A DNA stretch of 40,010 nucleotides, from assembly GCA_003249215.1 (NCBI GenBank), contig QKJR01000002.1, positions 1 to 40,010 on the forward strand, in the 5' to 3' direction. Below the pieces are notes generated by a model. It ran no database searches. It was not told the origin of the DNA and saw only the letters and a program-made list of their open reading frames with translations. This DNA comes from Rhodobacterales bacterium (GTDB lineage Bacteria > Pseudomonadota > Alphaproteobacteria > Rhodobacterales > Rhodobacteraceae). Positions 1 through 40,010 of this stretch are shown piece by piece (position 1 is the first letter of the stretch; every line of letters begins with the position of its first letter). Both the position numbers and the translations under genes were made by a program.

Positions 1-14
1 AAGAGGAGATGGAA

Positions 15-215
15 ATGCCCAAGATGAAGACGAAATCCGCTGCGAAAAAGCGGTTCAAATTCTCGGCGACCGGGAAGGTCATCGCAGGTCCGGCCGGCAA
101 ACGCCACGGCATGATCAAGCGTTCGACCAAGTTCATCCGCGATACTGCGGGCACGATGATCCTGTCCGATGCGGACGCGAAGATCGTCAAAAAATACATG
201 CCCTACAACCGCTGA
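15..215 (+). CDS. rpmI: 50S ribosomal protein L35
   Basis: Small basic protein of the large ribosomal subunit. The sequence begins [15 protein letters not shown], the standard L35 N-terminus, and is lysine/arginine-rich throughout; 66 residues is the normal family length. An in-frame ATG lies two codons upstream at 9, but the purine-rich Shine-Dalgarno at 3-8 abuts that ATG and is correctly spaced for the one at 15, which also matches the conserved start. It is followed 15 bases later by rplT in the usual rpmI-rplT pair. An infC partner, if present, lies outside the window. Confidence 0.95.
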
Positions 216-230
216 TCGGAGGCTTGAACC

Positions 231-596
231 ATGTCCCGCGTTAAATCCGGCAAAGTCACTCACGCCTCGCACAAGAAGATCCTGAAGGCTGCCAAGGGCT
301 ACTACTCGGCCCGCTCGCGCAACTTCCGCACCGCGACCCAGGCGGTCGACAAGGCGAACCAGTATGCCACCCGCGACCGCAAGGCCCGCAAGCGCAGCTT
401 CCGCGCGCTGTGGATCCAGCGGATCAACGCCGCTGTCCGTGCGCATGATCTCGAAATGACCTATTCGCGTTTCATCAACGGTCTGGCGCTCGCCGGGATC
501 GAAGTGGACCGCAAGGTTCTGGCCGATCTCGCCATCCACGAGCCCGAAGCCTTCGGTGCCATCGTCGATCAGGCGAAGGCTGCCGCGGCCGCGTAA
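231..596 (+). CDS. rplT: 50S ribosomal protein L20
   Basis: L20 binds 23S rRNA early in assembly of the large subunit. The 121-residue product starts [19 protein letters not shown] and contains the conserved [12 protein letters not shown] and [21 protein letters not shown] segments, with the very basic N-terminal extension typical of L20. Length matches the family, with a short Ala-rich C-terminal tail. It is co-transcribed with rpmI, and a strong intrinsic terminator follows 25 bases after the stop, so the operon ends here. Confidence 0.97.
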
Positions 597-619
597 TTTC
601 CCACTCACGGGAAGACCGA

Positions 620-660
620 AACCCCGCGCTGGCCTTGCCGCCCGCGCGGGGTTTTTCTTT
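620..660 (+). terminator. Intrinsic terminator after rplT
   Basis: An 8-bp GC stem (CCCCGCGC at 622-629 with GCGCGGGG at 644-651) is followed immediately by TTTTTCTTT. This is a classic rho-independent terminator closing rpmI-rplT and separating it from pheS. Confidence 0.9.
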
Positions 661-666
661 GCCCGC

Positions 667-695
667 TTGAATTCGGGCCGGGGCACGGCTAGCAA
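667..695 (+). promoter_or_regulatory. Candidate promoter for pheS
   Basis: TTGAAT (667-672), a 17-base spacer and TAGCAA (690-695) lie between the rplT terminator and pheS. The -35 is good and the -10 is weak, but the spacing is ideal. I see no phenylalanine-rich leader reading frame here, unlike the pheM attenuator of enteric bacteria. Confidence 0.35.
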
Positions 696-722
696 CGCCC
701 CAACCAGACTAGGAGAGATCAG

Positions 723-1805
723 ATGAACGCGCTCGACGTGCTCAAGGCCAGCTATCTCGACCGGATCGGCGCCGCCGCCGATGAAGGCTCGCTCGAAGAG
801 ATCCGCCTTGCCGCCCTTGGCAAGAAGGGCGAGATCAGCCTGAAGATGCGCGAGCTCGGCGGCATGAGCCCCGAGGAGCGTCAGACCACCGGCGCGGCGC
901 TCAACCGTCTCAAGGACGAAATCGACGCGGCGCTGCGCGCCAAGCGCGAGGCGCTGGCCGATGCCGCCCTCGATGCGCGTCTGCGCGCCGAGTGGCTCGA
1001 TGTGACGCTGCCCGGCCGTCCGCGGCCCGCGGGCACGATCCATCCCGTCTCTCAGGTGATGGACGAGGTCACCGCGATCTTCGCCGATATGGGCTTTGCC
1101 GTGGCCGAGGGGCCGCAGGTCGAGAGCGACTGGTACAACTTCGACGCGCTCAACATCGCGCCCGAGCACCCCGCCCGGCAAGAGCACGACACCTTCTTCA
1201 TGGCGCGCGATCCGGCCGACCCGCGCCCGCCGCATGTGCTGCGCACCCATACCTCGCCGGTCCAGATCCGCGCGATGCAGGAACGCGGCGCGCCCATTCG
1301 CGTCATCGCCCCGGGCCGCGTCTATCGCATGGACATGGACCAGACCCACGCGCCGATGTTCCATCAGGTCGAGGGCATGGCGATCGGCAAGGACATCTCG
1401 ATGGCCAACCTGAAATGGGTGCTCGAGGAATTCTGCAAGGCCTTCTTCGAGGTGCCCAACGTCGAGCTGCGCTTCCGCGCCTCGCATTTCCCCTTCACCG
1501 AACCCTCGGCCGAGGTCGATATCCGCTGTTCCTGGGAAGGCGGCCAGCTGAAGATCGGCGAGGGCAATTCCTGGCTGGAAATTCTGGGCAGCGGCATGAT
1601 GCAGCCCAAGGTTCTGGCCGCGGGCGGGATCGACCCGAGTGAATGGCAGGGCTTTGCCTTCGGCATGGGGATCGACCGGATCGCGATGCTGAAATACGGC
1701 ATCCCCGACCTGCGGGCGTTCTTCGAGAGCGACCTTCGGTGGTTGAAGCACTACGGGTTCGCGGCGCTGGACCTGCCGACGGTGTTCGGGGGGTTGAGTA
1801 AGTGA
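723..1805 (+). CDS. pheS: Phenylalanine--tRNA ligase alpha subunit
   Basis: Catalytic subunit of the (alpha-beta)2 phenylalanyl-tRNA synthetase, which charges tRNA-Phe in the cytoplasm. The 360-residue product has an N-terminal coiled-coil arm (about 1-95), then the class II core: the DALN/HPAR(Q)EHDTFF segment near 140-160, the HTSPVQ block, the [21 protein letters not shown] block, and the motif 3 region [14 protein letters not shown] near the C-terminus. Shine-Dalgarno AGGAGA sits just upstream of the ATG. The stop overlaps the GTG start of the next gene (GTGA). In most bacteria pheT follows directly; here another gene intervenes. Confidence 0.97.
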
Positions 1806-2227
1806 AGCGGGACCGGAAGCTTCAGATTTCGATATTGCGTCAGATCGAAGCCGATACTGACCCAATGACGAAGTTTGAAAGCTTCAGCCGGAACTGGGGC
1901 GGGTTCGAAGACGCCACGACCCCAGACTGGGATAGCAACCAAGCTTACAACATTCGCCTGTTGATCCGTGATGGCTACCTCCGTAGCGATAAGGTCAGTG
2001 ATGCGCCGTGGTTGGGCAACGGGAATGACGACGCGTTTCCATATGCGGAAACTTACATCGGTCTTACATCGGCCGGGCACGACCTGTTGGACGAACGCAC
2101 CGTGTGGCTAAGGGCTTGGAATAACGTCAAACGAAACTGGGCCACTGTTTTGGTGGGCCTGATCCTATCAATTCTGACTTCGCTCCTAGTCGGGTGGGCA
2201 GAATTCTTCGCGGGAGCACCCAAATGA
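1802..2227 (+). CDS. DUF2513-like protein with C-terminal membrane anchor, inserted between pheS and pheT
   Basis: 141 residues. The start [16 protein letters not shown] and the later HTH-like pair [12 protein letters not shown] ... [18 protein letters not shown] resemble the DUF2513 family (MKRD start, an [HY]-x-x-LL-x-x-[AG] segment and an LTxxGHDFLD segment). About 22 hydrophobic residues near 113-134 form a likely single membrane helix. The GTG start at 1802 overlaps the pheS stop, and its own stop overlaps the pheT ATG (ATGA), so it is probably translationally coupled on both sides. Base composition is visibly less GC-rich than pheS or pheT, suggesting acquisition. Its function is unknown; the family assignment is from memory of the motif pattern. 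Confidence 0.75.
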
Positions 2228-4632
2228 AATTCACCCTCTCCTGGCTGAAAGACCACCTCGATACCTCGGCCACTGTGGACGAGATCACCGAGGCGCTGAC
2301 CGATCTCGGCCTCGAGGTCGAGGAGGTCGTGAACCCCGCGGCCAAGCTCAAGACCTTCACTTTGGCCAAGGTTCTCCACGCCGAGAAGCACCCCGATGCC
2401 GACAAGCTGCGGGTCTGCACCGTGCTGACCGACGAGGGCGAGAAGACCATCGTCTGCGGCGCGCCGAATGCGCGGGCGGGGATCACGGTCGTTCTGGCCA
2501 AGCCCGGCGATTATGTGCCCGGGATCGACGTGACCCTTGGCGTCGGCAAGATCCGCGGCGTGGAAAGCCACGGGATGATGTGTTCCGAGCGCGAGCTGGA
2601 GCTGTCGGACGAGCATAACGGCATCATCGAGCTCGCGCATGGCGAGGTCGGCGAGCATTTCACCGACTGGCTGGCCGAGCATCGCCCCGAGGCGGTCGAT
2701 CCGATGATCCATATCAAGATCACGCCGAACCGCCCCGATGCGCTGGGCGTGCGCGGCGTTGCGCGCGATCTGGCGGCGCGGGGTCTGGGCGTGCTGAAGC
2801 CGCTTGAGATCGAGGCGGTGCCGGGCGGTTTCCCCTGTCCGGTGGCGGTCGAGATTGATGCAGGGCTGAAGGAGAAGGGCTGTCCGCTCTTCGCCGGGCG
2901 GCTGATCCGCGGCGTGAAGAACGGGCCGAGCCCCGCGTGGCTGCAGGCGCGGCTCATTGCCATCGGCCTGCGTCCGATTTCGACGCTGGTCGATATCACC
3001 AACTTCTTCACCTATGACCTGAACCGTCCGCTGCACGTGTTTGACGCGGCCAAGGTCAAGGGCAAGGTGCGGATCATTCCGGCCGTGGGTGGCGAGGAGC
3101 TGCTCGCGCTCGATGGCAAGACCTATGCGCTGGCGCCGGGTCAGATGGTGATCGTCGATGACAATGGCCCCGAAAGCCTTGCCGGGATCATGGGCGGCGA
3201 GCTCTCGGGCTGCACCGAGGAGACGGTCGATGTCTTCCTCGAAAGCGCCTATTGGGACCCGATCACCATTGCGGCGACGGGCCGGGCGCTCAAGATCAAC
3301 TCGGATGCGCGCTATCGCTTCGAGCGGGGCGTGGACCCGAGCTTCACCCTGCCGGGGCTGGAGCTCGCGACGCAGATGGTGCTCGACCTTTGCGGTGGTG
3401 AGGCCTCCGAGGTGGTCGTGGATGGCGCGGTGCCCGATACCACCCGCGCCTATCGGCTCGACCCCGCGCGGGTGATCAGCCTTGTCGGCATGGAGATCCC
3501 CGCCGCGACCCAGCGCGCGACGCTGGAGGCGCTGGGCTTTGTGATCGAGGGCGACATGGTCAACCCGCCGAGCTGGCGCCCCGATGTGATGGGCGAGGCG
3601 GATCTGGTCGAGGAGGTCGCCCGTATCGCCTCGCTGACCAAGCTCGAAGGCAAACCGATGCCGCGCGAGACGAGCGGAGTGCCGGGCGCGGTGTTGACGC
3701 CCGCGCAGGTGCGCGAGCGGACCGCGCGGCGCACGATTGCGGCGCTTGGTTACAATGAATGCGTGACCTACAGCTTCATCGACGCGGCTTCGGCGACTGC
3801 CTTTGGTGGCGGTGCCGAGGCCACGCGGATCGAGAACCCGATCAGCTCCGAGATGACCCATCTGCGCCCCGATCTGCTGCCGGGCCTGTTGCAGGCCGCC
3901 GCGCGCAATCAGGCGCGGGGCTTTGCCGACCTCTCGCTCTTCGAGGTTGGGCCGGTGTTCAGTGGCGGTGAGCCGGGCGATCAGGCGATCCATGCGACCG
4001 GGCTTCTGGTCGGTGCCGCAGGCCCGCGCGACCCCTGGGGTTCGCGCCGTCCGGTGGACGTTTACGATGCCAAGGCCGATGCCGAGGCGGTTCTGGCCGC
4101 CATCGGCGCGCCCGCCCGCGTGCAGATCAACCGCAAGCTGGAGGCCTGGTGGCACCCGGGCCGCTCGGGCGTGATCGCGCTCGGGCCCAACGCGCTCGCG
4201 ACCTTCGGCGAGGTGCATCCCAAGGTGCTGCGCGCGATGGGGATCAAGGGCGCGGCGGTGGCCTTCACCATTCGTCTCGCCAATGTGCCCTTCCCGAAGG
4301 TGAAAACGCCGACGCGGCCGGCGCTGGCTCTGTCGGGCCTGCATGCGGTCGAGCGCGATTTCGCCTTTGTCGTGGATAGCACCGTCGAGGCGATCACCGC
4401 GGTCAATGCCGCACTCGGGGCCGACAAGGCGCTGATCGAGGCGGTTTCGGTCTTCGACCAGTTCACCGGCGCCAAGGCCGAGGAGCAGATGGGCGCGGGC
4501 AAGAAGTCGATCGCGCTTAGCGTGCGGCTGCAGCCCCGCGACAAGACCCTGACCGATGCCGAGATCGAGGCGGTCGCCGCCAAGATCGTCGAGAAGGTGA
4601 CCAAGGCCACCGGCGGCGCATTGCGCGGCTGA
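2224..4632 (+). CDS. pheT: Phenylalanine--tRNA ligase beta subunit
   Basis: Beta subunit of PheRS, carrying tRNA-binding and editing domains. The start [14 protein letters not shown] is the conserved one, so the ATG at 2224 (GGGAG seven bases upstream) is preferred over an in-frame upstream ATG at 2194 inside the preceding gene. The 803 residues show the N-terminal OB-type tRNA-binding domain (about 39-150), B3/B4 editing domain (about 210-380), B5 domain (about 400-475), a catalytic-like core, and a C-terminal ferredoxin-fold anticodon-binding domain (about 705-800, with ERDFAFVV). Full length and intact despite the gene inserted between it and pheS. Confidence 0.96.
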   Translation: MKFTLSWLKDHLDTSATVDEITEALTDLGLEVEEVVNPAAKLKTFTLAKVLHAEKHPDADKLRVCTVLTDEGEKTIVCGAPNARAGITVVLAKPGDYVPGIDVTLGVGKIRGVESHGMMCSERELELSDEHNGIIELAHGEVGEHFTDWLAEHRPEAVDPMIHIKITPNRPDALGVRGVARDLAARGLGVLKPLEIEAVPGGFPCPVAVEIDAGLKEKGCPLFAGRLIRGVKNGPSPAWLQARLIAIGLRPISTLVDITNFFTYDLNRPLHVFDAAKVKGKVRIIPAVGGEELLALDGKTYALAPGQMVIVDDNGPESLAGIMGGELSGCTEETVDVFLESAYWDPITIAATGRALKINSDARYRFERGVDPSFTLPGLELATQMVLDLCGGEASEVVVDGAVPDTTRAYRLDPARVISLVGMEIPAATQRATLEALGFVIEGDMVNPPSWRPDVMGEADLVEEVARIASLTKLEGKPMPRETSGVPGAVLTPAQVRERTARRTIAALGYNECVTYSFIDAASATAFGGGAEATRIENPISSEMTHLRPDLLPGLLQAAARNQARGFADLSLFEVGPVFSGGEPGDQAIHATGLLVGAAGPRDPWGSRRPVDVYDAKADAEAVLAAIGAPARVQINRKLEAWWHPGRSGVIALGPNALATFGEVHPKVLRAMGIKGAAVAFTIRLANVPFPKVKTPTRPALALSGLHAVERDFAFVVDSTVEAITAVNAALGADKALIEAVSVFDQFTGAKAEEQMGAGKKSIALSVRLQPRDKTLTDAEIEAVAAKIVEKVTKATGGALRG

Positions 4633-4652
4633 GGCCGGGAAAAGCGGAAACG

Positions 4653-4678
4653 AAAGGGGCGCCGGTGGCGCCCCTTTT
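4653..4678. terminator. Bidirectional terminator between pheT and the acyltransferase gene
   Basis: An 11-bp hairpin, AAAGGGGCGCC (4653-4663), loop GGT, GGCGCCCCTTT (4667-4677), has A- and T-runs on its flanks, so it can act on both strands. It lies between convergent genes and touches the last base of the minus-strand gene. Confidence 0.85.
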
Positions 4679-5724
4679 CAGTATCCGAGGATCAGCCGGG
4701 AGCGGGATCCGAATGCCTCGCGCGCCCCGCCCGCGATCACGTAGCTGCCGCCGAAGACCGCGATGAACCACATCACGTAATTCGCCCAGTGCCAGCCGAG
4801 ATCGGGCAGGAGTCCCGAGGCCTCGAAGAGCAGGATCAGGATCGGATGCAGGAAGAAGATCGCGAAGGAGCGCTCGGCGATCTCGTCGAGAAACGGCAGA
4901 TCCCGTGCTTCGAGATGGCAGAGCAGCCCGAGGATCGCGAAGCAGAGGGTGATCTTCTGGAGCATCATCAGGTCGATCGAGAAGAGAGGCGTATCCGCGA
5001 AACGCCGGTAATTGCCCAAAGCGCCGTCAAAGGTCATTGCCACAAGCAGCACCGCGGCGGTTGCGAACAGCACGGTTGAGTGGCGCATCACTGCGGGGCG
5101 CAGATGGTCCCAGTGCAAAGAGGTCAGGATGCCGATCAGGTAGATCGGGGTGTAGTAGACAAGCGCATGCAGCTTGTTGATTTCATAGATCGGCTTTTGC
5201 ACGAGGAGCGCGACGGCGAGCCCGCCCAGCGTGAGTGCGAGTTGTGCGCGGGTGCCAAGCTGGATGAACCGCATGTGAAGCGGTGCGCAGAAGAAGAGCA
5301 ACATCACGAAAGGCACATACCAATAGGCGGTTGCGTGACGCCCGGTGGCGAGCAACTGCAGCCAGGGCAGCACGACGCCGTCGCGCACCCCCTCGCCGCG
5401 GGGCGTCTCGAAGAAGAAATCCCATCCGAGGGGGGCGATTGTCAGAAACATCGCCGTGACCGGCACCGAGAGGATCAGATAGGGCAACAGGACGTTGCGC
5501 ATCTTGCCCCGGAGGAAGCGGGTATAGTCGAACCGCGGGGCGAAGACCCGGTGAAACAGGAACCCCGAGATGAAGACGAAGAAGGTCGTGCCGCCTTCGA
5601 TGAAATTGCGCCACAGCGTTATGTCGAGCCGGGTTTCGACGAAGCCGGCCTGTGTCAGGAAGTGACCACCCACGATAAACAGGATGGCGATGGCGCGAAA
5701 ATAGGTCAGGGCACGAATCTGCAT
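4678..5724 (-). CDS. Acyltransferase 3 family integral membrane protein
   Basis: Multi-spanning membrane acyltransferase, a family that O-acetylates or acylates surface glycans and small molecules. It begins MQIRALTYFRAIAILFIVGGHF, where the R-A-[IL]-A-[IL]-x(4)-GHF stretch with its histidine is the family signature. Around ten hydrophobic segments follow, ending FLHPILILLF ... YVIAGGAREAFG. I chose the ATG at 5724 (348 residues) because a longer reading frame from a TTG at 5796 adds 24 residues unlike the family N-terminus. No Shine-Dalgarno is obvious at either start. It stands alone on the minus strand, convergent with pheT. The substrate cannot be told from sequence. Confidence 0.82.
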   Translation of the reverse strand: MQIRALTYFRAIAILFIVGGHFLTQAGFVETRLDITLWRNFIEGGTTFFVFISGFLFHRVFAPRFDYTRFLRGKMRNVLLPYLILSVPVTAMFLTIAPLGWDFFFETPRGEGVRDGVVLPWLQLLATGRHATAYWYVPFVMLLFFCAPLHMRFIQLGTRAQLALTLGGLAVALLVQKPIYEINKLHALVYYTPIYLIGILTSLHWDHLRPAVMRHSTVLFATAAVLLVAMTFDGALGNYRRFADTPLFSIDLMMLQKITLCFAILGLLCHLEARDLPFLDEIAERSFAIFFLHPILILLFEASGLLPDLGWHWANYVMWFIAVFGGSYVIAGGAREAFGSRSRLILGY

Positions 5725-5836
5725 CGGAAAAACCAGTTCTGAAATGCGCAGGCGAAAAAAGCGAAAGAAAGGGGGCAAAACCGCTCCCAAGGGCAAGTGT
5801 TCCCGCCAAGGATGGAAAAACTATGACCGGGAGAGG

Positions 5837-5857
5837 GCGCTCATGTGATTTGAGCGC
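5837..5857. repeat. Inverted repeat downstream of the rhomboid gene
   Basis: A perfect 7-bp inverted repeat, GCGCTCA / TGAGCGC, with a 7-base loop lies just beyond the rhomboid stop codon. It could end rhomboid transcription, but no T-run directly follows on either strand. Confidence 0.4.
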
Positions 5858-5863
5858 AGAGGG

Positions 5864-6598
5864 TCACCGCCGCCGGCGCGGCACCACGGGGATCGTGGTG
5901 CGCACGTAGTCGATCGCGGGATGCGGCGGGGCGCCATGGGTCTGGCCCCAGAACATCGCGCCGCCGCGTTTCAGCCAGGTGGGTAGCATCAGCAGCAGCC
6001 CCGCGACGAAGCCCCCGGCATGGGCCCAATAGGCCACGCCGCCGTCACCGATGCCCGCCGCGGTGCCGTTCATCACCTGAAGCCCGAACCAGACGCCCAG
6101 AACCACCCAGGCCGGGATCGGGAAGATCTTGAAGAAAACGATGAAGATGAAGAGCACATCGACCCGCGCCTTGGGGAACATCAGCAGATAGCCGCCCATT
6201 ACCGCGGCGATCGCCCCCGAGGCGCCGACCATCGGGATCTCGCTCCAGGGGTCGGCGGCGATCTGCGCGGCCGCTGCGGCGAGGCCTCCGGCGAGGTAGA
6301 AGAGCGCAAATCCGAGGTGCCCGAGCTGATCCTCGAGATTGTCGCCGAAGACCCACAGGAACAGCATGTTTCCCGCGATATGCATGAAACCCGCATGCAG
6401 GAACATATGGGTGAAAAGCCCGTGCACATAGGCGCCCTGCGTGACCGCCCCGGGATAGAGCGCCCAGTTCGCCCAGAGATCCTGCATGTTCCCGCCCCAG
6501 GGCATGGTTAGGACAAAAAGCACGATGTTGAGCGCGATGATGCCCCAGGTGACATAGGGCGTGCGCTGCGAGGGGTTGTGATCGCGGATCGGGAACAT
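5864..6598 (-). CDS. Rhomboid family intramembrane serine protease
   Basis: Cleaves membrane proteins within the bilayer. The 244-residue product has about six membrane helices. It shows the family's HAGFMHIAGNMLFLW helix (His68, His73, Asn77), the nucleophile motif GASG (Ser127) and the catalytic histidine in YWAHAGGF (His193), so the Ser-His dyad is complete. The start MFPIRDHNPSQRTPYVTW is typical for alphaproteobacterial rhomboids. There is no Shine-Dalgarno before the ATG, and a promoter-like TTGACC sits at a distance suggesting a leaderless message. It lies downstream of the META lipoprotein gene on the same strand. The native substrate is unknown. Confidence 0.92.
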   Translation of the reverse strand: MFPIRDHNPSQRTPYVTWGIIALNIVLFVLTMPWGGNMQDLWANWALYPGAVTQGAYVHGLFTHMFLHAGFMHIAGNMLFLWVFGDNLEDQLGHLGFALFYLAGGLAAAAAQIAADPWSEIPMVGASGAIAAVMGGYLLMFPKARVDVLFIFIVFFKIFPIPAWVVLGVWFGLQVMNGTAAGIGDGGVAYWAHAGGFVAGLLLMLPTWLKRGGAMFWGQTHGAPPHPAIDYVRTTIPVVPRRRR

Positions 6599-6603
6599 GG
6601 GGC

Positions 6604-6632
6604 GAGAGTGCCGAAGTTGTGGCGCCGGTCAA
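6604..6632 (-). promoter_or_regulatory. Candidate promoter for a leaderless rhomboid mRNA
   Basis: Read on the minus strand: TTGACC (6632-6627), a 17-base spacer, then ACTCTC (6609-6604), with the A of the rhomboid ATG six bases further on. No ribosome-binding site lies between. The -35 is good and the -10 poor. Confidence 0.3.
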
Positions 6633-6694
6633 GGGGAAGGACCGGGGCGCGGGCGGGTGGAAAAGCCGCGCGGGGGCTGCCTCGGTAGTCGTGC

Positions 6695-7105
6695 TTACTT
6701 CACGGCGCGGATTTTCACCTTGCCTTCGCGGGTGAGCAGCAGCTCCTCGCCCTCGACGGCCACACCGTCGATCCGGCTGATATTCGAATGAAAGGCCTGC
6801 TCGGCCTGCATCTGAACCTCGGGGCACATCATCCGCGTCCCGGCGAGGGCGCCGATCTTGAGGCCCGCGCCCTCGGCGCTGATCCGTCCCGAATAGCGGT
6901 TGCAGCCCGAGGACCCCGCGATCAGCCCGGCCTCAGGTTGCGCCAGCGTCACCTCGACGCCCTCGGGCACGACCATGCCGTCGATCTCGATCACCCGCCA
7001 TTCGACCCCGGTGCCAAAGAGCGCGAGCGGATCGGCGGCTTCGGCCTCGTCGCGGCAGGCGACGAGCGCGAGGCAGGCGAGGGCGGCGAGAAGGGGACGG
7101 GTCAT
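6695..7105 (-). CDS. META/HslJ-domain lipoprotein
   Basis: 136-residue predicted lipoprotein. MTRPLLAALACLALVAC is a lipoprotein signal with lipobox LVAC, making Cys17 the lipidated residue. The mature part has the META-domain pattern: WRVIEIDG near the start, a GCNRYSG segment, then GTRMMCPEVQMQAEQAFHSNI, as in HslJ, a heat-inducible outer-membrane lipoprotein linked to novobiocin resistance in E. coli. The ATG at 7105 was chosen because it starts the signal peptide; an in-frame extension upstream lacks one. Gene order on this strand is MerR-cupin regulator, this gene, rhomboid, but the gaps do not prove an operon. Precise role unknown. Confidence 0.85.
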   Translation of the reverse strand: MTRPLLAALACLALVACRDEAEAADPLALFGTGVEWRVIEIDGMVVPEGVEVTLAQPEAGLIAGSSGCNRYSGRISAEGAGLKIGALAGTRMMCPEVQMQAEQAFHSNISRIDGVAVEGEELLLTREGKVKIRAVK

Positions 7106-7197
7106 GTGGGTCTCCGGTCGGGTCGCGGGCAGAATGGGCGCCTGGGGCCCGCGGGGCAAGGCGCTTCACGCGATGGTGTGCGCTAAAGGTGGGGGGT

Positions 7198-8028
7198 TCA
7201 GAAGGTCGGCGGGGTGTTCACCCAGATCAGCACGGTGCGCCCGTCGGCGGCATTGGCCCAGGCGTGGGGGCGGCGGCTCTCGAAATAGATCGAATCGCCG
7301 GGGCCGAGCTCGTGGACCTCCTCGCCGTCCAGCGTGATGCGGAAACGGCCCTCGATCACGGTAATGAATTCCTCGCCCTCGTGGTCATAGCCGCCCTGCG
7401 AGGTGGCGCCGGGGGCAAGGATGAAGCGGTGGCAATCCATCTGGCGGCGGCCCTCGGCCAGCACCTCGACGCGCACCCCCTCGACCGGCATCGGCCAGAC
7501 CCGCGCGGCCTCGGCGCGGACCACCGCGCCGCCGGGCTCGTCCTGCCCCGAGAGGCGCGAGACGGTGGTGCCGAAATATTGCGCCAGATCGGCCAGCACC
7601 TTGAAGCTGACCCCCGCGCCGGTGCGTTCGAGCGTGGAGAGCGCCGAACTGGAGATGCCCAGTGCCTGCGCCACATCGTCGAGCGTTTCGCTGCGCGCGA
7701 GTCGGGTCTGGCGCAGGGCATTGCCGAGCGCCTCGTTGGTGATGTCATGCTCAAGGGGCGCGGTGCCCTCGGCCTCGAGCGTGGCGCGGATCGCCGCCGG
7801 ATTGAGCCCCGCCTCGCGCCGCAGGAACGAGATGCGCTGGAGCCGCGCCACATCGGCGGGCGAATAGAGCCGCTGACCCGAGGCCCGCCGCGCGGGCGCC
7901 ACCAGCCCTTGGGTTTCCCACAGCCGCAGCGTCGAGGGCGCGACGCCTGCCGCCCGCGCAGCCTCGGTCACCCGGAAGAGCGGCTCTTCGGGCAGATCAT
8001 CCGGGGAGGGGGCGGCGGCGATGGTCAT
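7198..8028 (-). CDS. MerR-type regulator with additional XRE HTH and cupin domains
   Basis: Predicted DNA-binding regulator of 276 residues with three recognisable parts. A MerR-type helix-turn-helix (about 17-85) contains FRVTEAARAAGVAPSTLRLWETQGLV. An XRE/Cro-type helix-turn-helix (about 101-160) contains LDDVAQALGISSSALSTLERTGAGVSFKVLADLAQ. A C-terminal cupin (about 190-272) has candidate metal ligands His216, Glu220 and His255. XRE-cupin proteins such as PuuR regulate putrescine/GABA catabolism; this one has an extra MerR module. It is divergent from gabT, and a perfect 20-bp palindrome lies in the shared 113-base gap, so control of gabT by a small-molecule ligand is the natural inference. 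Confidence 0.88.
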   Translation of the reverse strand: MTIAAAPSPDDLPEEPLFRVTEAARAAGVAPSTLRLWETQGLVAPARRASGQRLYSPADVARLQRISFLRREAGLNPAAIRATLEAEGTAPLEHDITNEALGNALRQTRLARSETLDDVAQALGISSSALSTLERTGAGVSFKVLADLAQYFGTTVSRLSGQDEPGGAVVRAEAARVWPMPVEGVRVEVLAEGRRQMDCHRFILAPGATSQGGYDHEGEEFITVIEGRFRITLDGEEVHELGPGDSIYFESRRPHAWANAADGRTVLIWVNTPPTF

Positions 8029-8071
8029 TTTTTAAGCCTTACACCGGGATCATGACCCGCGCCATCGTGCG

Positions 8072-8091
8072 CTGCAAGAAATTTCTTGCAG
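8072..8091. promoter_or_regulatory. Perfect 20-bp palindrome, probable operator between the MerR-cupin gene and gabT
   Basis: CTGCAAGAAATTTCTTGCAG is identical to its own reverse complement. Its two ends supply TTGCAG on both strands. On the minus strand this is followed after 17 bases by CATGAT, a fair -10 for the regulator gene; on the plus strand a weaker AT-rich -10 lies near 8107-8113 for gabT. A protein bound here would cover both -35 elements. Assignment to the adjacent regulator is inference. Confidence 0.7.
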
Positions 8092-8141
8092 AAAAAATGC
8101 AAAGTTGTAAATGATGGGCCATCTCGAATCGGAGCATCCCC

Positions 8142-9428
8142 ATGACTGTCCAGACCTCGCCCGAACTCACCGCCCGCAAGACCGCTGCCATCGCCAATGG
8201 CGTCGGTATGTCCACGCAGATCTATGCCGCCAAGGCGGAGAATGCCGAAATCTGGGACAAGAACGGCACCCGCTACATCGACTTCGCCGCCGGGATCGCG
8301 GTTGTGAACACCGGTCACCGTCATCCCAAGGTGATTGCGGCGGTCAAGGCGCAGCTCGACGCCTTCACGCACACCTGCCATCAGGTCGTGCCCTATGAAA
8401 ACTATGTCGTGCTGGCCGAGCGCCTGAACGCCAAGGTTCCGGGCGATTTCGCCAAGAAGACGATCTTCACCACCACCGGCGCCGAAGCCGTTGAAAACGC
8501 GATCAAGATTGCGCGCCACTACACCGGCCGCGCGGGTGTCGTGGCCTTTTCCGGCGGCTTCCACGGCCGGACCTTCATGACGATGACCCTGACCGGCAAG
8601 ACCGCGCCCTACAAGATCGGCTTCGGCCCGATGATGAACGACGTCTGGCACCTGCCCTATCCGAACGCGCTGCATGGCGCGACCATGGAAGATGCGATCT
8701 CGGGGCTCGAGCGGCTCTTCAAATCGGATGCCGACCCGAGCCGCATCGCCGCGATCATCCTCGAGCCGGTGCAGGGCGAAGGCGGCTTCGTGCCCGCGCC
8801 CGAAGGCTTCATGAAGAAGATCCGCGAGATCTGTGACGCGAACGGCATCGTGATGATCGCCGATGAGGTGCAGACCGGTTTTGCCCGCACCGGCAAGCTC
8901 TTTGCAATGGAGCATCACGGCGTGGCCGCCGATATCACCACCATGGCCAAGGGCCTCGGCGGTGGTCTGCCGATCTCGGCCGTGACGGGCCGCGCCGAAA
9001 TCATGGATCACCCGCAACCCGGCGGCCTTGGCGGCACCTATGCCGGCAACCCGCTCGGCGTGGCGGCGGCGAATGCTGTTCTCGACGTGATCGAGGAAGA
9101 AGATCTCTGCGCCCGCGCCGAGCGTCTGGGCGCGCGGCTCAAGCAGCGCCTCGCCGCAATTGCCGACAGCGTACCGGAAATCGTGGAAATCCGCGGCCCG
9201 GGCTTCATGAATGCGGTCGAGTTCAACGTGGCCGGCACCGACCGTCCGAACCCCGATTTCGTGAAACGGGTTCTGGCCGAGGCGCTCGACCGCGGGCTGA
9301 TCCTGCTCAGCTGCGGCGTCTATGGCAACGTGATCCGCTTCCTTGCGCCGATCACCATCCCGGATGCGATCTTCGACGAGGCGATGGGGATCCTCGAGGC
9401 CTCGATCCTCGCCGCGAAGCAGGGCTGA
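8142..9428 (+). CDS. gabT: 4-aminobutyrate--2-oxoglutarate aminotransferase
   Basis: PLP-dependent class III aminotransferase that converts GABA plus 2-oxoglutarate to succinate semialdehyde plus glutamate. The 428 residues match GabT closely: GFHGRT (139-144), EPVQGEGGF (208-216), IADEVQTGFARTG with the PLP-contacting Asp241, and TTMAKGLGGGLPISAV with Lys270 as the Schiff-base lysine. The C-terminal region LSCGVYGNVIRFLAP is characteristic of GabT rather than ArgD. It is followed four bases later by an Lrp-type regulator and preceded by the divergent MerR/XRE/cupin regulator. No succinate-semialdehyde dehydrogenase (gabD) lies nearby. Substrate is inferred from family resemblance. Confidence 0.92.
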   Translation: MTVQTSPELTARKTAAIANGVGMSTQIYAAKAENAEIWDKNGTRYIDFAAGIAVVNTGHRHPKVIAAVKAQLDAFTHTCHQVVPYENYVVLAERLNAKVPGDFAKKTIFTTTGAEAVENAIKIARHYTGRAGVVAFSGGFHGRTFMTMTLTGKTAPYKIGFGPMMNDVWHLPYPNALHGATMEDAISGLERLFKSDADPSRIAAIILEPVQGEGGFVPAPEGFMKKIREICDANGIVMIADEVQTGFARTGKLFAMEHHGVAADITTMAKGLGGGLPISAVTGRAEIMDHPQPGGLGGTYAGNPLGVAAANAVLDVIEEEDLCARAERLGARLKQRLAAIADSVPEIVEIRGPGFMNAVEFNVAGTDRPNPDFVKRVLAEALDRGLILLSCGVYGNVIRFLAPITIPDAIFDEAMGILEASILAAKQG

Positions 9429-9431
9429 GCC

Positions 9432-9896
9432 ATGTGGGGCGAGGCCGCGCGCGTGAGCCAGCTCGATGACACCGATCAACGCCTGATCGCCGCGCTCCGG
9501 CGCGACGGCCGGGCGGCGGTGTCGGATCTCGCCACCCATCTGGGTCTGTCGCGTGCCACCGTGCGGGCGCGAATCGAGCGGCTGATCGCCCGGGGCGAGA
9601 TCTCGGGCTTCACGGTGCTGACCCGCGCCGACGCGACCGAGGCACCGGTACGCGGGATGATGATGCTCGCCATCGACGGACGGGCGACGGATCGCATCGT
9701 CGCCCGGCTGCTCGGCCTGCCGCCGGTCCAGGCCGTGCACACGACGAACGGGCAATGGGACCTGATCGTGGATCTGGGGGCGCGCAGCCTCGTCGATCTT
9801 GATGAGACGATCCTCGCGATCCGCCGGATCGAGGGCGTGCTGCGCACCGAAACCAGTCTGCAACTCTCGACGCGCCGTCCCTCGGCGCGTCTCTGA
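9432..9896 (+). CDS. Lrp/AsnC family transcriptional regulator
   Basis: About 150-residue amino-acid-responsive regulator. It has the Lrp winged helix LDDTDQRLIAALRRDGRAAVSDLATHLGLS then RATVRARIERLIARGEISGF, followed by a C-terminal ligand-binding RAM-type domain. It starts four bases after gabT and is probably co-transcribed with it. The start is uncertain: the ATG at 9432 has a poor ribosome site, whereas a GTG at 9453 (protein MSQLDDTDQ...) has GGGGCGAGG at good spacing and fits the usual Lrp N-terminus better. A second regulator beside gabT suggests dual control by amino-acid status and a cupin ligand, which is inference. Confidence 0.88.
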   Translation: MWGEAARVSQLDDTDQRLIAALRRDGRAAVSDLATHLGLSRATVRARIERLIARGEISGFTVLTRADATEAPVRGMMMLAIDGRATDRIVARLLGLPPVQAVHTTNGQWDLIVDLGARSLVDLDETILAIRRIEGVLRTETSLQLSTRRPSARL

Positions 9897-9912
9897 GTCT
9901 TGAAACCGAAGG

Positions 9913-10028
9913 CCGGGGCTCTGCCCCGGACCCCGGAGTATTTGAACCAAGAAAAAGACCCCTGCGCGTTTTCCTGGTCATAAATGCTCTGGGGTGAATG
10001 GAGCGCAGGCCAAGAGGGGCAAAGCCCC
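9913..10028. repeat. Composite intergenic repeat, copy 1 (A-B / B'-A' palindromic form)
   Basis: Hairpin A (CCGGGGC-TCT-GCCCCGG, 9913-9929) is followed by block B (starts CCCCGGAGTATTTG, ends CCAAGAAAAA; 9931-9956). An inverted B' follows (9969-9994, ending CTGGGG), then an inverted A' (GGGGC-AAA-GCCCC, 10016-10028). Related copies occur at 15508, 20764, 32642 and 33646. Confidence 0.75.
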
Positions 10029-10089
10029 AGTTCCCCGATCACCATTGCGTGCGACCGCCCCGCCCCCGCGACATCGGCGCGCATCCTCC

Positions 10090-10118
10090 TTGGCCCGGCC
10101 GGTTTTCGCCCCTATGAT
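10090..10118 (+). promoter_or_regulatory. Candidate promoter for ccmF-ccmH
   Basis: TTGGCC (10090-10095), a 17-base spacer and TATGAT (10113-10118) lie 26 bases before the ccmF start. The -10 matches consensus at five of six positions. An AGGAGG ribosome site follows. Confidence 0.5.
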
Positions 10119-10144
10119 CGCGGCCGCGGACAGGAGGACCCCCG

Positions 10145-12106
10145 ATGATTGCAGAGCTTGGCCATTTCGCCCTGATCCTTGCGCTTGCCGTGGCGCTGGT
10201 TCAATCCATCGTGCCGCTGATTGGCGCGCAACGCGGCTGGAGCGGCTGGATGGCGGTGGGCGAGCCCGCGGCCACGGCGCAGTTCCTGCTGATCGCGCTG
10301 TCCTTCGGGGCGATCACCCATGCCTTCGTCACCTCGGATTTCTCGCTGCAACTGGTCTATGCCAATTCGCATACCGACAAGCCGATGCTCTACAAGGTGA
10401 CCGGCGTCTGGGGGAACCACGAGGGCTCGATGCTGCTCTGGGTGCTGATCCTCGCGCTTTTCGGCGCCTGCGCCGCCTGGTTCGGGGGCGCGCTGCCGCC
10501 CAGCCTGCGGGCGCGGGTGCTGAGCGTTCAGGGCCTGATCGGCGCGGCGTTCCTCGCCTTCATCGTCTTCACCTCGAACCCCTTCACCCGTCTGGCCGAG
10601 GCGCCCTTCAACGGGCAAGACCTCAATCCCCTGCTGCAGGACCCCGGCCTCGCCTTCCATCCGCCCTTCCTCTATCTCGGCTATGTCGGCCTCTCGATGG
10701 CGTTTTCCTTCGCGGTCGCCGCCCTGATCGAGGGCCGGGTCGATGCCGCCTGGGCGCGCTGGGTCCGGCCCTGGACGCTCGCGGCCTGGATCTTCCTGAC
10801 GATCGGCATCGCGCTCGGGTCGTGGTGGGCCTATTACGAGCTTGGCTGGGGCGGCTTCTGGTTCTGGGATCCGGTCGAGAACGCCTCGCTCATGCCCTGG
10901 CTTCTGGCCGCCGCACTCCTGCACAGCGCGATCGTGGTGGAAAAGCGCGAGGCGCTGAAAAGCTGGACGATCCTCCTTGCGATCATGGCCTTCGGCTTCT
11001 CGCTGATCGGCACCTTCCTCGTGCGTTCGGGCGTCATCACCTCGGTCCACAGCTTCGCCAACGACCCCGAGCGCGGGGTCTTCATCCTCGCCATCCTCGC
11101 CGTCTTCGTGGGCGGCGCGCTCACGCTCTATGCCGCGCGCGCGGGCGCGATGCAGGCCAAGGGCGTCTTCTCGATGGTCTCGCGCGAAAGCGCGCTCGTC
11201 ATGAACAACATCCTTCTGGCCGTCTCGGCGCTCATCGTCTTCACCGGCACGATCTGGCCGCTGGTCGCCGAGATGGTCTGGGCGCGCAAGCTCTCGGTCG
11301 GCGCGCCCTTCTTCGAGAAGGCCTTCACCCCCTTCATGGTGATCCTCGCGATCATCCTGCCGATCGGCGCGATGATCCCGTGGAAACGCGCGAAGCTCGA
11401 TCGGGTGATCCGCCCGCTCGCCCCCGCGCTGATCCTCGCGCTTGCGGCCGCGGGTCTCGCCTGGAGCCTCGAGACCGGGCGCACGCTGCTCGCGCTCGTC
11501 TCCACCGGGCTGGGCACCTGGATCGTCGCGGGCTCGGCCGCCGATCTCTGGGTGCGGGCCGGGCGCACGCCCGCGCGGCTCCTGCGTCTGCCGCGCGCGG
11601 ATTGGGGCAAGACCACCGCCCATGCGGGCCTCGGCGTCACCATCGTCGGCATTGGCCTGCTGATGGCCGGGCAGATCGAGGATATTCGCGTCGCACAGGA
11701 GGGGGCACCCTTCGAGGTGGCGGGCTATACGATCACCCTCGACAAGGTCGAACAGGTCGATGGGCCGAACTATTTCTCGAGCCTCGCCACGCTGCGGGTC
11801 GAGAAGGACGGCAAGTTGATCACCACGCTTCACCCCGAGAAGCGCAGCTATCCGGTGCAGGCGATGCCGACGACCGAGGCCGATATCGACAATGGCTTCT
11901 GGCGTGACATCTACCTCGTGATCGGCGATCCGCAGGAGGGCGGCGGCTGGGCGGTGCGCACCTATATCAAGCCCTTCGCGAGCTGGATCTGGGCGGGCTG
12001 TCTGATCATGGCGTTGGGCGGGTTCCTGAGCCTCACGGACCGGCGCTATCGCGTCGCGGCAGGCGCGCGCAAAGCCGCGCCGATGCATGCAACGCCGGCG
12101 GAGTGA
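10145..12106 (+). CDS. ccmF: Cytochrome c maturation protein CcmF (haem lyase subunit)
   Basis: Large membrane subunit of the System I haem ligation complex, attaching haem to the CXXCH motifs of c-type apocytochromes in the periplasm. The 653-residue protein is multi-spanning and contains the tryptophan-rich WWD domain (about 225-252: SWWAYYELGWGGFWFWDPVE). VWGNHEGSMLLW near 88-99 and FHPPFLYLGYVG near 171-182 carry conserved haem-associated residues. A strong AGGAGG precedes the ATG. ccmH follows four bases after the stop. In related genera this pair has been called ccl1-ccl2. Other ccm genes are not in the window. Confidence 0.96.
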   Translation: MIAELGHFALILALAVALVQSIVPLIGAQRGWSGWMAVGEPAATAQFLLIALSFGAITHAFVTSDFSLQLVYANSHTDKPMLYKVTGVWGNHEGSMLLWVLILALFGACAAWFGGALPPSLRARVLSVQGLIGAAFLAFIVFTSNPFTRLAEAPFNGQDLNPLLQDPGLAFHPPFLYLGYVGLSMAFSFAVAALIEGRVDAAWARWVRPWTLAAWIFLTIGIALGSWWAYYELGWGGFWFWDPVENASLMPWLLAAALLHSAIVVEKREALKSWTILLAIMAFGFSLIGTFLVRSGVITSVHSFANDPERGVFILAILAVFVGGALTLYAARAGAMQAKGVFSMVSRESALVMNNILLAVSALIVFTGTIWPLVAEMVWARKLSVGAPFFEKAFTPFMVILAIILPIGAMIPWKRAKLDRVIRPLAPALILALAAAGLAWSLETGRTLLALVSTGLGTWIVAGSAADLWVRAGRTPARLLRLPRADWGKTTAHAGLGVTIVGIGLLMAGQIEDIRVAQEGAPFEVAGYTITLDKVEQVDGPNYFSSLATLRVEKDGKLITTLHPEKRSYPVQAMPTTEADIDNGFWRDIYLVIGDPQEGGGWAVRTYIKPFASWIWAGCLIMALGGFLSLTDRRYRVAAGARKAAPMHATPAE

Positions 12107-12110
12107 GACG

Positions 12111-12578
12111 ATGAAACACCTCCTGCACTCGCTCGCGCTCGTCCTCGCGCTCGCCGTGCCCGCGCTCGCCGTGCAGCCAGACGAGGTGCTGCCCGATCCC
12201 GCGCTCGAGGCGCGGGCGCGCGAGATCGGTCAAGTGCTGCGCTGCCCGGTCTGTCAGGGCGAAAACATCGACGAGAGCAATGCAGGCGTGTCGCGCGATC
12301 TGCGGCTTCTGGTGCGCGAGCGGCTGGTGGCAGGCGATACCGACAGCGAGGTGATCGACTATGTCACCGACCGTTATGGCGAATATGTCCTCTTCGAGCC
12401 CGAGCGAAATGGTGCGAACCTGATCCTCTATTACGCGGGCCCTGCGGCCTTCGTGCTCGCGCTGATCGGGGCCTTCATCTATCTGCGCGGGCGGCGCAAC
12501 GCGCCCGAGCCGCCGACCGGCCCCGCACTCTCGCCCGAAGAGCAAAAGCGCCTGAGCGAGTTGATGGACGGCAACTGA
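12111..12578 (+). CDS. ccmH: Cytochrome c maturation protein CcmH
   Basis: Periplasm-facing, membrane-anchored thioredoxin-like component that reduces apocytochrome c thiols before haem attachment. The 155 residues begin with a signal peptide (MKHLLHSLALVLALAVPALA). The redox motif RCPVCQGENI follows (Cys45, Cys48), then ESNAGVSRDLRLLVRERL and YGEYVLFEP, and one C-terminal membrane helix near 105-125. The ATG at 12111, with GGAG upstream, was preferred over an in-frame ATG eight codons earlier inside ccmF because it starts the signal peptide. No CcmI-like TPR extension is fused. Confidence 0.94.
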   Translation: MKHLLHSLALVLALAVPALAVQPDEVLPDPALEARAREIGQVLRCPVCQGENIDESNAGVSRDLRLLVRERLVAGDTDSEVIDYVTDRYGEYVLFEPERNGANLILYYAGPAAFVLALIGAFIYLRGRRNAPEPPTGPALSPEEQKRLSELMDGN

Positions 12579-12659
12579 GCCTTAACCGGTGACGCAGTGT
12601 TTCGCTTTCCCTGTGCGCCCGCCGCGTTAAGCTGCGGGCGGGACATGAGGGAGGGCAAG

Positions 12660-13436
12660 ATGCCGTATCAGGCGATCCGTTACGAAATTTCCGAAGGCAT
12701 GGCGGTCATCACCCTGAACCGCCCCGAAGTGATGAATGCGCTCAACACGCAGATGCGCGCCGAACTGCTCGAGGCGGTGAAGCGCGCCGCGGGCGAGGCG
12801 CGGGTGATCGTGCTGACAGGGTCGGGGCGGGCCTTCTGCTCGGGGCAGGATCTGGGCGACGGGATCAGCGCGGCGGGTCTCGATCTCGAGCGCGTCCTGC
12901 GCGAGGAATATGAGCCGCTGTTGAAGGCGATCTATGGGTGCCCAGTGCCGGTCATTTCGGCGGTCAATGGGGCCGCGGCCGGGGCGGGGGCCAATCTGGC
13001 GCTTGCCGCCGATGTGGTGATCGCGGCGCAATCGGCGGCCTTCATGCAGGCGTTTTCGCGCATCGGCCTGATGCCGGATGCCGGCGGCACCTATTGGCTG
13101 CCGCGGCAGGCGGGCTTTGCCCGGGCGATGGGGATGGCGCTGTTCGCCGAGCGGATCAGTGCCCAGCAGGCGGCCGACTGGGGCCTGATCTGGGAGGCCG
13201 TGGCCGATGTCGATTTCGAACATCACTGGCGGGCGCGGGCAACGCATCTCGCCAAGGGGCCGACGGCCGCCTATGCCGCAACGAAACGCGCATTGCGCGA
13301 GAGCTATGCCAATGATCTGCATGGTCAGCTCGAGCTCGAGGCCGAATTGCAGGGCGGCCTTGGCGCGACCCGCGATTTCCGCGAAGGCGTGAGCGCTTTC
13401 CTCGAAAAACGCGCGGCGCAATTCGAGGGGCGCTGA
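12660..13436 (+). CDS. Enoyl-CoA hydratase/isomerase, PaaG-like
   Basis: Crotonase-fold enzyme of 258 residues. It resembles PaaG, the ring-opening epoxyphenylacetyl-CoA isomerase: LTLNRP-like ITLNRPEVMNALN, FCSGQDLGD, PVISAVNGAAAGAGANLALAADVVIAA (oxyanion-hole segment), FSRIGLMPDAGGTYWLPR, ISAQQAADWGLIWE, and C-terminal DFREGVSAFLEKR. The ATG at 12660 follows GAGGGAGG and begins MPYQAIRYE; upstream in-frame codons are not family-like. No other paa genes are adjacent, so a role in phenylacetate breakdown is unproven and a general crotonase role remains possible. It sits 81 bases after ccmH and may share its transcript. Confidence 0.88.
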   Translation: MPYQAIRYEISEGMAVITLNRPEVMNALNTQMRAELLEAVKRAAGEARVIVLTGSGRAFCSGQDLGDGISAAGLDLERVLREEYEPLLKAIYGCPVPVISAVNGAAAGAGANLALAADVVIAAQSAAFMQAFSRIGLMPDAGGTYWLPRQAGFARAMGMALFAERISAQQAADWGLIWEAVADVDFEHHWRARATHLAKGPTAAYAATKRALRESYANDLHGQLELEAELQGGLGATRDFREGVSAFLEKRAAQFEGR

Positions 13437-13459
13437 GCCGGCCGCACAGGGATCGCCCC

Positions 13460-13488
13460 TTGCCGCGCCCGCGCCCGCGCGCTAGCCA
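13460..13488 (+). promoter_or_regulatory. Candidate promoter for tRNA-Leu
   Basis: TTGCCG (13460-13465), a 17-base spacer and TAGCCA (13483-13488) end ten bases before the mature tRNA 5' end. The position is ideal for a tRNA promoter, though the -10 is degenerate. Confidence 0.45.
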
Positions 13489-13497
13489 GAGCCTCGT

Positions 13498-13583
13498 GCG
13501 GGCGTGGCGAAATGGTAGACGCATGGGACTTAAACTCCCTTGGGCATAAGCCCGTGCCGGTTCGAGTCCGGCCGCCCGCACCA
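13498..13583 (+). tRNA. tRNA-Leu (anticodon UAA)
   Basis: An 86-base class II tRNA. The acceptor arm GCGGGCG (13498-13504) pairs with CGCCCGC (13573-13579), followed by A-CCA encoded in the DNA (13580-13583). The D-loop has TGGCGAAATGG, the anticodon loop is CTTAAAC with TAA at 13531-13533, there is a long variable arm (TTGGGCATAAGCCC), and the T-loop is GGTTCGAGTCC. The long variable arm and anticodon both indicate leucine. Confidence 0.97.
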
Positions 13584-13691
13584 GATCAGCGATCCGTGAT
13601 GACAGCCCCCGCGGCGCGGGCAATTCCGGGCTTGCCCCACTGGGGGCCAGCCCCTAAACCGGGCCCAGACCCGGGGGACGGAGGGACAGAC

Positions 13692-15479
13692 ATGGCTCGC
13701 AGACCGCAGGCGCCGCTCGAAGATCGGCCGACGACGAAACGCATCGGCGCGCTTCGGGGGCTCGGCCCGTTCCTGCGGCCCTATCGCGGGCTCGCGCTCG
13801 CGGCCTTCGCGGCGCTGGTGCTCACCGCTTCGATCAGCCTGATCCTGCCGATCGCCGTGCGCCGTGTCGTCGACGGATTTCAGCAGGGCGCCGAGCTGCT
13901 CGACGAATATTTCTTTGCCGCCCTCCTGATCACCGCGCTGCTCGCGCTCGGCACCGGGGCGCGCTATTATCTCGTGACCCGCTTCGGCGAGCGCGTGGTG
14001 GCCGATATCCGCAAGGCGGTCTTTGCCCGCGTGATCGGCATGTCGCCCGCCTTCTTCGAGCGCATCCTGACCGGCGAGATCATCAGTCGGATCACCACCG
14101 ATACCACGCTGATCCTCTCGGTGATCGGCTCCTCGGTTTCGGTCGCGCTGCGCAACCTGCTGATCCTCGTGGGCGGCATGGGGATGCTGCTGTTCACCTC
14201 GGCCAAGCTCACCGGGCTCGTCCTGCTGATCGTGCCCGCCGTCGTGGTGCCGATCATCGTGCTCGGCCGCCGCCTGCGCGTGCTCTCGCGCGAGAACCAG
14301 GACTGGATCGCCAGCTCCTCGGGCTCGGCCTCCGAGGCGCTTCTCTCGGCGCAGACGGTGCAGGCCTTCACCCATGAACCGCAAACCCGCGCGGCCTTCG
14401 CCGAGGTCACCGAACAGAGCTTCACCTCGGCGCAGCGGCGCATCACCACCCGCGCGATCATGACGGTGATCGTGATCTTCCTCGTCTTCGGCGGCGTCGT
14501 CGGCGTCCTGTGGGAAGGGGCGAGCGACGTGCGCGCGGGCGCGATGACGGTGGGCGAGCTGGTGCAATTCGTGATCTACGCGGTGATGGTCGCGGGCTCG
14601 GTCGGTGCGCTCTCCGAGATCTGGGGCGAGATCCAGCGCGCCGCCGGGGCGACCGAGCGCCTCGTGGAACTGCTCGCGGCCGAGGATAACGTGAGCGATC
14701 CGACCCATCCCGTGCCGCTGCCGATGCCCGCGCAAGGCGCGATCAGCTTCGAGGGCGTCACCTTCCACTACCCCTCGCGCCCGGAAACCTCGGCCCTCGA
14801 CGGCATCGACCTCGCGATCCGCCCGGGCGAGACCGTGGCGCTCGTCGGCCCCTCGGGCGCGGGCAAGACCACGGTGATCCAGCTCATCCAGCGCTTCTGG
14901 GACCCCGAGCAGGGCCGCGTCACGCTGGACGGTTATGATCTGAAGACGCTCGCGCGCCACGACTTTCGTCATGCGATCGCGCTGGTGCCGCAAGATCCGG
15001 TGATCTTCGCAGCCTCCGCGCGCGACAATATCCGCTTCGGCCGCCCCGAGGCCAGCGATGCCGAGGTCGAGGAGGCCGCGCGCGCCGCCCATGCCTATGA
15101 GTTCCTGATGGCCCTGCCGCAGGGCTTCGACACCTATGTCGGCGAGCGCGGCGTGATGCTCTCGGGCGGTCAGAAGCAGCGCATCGCCATCGCCCGCGCG
15201 ATCCTGCGCGACGCGCCCGTTCTGCTTCTGGACGAGGCGACCTCGGCGCTCGATGCCGCCTCGGAACGCGAAGTGCAATCGGCCGTCGAGCGCCTCGCGG
15301 TCGGCCGCACCACGATCATCGTCGCTCACCGCCTCGCCACGGTGAAGAAGGCCGACCGGATCGTCGTCTTCGACGAGGGCCGGATCGTGGCGCAGGGCAC
15401 GCATGACGAGCTGGTGGCCGAGGGCGGGCTCTATGCCGATCTGGCCAAACTGCAGTTCACCGACGGCATGATGAATTAA
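13692..15479 (+). CDS. ABC exporter with fused membrane and ATPase domains (MsbA/LmrA-like)
   Basis: Half-transporter of 595 residues that probably works as a homodimer to export lipids, drugs or peptides. The N-terminal half has six membrane helices (about 30-320). The C-terminal ATPase shows Walker [10 protein letters not shown], a Q-loop in LVPQDPVIF, signature [14 protein letters not shown], Walker [13 protein letters not shown] and the H-loop in [10 protein letters not shown], so all catalytic motifs are present. The ATG at 13692 after GGACGGAGG gives [14 protein letters not shown] longer in-frame extension runs back through the tRNA gene and is rejected. No partner subunit or substrate clue lies nearby. 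Confidence 0.92.
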
Positions 15480-15507
15480 GGCGCACTTCGTTTCTCGCGT
15501 CGAATTC

Positions 15508-15596
15508 GAGTATTTGGACCAAGAAAAAGACCATCGCGTTTCCTTGTCCAAATACTCCGGGGTGAATTGGCCGAAGGCCAAGAGGGACAGCGCCCC
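15508..15596. repeat. Composite intergenic repeat, copy 2 (B / B'-A' palindromic form)
   Basis: Block B (GAGTATTTGGACCAAGAAAA, from 15508) faces an inverted B' (TTTCCTTGTCCAAATACTCC, ending near 15562). An inverted, imperfect A' (GGGACAGCGCCCC) ends at 15596. The text between B' and A' (GGTGAAT...GGCCAAGAGGG) matches copy 1, but the leading A hairpin is missing. Confidence 0.7.
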
Positions 15597-15717
15597 TTCG
15601 CCCCATCTGAGCGCACCGCGGCGATTTTCCCCTGTTCCTCGTCACCTCCCTGTTGCACCCTGTGCCCAGAGTGCGCCGGCGCGTCCGGGCGCATGTCCTG
15701 TGTGGAAGGAGTAAGTC

Positions 15718-16149
15718 ATGGGTCTGTGGAATTTTGTGAAGAACGCCTTCGGCGGCAAGGCCGAAGCGGCTGAGGCGCCGACCGAAGAGGTGCTGAAAGC
15801 CGAGCTGAAGGATCTCGGTCTCGACGACAAGGGCGTCGAGCTGAAGGTCGAGGGCGACAAGGTGATCGTGTCGGGCAAGGCGATCGACGCGGCGACCAAG
15901 GAAAAGATCATCCTCGCGGTCGGCAACACCAATGGCGTGGCCTCGGTCGAGACCGCGCATGACGAGGATACCGAGGACGCGATCTTCCACACGGTGGTCA
16001 AGGGCGACACGCTCTCGGCGATCGCCAAGAAGACGCTCGGGAATGCCAACCGCTACCCCGAGATTTTCGAGGCGAACAAGCCGATGCTGACCCACCCGGA
16101 CAAGATCTATCCCGGTCAGGTGCTGCGGATCCCGGGCGGCAAGGCCTGA
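15718..16149 (+). CDS. kbp: Kbp/YgaU-like protein (BON plus LysM domains)
   Basis: 143-residue cytoplasmic protein closely resembling E. coli YgaU/Kbp, a potassium-binding protein. It starts MGLWNFVKNAFGGKAEA. A BON domain (about 20-85, with VIVSGKAIDAATKEKIILAVGN) is followed by a LysM domain (about 93-141, with FHTVVKGDTLSAIAKKTLGNANRYPEIFEANKPML and KIYPGQVLRIP). There is no signal peptide, as in the family. A GGAAGGAG ribosome site precedes the ATG. It is a single-gene unit ended by an intrinsic terminator. The K+ role is carried over from the E. coli homologue. Confidence 0.93.
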   Translation: MGLWNFVKNAFGGKAEAAEAPTEEVLKAELKDLGLDDKGVELKVEGDKVIVSGKAIDAATKEKIILAVGNTNGVASVETAHDEDTEDAIFHTVVKGDTLSAIAKKTLGNANRYPEIFEANKPMLTHPDKIYPGQVLRIPGGKA

Positions 16150-16195
16150 TCCGGGAGCGGTTTGCGGTCGGGGTCGGTTCCGGCCCGCACCCTTG

Positions 16196-16225
16196 CGGCG
16201 GCCTGCGGGCCGCCGTTTGCTTTTT
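16196..16225 (+). terminator. Intrinsic terminator after kbp
   Basis: An 8-bp stem, CGGCGGCC (16196-16203) with GGCCGCCG (16208-16215), is followed by TTTGCTTTTT. It lies 47 bases past the kbp stop. Confidence 0.8.
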
Positions 16226-16230
16226 CCCAG

Positions 16231-16249
16231 CGTCATGGCTGCCATGACG
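16231..16249. repeat. Inverted repeat upstream of the acyl-CoA synthetase gene, possible operator
   Basis: CGTCATGGC-T-GCCATGACG is a perfect 9-bp inverted repeat around one base, between the kbp terminator and the acyl-CoA synthetase gene. Compact symmetry like this suits a dimeric repressor. No known binding consensus is claimed. Confidence 0.4.
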
Positions 16250-16342
16250 TCACGTTGCACGGCGACCCGCCCTTGCCGGGCATGGTCATTTTGCCGCATT
16301 CTGCGGCCGAGCCTCGTGGAGGACGGGGCGCGGGAGACGAGA

Positions 16343-18232
16343 ATGGCAAGGTTTGCATCCACTTCCGATCGCGACGCGGTCGAAGCCGAAATGCCCTGGG
16401 AGGCGCGGGAACGCGCCCATACGATCTATGATTTTCTGAGCCGGGCCAAGGACAAGCACGGCCCCCGCCCGGCGGTGAGCTTTCAGATCCTGTCGGGCCC
16501 CAAGGACCCGGCGCAGACGCTGAGCTGGTCCGAGTTGCATGGCCGGGTCACGCAGGTCGCGAACCTGCTGCGTCATCTGGGCGTGGGCGAGACCGACACC
16601 GTCGCCTATCTGCTGCCCAATTGCCTCGAGACGGCGGTCACGCTGCTTGCGGGCGCCACGGCCGGCATCGTGAACCCGGTCAACCCGCTCCTCGAGCCCG
16701 AGCAGATCGCCGCGATCCTGCGCGAGACCCGGGCCAAGGTTCTGGTGACGCTGAAAAGCTTCCCGAAAAGCGACGTCGCCCAGAAGGCCGCCGAGGCGGT
16801 GAAACATGCGCCCAATGTCCAGACCGTGCTCGAGGTCGATCTCAACCGCTATCTGACCCCGCCAAAAAGCTGGATCGTGCCTTTCGTGCGGCCGAAGACG
16901 CCGGTCAAACATCACGCCGATGTCTTCTGCCTCAACCGCGAGGCGGCCAAGATGCCGGCCGACCGGCTGATGTTTGCCGACAGCGAGGGCGACCGGGTCG
17001 CGGCCTATTTCCACACCGGCGGCACGACGGGCATGCCCAAGGTCGCGCAGCACAAATATTCCGGCATGATCTACAACGGCTGGCTCGGCGGCACGCTGCT
17101 CTTTGACGAGACGGATGTGCTGATCTGTCCGCTGCCGCTGTTCCACGTTTTCGCCGCCTATCCGATCCTGATGTCGGCGATCGCGAGCGGCGCGCATGTC
17201 GTGCTGCCGACCCCCGCGGGTTATCGCGGCGAGGGCGTCTTCGACAATTTCTGGAAACTGATCGAACGCTGGAACGTGAGCTTCCTGATCACCGTGCCGA
17301 CCGCGATTGCCGCGCTCATGCAGCGCCCGGTCGATGCGAATATCTCGAGCCTGCGCACGGCGATTTCGGGCTCGGCGCCCTTGCCGCTCGAGCTTTACAA
17401 CCGGTTCAAGGCCGCGACCGGGGTCGAGATCTGCGAGGGCTACGGGCTCACCGAGGCGACCTGTCTCGTCTCCGTCAACCCGGTCGATGGCACCAAGAAG
17501 GTGGGCTCGGTCGGCCTGCCGCTGCCCTATACCCATGTTCGGATCCTGCGCCGCTCGAACGGCGATTACATCGAATGCGGGATCGACGAGGTGGGCGAGA
17601 TCTGTGTGGCCAACCCGGGCGTGTTCGAGGGCTCGACCTATACCGAGCCGGACAAGAACCACGAGCTGTTCGCCGAGGATCGCTTCCTGCGCACGGGCGA
17701 CCTCGGGCGGATCGACGGCGATGGCTATCTGTGGATCACCGGGCGGGCCAAGGATCTGATCATCCGGGGCGGGCACAATATCGACCCCGCCGAGATCGAG
17801 GAGGCGCTGCTCAGCCATCCGGCGGTGGCCTTCGCCGGCGCGATCGGTCAGCCCGACAGTTTCGCGGGAGAGCTGCCCTGCGCCTATGTCGAGCTGGTCG
17901 CGGGGGCGAGCCTGACGCATGAGGAGCTGATGGCCCATGCCAGGAAGCATATCCACGAACGCGCGGCGATCCCGAAACATGTCGAGGTGATGGAGGAATT
18001 GCCCAAGACCGCGGTCGGCAAGATCTTCAAGCCCGATCTGCGCAAGCGGGCGATTGCGCGGGTGCTCGATGCCGCGCTGGCCGAGGCGGGCATTGCGGCG
18101 CATGTCATCGCCGTGGTCGAGGACAAGAAGCGCGGCCTTGTGGCGCAGATTGCCACGACCGGGGGCTGTGATGAAGCCAAGCTGAAACATAAGCTGGGGG
18201 AATTCACCGTTCCTTGGGACTGGGCGGCCTGA
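16343..18232 (+). CDS. Acyl-CoA synthetase (AMP-binding, class I adenylate-forming)
   Basis: 629-residue ligase that activates a carboxylic acid, probably a fatty acid, to its CoA thioester through an acyl-AMP. Adenylation motifs are intact: YFHTGGTTGMPKVAQHKYSG (P-loop-like A3), EGYGLTEATCLVSVNP (A5), LRTGDLGRIDGDGYLWITGRAKDLIIRGGHNI (A7/A8), and the C-terminal lysine segment LPKTAVGKIFKPDLRKRAI (A10). The ATG at 16343 follows GGGAGACGAG and gives MARFASTSD; in-frame codons upstream span the palindrome and are non-family. It stands alone, so chain-length preference cannot be judged. Confidence 0.9.
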   Translation: MARFASTSDRDAVEAEMPWEARERAHTIYDFLSRAKDKHGPRPAVSFQILSGPKDPAQTLSWSELHGRVTQVANLLRHLGVGETDTVAYLLPNCLETAVTLLAGATAGIVNPVNPLLEPEQIAAILRETRAKVLVTLKSFPKSDVAQKAAEAVKHAPNVQTVLEVDLNRYLTPPKSWIVPFVRPKTPVKHHADVFCLNREAAKMPADRLMFADSEGDRVAAYFHTGGTTGMPKVAQHKYSGMIYNGWLGGTLLFDETDVLICPLPLFHVFAAYPILMSAIASGAHVVLPTPAGYRGEGVFDNFWKLIERWNVSFLITVPTAIAALMQRPVDANISSLRTAISGSAPLPLELYNRFKAATGVEICEGYGLTEATCLVSVNPVDGTKKVGSVGLPLPYTHVRILRRSNGDYIECGIDEVGEICVANPGVFEGSTYTEPDKNHELFAEDRFLRTGDLGRIDGDGYLWITGRAKDLIIRGGHNIDPAEIEEALLSHPAVAFAGAIGQPDSFAGELPCAYVELVAGASLTHEELMAHARKHIHERAAIPKHVEVMEELPKTAVGKIFKPDLRKRAIARVLDAALAEAGIAAHVIAVVEDKKRGLVAQIATTGGCDEAKLKHKLGEFTVPWDWAA

Positions 18233-18259
18233 TCCGCCCGCTTTTCGGCCCGCGCGGCC

Positions 18260-18288
18260 TTGCCAGCGCCCGCCCCGGCGCCTAAGCC
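18260..18288 (+). promoter_or_regulatory. Candidate promoter for phnA
   Basis: TTGCCA (18260-18265), a 17-base spacer and TAAGCC (18283-18288) lie 19 bases before the phnA start codon, with GGAGG between. Confidence 0.4.
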
Positions 18289-18307
18289 GGGGCAAACGGA
18301 GGGTGCC

Positions 18308-18841
18308 ATGGCTTTGATCGACGATCTGAGGGCCCGCGCGGGCGGGGTGTGTGAGTTCTGCGGCGCGGCCGAGGGGCTCGAGCCGGTCGATCTGCCCGGG
18401 ACGGAAGAGGCGGTTCTGCTTTGCGAGACCTGCCGGTCCGAGGACGCGCCCGAGGCGCATTGGCGCTGTCTCGAAGGGGCGGCCTGGTCGGCCGAGCCCG
18501 CGGTGCAGGCCGCCGTCTGGCGCCGGCTTGGCGCGATCGAGGCGAGCTGGGCCACCGAGGCGCGCGAGGGGATGATGCTCTCGCCCGAGGCCGAGGTTCT
18601 GGCGCAAGCCGGCGCCGTGCCCGCCGGGGTCGAGCATCGCGACGCGAATGGGGCGCTGCTCGCGCAGGGCGATACTGTCACGCTGATCAAGGACCTGCCG
18701 GTCAAGGGCGCGGGCTTCACCGCCAAGCGCGGCACAGCGGTGCGCGGCATCAGCCTCGTGGCCGACAACCCCGCCCATATCGAAGGCCGGGTCGAGGGGC
18801 AGCGGATCGTCATCCTGACCGAGTTCGTGAAGAAGCGCTGA
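18308..18841 (+). CDS. phnA: PhnA/YjdM-type zinc-ribbon protein
   Basis: 177-residue protein of the PhnA (YjdM) family. The name reflects linkage to phosphonate loci, but the biochemical role is unsettled. A CxxC...CxxC zinc ribbon is formed by Cys15, Cys18, Cys39 and Cys42 (CEFCG, CETC). The conserved C-terminal domain begins DANGALLAQGDTVTLIKDLPVKGAGFTAKRGT and ends VILTEFVKK. The ATG at 18308, after CGGAGGG, matches the family start MALIDDLRARAGG. No phosphonate C-P lyase genes are nearby, so a phosphonate role is unsupported here. Confidence 0.9.
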   Translation: MALIDDLRARAGGVCEFCGAAEGLEPVDLPGTEEAVLLCETCRSEDAPEAHWRCLEGAAWSAEPAVQAAVWRRLGAIEASWATEAREGMMLSPEAEVLAQAGAVPAGVEHRDANGALLAQGDTVTLIKDLPVKGAGFTAKRGTAVRGISLVADNPAHIEGRVEGQRIVILTEFVKKR

Positions 18842-19056
18842 AGTTTCCGGGCCATAAATCAGGCTGACTTCGTTTTCGGTGCGTGAAACCGCGGGCAGGG
18901 GCCTCTGCGCCCGGTTTGGCCCGCGGCCCCCCTCTTGACTTGGCGCATGGCGCGCGGCATCTGCCGCGCATCCTTCCCCAACCGGTCGATCATGCGTCAG
19001 CCCCTGTCGTAACCCCACGGCTCTCCTGCACCCTTCCCTCGTGTTCCGGAGCCGTT

Positions 19057-19992
19057 ATGACCCCCTTGCAATTTTCCTCCGGCGATCTGATCGCCGACCG
19101 CCGCGCCGAGTATGCCGAGGGCCTTTTGGCCGCGGGCGAGGCAGAGGCCGCCGCTGACCTCTACGCCCAAGCGCTCGAGATCGCGCCCGGCTGGGTTGCG
19201 GGCTGGCATCGGCTGGGCGAGATCCGCGCCGATCATGGCCTGCCCGGGGCGGCGGCGGCCTTCGAGCAGGCGCTCGCCCTCGATCCCGCCGACACGATGG
19301 GCGCCGCACTGCGCCGCGATCTTCTGCGCGCCCATCCCGCCGCCGACACGATGCCCGCGGCTTTCGTCGAGGCGCTCTTCGATCAATATGCGGCGGGCTT
19401 CGATCATGCGCTGGTCGATACGCTCGACTATCGCGCGCCACAGCTTCTGCGCGCCGGGTTGACCGGACGGTTTGCCCGCGCGCTCGACCTCGGTTGCGGC
19501 ACGGGGTTGATGGGGGCCGAGCTGCGCGGGATCTGCGACTGGCTCGAAGGCTGGGACATCTCGGCCGAGATGCTGCGCGAGGCCGAGGCCAAGGGGCTGT
19601 ACGACCGGCTCGAGAAGGCGGACCTCGGCGCGCTCGACCTGCCTGCGCCGGATTGGGATCTGATCACCGCGGCGGATGTGTTCATCTATCTCGGCGCGCT
19701 CGAGCGGATCGTCGGCTGGGTGGCGCTGGCGCTGGCGCCCGGCGGGGTTTTCGCTTTCACCACCGAGGCGCATGACGGCGAAGGCGCGATGATCCTGCGC
19801 GAGAGCCGCCGCTATGCCCATTCTGAGGGCTATCTGCGCGATCTGCTGGCGCAGGCAGGCTTTGGCGCGGTGCAGATCACCCGCGCCGTGCTGCGCCGTG
19901 ACCGGGGTGAAGATGTCGCGGGTTTCGTGGTTCTCTCGCGGCGCAATCCGGATAGGATGGAGGCCGAGGAGCGCGCGGTCATCACCGCCTGA
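19057..19992 (+). CDS. TPR-containing SAM-dependent methyltransferase
   Basis: 311-residue protein with an N-terminal TPR-like region (about 12-95: two helical pairs, including ALEIAPGWVAGWHRLGEIRADHG and ALALDPADT). A class I methyltransferase domain follows, with motif I ALDLGCGTGLMG (142-153), an acidic post-I segment GWDIS, and DLITAADVFIYLG. Methyltransferases of this shape occur widely in alphaproteobacteria without assigned substrates. The ATG at 19057 (CCGGAG upstream) is preferred over a longer non-conserved extension. The next gene starts 14 bases later, so the pair is probably an operon. Confidence 0.85.
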   Translation: MTPLQFSSGDLIADRRAEYAEGLLAAGEAEAAADLYAQALEIAPGWVAGWHRLGEIRADHGLPGAAAAFEQALALDPADTMGAALRRDLLRAHPAADTMPAAFVEALFDQYAAGFDHALVDTLDYRAPQLLRAGLTGRFARALDLGCGTGLMGAELRGICDWLEGWDISAEMLREAEAKGLYDRLEKADLGALDLPAPDWDLITAADVFIYLGALERIVGWVALALAPGGVFAFTTEAHDGEGAMILRESRRYAHSEGYLRDLLAQAGFGAVQITRAVLRRDRGEDVAGFVVLSRRNPDRMEAEERAVITA

Positions 19993-20006
19993 GCGACGGA
20001 GGGGCG

Positions 20007-20765
20007 ATGCATTGGCTGGCCTATGAACATTACGCCTATGCGGCGCTGGCGGCCTTCGGCACGCTGGCCGCGGTCTGGTTCGTCGACCGGCTGGCGCATC
20101 ACACGGGCCTTGTGGAGCGGCTCGAGCGGTTCCGCGGCGTGGTGCCGCCCTTCATCAACGTCAATGCGATGCTCTTCGGGCTGACGCTTGCCTTCATCGC
20201 CAACGACACATGGTCGGCGCGCGACCGGGCGATGGATGCGGTCTTTCGCGAGGCCGACGCCCTGCGCAGCCTGATCGTTCTGGCCGAAGGGGTGCCGGGG
20301 CCCGAGGGGGCGGCGCTCGCCACCGATGTGCGGGCCTATGGCGCGGCGGCGGCGGGTGAGTTTGCGGCGCTGGCCGCGCGCGATCTGAACCCCGAGGCCG
20401 GCGTAGCGGCGGATCGCTTGCTCGGCCGGGTGGCGACGAAGGCTGTGGCCGGGGCGGCGGGCGAGGTCGTGCAGGCCGAGATGCTGCGCAAGGCGATGGC
20501 GCTGCGCGATGACCGCGATCTGCGGGTGTCGCTGTCGCGCACGCATCTCAACCCGTTGAAATGGCTCGGGATGGCCTCGCTCGGGTTTCTGACGATCCTG
20601 TCGATCTGGGCGGTGCATATCGGCACGCCCAAGGCCGGGACGCTGGCGATCGTGCTCTTCGCGCTGGCCGCAGCACCCTCGGCGGCGATCGTTCTGGTGC
20701 AGGGCAACCCGTTCCAGCCCCCCGCGGCGATCTCGGCGGTGCCGATATTGGAGGCGGTGCGATAG
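20007..20765 (+). CDS. DUF4239 / bestrophin-like membrane protein
   Basis: 252-residue predicted membrane protein. Two hydrophobic helices at the N-terminus (about 10-30 and 48-68, the second including INVNAMLFGLTLAFIANDTW) and two at the C-terminus (about 188-235) flank a soluble helical middle (VFREADALRSLIVLAEG). This 2+2 layout and the FGLTLAF segment fit the DUF4239 group of bestrophin-like proteins, whose function is not established. It sits 14 bases after the methyltransferase gene with GGAGGGG before the ATG, so is likely co-transcribed. The stop runs directly into intergenic repeat copy 3. Confidence 0.75.
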   Translation: MHWLAYEHYAYAALAAFGTLAAVWFVDRLAHHTGLVERLERFRGVVPPFINVNAMLFGLTLAFIANDTWSARDRAMDAVFREADALRSLIVLAEGVPGPEGAALATDVRAYGAAAAGEFAALAARDLNPEAGVAADRLLGRVATKAVAGAAGEVVQAEMLRKAMALRDDRDLRVSLSRTHLNPLKWLGMASLGFLTILSIWAVHIGTPKAGTLAIVLFALAAAPSAAIVLVQGNPFQPPAAISAVPILEAVR

Positions 20766-20823
20766 GGGCGCTGCCCCTCGGCGCTGCCGCGCCTCACCCC
20801 GGAGTATTTGGGCCAAGAAAAAA
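20764..20823. repeat. Composite intergenic repeat, copy 3 (single A-B unit)
   Basis: Hairpin A (AGGGGC-GCT-GCCCCT, 20764-20778) overlaps the last codons of the DUF4239 gene. Block B (starts CCCCGGAGTATTTGGGCC, 20797-20823) follows and abuts the 3' end of the cutA pseudogene on the other strand. Confidence 0.7.
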
Positions 20824-20829
20824 CAGCGG

Positions 20830-21139
20830 GTTTGTTCCGAGACCCAATCCGCATAGGCCGCGTTGACGGTGATCTGATCGGCGGCGATCAGCGGGCAGTC
20901 ATAGGGGGCAGGCGCTCGACTGCGATCATCATGCGCGGGGTGAGGGCGGTCGAGGTTTTCAGTCAAAGTTGGGTTTCCTGTGCCTCCTCGGCCCTGCCCT
21001 GCCATGTGTAGAGCGAGGTCACCTCGGGTCCGAGATTGGCGCAGGCGATCAGGCGCGCGTCGAGGAGGACCTAGGTGAGGGTTTTCGCTGCGGCGGGCGA
21101 GGGGAGGTCGGTGAGGACGCGGGTGATTTTGACGCTCAT
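20830..21139 (-). pseudogene. cutA: Degenerate cutA (divalent-cation tolerance protein)
   Basis: Reading the minus strand from the ATG at 21139 gives a CutA-like protein, with ARLIACANLGPEVTSLYTWQGR matching the family's ERLAACVN...SIYRWQGK core. It is broken three times. A TAG stop interrupts the N-terminal helix (+ strand 21071-21073) and a TGA stop precedes the LKT segment (20963-20965). A one-base loss in the expected LHPY codons (near 20911) shifts the frame, after which PYDCPLIAADQITVNAAYADW reads correctly again. No natural stop follows; the tail runs into repeat copy 3. With both stops and the frameshift, no functional trimeric CutA can be made. Confidence 0.85.
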
Positions 21140-21144
21140 TCTTC

Positions 21145-22098
21145 TTGACAAAAACCTTAAAATTGTACCGCATTCACGTGCGGATGCACTGTGAGGAGAT
21201 TGATTTGGAAGGCTATTTTGATCTCAGATATACTGGAAATTGGACCGCTTCTAATGTTATCGAGTTTTATGACGTTGCGCAGGCGTTAATAGGTTTTGAG
21301 CGCATCATTTCGCTAACGACTCACCTTCTGTTAAATGGCGAAGTTCTTACCCAATCGCCAAGTGCCAGAGGATTTCGACTTGTAGCGCTTCCTGCGCAAG
21401 AAGGCAGTTGGAAGTGGACTGTTGGACTGGCTCTCGGGATCGGCCAAACGTTACATGCCTTTGGCACTGCGCCACCGGACACCGCGTTCGGATGGCTGAC
21501 GAAGTCAGCTGTGGAGTACGTAATTCAAGAGACGCTTGGCTTCACGCCAAACTTCGACGAAACTCTTGGAGCGCAGATCGAAAGGTACCGGGGTTCCGCT
21601 CCGGCGAGACAGATACCAAAAGATTTATCTATTGAGCGGTTTGATTCTCTAATTGAGAAAACCGAAAGCGGTGTGAAAGCCTTGCATCGTCCGATTGTTA
21701 AGTCAGCAAGTGCCTCTGCTGCACAGTTCGGTTATCGATCGGCAGGGACGTCGGTAAACCTAGATGTTTATGCGAACGCGGAAACATTTGAGTTTATTGA
21801 TGAAACTGTAACGAGTGAGGATTTTTCGAAATATTGCGGTGTTGTATCTAGCTATAACGCAAATACTTTCCGGGGACGCCTGTTCATTGGGGACGAACAG
21901 CGAACAATTCCCTTTGAGCTTGCCGAGAATGTCCGGTCGCCCAAAACTATCCAGAAGATTACAGCGAGTCTTTCGGACAATGCAAATAGCCGTGCACGAA
22001 ACGTGTCGTCCAATATGCTTGTTTGTTTCGAGGCGCTCAGAAACGAAACGAAATCTGGGCGCCTCAAGGGTTTATTTGTTACGAGCCTTGTAGACTAG
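21145..22098 (+). CDS. Hypothetical protein, AT-rich orphan
   Basis: I do not recognise this protein. It is up to 317 residues, soluble by appearance except a short hydrophobic patch (WTVGLALGIGQTLHAFG). The N-terminal part has LEGYFDLRYTGNWTASNVIEFYDVAQALIGFERIIS, and the C-terminal half looks like beta-rich segments (GRLFIGDEQRTIPFEL). The start is unclear: TTG at 21145 could instead be part of a TTGACA -35 element, and an ATG at 21184 (MHCEEIDLEG) gives 304 residues. Its codon use and AT content stand out sharply from both neighbours, indicating horizontal acquisition. It sits between dead cutA and ettA, ending three bases from the ettA stop. Confidence 0.7.
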   Translation: MTKTLKLYRIHVRMHCEEIDLEGYFDLRYTGNWTASNVIEFYDVAQALIGFERIISLTTHLLLNGEVLTQSPSARGFRLVALPAQEGSWKWTVGLALGIGQTLHAFGTAPPDTAFGWLTKSAVEYVIQETLGFTPNFDETLGAQIERYRGSAPARQIPKDLSIERFDSLIEKTESGVKALHRPIVKSASASAAQFGYRSAGTSVNLDVYANAETFEFIDETVTSEDFSKYCGVVSSYNANTFRGRLFIGDEQRTIPFELAENVRSPKTIQKITASLSDNANSRARNVSSNMLVCFEALRNETKSGRLKGLFVTSLVD

Positions 22099-22101
22099 AT
22101 C

Positions 22102-23757
<1,656 letters not shown>

Positions 23758-23824
23758 TTCGCGCACCTTTCGGGGAATTCGGGTTGCCCCGGTGATAGGG
23801 GAAATGGGGGATGAGGGGAAGGGG

Positions 23825-25189
23825 TCAGTCCGTAAGGTGCCAGGTGTCGATCTCGTTGCGGATCAAGTGGCGGAGGACGGCTGGGTCGATCGGGGACCGA
23901 CCTTTGTTGGTTATCGAGTCGATGCGAGCGCGATGCTGAGGGGAGCTCGCAAGGCCGGTCGCCGCGAGCCAGACATAGAAGTAGCTTTCGCGCGCGAAGG
24001 CCCGCTTGTCTGCCTTGTTATCCACTTTTTCGCTAAGGTCGAAGAGCGCGCTGATCTCTGTGAGGCAACTGTGCATCGATTGGTCCTGCAAAAGGTCGAC
24101 CAAGATGTCAGGTCGAACGACTCGCAGTATGTGCAGGCAGATAATGAGATCGGCGTCGAAGTCGTCCTTGCTGAGGCGCTTGTCGGTCGACAGAAGGGCC
24201 AACCGACTAACGATGCGCTCGATCTTTCGCAGGGATAGAGAGCTTCGTGCCTCAAGAGGGGTGAGCCAGTTGCCCGCTATCTCGGTTATCCACTCTGGAA
24301 TCTGACAGTCACCGCATGATTGTGTGAAATAGAGAGTTATGGCGCTGGTCTCTTGTCGGCCGATCTTCTTCGTTGGGGGGAGCTTGGTCGTTAGCGTGAC
24401 AAATTTTTCAAGATAAGTCCGGGCATCGCACCCCGCCCCATACCGCGCCCTGACCGAATTCTCGAGCTCGCTCAGGTTCACCCCGAGCACGAAATGAACC
24501 CCCTCGACATTGAAGAAATGCTTGATCGTCTCGAGCAGAGAGAGCGCGTAATCGGGGCGGCAGCGGTCGAGCTCGTCGACGATGATCACGATCTTCTGCC
24601 GCGGGCCATCCTGTTCCTGCGGTTCGGTCAGCTCGCTCAGTGCGGTGCGAAAGGCCTCCATCGCAGCGCGCTTGCCCTGTTCGCGTTCGAAGAACTTGTC
24701 CGCGGCATCGAGCGCATCGGTTGCTTCCTTGGAGGCTGCCTCGATCGCCGGGTCCAGCGCGGCCACCGCCGCCTCGGTCAGTCCATAGGTCGCTGCGGCC
24801 GCACCGATCCGCAGCACGGGTTTGGCAATCTTCCACGCATTCTTCTTGAGGGCATTCAGCGCGCGCTCGGATTTCAGCTTCACGGGCAGCGTCTCGATCA
24901 GCGCCGCCACCAGACTGACCAGCGGGTCGTCGAGGAAATCCTCCTTGAAGGCATCGAAGTAGATCAACCGCGCCTTGCCGCCGGTCTTGGCATGTTCGCC
25001 GATCCAGCCTTTCAGGAAGAAGGACTTGCCGCTGCCCCAGCCGCCGTCGAGCGCGATCACGGTCGGATCGTCGAGCGCATCGACGAGGGCGGTCAGCTTG
25101 TGGGCGAAGGGCGCGCGTCCGAGCAGGTCGTTGCCTTTGAATCCGTTCTTGAGCGCTTCGAGGGTCGGTTCGGGAATCGAAAGGCGCAT
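23825..25189 (-). CDS. KAP family P-loop NTPase
   Basis: 454-residue STAND-like KAP NTPase. Walker A GGWGSGKSFF (49-58) and Walker B KIVIIVDELDRCRPDYAL (199-216) with the family's D-E-L-D-R signature are both intact. Between them lies an Ala-rich, partly hydrophobic insert (about 118-165), where other KAP proteins carry membrane helices. A sensor-like region (HFVLGVNLSELENSVRARYG) follows, then a helical C-terminus. The ATG at 25189 has AGGAGA ahead of it; a longer in-frame extension is non-family. The 3' third looks less GC-rich than the 5' part. KAP NTPases occur in membrane-associated and anti-phage contexts; no partner gene is adjacent, so its role is unknown. Confidence 0.87.
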   Translation of the reverse strand: MRLSIPEPTLEALKNGFKGNDLLGRAPFAHKLTALVDALDDPTVIALDGGWGSGKSFFLKGWIGEHAKTGGKARLIYFDAFKEDFLDDPLVSLVAALIETLPVKLKSERALNALKKNAWKIAKPVLRIGAAAATYGLTEAAVAALDPAIEAASKEATDALDAADKFFEREQGKRAAMEAFRTALSELTEPQEQDGPRQKIVIIVDELDRCRPDYALSLLETIKHFFNVEGVHFVLGVNLSELENSVRARYGAGCDARTYLEKFVTLTTKLPPTKKIGRQETSAITLYFTQSCGDCQIPEWITEIAGNWLTPLEARSSLSLRKIERIVSRLALLSTDKRLSKDDFDADLIICLHILRVVRPDILVDLLQDQSMHSCLTEISALFDLSEKVDNKADKRAFARESYFYVWLAATGLASSPQHRARIDSITNKGRSPIDPAVLRHLIRNEIDTWHLTD

Positions 25190-25222
25190 GAAATCTCCTG
25201 AGTCGCCGCCCCAGAGTAGCCG

Positions 25223-25239
25223 CCGGAGCCCTGCTCCGG
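25223..25239. repeat. Hairpin in the KAP NTPase upstream region
   Basis: CCGGAGC-CCT-GCTCCGG is a perfect 7-bp inverted repeat 34 bases upstream of the KAP start codon. It could be an operator or a structured 5' leader. On the minus strand TACTCT (25219-25214) could serve as a -10, with the hairpin in the spacer. Confidence 0.35.
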
Positions 25240-25412
25240 AATGCTCCCGATGCGCCCCGTTCACGAATTCACCCCATCTGCTCACGGCGGCTCGCGCGCT
25301 GTTGATGGGCCGGGTGGCGCGGATCGGGCCCCGGGCGGTCGGAAAACACCCGGTGCTCCGGAAAAACATATGGTTTGCCAATTGTTTAGGCGAAGTGAGA
25401 AAAATTCCCGAG

Positions 25413-25441
25413 TTCAACTGCGCATAATCGCACAATATACT
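25413..25441 (+). promoter_or_regulatory. Candidate promoter for the repeat-containing secreted protein
   Basis: TTCAAC (25413-25418), a 17-base spacer and TATACT (25436-25441) lie in a conspicuously AT-rich stretch (about 25370-25500) of the 369-base gap between the KAP gene and the secreted-protein gene. The -10 is good and the -35 poor. A 5' leader of about 110 bases would result, ending in GGAGAGAAATC before the ATG. Apart from the KAP-side hairpin, I see nothing else in this gap. Confidence 0.4.
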
Positions 25442-25558
25442 GTCAAAATTGGACACTTTCATCATTCAGCGCACGAATCTATCTTCAACTCATCGAAGGC
25501 CACAGCGGAACGAAAGACGCTCAGGGCCTTGATACAAAAGAGATAATGGAGAGAAATC

Positions 25559-26068
25559 ATGCGTAAATCCGCTCTTGTGCTTGGCCTTGTCGCCTCGCTG
25601 TCCGCCGGTGCTGCTCTGGCTGGTTCCGTCAACCAGGGTGTCGCTCAAATGGCCGCTCAGGCCGGTGTGAACCCCGCCAACCTGTCGGCCGCCGATGTCG
25701 CCGCTGCCTGGTCGGCCAAACACGATATCGACGCCGCGGCGCCCTATGAAGCCGTCTACGTCACCGGCTCGACCTCGAGCTCGAACTACAACGGGATCAA
25801 CCAGGGTGTCGCCCAGATGGCCGCGCAGGCCGGTGTGAACCCGGCGCATCTCTCGGCGGTCGACGTGGCTGCGGACTGGGCTGCGAAACATGACAACCAC
25901 GCCGCCGCGCCCTACAGCGCGAGCTATGCTTCGGGCGTGCTGTCGAGCTCGAACTCGGCGACGATCTCGCAAGGCCGCGCTCAGCTCGCCGCTCAGCTTC
26001 GTGTCGACCCGGCACTCTATACCTCGGCCGAGCTCTACAACATGAAAGCCGACCTCGTGACCGAATGA
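25559..26068 (+). CDS. Secreted protein of tandem 56-residue repeats, unknown function
   Basis: 169 residues, not recognised. A signal peptide (MRKSALVLGLVASLSAGAALA) is followed by three repeat units starting at residues 25, 81 and 137, exactly 56 residues apart. Units 1 and 2 are nearly identical (NQGVAQMAAQAGVNPANLSA / NQGVAQMAAQAGVNPAHLSA, then DVAA-W-AKHD and AAAPY). Unit 3 is diverged and truncated (SQGRAQLAAQLRVDPALYTS...). Serine-rich linkers (STSSSN, LSSSNS) join the units. A GGAGAG ribosome site precedes the ATG, and an intrinsic terminator follows 24 bases after the stop, so it is monocistronic. Probably an exported periplasmic or surface protein; role unknown. Confidence 0.85.
   Translation: MRKSALVLGLVASLSAGAALAGSVNQGVAQMAAQAGVNPANLSAADVAAAWSAKHDIDAAAPYEAVYVTGSTSSSNYNGINQGVAQMAAQAGVNPAHLSAVDVAADWAAKHDNHAAAPYSASYASGVLSSSNSATISQGRAQLAAQLRVDPALYTSAELYNMKADLVTE
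25631..26065 (+). repeat. 168-bp coding tandem repeat (two full units, one partial)
   Basis: Units begin at 25631, 25799 and 25967. The first two match at most codons, while the third keeps only the N-terminal half of the motif. The exact 168-base period implies in-frame duplication. Confidence 0.85.
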
Positions 26069-26091
26069 CGGCAGGCGCTCAGCCTCTGACC

Positions 26092-26122
26092 AAAAGGGCG
26101 GCCTTCGGGCCGCCTTCTATAT
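26092..26122 (+). terminator. Intrinsic terminator after the secreted repeat protein
   Basis: Stem GGCGGCC-TTCG-GGCCGCC (centred on the TTCG at 26104-26107), with an A-run before it and TTCTATATTTT after. The TTCG tetraloop adds stability. Confidence 0.8.
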
Positions 26123-26146
26123 TTTGCGGCCTCGCACCGATCTTCA

Positions 26147-26164
26147 GGTCAGGAAAACCTGACC
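26147..26164. repeat. Hairpin upstream of the VPLPA-CTERM gene
   Basis: GGTCAGG-AAAA-CCTGACC is a perfect 7-bp inverted repeat 96 bases before the next gene. A further short symmetry, CTTAC-GTTAG-GTAAG, lies at 26221-26235. Either could be regulatory; no T-run follows the first. Confidence 0.4.
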
Positions 26165-26259
26165 GGATGGTAGGGAATCCCGCTCTGCCCAAATGTCACG
26201 GGCGGCCCTAATCTCCGATCCTTACGTTAGGTAAGTTAACCGATCAACAGGGACCGGAC

Positions 26260-26994
26260 ATGAAGCAAATACTGATGAGGGGGGCGCTCTTGGCAGCACT
26301 TGCGCTTCCGGGCGCGGCCTCGGCCGCCGTTTACGAGATCACCTTCTCGGGCCATGTGTCGTCGATCGACACGGTTGGGGGCGCAACCTCGATCTCCGAT
26401 TACTTTGCGGTCGGAAACAGCATGACAGGCGTGATCCGCCTCGATAGCGATATGGTCGACGCGATCTATTACACCGACGATGCCGTGGATGGCGTTGGGC
26501 GCGAGGCGCGGTATCTGACCACGGTGCAGACCCTGCAGTTCACGGTTGCGGGCGAGACCTTCTCGAGCAGCGGCAATGGCGAGCTGTTCGTCCAGAACGA
26601 CTATCGCAACGGCTCGGCGGCGCCCGACCGCGATGCGATCCGCAGCCCGTTCTGGGGCATCTTCGCCGCGACTTATGGCGATATCGGCGCGCAGGGGATG
26701 CAGTTCGCGATCGGCGCCGATCTGACCTCGCTTCTGGCCAATGACGATTTCCCGGGGCTTGCCGCGCTGATCGCGCTGGCGGGGGGGAACACGATCGGGG
26801 GCGGCTGGAACTGGATCGGGTTCGACAACGGTGAAACGATGCGCTTCGATCTGACCTCGGTTTCGGTCACGGGCGATCCGCCGGTCGTGCCGCTTCCGGC
26901 GGGGCTGCCGCTCATGGTCAGCGGGCTTGGCCTTTTCGAAGCGCTGCGCCGCTGGCGCCGCCGGTTGGGGCGTCGGCCGGTTGCGGCGCTCTGA
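26260..26994 (+). CDS. VPLPA-CTERM sorting-domain exported protein
   Basis: 244-residue exported protein. The N-terminal signal is MKQILMRGALLAALALPGAASA. The mature domain is beta-rich (AVYEITFSGHVSSID ... FDLTSVSVTG), and the tail near 211-238 has the tripartite sorting signal: VPLPAGLPLMVSG, a hydrophobic stretch, then an arginine cluster (LRRWRRRLGRR). VPLPA-CTERM is the Rhodobacterales variant of PEP-CTERM, processed by a dedicated exosortase (XrtD type), which is not in this window. Such proteins are usually tied to exopolysaccharide or the cell surface. It is convergent with rimO, 36 bases apart. Confidence 0.87.
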   Translation: MKQILMRGALLAALALPGAASAAVYEITFSGHVSSIDTVGGATSISDYFAVGNSMTGVIRLDSDMVDAIYYTDDAVDGVGREARYLTTVQTLQFTVAGETFSSSGNGELFVQNDYRNGSAAPDRDAIRSPFWGIFAATYGDIGAQGMQFAIGADLTSLLANDDFPGLAALIALAGGNTIGGGWNWIGFDNGETMRFDLTSVSVTGDPPVVPLPAGLPLMVSGLGLFEALRRWRRRLGRRPVAAL

Positions 26995-27030
26995 ATATCT
27001 TGGCGGGCGGCACTGTCGCCCGCCTCTCGA

Positions 27031-28437
27031 TCAGACGATGCGGCCCCAGAGATCGTAATCGCTCGCTTCCTCGACCTCGACGGTGAGCATGTCGCCCGGG
27101 GCGAGGCCTTCGAAATCCTCGTCGATGAAGAGATTGCCGTCGATTTCCGGCGCATCGGCGCGGGTGCGGCAGGTCGCGCCCTCATCGTCCACGGCATCCA
27201 CGATCACCTGCTGCAGCGATCCGACACGCGCCTGCAATTTGGCCTCGGAAATCGCCTGCGCCTTTTCCATGAAGCGCTCCCAGCGCTCCTGTTTCAGCTC
27301 CGACGCGACATGATCGGGCAGGTCGTTTGACCGCGCGCCCTTGACGTTTTCATATTGGAAGCAGCCGACGCGATCCAGTTGCGCCTCGTCCATCCAGTCG
27401 AGCAGGTATTGGAATTCGGCCTCGGTCTCACCGGGATAGCCGACGATGAAGGTCGAGCGCAGCACGATCTCGGGGCAGTCGCGGCGCCAGGCGGCGATCT
27501 CGTCGAGGGTTTTTGCGCTCGCCGCCGGCCGCGCCATGCGTTTGAGCACATCCGGATGCGCATGCTGGAACGGGATATCGAGATAGGGCAGCAGCCCGCC
27601 GCCCGCCCCGGTCTCGGCCATCAGCGGAATGAGATCGCGCACATGCGGATAGGGATAGACGTAATGCAGCCGGACCCAGGCGTCCGCATCGCGCGCCATC
27701 GCGCCCATCTCGCGCGCGAGGTCGGTGATATGCGCGCGCACCTCGCGATCCTTCCAGGGGCTCGTGGCATGCTTGCGGTCAAGGCCATAGGCCGAAGTAT
27801 CCTGCGAGATCACCAGAAGCTCGCGCACCCCCGCATCAAGCAGCTTTTCCGCCTCGCGTAGTACGGCATGAGCCGGCCGGCTGACCAGTTTGCCACGCAT
27901 GTCGGGGATGATGCAGAATTTGCAGGCGTGGTTGCAGCCCTCGGAAATCTTCAGATAGCTGTAATGCCGGGGCGTCAGTTTCACCCCCGTCGCAGGCAGC
28001 AGGTCGATGAACGGATCGGGTGCGGGCGGCGCCGCGGCATGGACCGCGTCCAGAACCAGCTCATATTGCTCGGGGCCCGTGACGGCGAGCACCTTCGGGT
28101 GCACCCCGGTGATGAACTCGGGTTCGGCGCCCAGACAGCCGGTCACGATCACCTTGCCGTTTTCCGCCAGCGCCTCGCCGATCGCCTCGAGGCTTTCGGC
28201 CTTGGCGCTGTCGAGGAAGCCGCAGGTGTTCACGATCACCGCCTCGGCGCCCTTGTAATCGGGGCTGATCGCATAGCCCTCGGCGCGCAGCCGCGTCAGG
28301 ATGCGTTCGCTGTCCACGAGCGCCTTGGGACAGCCGAGGCTGACCATGCCGATCGTCGGCTGGCCGGCACGGCGATCCGTGTCGAAGACGGGCGCGGGGG
28401 CGAGATCGGGGCGGAGGCTGGGGGGATTCTGGCTCAT
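27031..28437 (-). CDS. rimO: Ribosomal protein S12 methylthiotransferase RimO
   Basis: Radical-SAM enzyme that adds a methylthio group to the conserved aspartate of ribosomal protein S12. 468 residues. The UPF0004 domain has its three cluster cysteines (Cys36 in [14 protein letters not shown], Cys72 in VNTCGF, Cys101 in VTGCLGAE). The radical-SAM motif CNHACKFC (Cys168, Cys172, Cys175) follows, with a C-terminal TRAM domain ending [18 protein letters not shown] is specific to RimO rather than MiaB. The ATG at 28437 starts [10 protein letters not shown]; a longer in-frame extension runs into the neighbouring gene and is rejected. It is divergent from the EamA gene. Confidence 0.95.
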
Positions 28438-28516
28438 GAGGCGCGATATACACCGCGCCCGGGCTTGCGCAAAGCGGGGATCGGCGCATTCTGGACCCGG
28501 ACGAAAGGGGGCGGGA

Positions 28517-28948
28517 ATGCGCGATCTGGCCGGCATGTGGCAATTCTGGGCGGGGCTTTCGGCCCTCTTCGCTGCGCTCACCGCGATCCTGGGCAAGCTC
28601 GGGGTCAACCAACTGCCCCCCGATTTCGCCACGCTCCTGCGCAGTTGCGTCATCGTCCTCGTTCTGGCCGCGATGGTGAGCGCCACCGGGCAATGGCGCC
28701 CTCTCTCCGAGGTTCCGCCGCGCGCGGCCCTGTTCCTTGTCCTCTCGGCGCTGGCCACGGGGGCCTCATGGATCGCCTATTTCCGCGCGCTCAAGCTCGG
28801 CGATGCCGCCCGCGTCGCGCCGATCGACAAGCTCTCGGTGGTGATCGTGGCGATTCTCGGGGCGAGCCTGCTGGGCGAGCGGCTCTCGGGGCTCAACTGG
28901 CTCGGGGTTGGCCTGATTGCAGCCGGGGCGGTGCTCGTCGCCCTCTGA
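28517..28948 (+). CDS. Half-size EamA/DMT family transporter
   Basis: 143-residue membrane protein with about five hydrophobic helices: [69 protein letters not shown] and [18 protein letters not shown]. The [22 protein letters not shown] segment is the EamA signature. Full DMT transporters have two EamA repeats; this has one and would have to dimerise, as known for single-repeat members. The ATG at 28517 follows GGCGGG. Divergent from rimO; substrate unknown. Confidence 0.88.
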
Positions 28949-28980
28949 ACCTTTCGCAGGTGCAGAATTTTTAGCATTTC

Positions 28981-28994
28981 CTGATTCAGATCAC
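28981..28994. promoter_or_regulatory. FNR/FnrL-like box upstream of the FadL-type gene
   Basis: CTGAT-TCAG-ATCAC retains the perfect TGAT-N4-ATCA core of the FNR/Anr consensus (TTGAT-N4-ATCAA), differing at the outermost base on each side. It lies 116 bases before the porin start codon, which would suggest oxygen-responsive control. Confidence 0.35.
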
Positions 28995-29110
28995 GGATGC
29001 GTGAGAAAAATCGTGCAAGGTGAGGCGCGGCGCCGGGCTGGGGCGCCGGACCGGGTGCCGCGCGGCGCCGCGGGCGCGTGACGCATCTCCCGGCCGCGAT
29101 GGAGGTCCCT

Positions 29111-30376
29111 ATGAAGAAGACCCTGACCACGCGCCGGCTGGGAACGGCGGCGCTCTGCCTCGGGCTCGGGGCGTTGCCGCAGGCGGCGCTGGCGACCGAG
29201 GGCTATTTCTCCCTTGCCTATGGCACCGCGCAACGTGGCGTGGCCGGCGCGGGCGTCGCCTATTCGCAAGACGTGATGTCGGCGGCGATCAACCCAGCGG
29301 CCGCGGCGCGGATCGGGCGCGAGCTGAGCTTCGGTACCGAGCTTTTCTCGCCGCGCCGCTCGGTCACCGGGACCGGAACCGCCTTCGTCGCGCCGGGCGA
29401 AACCTCGAGCGGCCACAAGTATTTCCTCGTGCCCAGTTTCGGCTACAACCAGCCGCTGGCCGGGGGCGCGCTCAGCGTGCTCGTCTATGGCAACGGCGGC
29501 ATGAATACCTCCTATCCGGCGGTGACGAACCCGAATTGCGGCGGCGGCAGTGGTGTCTTCTGCGCGGGCAAGGCCGGGGTCGACCTGACCCAGATGTTCA
29601 TCTCGGTCGGTTATGCGCGGCAAGAGGGGCGCCTGAGCTGGGGTATCGCGCCGACCTTCGCGGTGCAGAGCTTTGCGGCGACCGGCCTCGGGGCCTTCTC
29701 GGCGATGTCCGTCGATCCGGCGCATCTGACCGATCAGGGGCATGACATCTCGACCGGGATCGGCCTGCGCGCCGGTCTGCAGTATCAGGTCAACGATCAG
29801 CTCGCGCTCGGGATCTCGGGGCAGACGCGCTTCGACATGTCCGAGCTCGAAGATTATTCGGGCCTTTTCGAGGATGGCGGCGATTTCGACATTCCCGCAG
29901 CGATCACCGCGGGGCTTGCCTTCAGCCCGCGCCCGGACGTCACCCTGATGCTCGATTATCAGAAGATCTTCTATTCCGACGTGCCGGCGGTGGCCAATGC
30001 GATGTCGGCAGGCGCGCTCGGGGCGCCGGGCGGGGCGGGCTTCGGCTGGGAAGATGTCGACGTGGTGCGGATCGGTGCCGAATGGCGGCAGAGCCCGGAC
30101 ATGACCTGGCGCGTGGGCTATGCCCATGCCACGAACCCGGTCGGCTCGGAGGATGTGACCTTCAACATCCTCGCGCCCGGCGTGGTCGAGCATCACCTCT
30201 CGGTCGGCGGCTCGCGCAAGCTCTCGGCCAATGACAGCCTCGATTTCTCGGTCAGCTATGTCGCGTCGAATTCGGTGACCGGCCCCGAGATGACCGCGAT
30301 GGGTCCGACGGGTGGCACGGTCGAGATCAAGATGCATCAGATCAGCGCGGCGATCGGCTACACGCATCGCTTCTGA
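29111..30376 (+). CDS. OmpP1/FadL family outer-membrane transport protein
   Basis: 421-residue outer-membrane beta-barrel for uptake of long-chain fatty acids or other hydrophobics. A signal peptide MKKTLTTRRLGTAALCLGLGALPQAALA is followed by mature TEGYFSLAYGTAQRGVAGAGVAYSQDVMSAAINPAA. The G-x-AGA-x-A and NPAA segments form the FadL N-terminal hatch. The barrel strands end with MHQISAAIGYTHRF, a terminal phenylalanine as expected for BAM-assembled barrels. The ATG at 29111 follows GGAGGT. It is monocistronic, with a terminator 16 bases after the stop. The substrate is not determined by sequence. Confidence 0.92.
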   Translation: MKKTLTTRRLGTAALCLGLGALPQAALATEGYFSLAYGTAQRGVAGAGVAYSQDVMSAAINPAAAARIGRELSFGTELFSPRRSVTGTGTAFVAPGETSSGHKYFLVPSFGYNQPLAGGALSVLVYGNGGMNTSYPAVTNPNCGGGSGVFCAGKAGVDLTQMFISVGYARQEGRLSWGIAPTFAVQSFAATGLGAFSAMSVDPAHLTDQGHDISTGIGLRAGLQYQVNDQLALGISGQTRFDMSELEDYSGLFEDGGDFDIPAAITAGLAFSPRPDVTLMLDYQKIFYSDVPAVANAMSAGALGAPGGAGFGWEDVDVVRIGAEWRQSPDMTWRVGYAHATNPVGSEDVTFNILAPGVVEHHLSVGGSRKLSANDSLDFSVSYVASNSVTGPEMTAMGPTGGTVEIKMHQISAAIGYTHRF

Positions 30377-30392
30377 GCCCTGGTCCAGATGC

Positions 30393-30420
30393 AAAAGGGC
30401 GCCTTCGGGCGCCCTTTTTT
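30393..30420 (+). terminator. Intrinsic terminator after the FadL-type gene
   Basis: AAAAGGGCGCC-TTCG-GGCGCCCTTTT followed by more T: an 11-bp arm with a TTCG loop and flanking A/T runs, so it may also serve the convergent gcrA gene. Confidence 0.9.
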
Positions 30421-30442
30421 GGTCCTGTGTTCGCTTGTCGGC

Positions 30443-31075
30443 TTAGCGACGGCGATCCCGGCGGGCGCTCATCGGCTGGAAGGCGACGCCGACATGGGCC
30501 TCGCAATAGGGTTTGCCGGGCTGGCTCGGCAGGCCGCAGAAATAGAAATTGTCGGTCGCCGGGTCGCCGATCGGCCATTTGCAGGTCCGTTCGGTCAGTT
30601 CCATCAGGCTGATCTTGCGGGCGCGTTTCTCGACCTCGCCGACCTTGGCAAGCGCCTCGGGGCTGATCTCGTTGGCCGAGGGCTGCGGCGGCAGCGGCTG
30701 ACCCGCGGGCACGATCGGCTTGCGCATCGAGGGCACCGAGGCGACGGGCATCTCGGCGCGGGGCGTGGCGGCGGCCGCGGGTTGCGGCGCGGGGCGCGCG
30801 GGCGCGGGTTTCGGTGCCGCAGGGGCCTCGGTCACGGCCTCGGTCGGCGCGGCACTCGCCGCGACGGGTTCGGGCGCGGGCTTGGGCGCCGCGGCGGCGG
30901 GCGCGGCCGGGGCGGGCGCCGGATCACCGGCGCGGTTCGACAGGCCGAGGCGATGCACCTTGCCGATCACCGCATTGCGGGTGACCCCGCCGAGTTCCTT
31001 GGCGATCTGGCTCGCGGACTGGCCTTCGGTCCACATCTTCTTCAGCAGCTCGACCCGTTCGTCGGTCCAGGACAT
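30443..31075 (-). CDS. gcrA: GcrA cell-cycle regulator
   Basis: Sigma-70-associated activator that, in alphaproteobacteria, links transcription to CcrM (GANTC) adenine methylation through the cell cycle. 210 residues: the N-terminal DNA-binding domain is MSWTDERVELLKKMWTEGQ followed by SASQIAKELGGVTRNAVIGKVHRLGLSNR. A long Ala/Pro-rich disordered linker (about 50-110) follows, then the C-terminal sigma-binding domain (SLMELTERTCKWPIGDPATDNFYFCGLPSQPGKPYCEAH with its cysteines). The ATG at 31075 is preferred over a GTG two codons upstream because family members start MSWT. A good promoter lies 65-93 bases upstream. The linker is longer than in Caulobacter GcrA. Confidence 0.95.
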   Translation of the reverse strand: MSWTDERVELLKKMWTEGQSASQIAKELGGVTRNAVIGKVHRLGLSNRAGDPAPAPAAPAAAAPKPAPEPVAASAAPTEAVTEAPAAPKPAPARPAPQPAAAATPRAEMPVASVPSMRKPIVPAGQPLPPQPSANEISPEALAKVGEVEKRARKISLMELTERTCKWPIGDPATDNFYFCGLPSQPGKPYCEAHVGVAFQPMSARRDRRR

Positions 31076-31139
31076 CGGCACCCTTCCATTCCGCCCGGGC
31101 AGGTCCGGGCCTTGCGCCCCATTCTAATGGGGACGGGCT

Positions 31140-31168
31140 GAGATACAAGCTCCGCCCCCCGATTTCAA
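31140..31168 (-). promoter_or_regulatory. Candidate promoter for gcrA
   Basis: On the minus strand: TTGAAA (31168-31163), a 17-base spacer and TATCTC (31145-31140). The predicted 5' leader is about 58 bases and contains a small hairpin (CCCCATT/AATGGGG). Confidence 0.55.
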
Positions 31169-31235
31169 GGGTTGCAGGCGGGGGCGCGGCGCTCTCGCGG
31201 CGGAAGGTCCGCTCCGGCGCCCCCGCGAAAATCCT

Positions 31236-31264
31236 TTGACAGCCTGGCGCGGGCGGATTAACCA
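31236..31264 (+). promoter_or_regulatory. Promoter of the arginine leader and argD-argF
   Basis: Consensus TTGACA (31236-31241), a 17-base spacer and TAACCA (31259-31264). Six bases separate the -10 from the ATG of the leader peptide, so transcription should start at or within a base or two of that A. Confidence 0.6.
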
Positions 31265-31270
31265 GCGCTC

Positions 31271-31327
31271 ATGATCAAACGGACCGCCCTCATCGCCCGT
31301 CCCCGACGCCGCCGCACCCGCGCCTGA
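31271..31327 (+). CDS. Putative arginine-rich leader peptide (arg attenuator), leaderless
   Basis: An 18-codon reading frame encoding MIKRTALIARPRRRRTRA, then TGA. Seven of 18 codons are arginine (CGG, CGT, CGA and four CGC), six of them in the last nine and four consecutive. It lies between a near-consensus promoter and argD-argF, the position and composition of a ribosome-mediated attenuator sensing charged tRNA-Arg. There is no Shine-Dalgarno, and the predicted transcription start falls on the ATG, like the leaderless trpL of Sinorhizobium. I did not find a textbook T-tract terminator downstream, so the output mechanism is open. Too short to be certain without expression evidence. Confidence 0.6.
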   Translation: MIKRTALIARPRRRRTRA

Positions 31328-31340
31328 CGTCCGATCACCC

Positions 31341-31427
31341 GTGGCCTCCGGTCACATCCCCTGCAAATCCTGCCTCAATCGCATCCGATCCGGTCCAAAC
31401 CCGTTGACAGTGGTCCGGCCCCGATGC
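31341..31427 (+). other. Structured region between arginine leader and argD
   Basis: Two potential stem-loops lie downstream of the leader stop. The first is GTGGCC-TCC-GGTCAC (31341-31355, 6 bp with one G-U). The second, longer and imperfect, has GCATC (31381-31385) paired with GATGC (31423-31427) and CCGG (31390-31393) with CCGG (31415-31418). Neither has a following T-run. The rest of the gap to argD at 31460 holds only the ribosome site GGAG. Confidence 0.4.
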
Positions 31428-31459
31428 ACCCCTTGGCCTTCCATTGCTGGAGCTTGCTC

Positions 31460-32641
31460 ATGATTTCTTCGGTCCTGCCCACCTACAACCGCGCGCCGCT
31501 GGCTTTCGTCCGGGGCGCGGGCTCCTGGCTCGAGACGGCGGATGGCGCGCGCTATCTCGATCTCGGCGCGGGGATCGCGGTCAATGCGCTGGGCCATGCC
31601 GCGCCGGAACTCGTCGAGACCCTGACCGAGCAGGCGGGCAAGCTCTGGCATGTGTCGAACCTCTACCAGATCCCGGAACAGCAGGCGCTGGCCGACATGC
31701 TGGTCGAGAAGACCTTCGCCGATACCGTCTTCTTCACCAATTCGGGCACCGAGGCGGCCGAGCTCGCCTTCAAGATGGCGCGCAAGTATCACTACGCCAA
31801 GGGCCACCCGGAGCGGGTCGAATTCATCGCCTTCGAGGGCGCCTTCCATGGCCGCTCGACCGCCGCCATCGCCGCCGCGGGCAGCGAGAAGATGGTCAAG
31901 GGCTTCGGCCCGCTGATGCCGGGCTTCCATCAGGTGCCCTTCGGTGATCTGGATGCCGTCAAGGCGCTCGTCTCCGACAAGACCGCCGCGATCATCCTCG
32001 AGCCGATTCAGGGCGAAGGCGGCATCCGCCCGGCGCCCGATGCCTTCCTCAAGGCGTTGCGCGATCTCTGCGACGAGACCGGGACGCTCCTGATCTTCGA
32101 CGAGGTGCAATGCGGCATGGGCCGCACCGGGCGGCTCTTTGCCCATGAATGGGCGGGCGTTACCCCCGATATCATGATGGTCGCCAAGGGCATCGGCGGC
32201 GGCTTCCCGCTCGGCGCGGTGCTGGCGACCGAAGAGGCCGCCTCGGGCATGGTCGCGGGCACCCATGGCTCGACCTATGGCGGCAACCCACTGGGCTGCG
32301 CGGTGGGGGGCAAGGTGATGAGCATCGTCTCCGATCCGGCGTTCCTCGAAGCGGTCAACGCCAAGGCGGGCTTCCTGCGCCAGAAACTCGAGGGCCTCGT
32401 CGCCGCGCATCCCGAGGTCTTCGAGGGCGTCCGCGGTCAGGGGCTGATGCTCGGCCTCAAATGCAAGGTCGCGCCCGCCGATGTGGTCGCCGCCGCCTAT
32501 GATCAGCACCTGCTGACCGTGCCGGCCGCCGACAACGTCCTGCGCCTCCTGCCCGCGCTCAACATCTCCGAGGCCGACATGGCCGAGGCCGTCACCCGCC
32601 TCGATGCTGCCGCCACCGCACTGGAACCGAAACAGGCCTGA
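31460..32641 (+). CDS. argD: Acetylornithine aminotransferase
   Basis: PLP enzyme converting N-acetylglutamate semialdehyde to N-acetylornithine in arginine synthesis; family members often also act in lysine synthesis. 393 residues, with [10 protein letters not shown] (66-75), [18 protein letters not shown] (91-108), EPIQGEGGI (181-189), [12 protein letters not shown] (213-224) and the PLP lysine in [15 protein letters not shown] (Lys243). The ATG at 31460 with GGAG upstream gives [14 protein letters not shown], the standard start; an upstream in-frame ATG at 31424 lies in the leader hairpin. argF follows 73 bases later across repeat copy 4, as one biosynthetic unit. Confidence 0.95.
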
Positions 32642-32690
32642 TTTTCCTGGCCGAAATACTCTCGGGGGTCCGGGGGCAGACAGCCCCCGG
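32642..32690. repeat. Composite intergenic repeat, copy 4 (A-B unit, minus orientation)
   Basis: Inverted block B' (TTTTCCTGGCCGAAATACTC, 32642-32668 with the trailing G-run) is followed by hairpin A' (CCGGGGGC-AGACA-GCCCCCGG, 32670-32690). On the minus strand this reads A then B. It sits inside the argD-argF unit. Confidence 0.7.
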
Positions 32691-32714
32691 CGATCCACCA
32701 CGAAAGACCGACCG

Positions 32715-33641
32715 ATGACCCATTTCCTCGATATCCACACCACCACCCCCGCCGACCTGCGGCAGATGATCGACACCGGCCGCGCGATGAAGGACGCCCG
32801 CAAGGGGCGCCCGAAAGGCGCGCCCGACGATGACCTTCCGCTCGCCGGTCACATGGTCGCGCTGATCTTCGAGAAACCCTCGACCCGGACCCGCGTCAGC
32901 TTCGATGTCGGCGTGCGCCAGATGGGCGGGCAGACGATGGTGCTTTCGGGCAAGGAAATGCAGCTCGGCCACGGCGAGACCATCGCCGATACGGCGCGGG
33001 TGCTTTCGCGCTATGTCGATCTGATCATGATCCGCACCTTCGAGGAGCAGACGCTCCTCGAGATGGCCGAACACGCCACCGTGCCGGTGATCAACGGGCT
33101 GACGAACCGCACCCACCCCTGCCAGATCATGGCCGATATCATGACCTATGAGGAGCACCGCGGTCCGATCGCGGGCAAGAAGGTGGTCTGGTCGGGCGAT
33201 GGCAACAACGTCTGTGCGAGCTTCCTGCATGCCGCGGGGCAGTTCGGGTTTGACTTCACCTTCACCGGACCGCCGACACTCGACCCCGAACGCGAATGGA
33301 TCGACTTTGCGCGCACGAAGGGCGTCGAGGTCGCGATCGAGCGCGATCCGAACAAGGCGGTCGATGGCGCCGATCTGGTGGTGACCGATACCTGGGTCTC
33401 GATGCACGACCCCGAAAGCGCCAAGGAACGCCGGCACAATCAACTGCGCCCCTATCAGGTCAACGAGGATCTGATGGCGCGCGCCAGGCCCGATGCGCTC
33501 TTCATGCATTGTCTGCCGGCGCACCGGAATGACGAGGCGACCTCGGCCGTGATGGACGGGCCGCATTCGGTGATCTTCGACGAGGCCGAGAACCGCCTGC
33601 ACGCCCAGAAGGCGGTGATGCGCTGGTGTCTGGGCAAGTGA
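32715..33641 (+). CDS. argF: Ornithine carbamoyltransferase
   Basis: Makes citrulline from ornithine and carbamoyl phosphate. 308 residues, the usual length. The carbamoyl-phosphate motif FEKPSTRTR has STRT at 56-59, HPCQ is at 134-137, and the ornithine-binding FMHCLPAHR lies near the C-terminus. DTWVSMHD is also conserved. The ATG at 32715 ([15 protein letters not shown]) is the family start, though the ribosome site (GAAAGACC) is weak. It follows argD and probably shares the upstream leader-controlled promoter. Confidence 0.96.
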
Positions 33642-33645
33642 GGTT

Positions 33646-33703
33646 GGGGGCTCTGCCCCCGCCCGTTCCGGGCTCCCCCGGGATATTTGTGCACAGTTGA
33701 AGG
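33646..33703. repeat. Composite intergenic repeat, copy 5 (single A-B unit)
   Basis: Hairpin A (GGGGGC-TCT-GCCCCC, 33646-33660) is followed by a diverged block B (starts CCCCCGGGATATTTG, from 33676) that merges into the ribosome-binding site of the next gene (AAGGAGAGG). Confidence 0.65.
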
Positions 33704-33711
33704 AGAGGCCG

Positions 33712-34257
33712 ATGGCCGGGACAGCCCTTCTGATCATCGACATGCAGATGGGGATGCAGGCGCGGCTCGATGAGGGGCGCGCGGCGGTCAACCCCGATGC
33801 CGATGTGGTGATTGCGCGGCTGGCGGCGGCGTGCCGTGCCGCCGGCGTGCCGGTGATCCATGTGCGCCATCATGATCGTCATCCGGATTCGCCATTCCGC
33901 GAAGGGCTGCCCGGTGCCGCGCCGATGCCCTGCGATATCGAGGCGCCGGGCGAGGCGGTGTTTTATAAATCGACCTCGTCGGCCTTTGCCTCGACCGATC
34001 TGGCGGCGCATCTGCGCGGCCACGGCATCACGCGGGTCATTGTGACGGGCGCGGTGCTGGGGTTCTGCGTGACCTCGGCGGTGCGCTGGGCCGCTGATCT
34101 CGGCTTTGCCGTCGTGCTGCCGCGCGATGCGGTTCTGGGCTTCGACCTACCCCATGCGGGGCTTTCGGCAGACGAGATCGCGCGGGTGACCTTTGGCCTT
34201 CTGGGCGCGGATTTCGCCGAGCTGACCGATACCGAGACGCTGATCGCCGGGCTCTAG
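33712..34257 (+). CDS. Isochorismatase-family cysteine hydrolase
   Basis: 181-residue hydrolase of the isochorismatase-like fold, which includes nicotinamidases and N-carbamoyl amidases. The catalytic triad is visible: Asp10 (LLIIDMQ), Lys86 (VFYKSTSSAF) and Cys119 (VTGAVLGFCVTSAVRWAADLGF). The ATG at 33712 has AAGGAGAGG at good spacing, so an in-frame TTG five codons earlier is rejected. The 3' end overlaps convergent hrpB by four bases. It follows argF by 70 bases, but a repeat unit separates them, so co-transcription is uncertain. Substrate not determined. Confidence 0.88.
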   Translation: MAGTALLIIDMQMGMQARLDEGRAAVNPDADVVIARLAAACRAAGVPVIHVRHHDRHPDSPFREGLPGAAPMPCDIEAPGEAVFYKSTSSAFASTDLAAHLRGHGITRVIVTGAVLGFCVTSAVRWAADLGFAVVLPRDAVLGFDLPHAGLSADEIARVTFGLLGADFAELTDTETLIAGL

Positions 34258-36695
34258 GTGCCGCGGGGTTTGGCGCGCGTCGTCGGATCGGCCTCGCGCG
34301 GGTTCTCGGGCCAGGGGTGGCGCGGATAGCGGCCGCGCATCTCCTTGCGGACACCGGCGTAGGAGCCGTCCCAGAAGCCGGGCAGGTCCATCGTCACCTG
34401 AATCGGTTTCGAGCCGGGGCTGAGGAGCGCGATCCTGAGCGGATGGCGTTTCGGTCCGACGGTCGGATGGGTGCTCAGCCCATACATCTCGGGCAGTTTC
34501 ACCTCGATCGTCGGCACATCGCCGCCGTAGTCGATCGGCACGCGGCGGCCGAGCGGTGTTTCGAAATGGGCAGGCGCCAGCCGGTCGAGCTCGGCCATCT
34601 GGCCCCAGTCGAGCTGGGCGCGCAGGGCTTCGAGCAGGTCGAGGTTACGCAGGTCCGCCTCGGTCCGCTTGCCGCGCAAGTAAGGTGATAACGCCTCACC
34701 CGAGAGCAGTGTGGCATCGGACAGATCGGGCAGGTCGGCACCATCGCCGCGCAAGAGGTCGATGCGCGCGCGGAACCGCTCTGCTGCGGGCGTGAGTGTC
34801 AGCCCGATCTGGCGCAGTCCCTCGAGCGCGCCGCGCGCCAAGGCTTCGGGTGGGGCCTCGGGCCAGTGGCGATCGTCGAGCACCAGTGCGCCGAAGCGCT
34901 CCTGCCGCCGGGCGATCACCCGGCCCTCGCGTTTCGACCATTCGCAGACATCGACCCAGCCGATCCGGTCACCATAGAGACGGCGCAGCGCGGCTTCGGT
35001 CAGGGCCATGCCCTGCCGCACGCGGGCCTCGCGCGGATCGCCGTCGAGATCGGTCGCGACGATCAGCCGCGCGGCGCCGAGCGCATCGCCCTCGGCCACC
35101 ACGGCGCCCTTGCCGCCCGAAAGGACATAGCGCGGGGCATCGCCCTTGCGGCGCAGGCCGATCCGGTCGGGGTAGGCGAGCGCGGCCTGTTCGGGCAGGC
35201 CAAGCCCCGCGTCGGGCGTGCTGACGAGGCGGGCGAGGCGCTTGGCCTCGGCGCGGATGCGCTCGACGGTGCCGCGATGCACCTGCCACGGGTGATCGGC
35301 CTCGAACCGGCCGGGATTGGCGACGGCCGCGGCACGCAGGGCGAGATCGGCGGGCGCGCCGCGGATCGGGTCGCGTTCCTCCAGAAGGGCGGCCAGCGTG
35401 GCGGCGCCCGGGCCCGCCACGGTCAGCATATGCGCGAGCCGCGGATGCAGCGGCAGGGCGGCCAGCGCCCGGCCATGGGCGGTGATCCGGCCCCCCTCCA
35501 GCGCGCCGAGATCGGTCAGAAGCGCGCGCGCCTCCGCCAGCGCCGGGCCGGGCGGCGGGGTCAGGAAGGCGAGATCGGAGCCGTCCGAGCCCCAGAGCGC
35601 GAGTTCGAGCGCGAGGCCGGTGAGGTCGGCCACCGCGATCTCCGGCGGGGCGAAGCCGGGCAGCGCGCCTTCCTCGCCCTTGGTCCAGAGCCGGTAGCAG
35701 ACCCCCGGCGCGACCCGCCCCGCACGGCCGCGACGCTGCTCGGCCTCGGCGCGGCTCACGCGTTCCGTCACCAGCCGCGCCATGCCCGAGGCGGGGTCGA
35801 ACCGCAGCCGCCGCGCGCGGCCGGCATCGACCACCACGCGCACGTCGGGGATGGTGAGAGATGTCTCTGCGATCGCGGTTGCCAGCACCAACTTGCGCCC
35901 GGCTTTCGGCGGGGTCAGCGCCGCGCGTTGCGCCGCGAAATCCATCGCGCCGAACAAGGGCGCGAGCGTGACGCCTGCGGGCAGGCGGCCGAAGAGCAAC
36001 CCCTCCACCCGACGGATTTCGCCCTCGCCGGGCAGGAAGACCAGCACGCCGCCCTCGGTGGTTTCTTCGAGCGCTTGTTCCACAAGCCCTGCCACCGCGG
36101 GCTCGAGCCGCATCCCCTGCGCGACCGGACGGCCAAGCCAGCGGGTCTCGACGGGAAAGGCGCGGCCCTCGGAGCTGACGACGGGCGCGTCGTCCAAGAG
36201 CGCAGCGACCGGTCCCGCATCGAGTGTGGCCGACATCACCAGCACCTGCAGATCGGGGCGGAGCGCGGCGCGCGCTTCCCAGACCAGAGCAAGGCCGAGA
36301 TCGGCATTGAGCGAGCGTTCGTGGAATTCGTCGAAGATCACGAGGCCCACGCCGGCAAGTTCCGGGTCGGACTGGATCATCCGGGTCAGGATGCCTTCGG
36401 TGACCACCTCGACGCGGGTTGCGCGCGAGGTCTTGGCTTCGCCGCGGATCCGGTAGCCCACGCGGGCTCCGACCGCCTCGCCCAGAGTTTCGGCCATCCG
36501 CTCGGCACTGGCGCGGGCGGCGAGGCGGCGGGGTTCGAGCATCAGGATGCGGCCCTCAACCTGGTCCATGAGGGCCAGAGGCACCCGCGTCGTCTTGCCC
36601 GCGCCGGGCGGCGCCATCAGCACGGCGCGGCCCGTGCGAGAAAGCGCCGCGCAGAGTTCGGGGATCACATCGTCGATGGGCAGGCGGTCACTCAT
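34254..36695 (-). CDS. hrpB: ATP-dependent helicase HrpB
   Basis: DEAH-type superfamily 2 RNA helicase, 813 residues, the expected HrpB length. Walker A is APPGAGKTTRVPLAL (near 28-42) and Walker B is the DEFHERSLNADL segment. Motif III is MSATLD, motif V is VLATAIAETSLTIPDVRVVVD, and motif VI is QRRGRAGR. The HrpB-specific C-terminal region with PLGRRVPIDY and the YGLSTHPTVGPKRHPLRIALLSP tail is present. In E. coli HrpB is non-essential and its RNA target is unclear. The gene starts six bases after the upstream DUF3108 gene, so the two form an operon. Confidence 0.95.
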   Translation of the reverse strand: MSDRLPIDDVIPELCAALSRTGRAVLMAPPGAGKTTRVPLALMDQVEGRILMLEPRRLAARASAERMAETLGEAVGARVGYRIRGEAKTSRATRVEVVTEGILTRMIQSDPELAGVGLVIFDEFHERSLNADLGLALVWEARAALRPDLQVLVMSATLDAGPVAALLDDAPVVSSEGRAFPVETRWLGRPVAQGMRLEPAVAGLVEQALEETTEGGVLVFLPGEGEIRRVEGLLFGRLPAGVTLAPLFGAMDFAAQRAALTPPKAGRKLVLATAIAETSLTIPDVRVVVDAGRARRLRFDPASGMARLVTERVSRAEAEQRRGRAGRVAPGVCYRLWTKGEEGALPGFAPPEIAVADLTGLALELALWGSDGSDLAFLTPPPGPALAEARALLTDLGALEGGRITAHGRALAALPLHPRLAHMLTVAGPGAATLAALLEERDPIRGAPADLALRAAAVANPGRFEADHPWQVHRGTVERIRAEAKRLARLVSTPDAGLGLPEQAALAYPDRIGLRRKGDAPRYVLSGGKGAVVAEGDALGAARLIVATDLDGDPREARVRQGMALTEAALRRLYGDRIGWVDVCEWSKREGRVIARRQERFGALVLDDRHWPEAPPEALARGALEGLRQIGLTLTPAAERFRARIDLLRGDGADLPDLSDATLLSGEALSPYLRGKRTEADLRNLDLLEALRAQLDWGQMAELDRLAPAHFETPLGRRVPIDYGGDVPTIEVKLPEMYGLSTHPTVGPKRHPLRIALLSPGSKPIQVTMDLPGFWDGSYAGVRKEMRGRYPRHPWPENPREADPTTRAKPRGT

Positions 36696-36701
36696 GTCGC
36701 C

Positions 36702-37439
36702 TTATCGCCGTTTCAGGTGCCCCTTGCCAAGGATCGTCTCGGTGGAAATCTCGACCACGCGCAGGCGGCCATCCTCGGTCGGCGCATAGGTCAGGGTGAA
36801 GGGAAAGCGGCTCTTCTCGGCCATCTCGCGCGCGGAAAACCCTTCGAGGCGGCGATATTCCCCCGCGCAGGTCACGCCCTTGCCCTTGGGGCGCGGCGCC
36901 GAGAGCTGCACCTGCGAGCGCCGCGCGCCGTCGAACATCTTCACGTCGAGCTGGCAGGCCCGATCCGGCGCCACATCGCGCAGCACGGCATAGAGCGCGG
37001 TCAGCGGGTCGATCGTTCCGCCCTGTTTCGCGGGATCGACATCGCGGTCCTTGGGCGTGCGGGGCGGGTTCGAGGCGACCGAGACCGGCGTGCCCGCGCG
37101 GTAGCGGATCTCGAAATCGCGCCGGGTGCCGTTGCCGCGCTCGGCAGTCTCGGTATAGCGGGCGGGGGTGAAGCGGGTCTCGCGCGCGGCGCCTTGCGCG
37201 GTGGCGGTGTAGCGGATCTTGCGCAGCGCGGCGGCAAGGCCCGTCGTCTCCATCACCCCTTGGGCGGCATAGCGTGCGCCCTCGATCTGTCCGTCGATGC
37301 GCAGCTCGCCCGCCTTGATCCCGTGCAGGATCACATCGAAGCGGATCGCATCCGCCTGATCGGCGCGCGCCACGCCGGGCAGAAGAAGCGCCGCGATCAG
37401 CGTCGCGCGCCGCGCCCAATGACAGATTGCCTTACCCAT
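36702..37439 (-). CDS. DUF3108 domain periplasmic protein
   Basis: 245-residue exported protein. The signal peptide is MGKAICHWARRATLIAALLLPGVARA. The mature region IRFDVILHGIKAGELRIDGQIEGARYAAQGVMETTGL is a DUF3108 hallmark, followed by a beta-rich body (YTATAQGAARETRFTPARYTE). DUF3108 proteins are predicted periplasmic beta-proteins of unknown function. The ATG at 37439 has GAGGGAG upstream and begins the signal; a much longer in-frame extension overlapping meaB on the opposite strand is rejected. It is transcribed ahead of hrpB and divergent from meaB (129-base gap). Confidence 0.85.
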   Translation of the reverse strand: MGKAICHWARRATLIAALLLPGVARADQADAIRFDVILHGIKAGELRIDGQIEGARYAAQGVMETTGLAAALRKIRYTATAQGAARETRFTPARYTETAERGNGTRRDFEIRYRAGTPVSVASNPPRTPKDRDVDPAKQGGTIDPLTALYAVLRDVAPDRACQLDVKMFDGARRSQVQLSAPRPKGKGVTCAGEYRRLEGFSAREMAEKSRFPFTLTYAPTEDGRLRVVEISTETILGKGHLKRR

Positions 37440-37568
37440 GGCCGTCTCCCTCAACTCACCTCGCTCTGGACTATACCGCCCCGAGCGGGCAGAAAACCCA
37501 AACGCATTCACGATCGCTGACGGATGTGTCAGGAGCCTGACGCCCGCAGCCCAGTTTTGGGAGCGCCG

Positions 37569-38570
37569 ATGCCCGCTGCAGACCTGTCCACCGACCCCGC
37601 CACCGAGCTTGCCCCGCGTATCCTCGCCGGCGAGCGCCGCGCGCTTGCCCGGGCGATCACGCTCGTCGAATCGGGGCGCGCCGATCATCGGGCGCAGGCG
37701 GCGCGGCTGCTCGATGCGGTGAAGGTCTCGGGGCGGCAGGCGTTGCGTATCGGGCTCTCGGGGACGCCCGGGGTGGGCAAGTCCACCTTCGTCGAGGCCT
37801 TCGGGATGATGCTGGTGAGCCAGGGGCTCAAGGTCGCCGTGCTGGCCGTCGATCCCTCCTCGGCGCGCTCGGGCGGGTCGATTCTGGGTGACAAGACTCG
37901 GATGGAACGCCTCTCGCGTGAGCCCGCGGCCTTTATCCGGCCCTCGCCCTCTCAGGCGCAGCTTGGCGGGGTGGCGCGGCGCACGCGCGAGGCGGTCAGC
38001 CTGTGCGAGGCGGCGGGGTTCGATGTCGTGCTGATCGAGACGGTGGGGGTGGGCCAGTCCGAGACGCTCGTGGCCGAGATGACCGATCTCTTCATCCTCT
38101 TGATGGCGCCGGCGGGCGGCGACGAGTTGCAGGGGGTCAAGCGCGGCATCATGGAAATGGCCGATATGATCCTCGTGAACAAGGCCGATGGCGATCTGAA
38201 GCCGGCTGCGATGCGGACGGTGGCGGATTACGCCGGTGCGCTGCACCTCTTGCGGCGCCGGCCGCAGGACCCGGACGGGTTCCCCAAGGCGCTGCCGGTT
38301 TCGGCGCTCGAGGCGGCGGGGCTCGCCAAGGCCTGGGACGAGATGCGCACGCTCGCCGACTGGCGCCGGGCCGAGGGGCATTTCGACCGCCGCCGGGCGG
38401 AGCAGGCGCGGCACTGGTTCGAAACCGAGGTGCGCGAGGGGCTGCTCGCGCGGCTCGGGGCGGATCCCGAGATCAAGGCGCTGATGGCGCGGCTCGGCGG
38501 TGCGGTCGCGGCGGGGGAAACGGCGCCCGCGGCGGCGGCGGCCGAGGCGCTGGCGGCGCTTGGGGCCTGA
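37569..38570 (+). CDS. meaB: MeaB-type G3E GTPase, chaperone of methylmalonyl-CoA mutase
   Basis: G3E-family GTPase that loads and protects the adenosylcobalamin cofactor of methylmalonyl-CoA mutase (or ethylmalonyl-CoA mutase). 333 residues: P-loop GTPGVGKST (65-73), switch-region [21 protein letters not shown], the Walker B-like [10 protein letters not shown], and base-specificity NKAD, all intact. The C-terminal helical arm mediates dimerisation. The ATG at 37569 after GGGAG gives MPAADLSTD. No mutase gene lies nearby. In this lineage the partner could be either mutase of the ethylmalonyl-CoA and propionyl-CoA routes. Confidence 0.94.
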
Positions 38571-38593
38571 GCCGACCGGGCAGGGTCAGATGA

Positions 38594-38619
38594 AAACGCC
38601 GCCCCGTGGGGCGGCGTTT
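38594..38619. terminator. Bidirectional terminator between meaB and pcuC
   Basis: AAACGCCGCCCC-GT-GGGGCGGCGTTT: a 12-bp perfect stem between convergent genes. T-runs lie at the stem edges, stronger on the minus strand. Confidence 0.85.
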
Positions 38620-38642
38620 CGCGTTCCGGTGTCAGTCGGCGC

Positions 38643-39176
38643 TCAGTTCGAGGCGCCGTGCATGGAATGGTCCATGCCCTGCATCGGCATCCCGCCCGAG
38701 GGCGTCATCGGCATCCCGTCATCGCCGCGCTTGGTGTCGACGGGGATCTCGACCGTCACTTCCCCGGCATGTTCGAAGGTCAGCGTCACCTCGACCACAT
38801 CGCCGTCCCTGAGCGGCTGCTTGAGGCCGAGGAACATGACGTGATCGCCGCCGCGCTTGAGCGCGTGCATCCCATGGGCGGGGACGGGGAAGCCCTCTTT
38901 CACCTCGAGCATCTGCATCACGCCGTTGCCGTCGGCCTTGTGGGTATGCAGCTCGACACGCTCGGCCACGTCGGAGGTGGCCTTGATCAGGCGGTCGTCG
39001 GTGTCCGAGTGGTTCTCGATCACCAGAAAGGCCGCGCCGGATTTCGACATCGGCGTCGAGACGCGGGCATAGGCGTCGGTGACCATCAGGGCAGTTTCAG
39101 CAAGGGCTGGCCACGCGAAGGCCGAGCACGACAGGGTGACCGCCGCGGCGGCCAGAAGGGGTTTGAAACGGGTCAT
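38643..39176 (-). CDS. pcuC: Periplasmic copper chaperone PCu(A)C
   Basis: 177-residue periplasmic copper chaperone that delivers Cu(I) to the CuA or CuB sites of cytochrome oxidases. The signal peptide ends ...FAWPALA. The conserved core has AYARVSTPMSKSGAAFLVIEN, VELHTHKADGNGVMQM and PAHGMHALKRGGDHVMFLGL, containing the His and Met ligands of the family. A Met/His-rich tail, MPMTPSGGMPMQGMDHSMHG, extends the C-terminus and could bind extra copper, as in other PcuC proteins. It lies 36 bases downstream of a small exported-protein gene on the same strand, probably an operon. Confidence 0.92.
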   Translation of the reverse strand: MTRFKPLLAAAAVTLSCSAFAWPALAETALMVTDAYARVSTPMSKSGAAFLVIENHSDTDDRLIKATSDVAERVELHTHKADGNGVMQMLEVKEGFPVPAHGMHALKRGGDHVMFLGLKQPLRDGDVVEVTLTFEHAGEVTVEIPVDTKRGDDGMPMTPSGGMPMQGMDHSMHGASN

Positions 39177-39212
39177 ATCGGGTCCAGTCTGATCTTGAGA
39201 AAAACGAAGGGA

Positions 39213-39566
39213 TCAGACGGTCTCCGGCGGATCGCGGGCGCGCGGCCGGGGCTCCGACTGGGGCGCGGGAATCGCTGTCTCGGTCGCCACGAGCTGCGTG
39301 ACGCCCCCCTCGGGACGCAGGAGGGCAGGCGCTTGCAGCTCGAGCGCAGCCATCAGGCCGAGCACCATGTCGGGGCAGATATGCACCGGTCCGACCGGAG
39401 TGCCGGTCTCGTCCACGCTGATCGTGGTGATCCCGTATCCGGTGCAGATCACGATTTCGCCCGCAACGCGCGTCTGTCCGCGCGCAACGGCCATGGTCAG
39501 GCTCGTTGCGGCGAGGATCATGGCCATCAGGCCGATCAGGACAGGGCGCAGGTTCCGCAGGCTCAT
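39213..39566 (-). CDS. Small exported or membrane protein upstream of pcuC, possibly DUF2946-like
   Basis: 117 residues: an N-terminal hydrophobic segment (VLIGLMAMILAATSLTMAVA) acting as signal or anchor, then EIVICTGYGITTISVDETGTPVGPVHICPDMVLGLMAALE with two cysteines (VICTGYG, HICPDM). The C-terminus is proline-rich. The paired Cys motifs and position just upstream of pcuC suggest a copper-related role; it resembles DUF2946-type proteins, but this assignment is tentative. It could be a metal-binding accessory to the chaperone. Translated from an ATG with no strong ribosome site visible. Confidence 0.7.
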   Translation of the reverse strand: MSLRNLRPVLIGLMAMILAATSLTMAVARGQTRVAGEIVICTGYGITTISVDETGTPVGPVHICPDMVLGLMAALELQAPALLRPEGGVTQLVATETAIPAPQSEPRPRARDPPETV

Positions 39567-39631
39567 CGCGCGATCCTAGCCGCGAGGCGCGCGTCGCGCC
39601 AGCCCGTCGCGCCCGCGAGCCCGGAAAAGCA

Positions 39632-39654
39632 AAAGCCCCGCCAGAGCGGGGCTT
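39632..39654 (-). terminator. Terminator after rpmB
   Basis: AAAGCCCCG-CCAGA-GCGGGGCTTT (approximate arms), read on the minus strand, is followed by TTTTGCTTTT. It lies about 40 bases past the rpmB stop. Confidence 0.8.
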
Positions 39655-39694
39655 TGGTCGTCTCGCAGCGCTCCGGCAAGCGGAGTGGCGGGGA

Positions 39695-39982
39695 TCAGGC
39701 GGCGGCCTGAGCCTTGACGATGGCTTTCTTGATTTTCAGAGCGCCGGTCGAGAGTTCCTCGTCACGGGCTTTGAGCAGGTAGGCGTCGAGGCCACCGCGG
39801 TGGTCGACCGAGCGCAGGCCGGCGGCCGAGATGCGCAGTTTGAACGACTGGCCCAGAACGTCCGAGATCAGGGTGACTTCGTTCAGGTTCGGCAGAAACC
39901 GGCGACGCGTCTTGTTGTTCGCGTGGCTGATGTTGTTGCCCGACATCGGGCCTTTGCCGGTCAGTTCGCAGACGCGCGACAT
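39695..39982 (-). CDS. rpmB: 50S ribosomal protein L28
   Basis: 95-residue large-subunit protein, [33 protein letters not shown], the defining L28 N-terminus, followed by [24 protein letters not shown]. It has the longer alphaproteobacterial form with an Ala/Lys-rich tail ([12 protein letters not shown]). Only one of the zinc-type cysteines is kept (Cys5), as in zinc-independent L28. It is monocistronic by appearance, with a terminator downstream; its promoter lies beyond the window edge. Confidence 0.97.
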
Positions 39983-40010
39983 GGCGTTATCCTTCGTTTC
40001 CTCAGGGCGC

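Follow-up and report, generated by a model that had tools for sequence, protein, structure and literature searches.

An arginine-codon leader reading frame, probably leaderless, as a candidate arginine sensor upstream of argDF in Rhodobacteraceae

The argDF locus and its upstream reading frame

The window, by which we mean the whole stretch of 40,010 nucleotides from a Rhodobacterales bacterium analysed here, carries on its forward strand two neighbouring genes that we take to be argD and argF, names that come from the initial annotation and from protein similarity. argF lies immediately 3' of argD in 59 of the 60 family genomes that have both genes. Upstream of argD, divergent on the minus strand at 30443-31081, is a gene that, judged from its protein sequence, is presumably gcrA, encoding a cell-cycle regulator; among 30 family genomes, 17 have it within 4.3 kb of argD on the opposite strand. 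The initial annotation had described, between a TTGACA-N17-TAACCA promoter and argD-argF, an 18-codon frame with seven Arg codons, four of them in a row, and the sequence confirms each of these elements, including the 17-nt spacer. From the end of this frame to argD-argF there are 132 nt. The features of the locus are collected in Table 1.

Table 1. Features of the argDF upstream region, in window positions
Feature	Position	Strand	Basis or remark
-35 element TTGACA of the leader promoter	31236..31241	+	sequence
-10 element TAACCA	31259..31264	+	sequence; AUG 6 nt downstream
Leader ORF, putatively leaderless, MIKRTALIARPRRRRTRA*	31271..31327	+	18 codons
Predicted RNA three-way junction	31272..31337	+	minimum-energy and centroid fold, covariation
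Helix 1	31272-31276 with 31333-31337	+	AUG-proximal bases with bases past the stop
Helix 2	31281-31287 with 31295-31302	+	small hairpin
Putative sensor codons CGA CGC CGC CGC	31304..31315	+	sequence and comparison
Helix 3	31305-31315 with 31320-31331	+	Arg codons with stop region
C-rich, G-poor stretch, leader stop to argD	31328..31440	+	candidate Rho-loading region
Hairpin D (GTGGCC-TCC-GGTCAC)	31341..31355	+	directly past the junction; no T tract
Block 2, GTTGAC...GCACC...GGCCTTCC	31403..31442	+	conserved; about 56 nt before argD
argD Shine-Dalgarno GGAG	31449..31452	+	sequence
argD	31460..32641	+	start at 31460; proposed controlled gene
argF	32715..33641	+	next operon gene after argD

Judged from this promoter, the RNA is predicted to start on or beside the leader AUG, and no Shine-Dalgarno sequence is seen by eye before that AUG in the window, in agreement with the earlier description of a predicted start at the AUG and no ribosome-binding site. 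A generic promoter scan of the window made no call at the leader promoter because TAACCA lacks the final T that the scan demands. Comparison with relatives gives the same geometry. A Shine-Dalgarno-like 4-mer lies ahead of 1 of 94 leaders, as against 78 of 97 argD genes. In 67 of the 94 leaders a -35-like 5-mer, from a set of nine that was picked after the sequences had been seen, starts at -35 or -36 from the leader ATG, and 71 of the 94 have a single TA at -12 or -13. When promoter placement is defined as TTGAC with at most one mismatch plus TA, both at fixed distances, 92 of the 194 ATGs called as leader starts show it, compared with 9 of the 837 remaining ATGs of those upstream regions; a few called starts (L191, L233, L232 and L150) are probably wrong by an in-frame ATG. 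This placement suggests that the leader ORF is probably leaderless.

Conservation, reading frame and codon choice

A homologous ORF with RRR or RRRR is present in all 18 genus genomes examined, at -177 to -272 from argD. When these 18 loci are combined with 80 named family loci (98 in all, L035 duplicating L010), 95 carry an ORF of 7-25 codons that starts with ATG and has RR or a longer run close to its end, and RRR is found in 78. An evenly spread sample of 139 family genomes, with roughly one from each genus, yielded 137 argD genes. Of their upstream regions 109 carry an RR leader (shuffle mean 10.9, reverse complement 15), where a shuffle rate of about 8% means that some of the 109 may be chance; 83 carry an RRR-ending ORF (1.2 and 4, respectively) and 71 an RRRR ORF (0.1 and 3). 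Thus, an Arg-codon leader before argD is present in most family genera examined. A subgroup (L083, L101, L103, L109, L184, L202 and others) has very short leaders that end in RRA*, with CGA-CGA as the sole Arg pair. No RR leader was found in 28 of the 137 argD upstreams. Of the 15 genomes with the lowest ArgD scores relative to the query, 14 are among these 28, so the leader seems to have no place in deep branches of the family. Among 27 family genomes without a leader, 8 (L205, L241, L243, L260, L263, L264, L271 and L272) have a terminator-like hairpin ahead of argD, in several of them, by eye, soon after a TTGAC promoter-like site; these hairpins are possibly a different attenuation device.

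Outside the family, an RRR ORF was found in 3 of 72 argD upstreams from the class (L305, L027 and L310), the 72 being made up of 32 and 40 with slightly differing windows. Among the three, only L027 has, by eye, a promoter-like start before the ORF. This locus, from a genome of another alphaproteobacterial family (G029), has MLNLANRNRRRRSPAALARAR promoter-positioned behind TTGACA about 262 nt before argD, which suggests that an arginine leader arose independently in that other family. An RNA model of the leader (R2) matched 5 of 289 class genomes at E <= 0.01, two in the family and three outside, and no Arg leader was present at the three outside sites. This model is insensitive, having missed the leader in two of the four family genomes drawn, so it says little on absence elsewhere, and the RNA models as a whole cover part of the family only.

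The Arg codons are tied to a reading frame. CGACGH occurs in the upstream region of 94 of 97 loci, and upstream ATGs that are open to it fall 94 times in the CGA frame and 10 and 3 times in the other two, where a locus may count repeatedly. A stricter test picked the ATG by promoter placement alone, for which 98 of 225 non-redundant upstreams qualify; the Arg motif (CGA) was in frame in 98 of these 98, at seven spacings (18, 21, 24, 27, 30, 33 and 36 nt). Together with the 18/18 genus genomes and 109/137 family upstreams, this result upholds the conservation of the Arg cluster and its frame on which the initial annotation had let its claim depend. Across 194 leaders the stop lies 0-5 codons past the Arg run, a proximity that is partly by construction, as the search required RR among the final nine codons of an ORF no longer than 25 codons. 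The same annotation had expected third-position variation, and this is not seen: in 19 aligned genus relatives the variable columns of codons 2-15 are divided 10/10/10 by codon position, with no third-position excess, and the synonymous share of changes is no higher in the leader frame than in frame +1. Substitutions are milder in the leader frame (mean BLOSUM 0.70 versus 0.42 and -0.32). The pattern fits a leader in which the Arg codons and the RNA count: these are conserved, the peptide not visibly so.

The choice of Arg codons is also distinctive. Among 678 cluster codons there are 323 CGC, 308 CGA, 43 CGT, 3 CGG and 1 AGG, so that 674 are CGC, CGA or CGT; in 80 argD genes, CGG makes up 25% and CGA 6% of Arg codons, and CGA accounts for none of 161 in five window genes. 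CGA is present in 189 of 194 clusters. CGA CGC CGA CGC is the commonest four-codon run (74 of 113) and CGA CGA the commonest two-codon run (17 of 40). According to a Salmonella study, CGC, CGA and CGT share tRNAs, which we assume to hold here, and CGA-containing Arg pairs strongly relieve attenuation in a his-leader assay, a sign of slow reading (PMC4046918). In orf34-speF of Salmonella, however, rare (CGACGA) and frequent Arg codons respond alike to arginine (PMC6386406). It is plausible that slow reading is the reason for the choice of CGA; an RNA hairpin also constrains these bases.

RNA fold of the leader and the sequence before argD

The leader RNA is predicted to form a three-way junction in which the Arg codons occupy the 5' arm of a covarying hairpin and the stop codon its 3' arm. 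Folding energy lies barely under that of shuffled sequences (mean z -0.46 to -0.90; window z -0.97). An RNA model built from 19 sequences was searched against 93 sources; each of its 40 matches with E below 0.01 falls at the leader AUG, and at least seven of the 40 are training sequences or copies. In a set of 48 sequences, chosen for matching that model, 87.1% of cells pair and 19 of 25 pairs have changed on both sides. For 43 further matches, drawn from 100 of 134 family loci fetched (57 of the 100 without a match), the corresponding values are 79.8% and 21 of 25; this set includes one copy of a training sequence (L179) and one match located away from the leader (L193). In both alignments, none of 500 shuffles reached as high on either measure, with the reservation that both were fitted to the model, which favours it. 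Covariation is clearest in helix 1, whose third pair is seen as UA, AU, CG and GC; GAUC:GAUC, for instance, is replaced by the compensated GAAC:GUUC among relatives. RNAalifold on the 19-sequence alignment returned 18 pairs, one with double changes, because the genus relatives vary too little, and on one 84-segment alignment it returned no structure. A search of Rfam with the window region gave no match at the leader down to E = 5. For hairpin D, all five model pairs have changed on both sides in alignment A4. One family locus, L007 (genome G013), has this hairpin (GTGGCC..GGCCAC) in four tandem copies between leader and argD.

Closer to argD lies block 2, with the pattern GTTGAC, then GGCAC, then GG.CTT in relatives. 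TTGAC is found at -45 to -90 of argD in 89 of 97 loci, and the block is kept at loci without an RR leader, such as L078, L085 and L091. One possibility is a second promoter by which transcription would bypass the leader, another an RNA element. As an RNA hairpin it was convincing in single folds, and column covariation among 170 sequences gave nothing clear in its support. Nor did it look like a member of a common promoter class: a scan of its own genome gave 3 occurrences of the pattern versus 5 for the reversed control, and the copy in the window itself departs from the pattern scanned for.

Proposed mechanism, alternatives and related systems

We consider it likely, from the sequence comparisons, that this region is a leaderless, ribosome-read and cis-acting arginine sensor for the argDF operon. 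The reading frame, promoter placement, codon choice, predicted fold and operon order described above would combine as follows. Transcription would start on the leader AUG and ribosomes would begin at the leaderless 5' end. The ribosome would then enter the Arg run, nearly always with a slow CGA and read by one tRNA type. If that tRNA is charged, the ribosome would reach the stop in the 3' arm of the Arg-codon hairpin; if arginine is short, it would stall on the Arg run and leave the 3' arms of the junction free. We infer that such stalling raises argDF expression. The initial annotation had called the region a leaderless, putative arg attenuator. The leader ORF in that proposal is supported by its conservation, frame and placement, and the word attenuator remains our inference as well, no conserved switch having been found among the predicted folds.

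How the position of the ribosome would be read out is the less certain part. As the most likely output, although with no more than even odds, we propose that, after normal release, Rho loads on the C-rich RNA past the leader stop and terminates before or early in argD, a stall lessening this termination. Control through Rho or through an alternative RNA fold had both been offered initially, and base composition favours Rho. In 188 leaders, the RNA between the leader stop and a point 20 nt short of argD contains 39% C and 24% G. The median C/G ratio, taken over 174 leaders, is 1.00 ahead of the promoter, 1.89 past the leader and 1.56 within block 2. Of 194 leader loci, 159 have a C/G ratio of at least 1.5 at -150 to -20, versus 2 of the 27 family genomes that lack a leader; in 30 genomes compared gene by gene, 25 argD upstreams and 2 gcrA upstreams have such a ratio. 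The Rho RNA-binding domain (PF07497) is present in 11 of 11 other genus genomes searched and was not found in the window's own genome, which is 82% complete. Yet a C-rich stretch alone is no proof of Rho action, and the fold gives no account of why a stalled ribosome would block Rho.

A classical trp-type attenuator, with an intrinsic terminator on the completed leader and an antiterminator on stalling, has in its favour that the Arg codons sit on the 5' side of a hairpin that covaries, that hairpin D follows at once, and that 21 of 194 leaders, against 6 of 194 shuffled (one shuffle per locus), have a terminator-like hairpin. But a terminator scan of the window found none downstream of the leader, in keeping with the earlier remark that there is no clear T-tract terminator, and 173 of the 194 leaders are likewise without one, so an intrinsic terminator was rejected as the general output in spite of the excess over shuffles. 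Nor do the predicted folds behave as such a switch would. Between stalled and released ribosome, modelled for 174 leaders, block 2 pairing does not change on average (16 lower, 16 higher), and hairpin D pairing is not lower on average when stalled but higher (68 up, 7 down), a rise that is partly trivial, since the stalled state leaves more RNA free to pair; no terminator/antiterminator switch appeared among the stalled, released and ribosome-free states. Because the intrinsic terminator was looked for and not found as a general feature, we do not assign the leader to the trp/his type of attenuator, and we think it unlikely that it works as one. Control of argD translation or of mRNA decay through folding, set by ribosome position, ranks next after Rho and has somewhat better prospects, although we still doubt it. 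The structured leader with its covarying helices would suit it, as does the precedent of the RNase G branch in Salmonella orf34-speF (PMC6386406), but the argD start region is predicted to pair to much the same extent in the three states, with means of 8.5 pairs when free, 8.6 when stalled and 7.8 when released.

The other explanations concern what the leader is rather than how it is read out. Strong covariation, and the lack of visible conservation of amino acids outside the Arg run, could point to a structured RNA element, either a riboswitch or a protein site, with an incidental reading frame; against this, the Arg motif keeps its frame in 98 of 98 cases over seven spacings, CGG is nearly absent from the run, and the window region has no Rfam match down to E = 5, which together make such an element very improbable. 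The terminated leader might also act in trans, as an sRNA or a peptide, in the manner of rnTrpL and peTrpL of Sinorhizobium, whose leaderless trpL architecture it probably shares (PMC10117765). We regard a trans role as quite unlikely, a shade less probable than the intrinsic-terminator mechanism, given that the peptide sequence is poorly conserved, that the argD leader is the only strong R2 match in three genus genomes, and that it is the only short RRR ORF among the 30 of 55 own-genome pattern hits inspected; in six other family genomes searched for copies R2 missed even the argD leader and is uninformative there. GC-rich sequence makes Arg codons common, and an Arg-rich ORF could in principle arise in such a spacer by chance; the RRRR count (71 of 137 versus 0.1 in shuffles) and the frame test make this exceedingly improbable, and we take it to be refuted by conservation.

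Returning to the arginine sensor, several known systems resemble it in part. The uORFC-8-2 element before cysS in Rhodobacterales (PMC8632094) belongs to the same order and is a short ORF that begins with AUG and has, within a stem, tandem codons for the cognate amino acid; ribosome-mediated attenuation is proposed for it, as here; it differs in its Cys codons, its gene and a U run read as an intrinsic terminator, whereas here the codons are Arg, the genes argDF and terminators few. argD goes unmentioned in the main text of that paper. Consecutive Arg codons also sense arginine in orf34-speF of Salmonella, where Rho and leader folding are involved; in contrast to our leader, orf34 precedes an ornithine decarboxylase gene, is led by a Shine-Dalgarno sequence, has 34 codons with a conserved DUF2618 core, starts 484 nt before the speF start, and is gammaproteobacterial (PMC6386406). 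rbfL of Staphylococcus aureus is a short ORF whose Arg codons sense arginine shortage, but they are AGA/AGG, the ORF is Shine-Dalgarno-led, and the RBS of rbf, which encodes a biofilm regulator, is blocked by the stalled ribosomes (PMC13009471). The trpL/rnTrpL leader of the alphaproteobacterium Sinorhizobium meliloti is, as is probable for the leader before argD, a leaderless ORF at the RNA 5' end that precedes an amino-acid biosynthesis gene; unlike the leader described here, with Arg codons, a predicted three-way junction and few terminators, it is a dual-function attenuator sRNA (PMC10117765). Among the literature searched, the nearest precedents are thus the Rhodobacterales cysS uORF and Salmonella orf34-speF. 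The leader codons of S. meliloti trpL are reportedly Trp.

The initial annotation knew of no arginine leader of this type in Rhodobacteraceae, and our search agrees: within the literature covered, which did not extend to subscription journals and supplements, no arginine leader of a bacterial arginine biosynthesis operon was recognised. We therefore place the element with ribosome-read leader regulation that would work like an attenuator, the arginine version before argDF being new among the literature searched. In many other bacteria, arg genes are controlled by ArgR, a DNA-binding repressor that serves the same physiological end as the leader proposed here but is a protein and not an RNA leader. 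A search for ArgR (PF01316), the control for which was positive in 9 of 14 known genomes, found it in none of the 139 family genomes; of 190 class genomes, 5 have it. Rhodobacteraceae, which include many marine and phototrophic bacteria, thus seem to be without ArgR. Tentatively, and with somewhat less than even confidence, we speculate that a family-wide attenuator has replaced ArgR, combining a leaderless Arg-run ORF built from slow CGA pairs, a conserved three-way junction, a stop codon within the sensor hairpin and a readout by Rho on the C-rich spacer. If this is true, it would be a variant of ribosome-mediated attenuation that is tuned to a single tRNA type and uses Rho in place of an intrinsic terminator. 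The 194 related leaders form a natural series that varies in CGA use, run length, RNA fold and C-richness, and that is suited to the study of how stalling on a leaderless RNA leads to gene control without an evident intrinsic terminator. For the family itself, the leader offers one specific and testable answer to how arginine synthesis may be controlled without ArgR in most of the genera examined.
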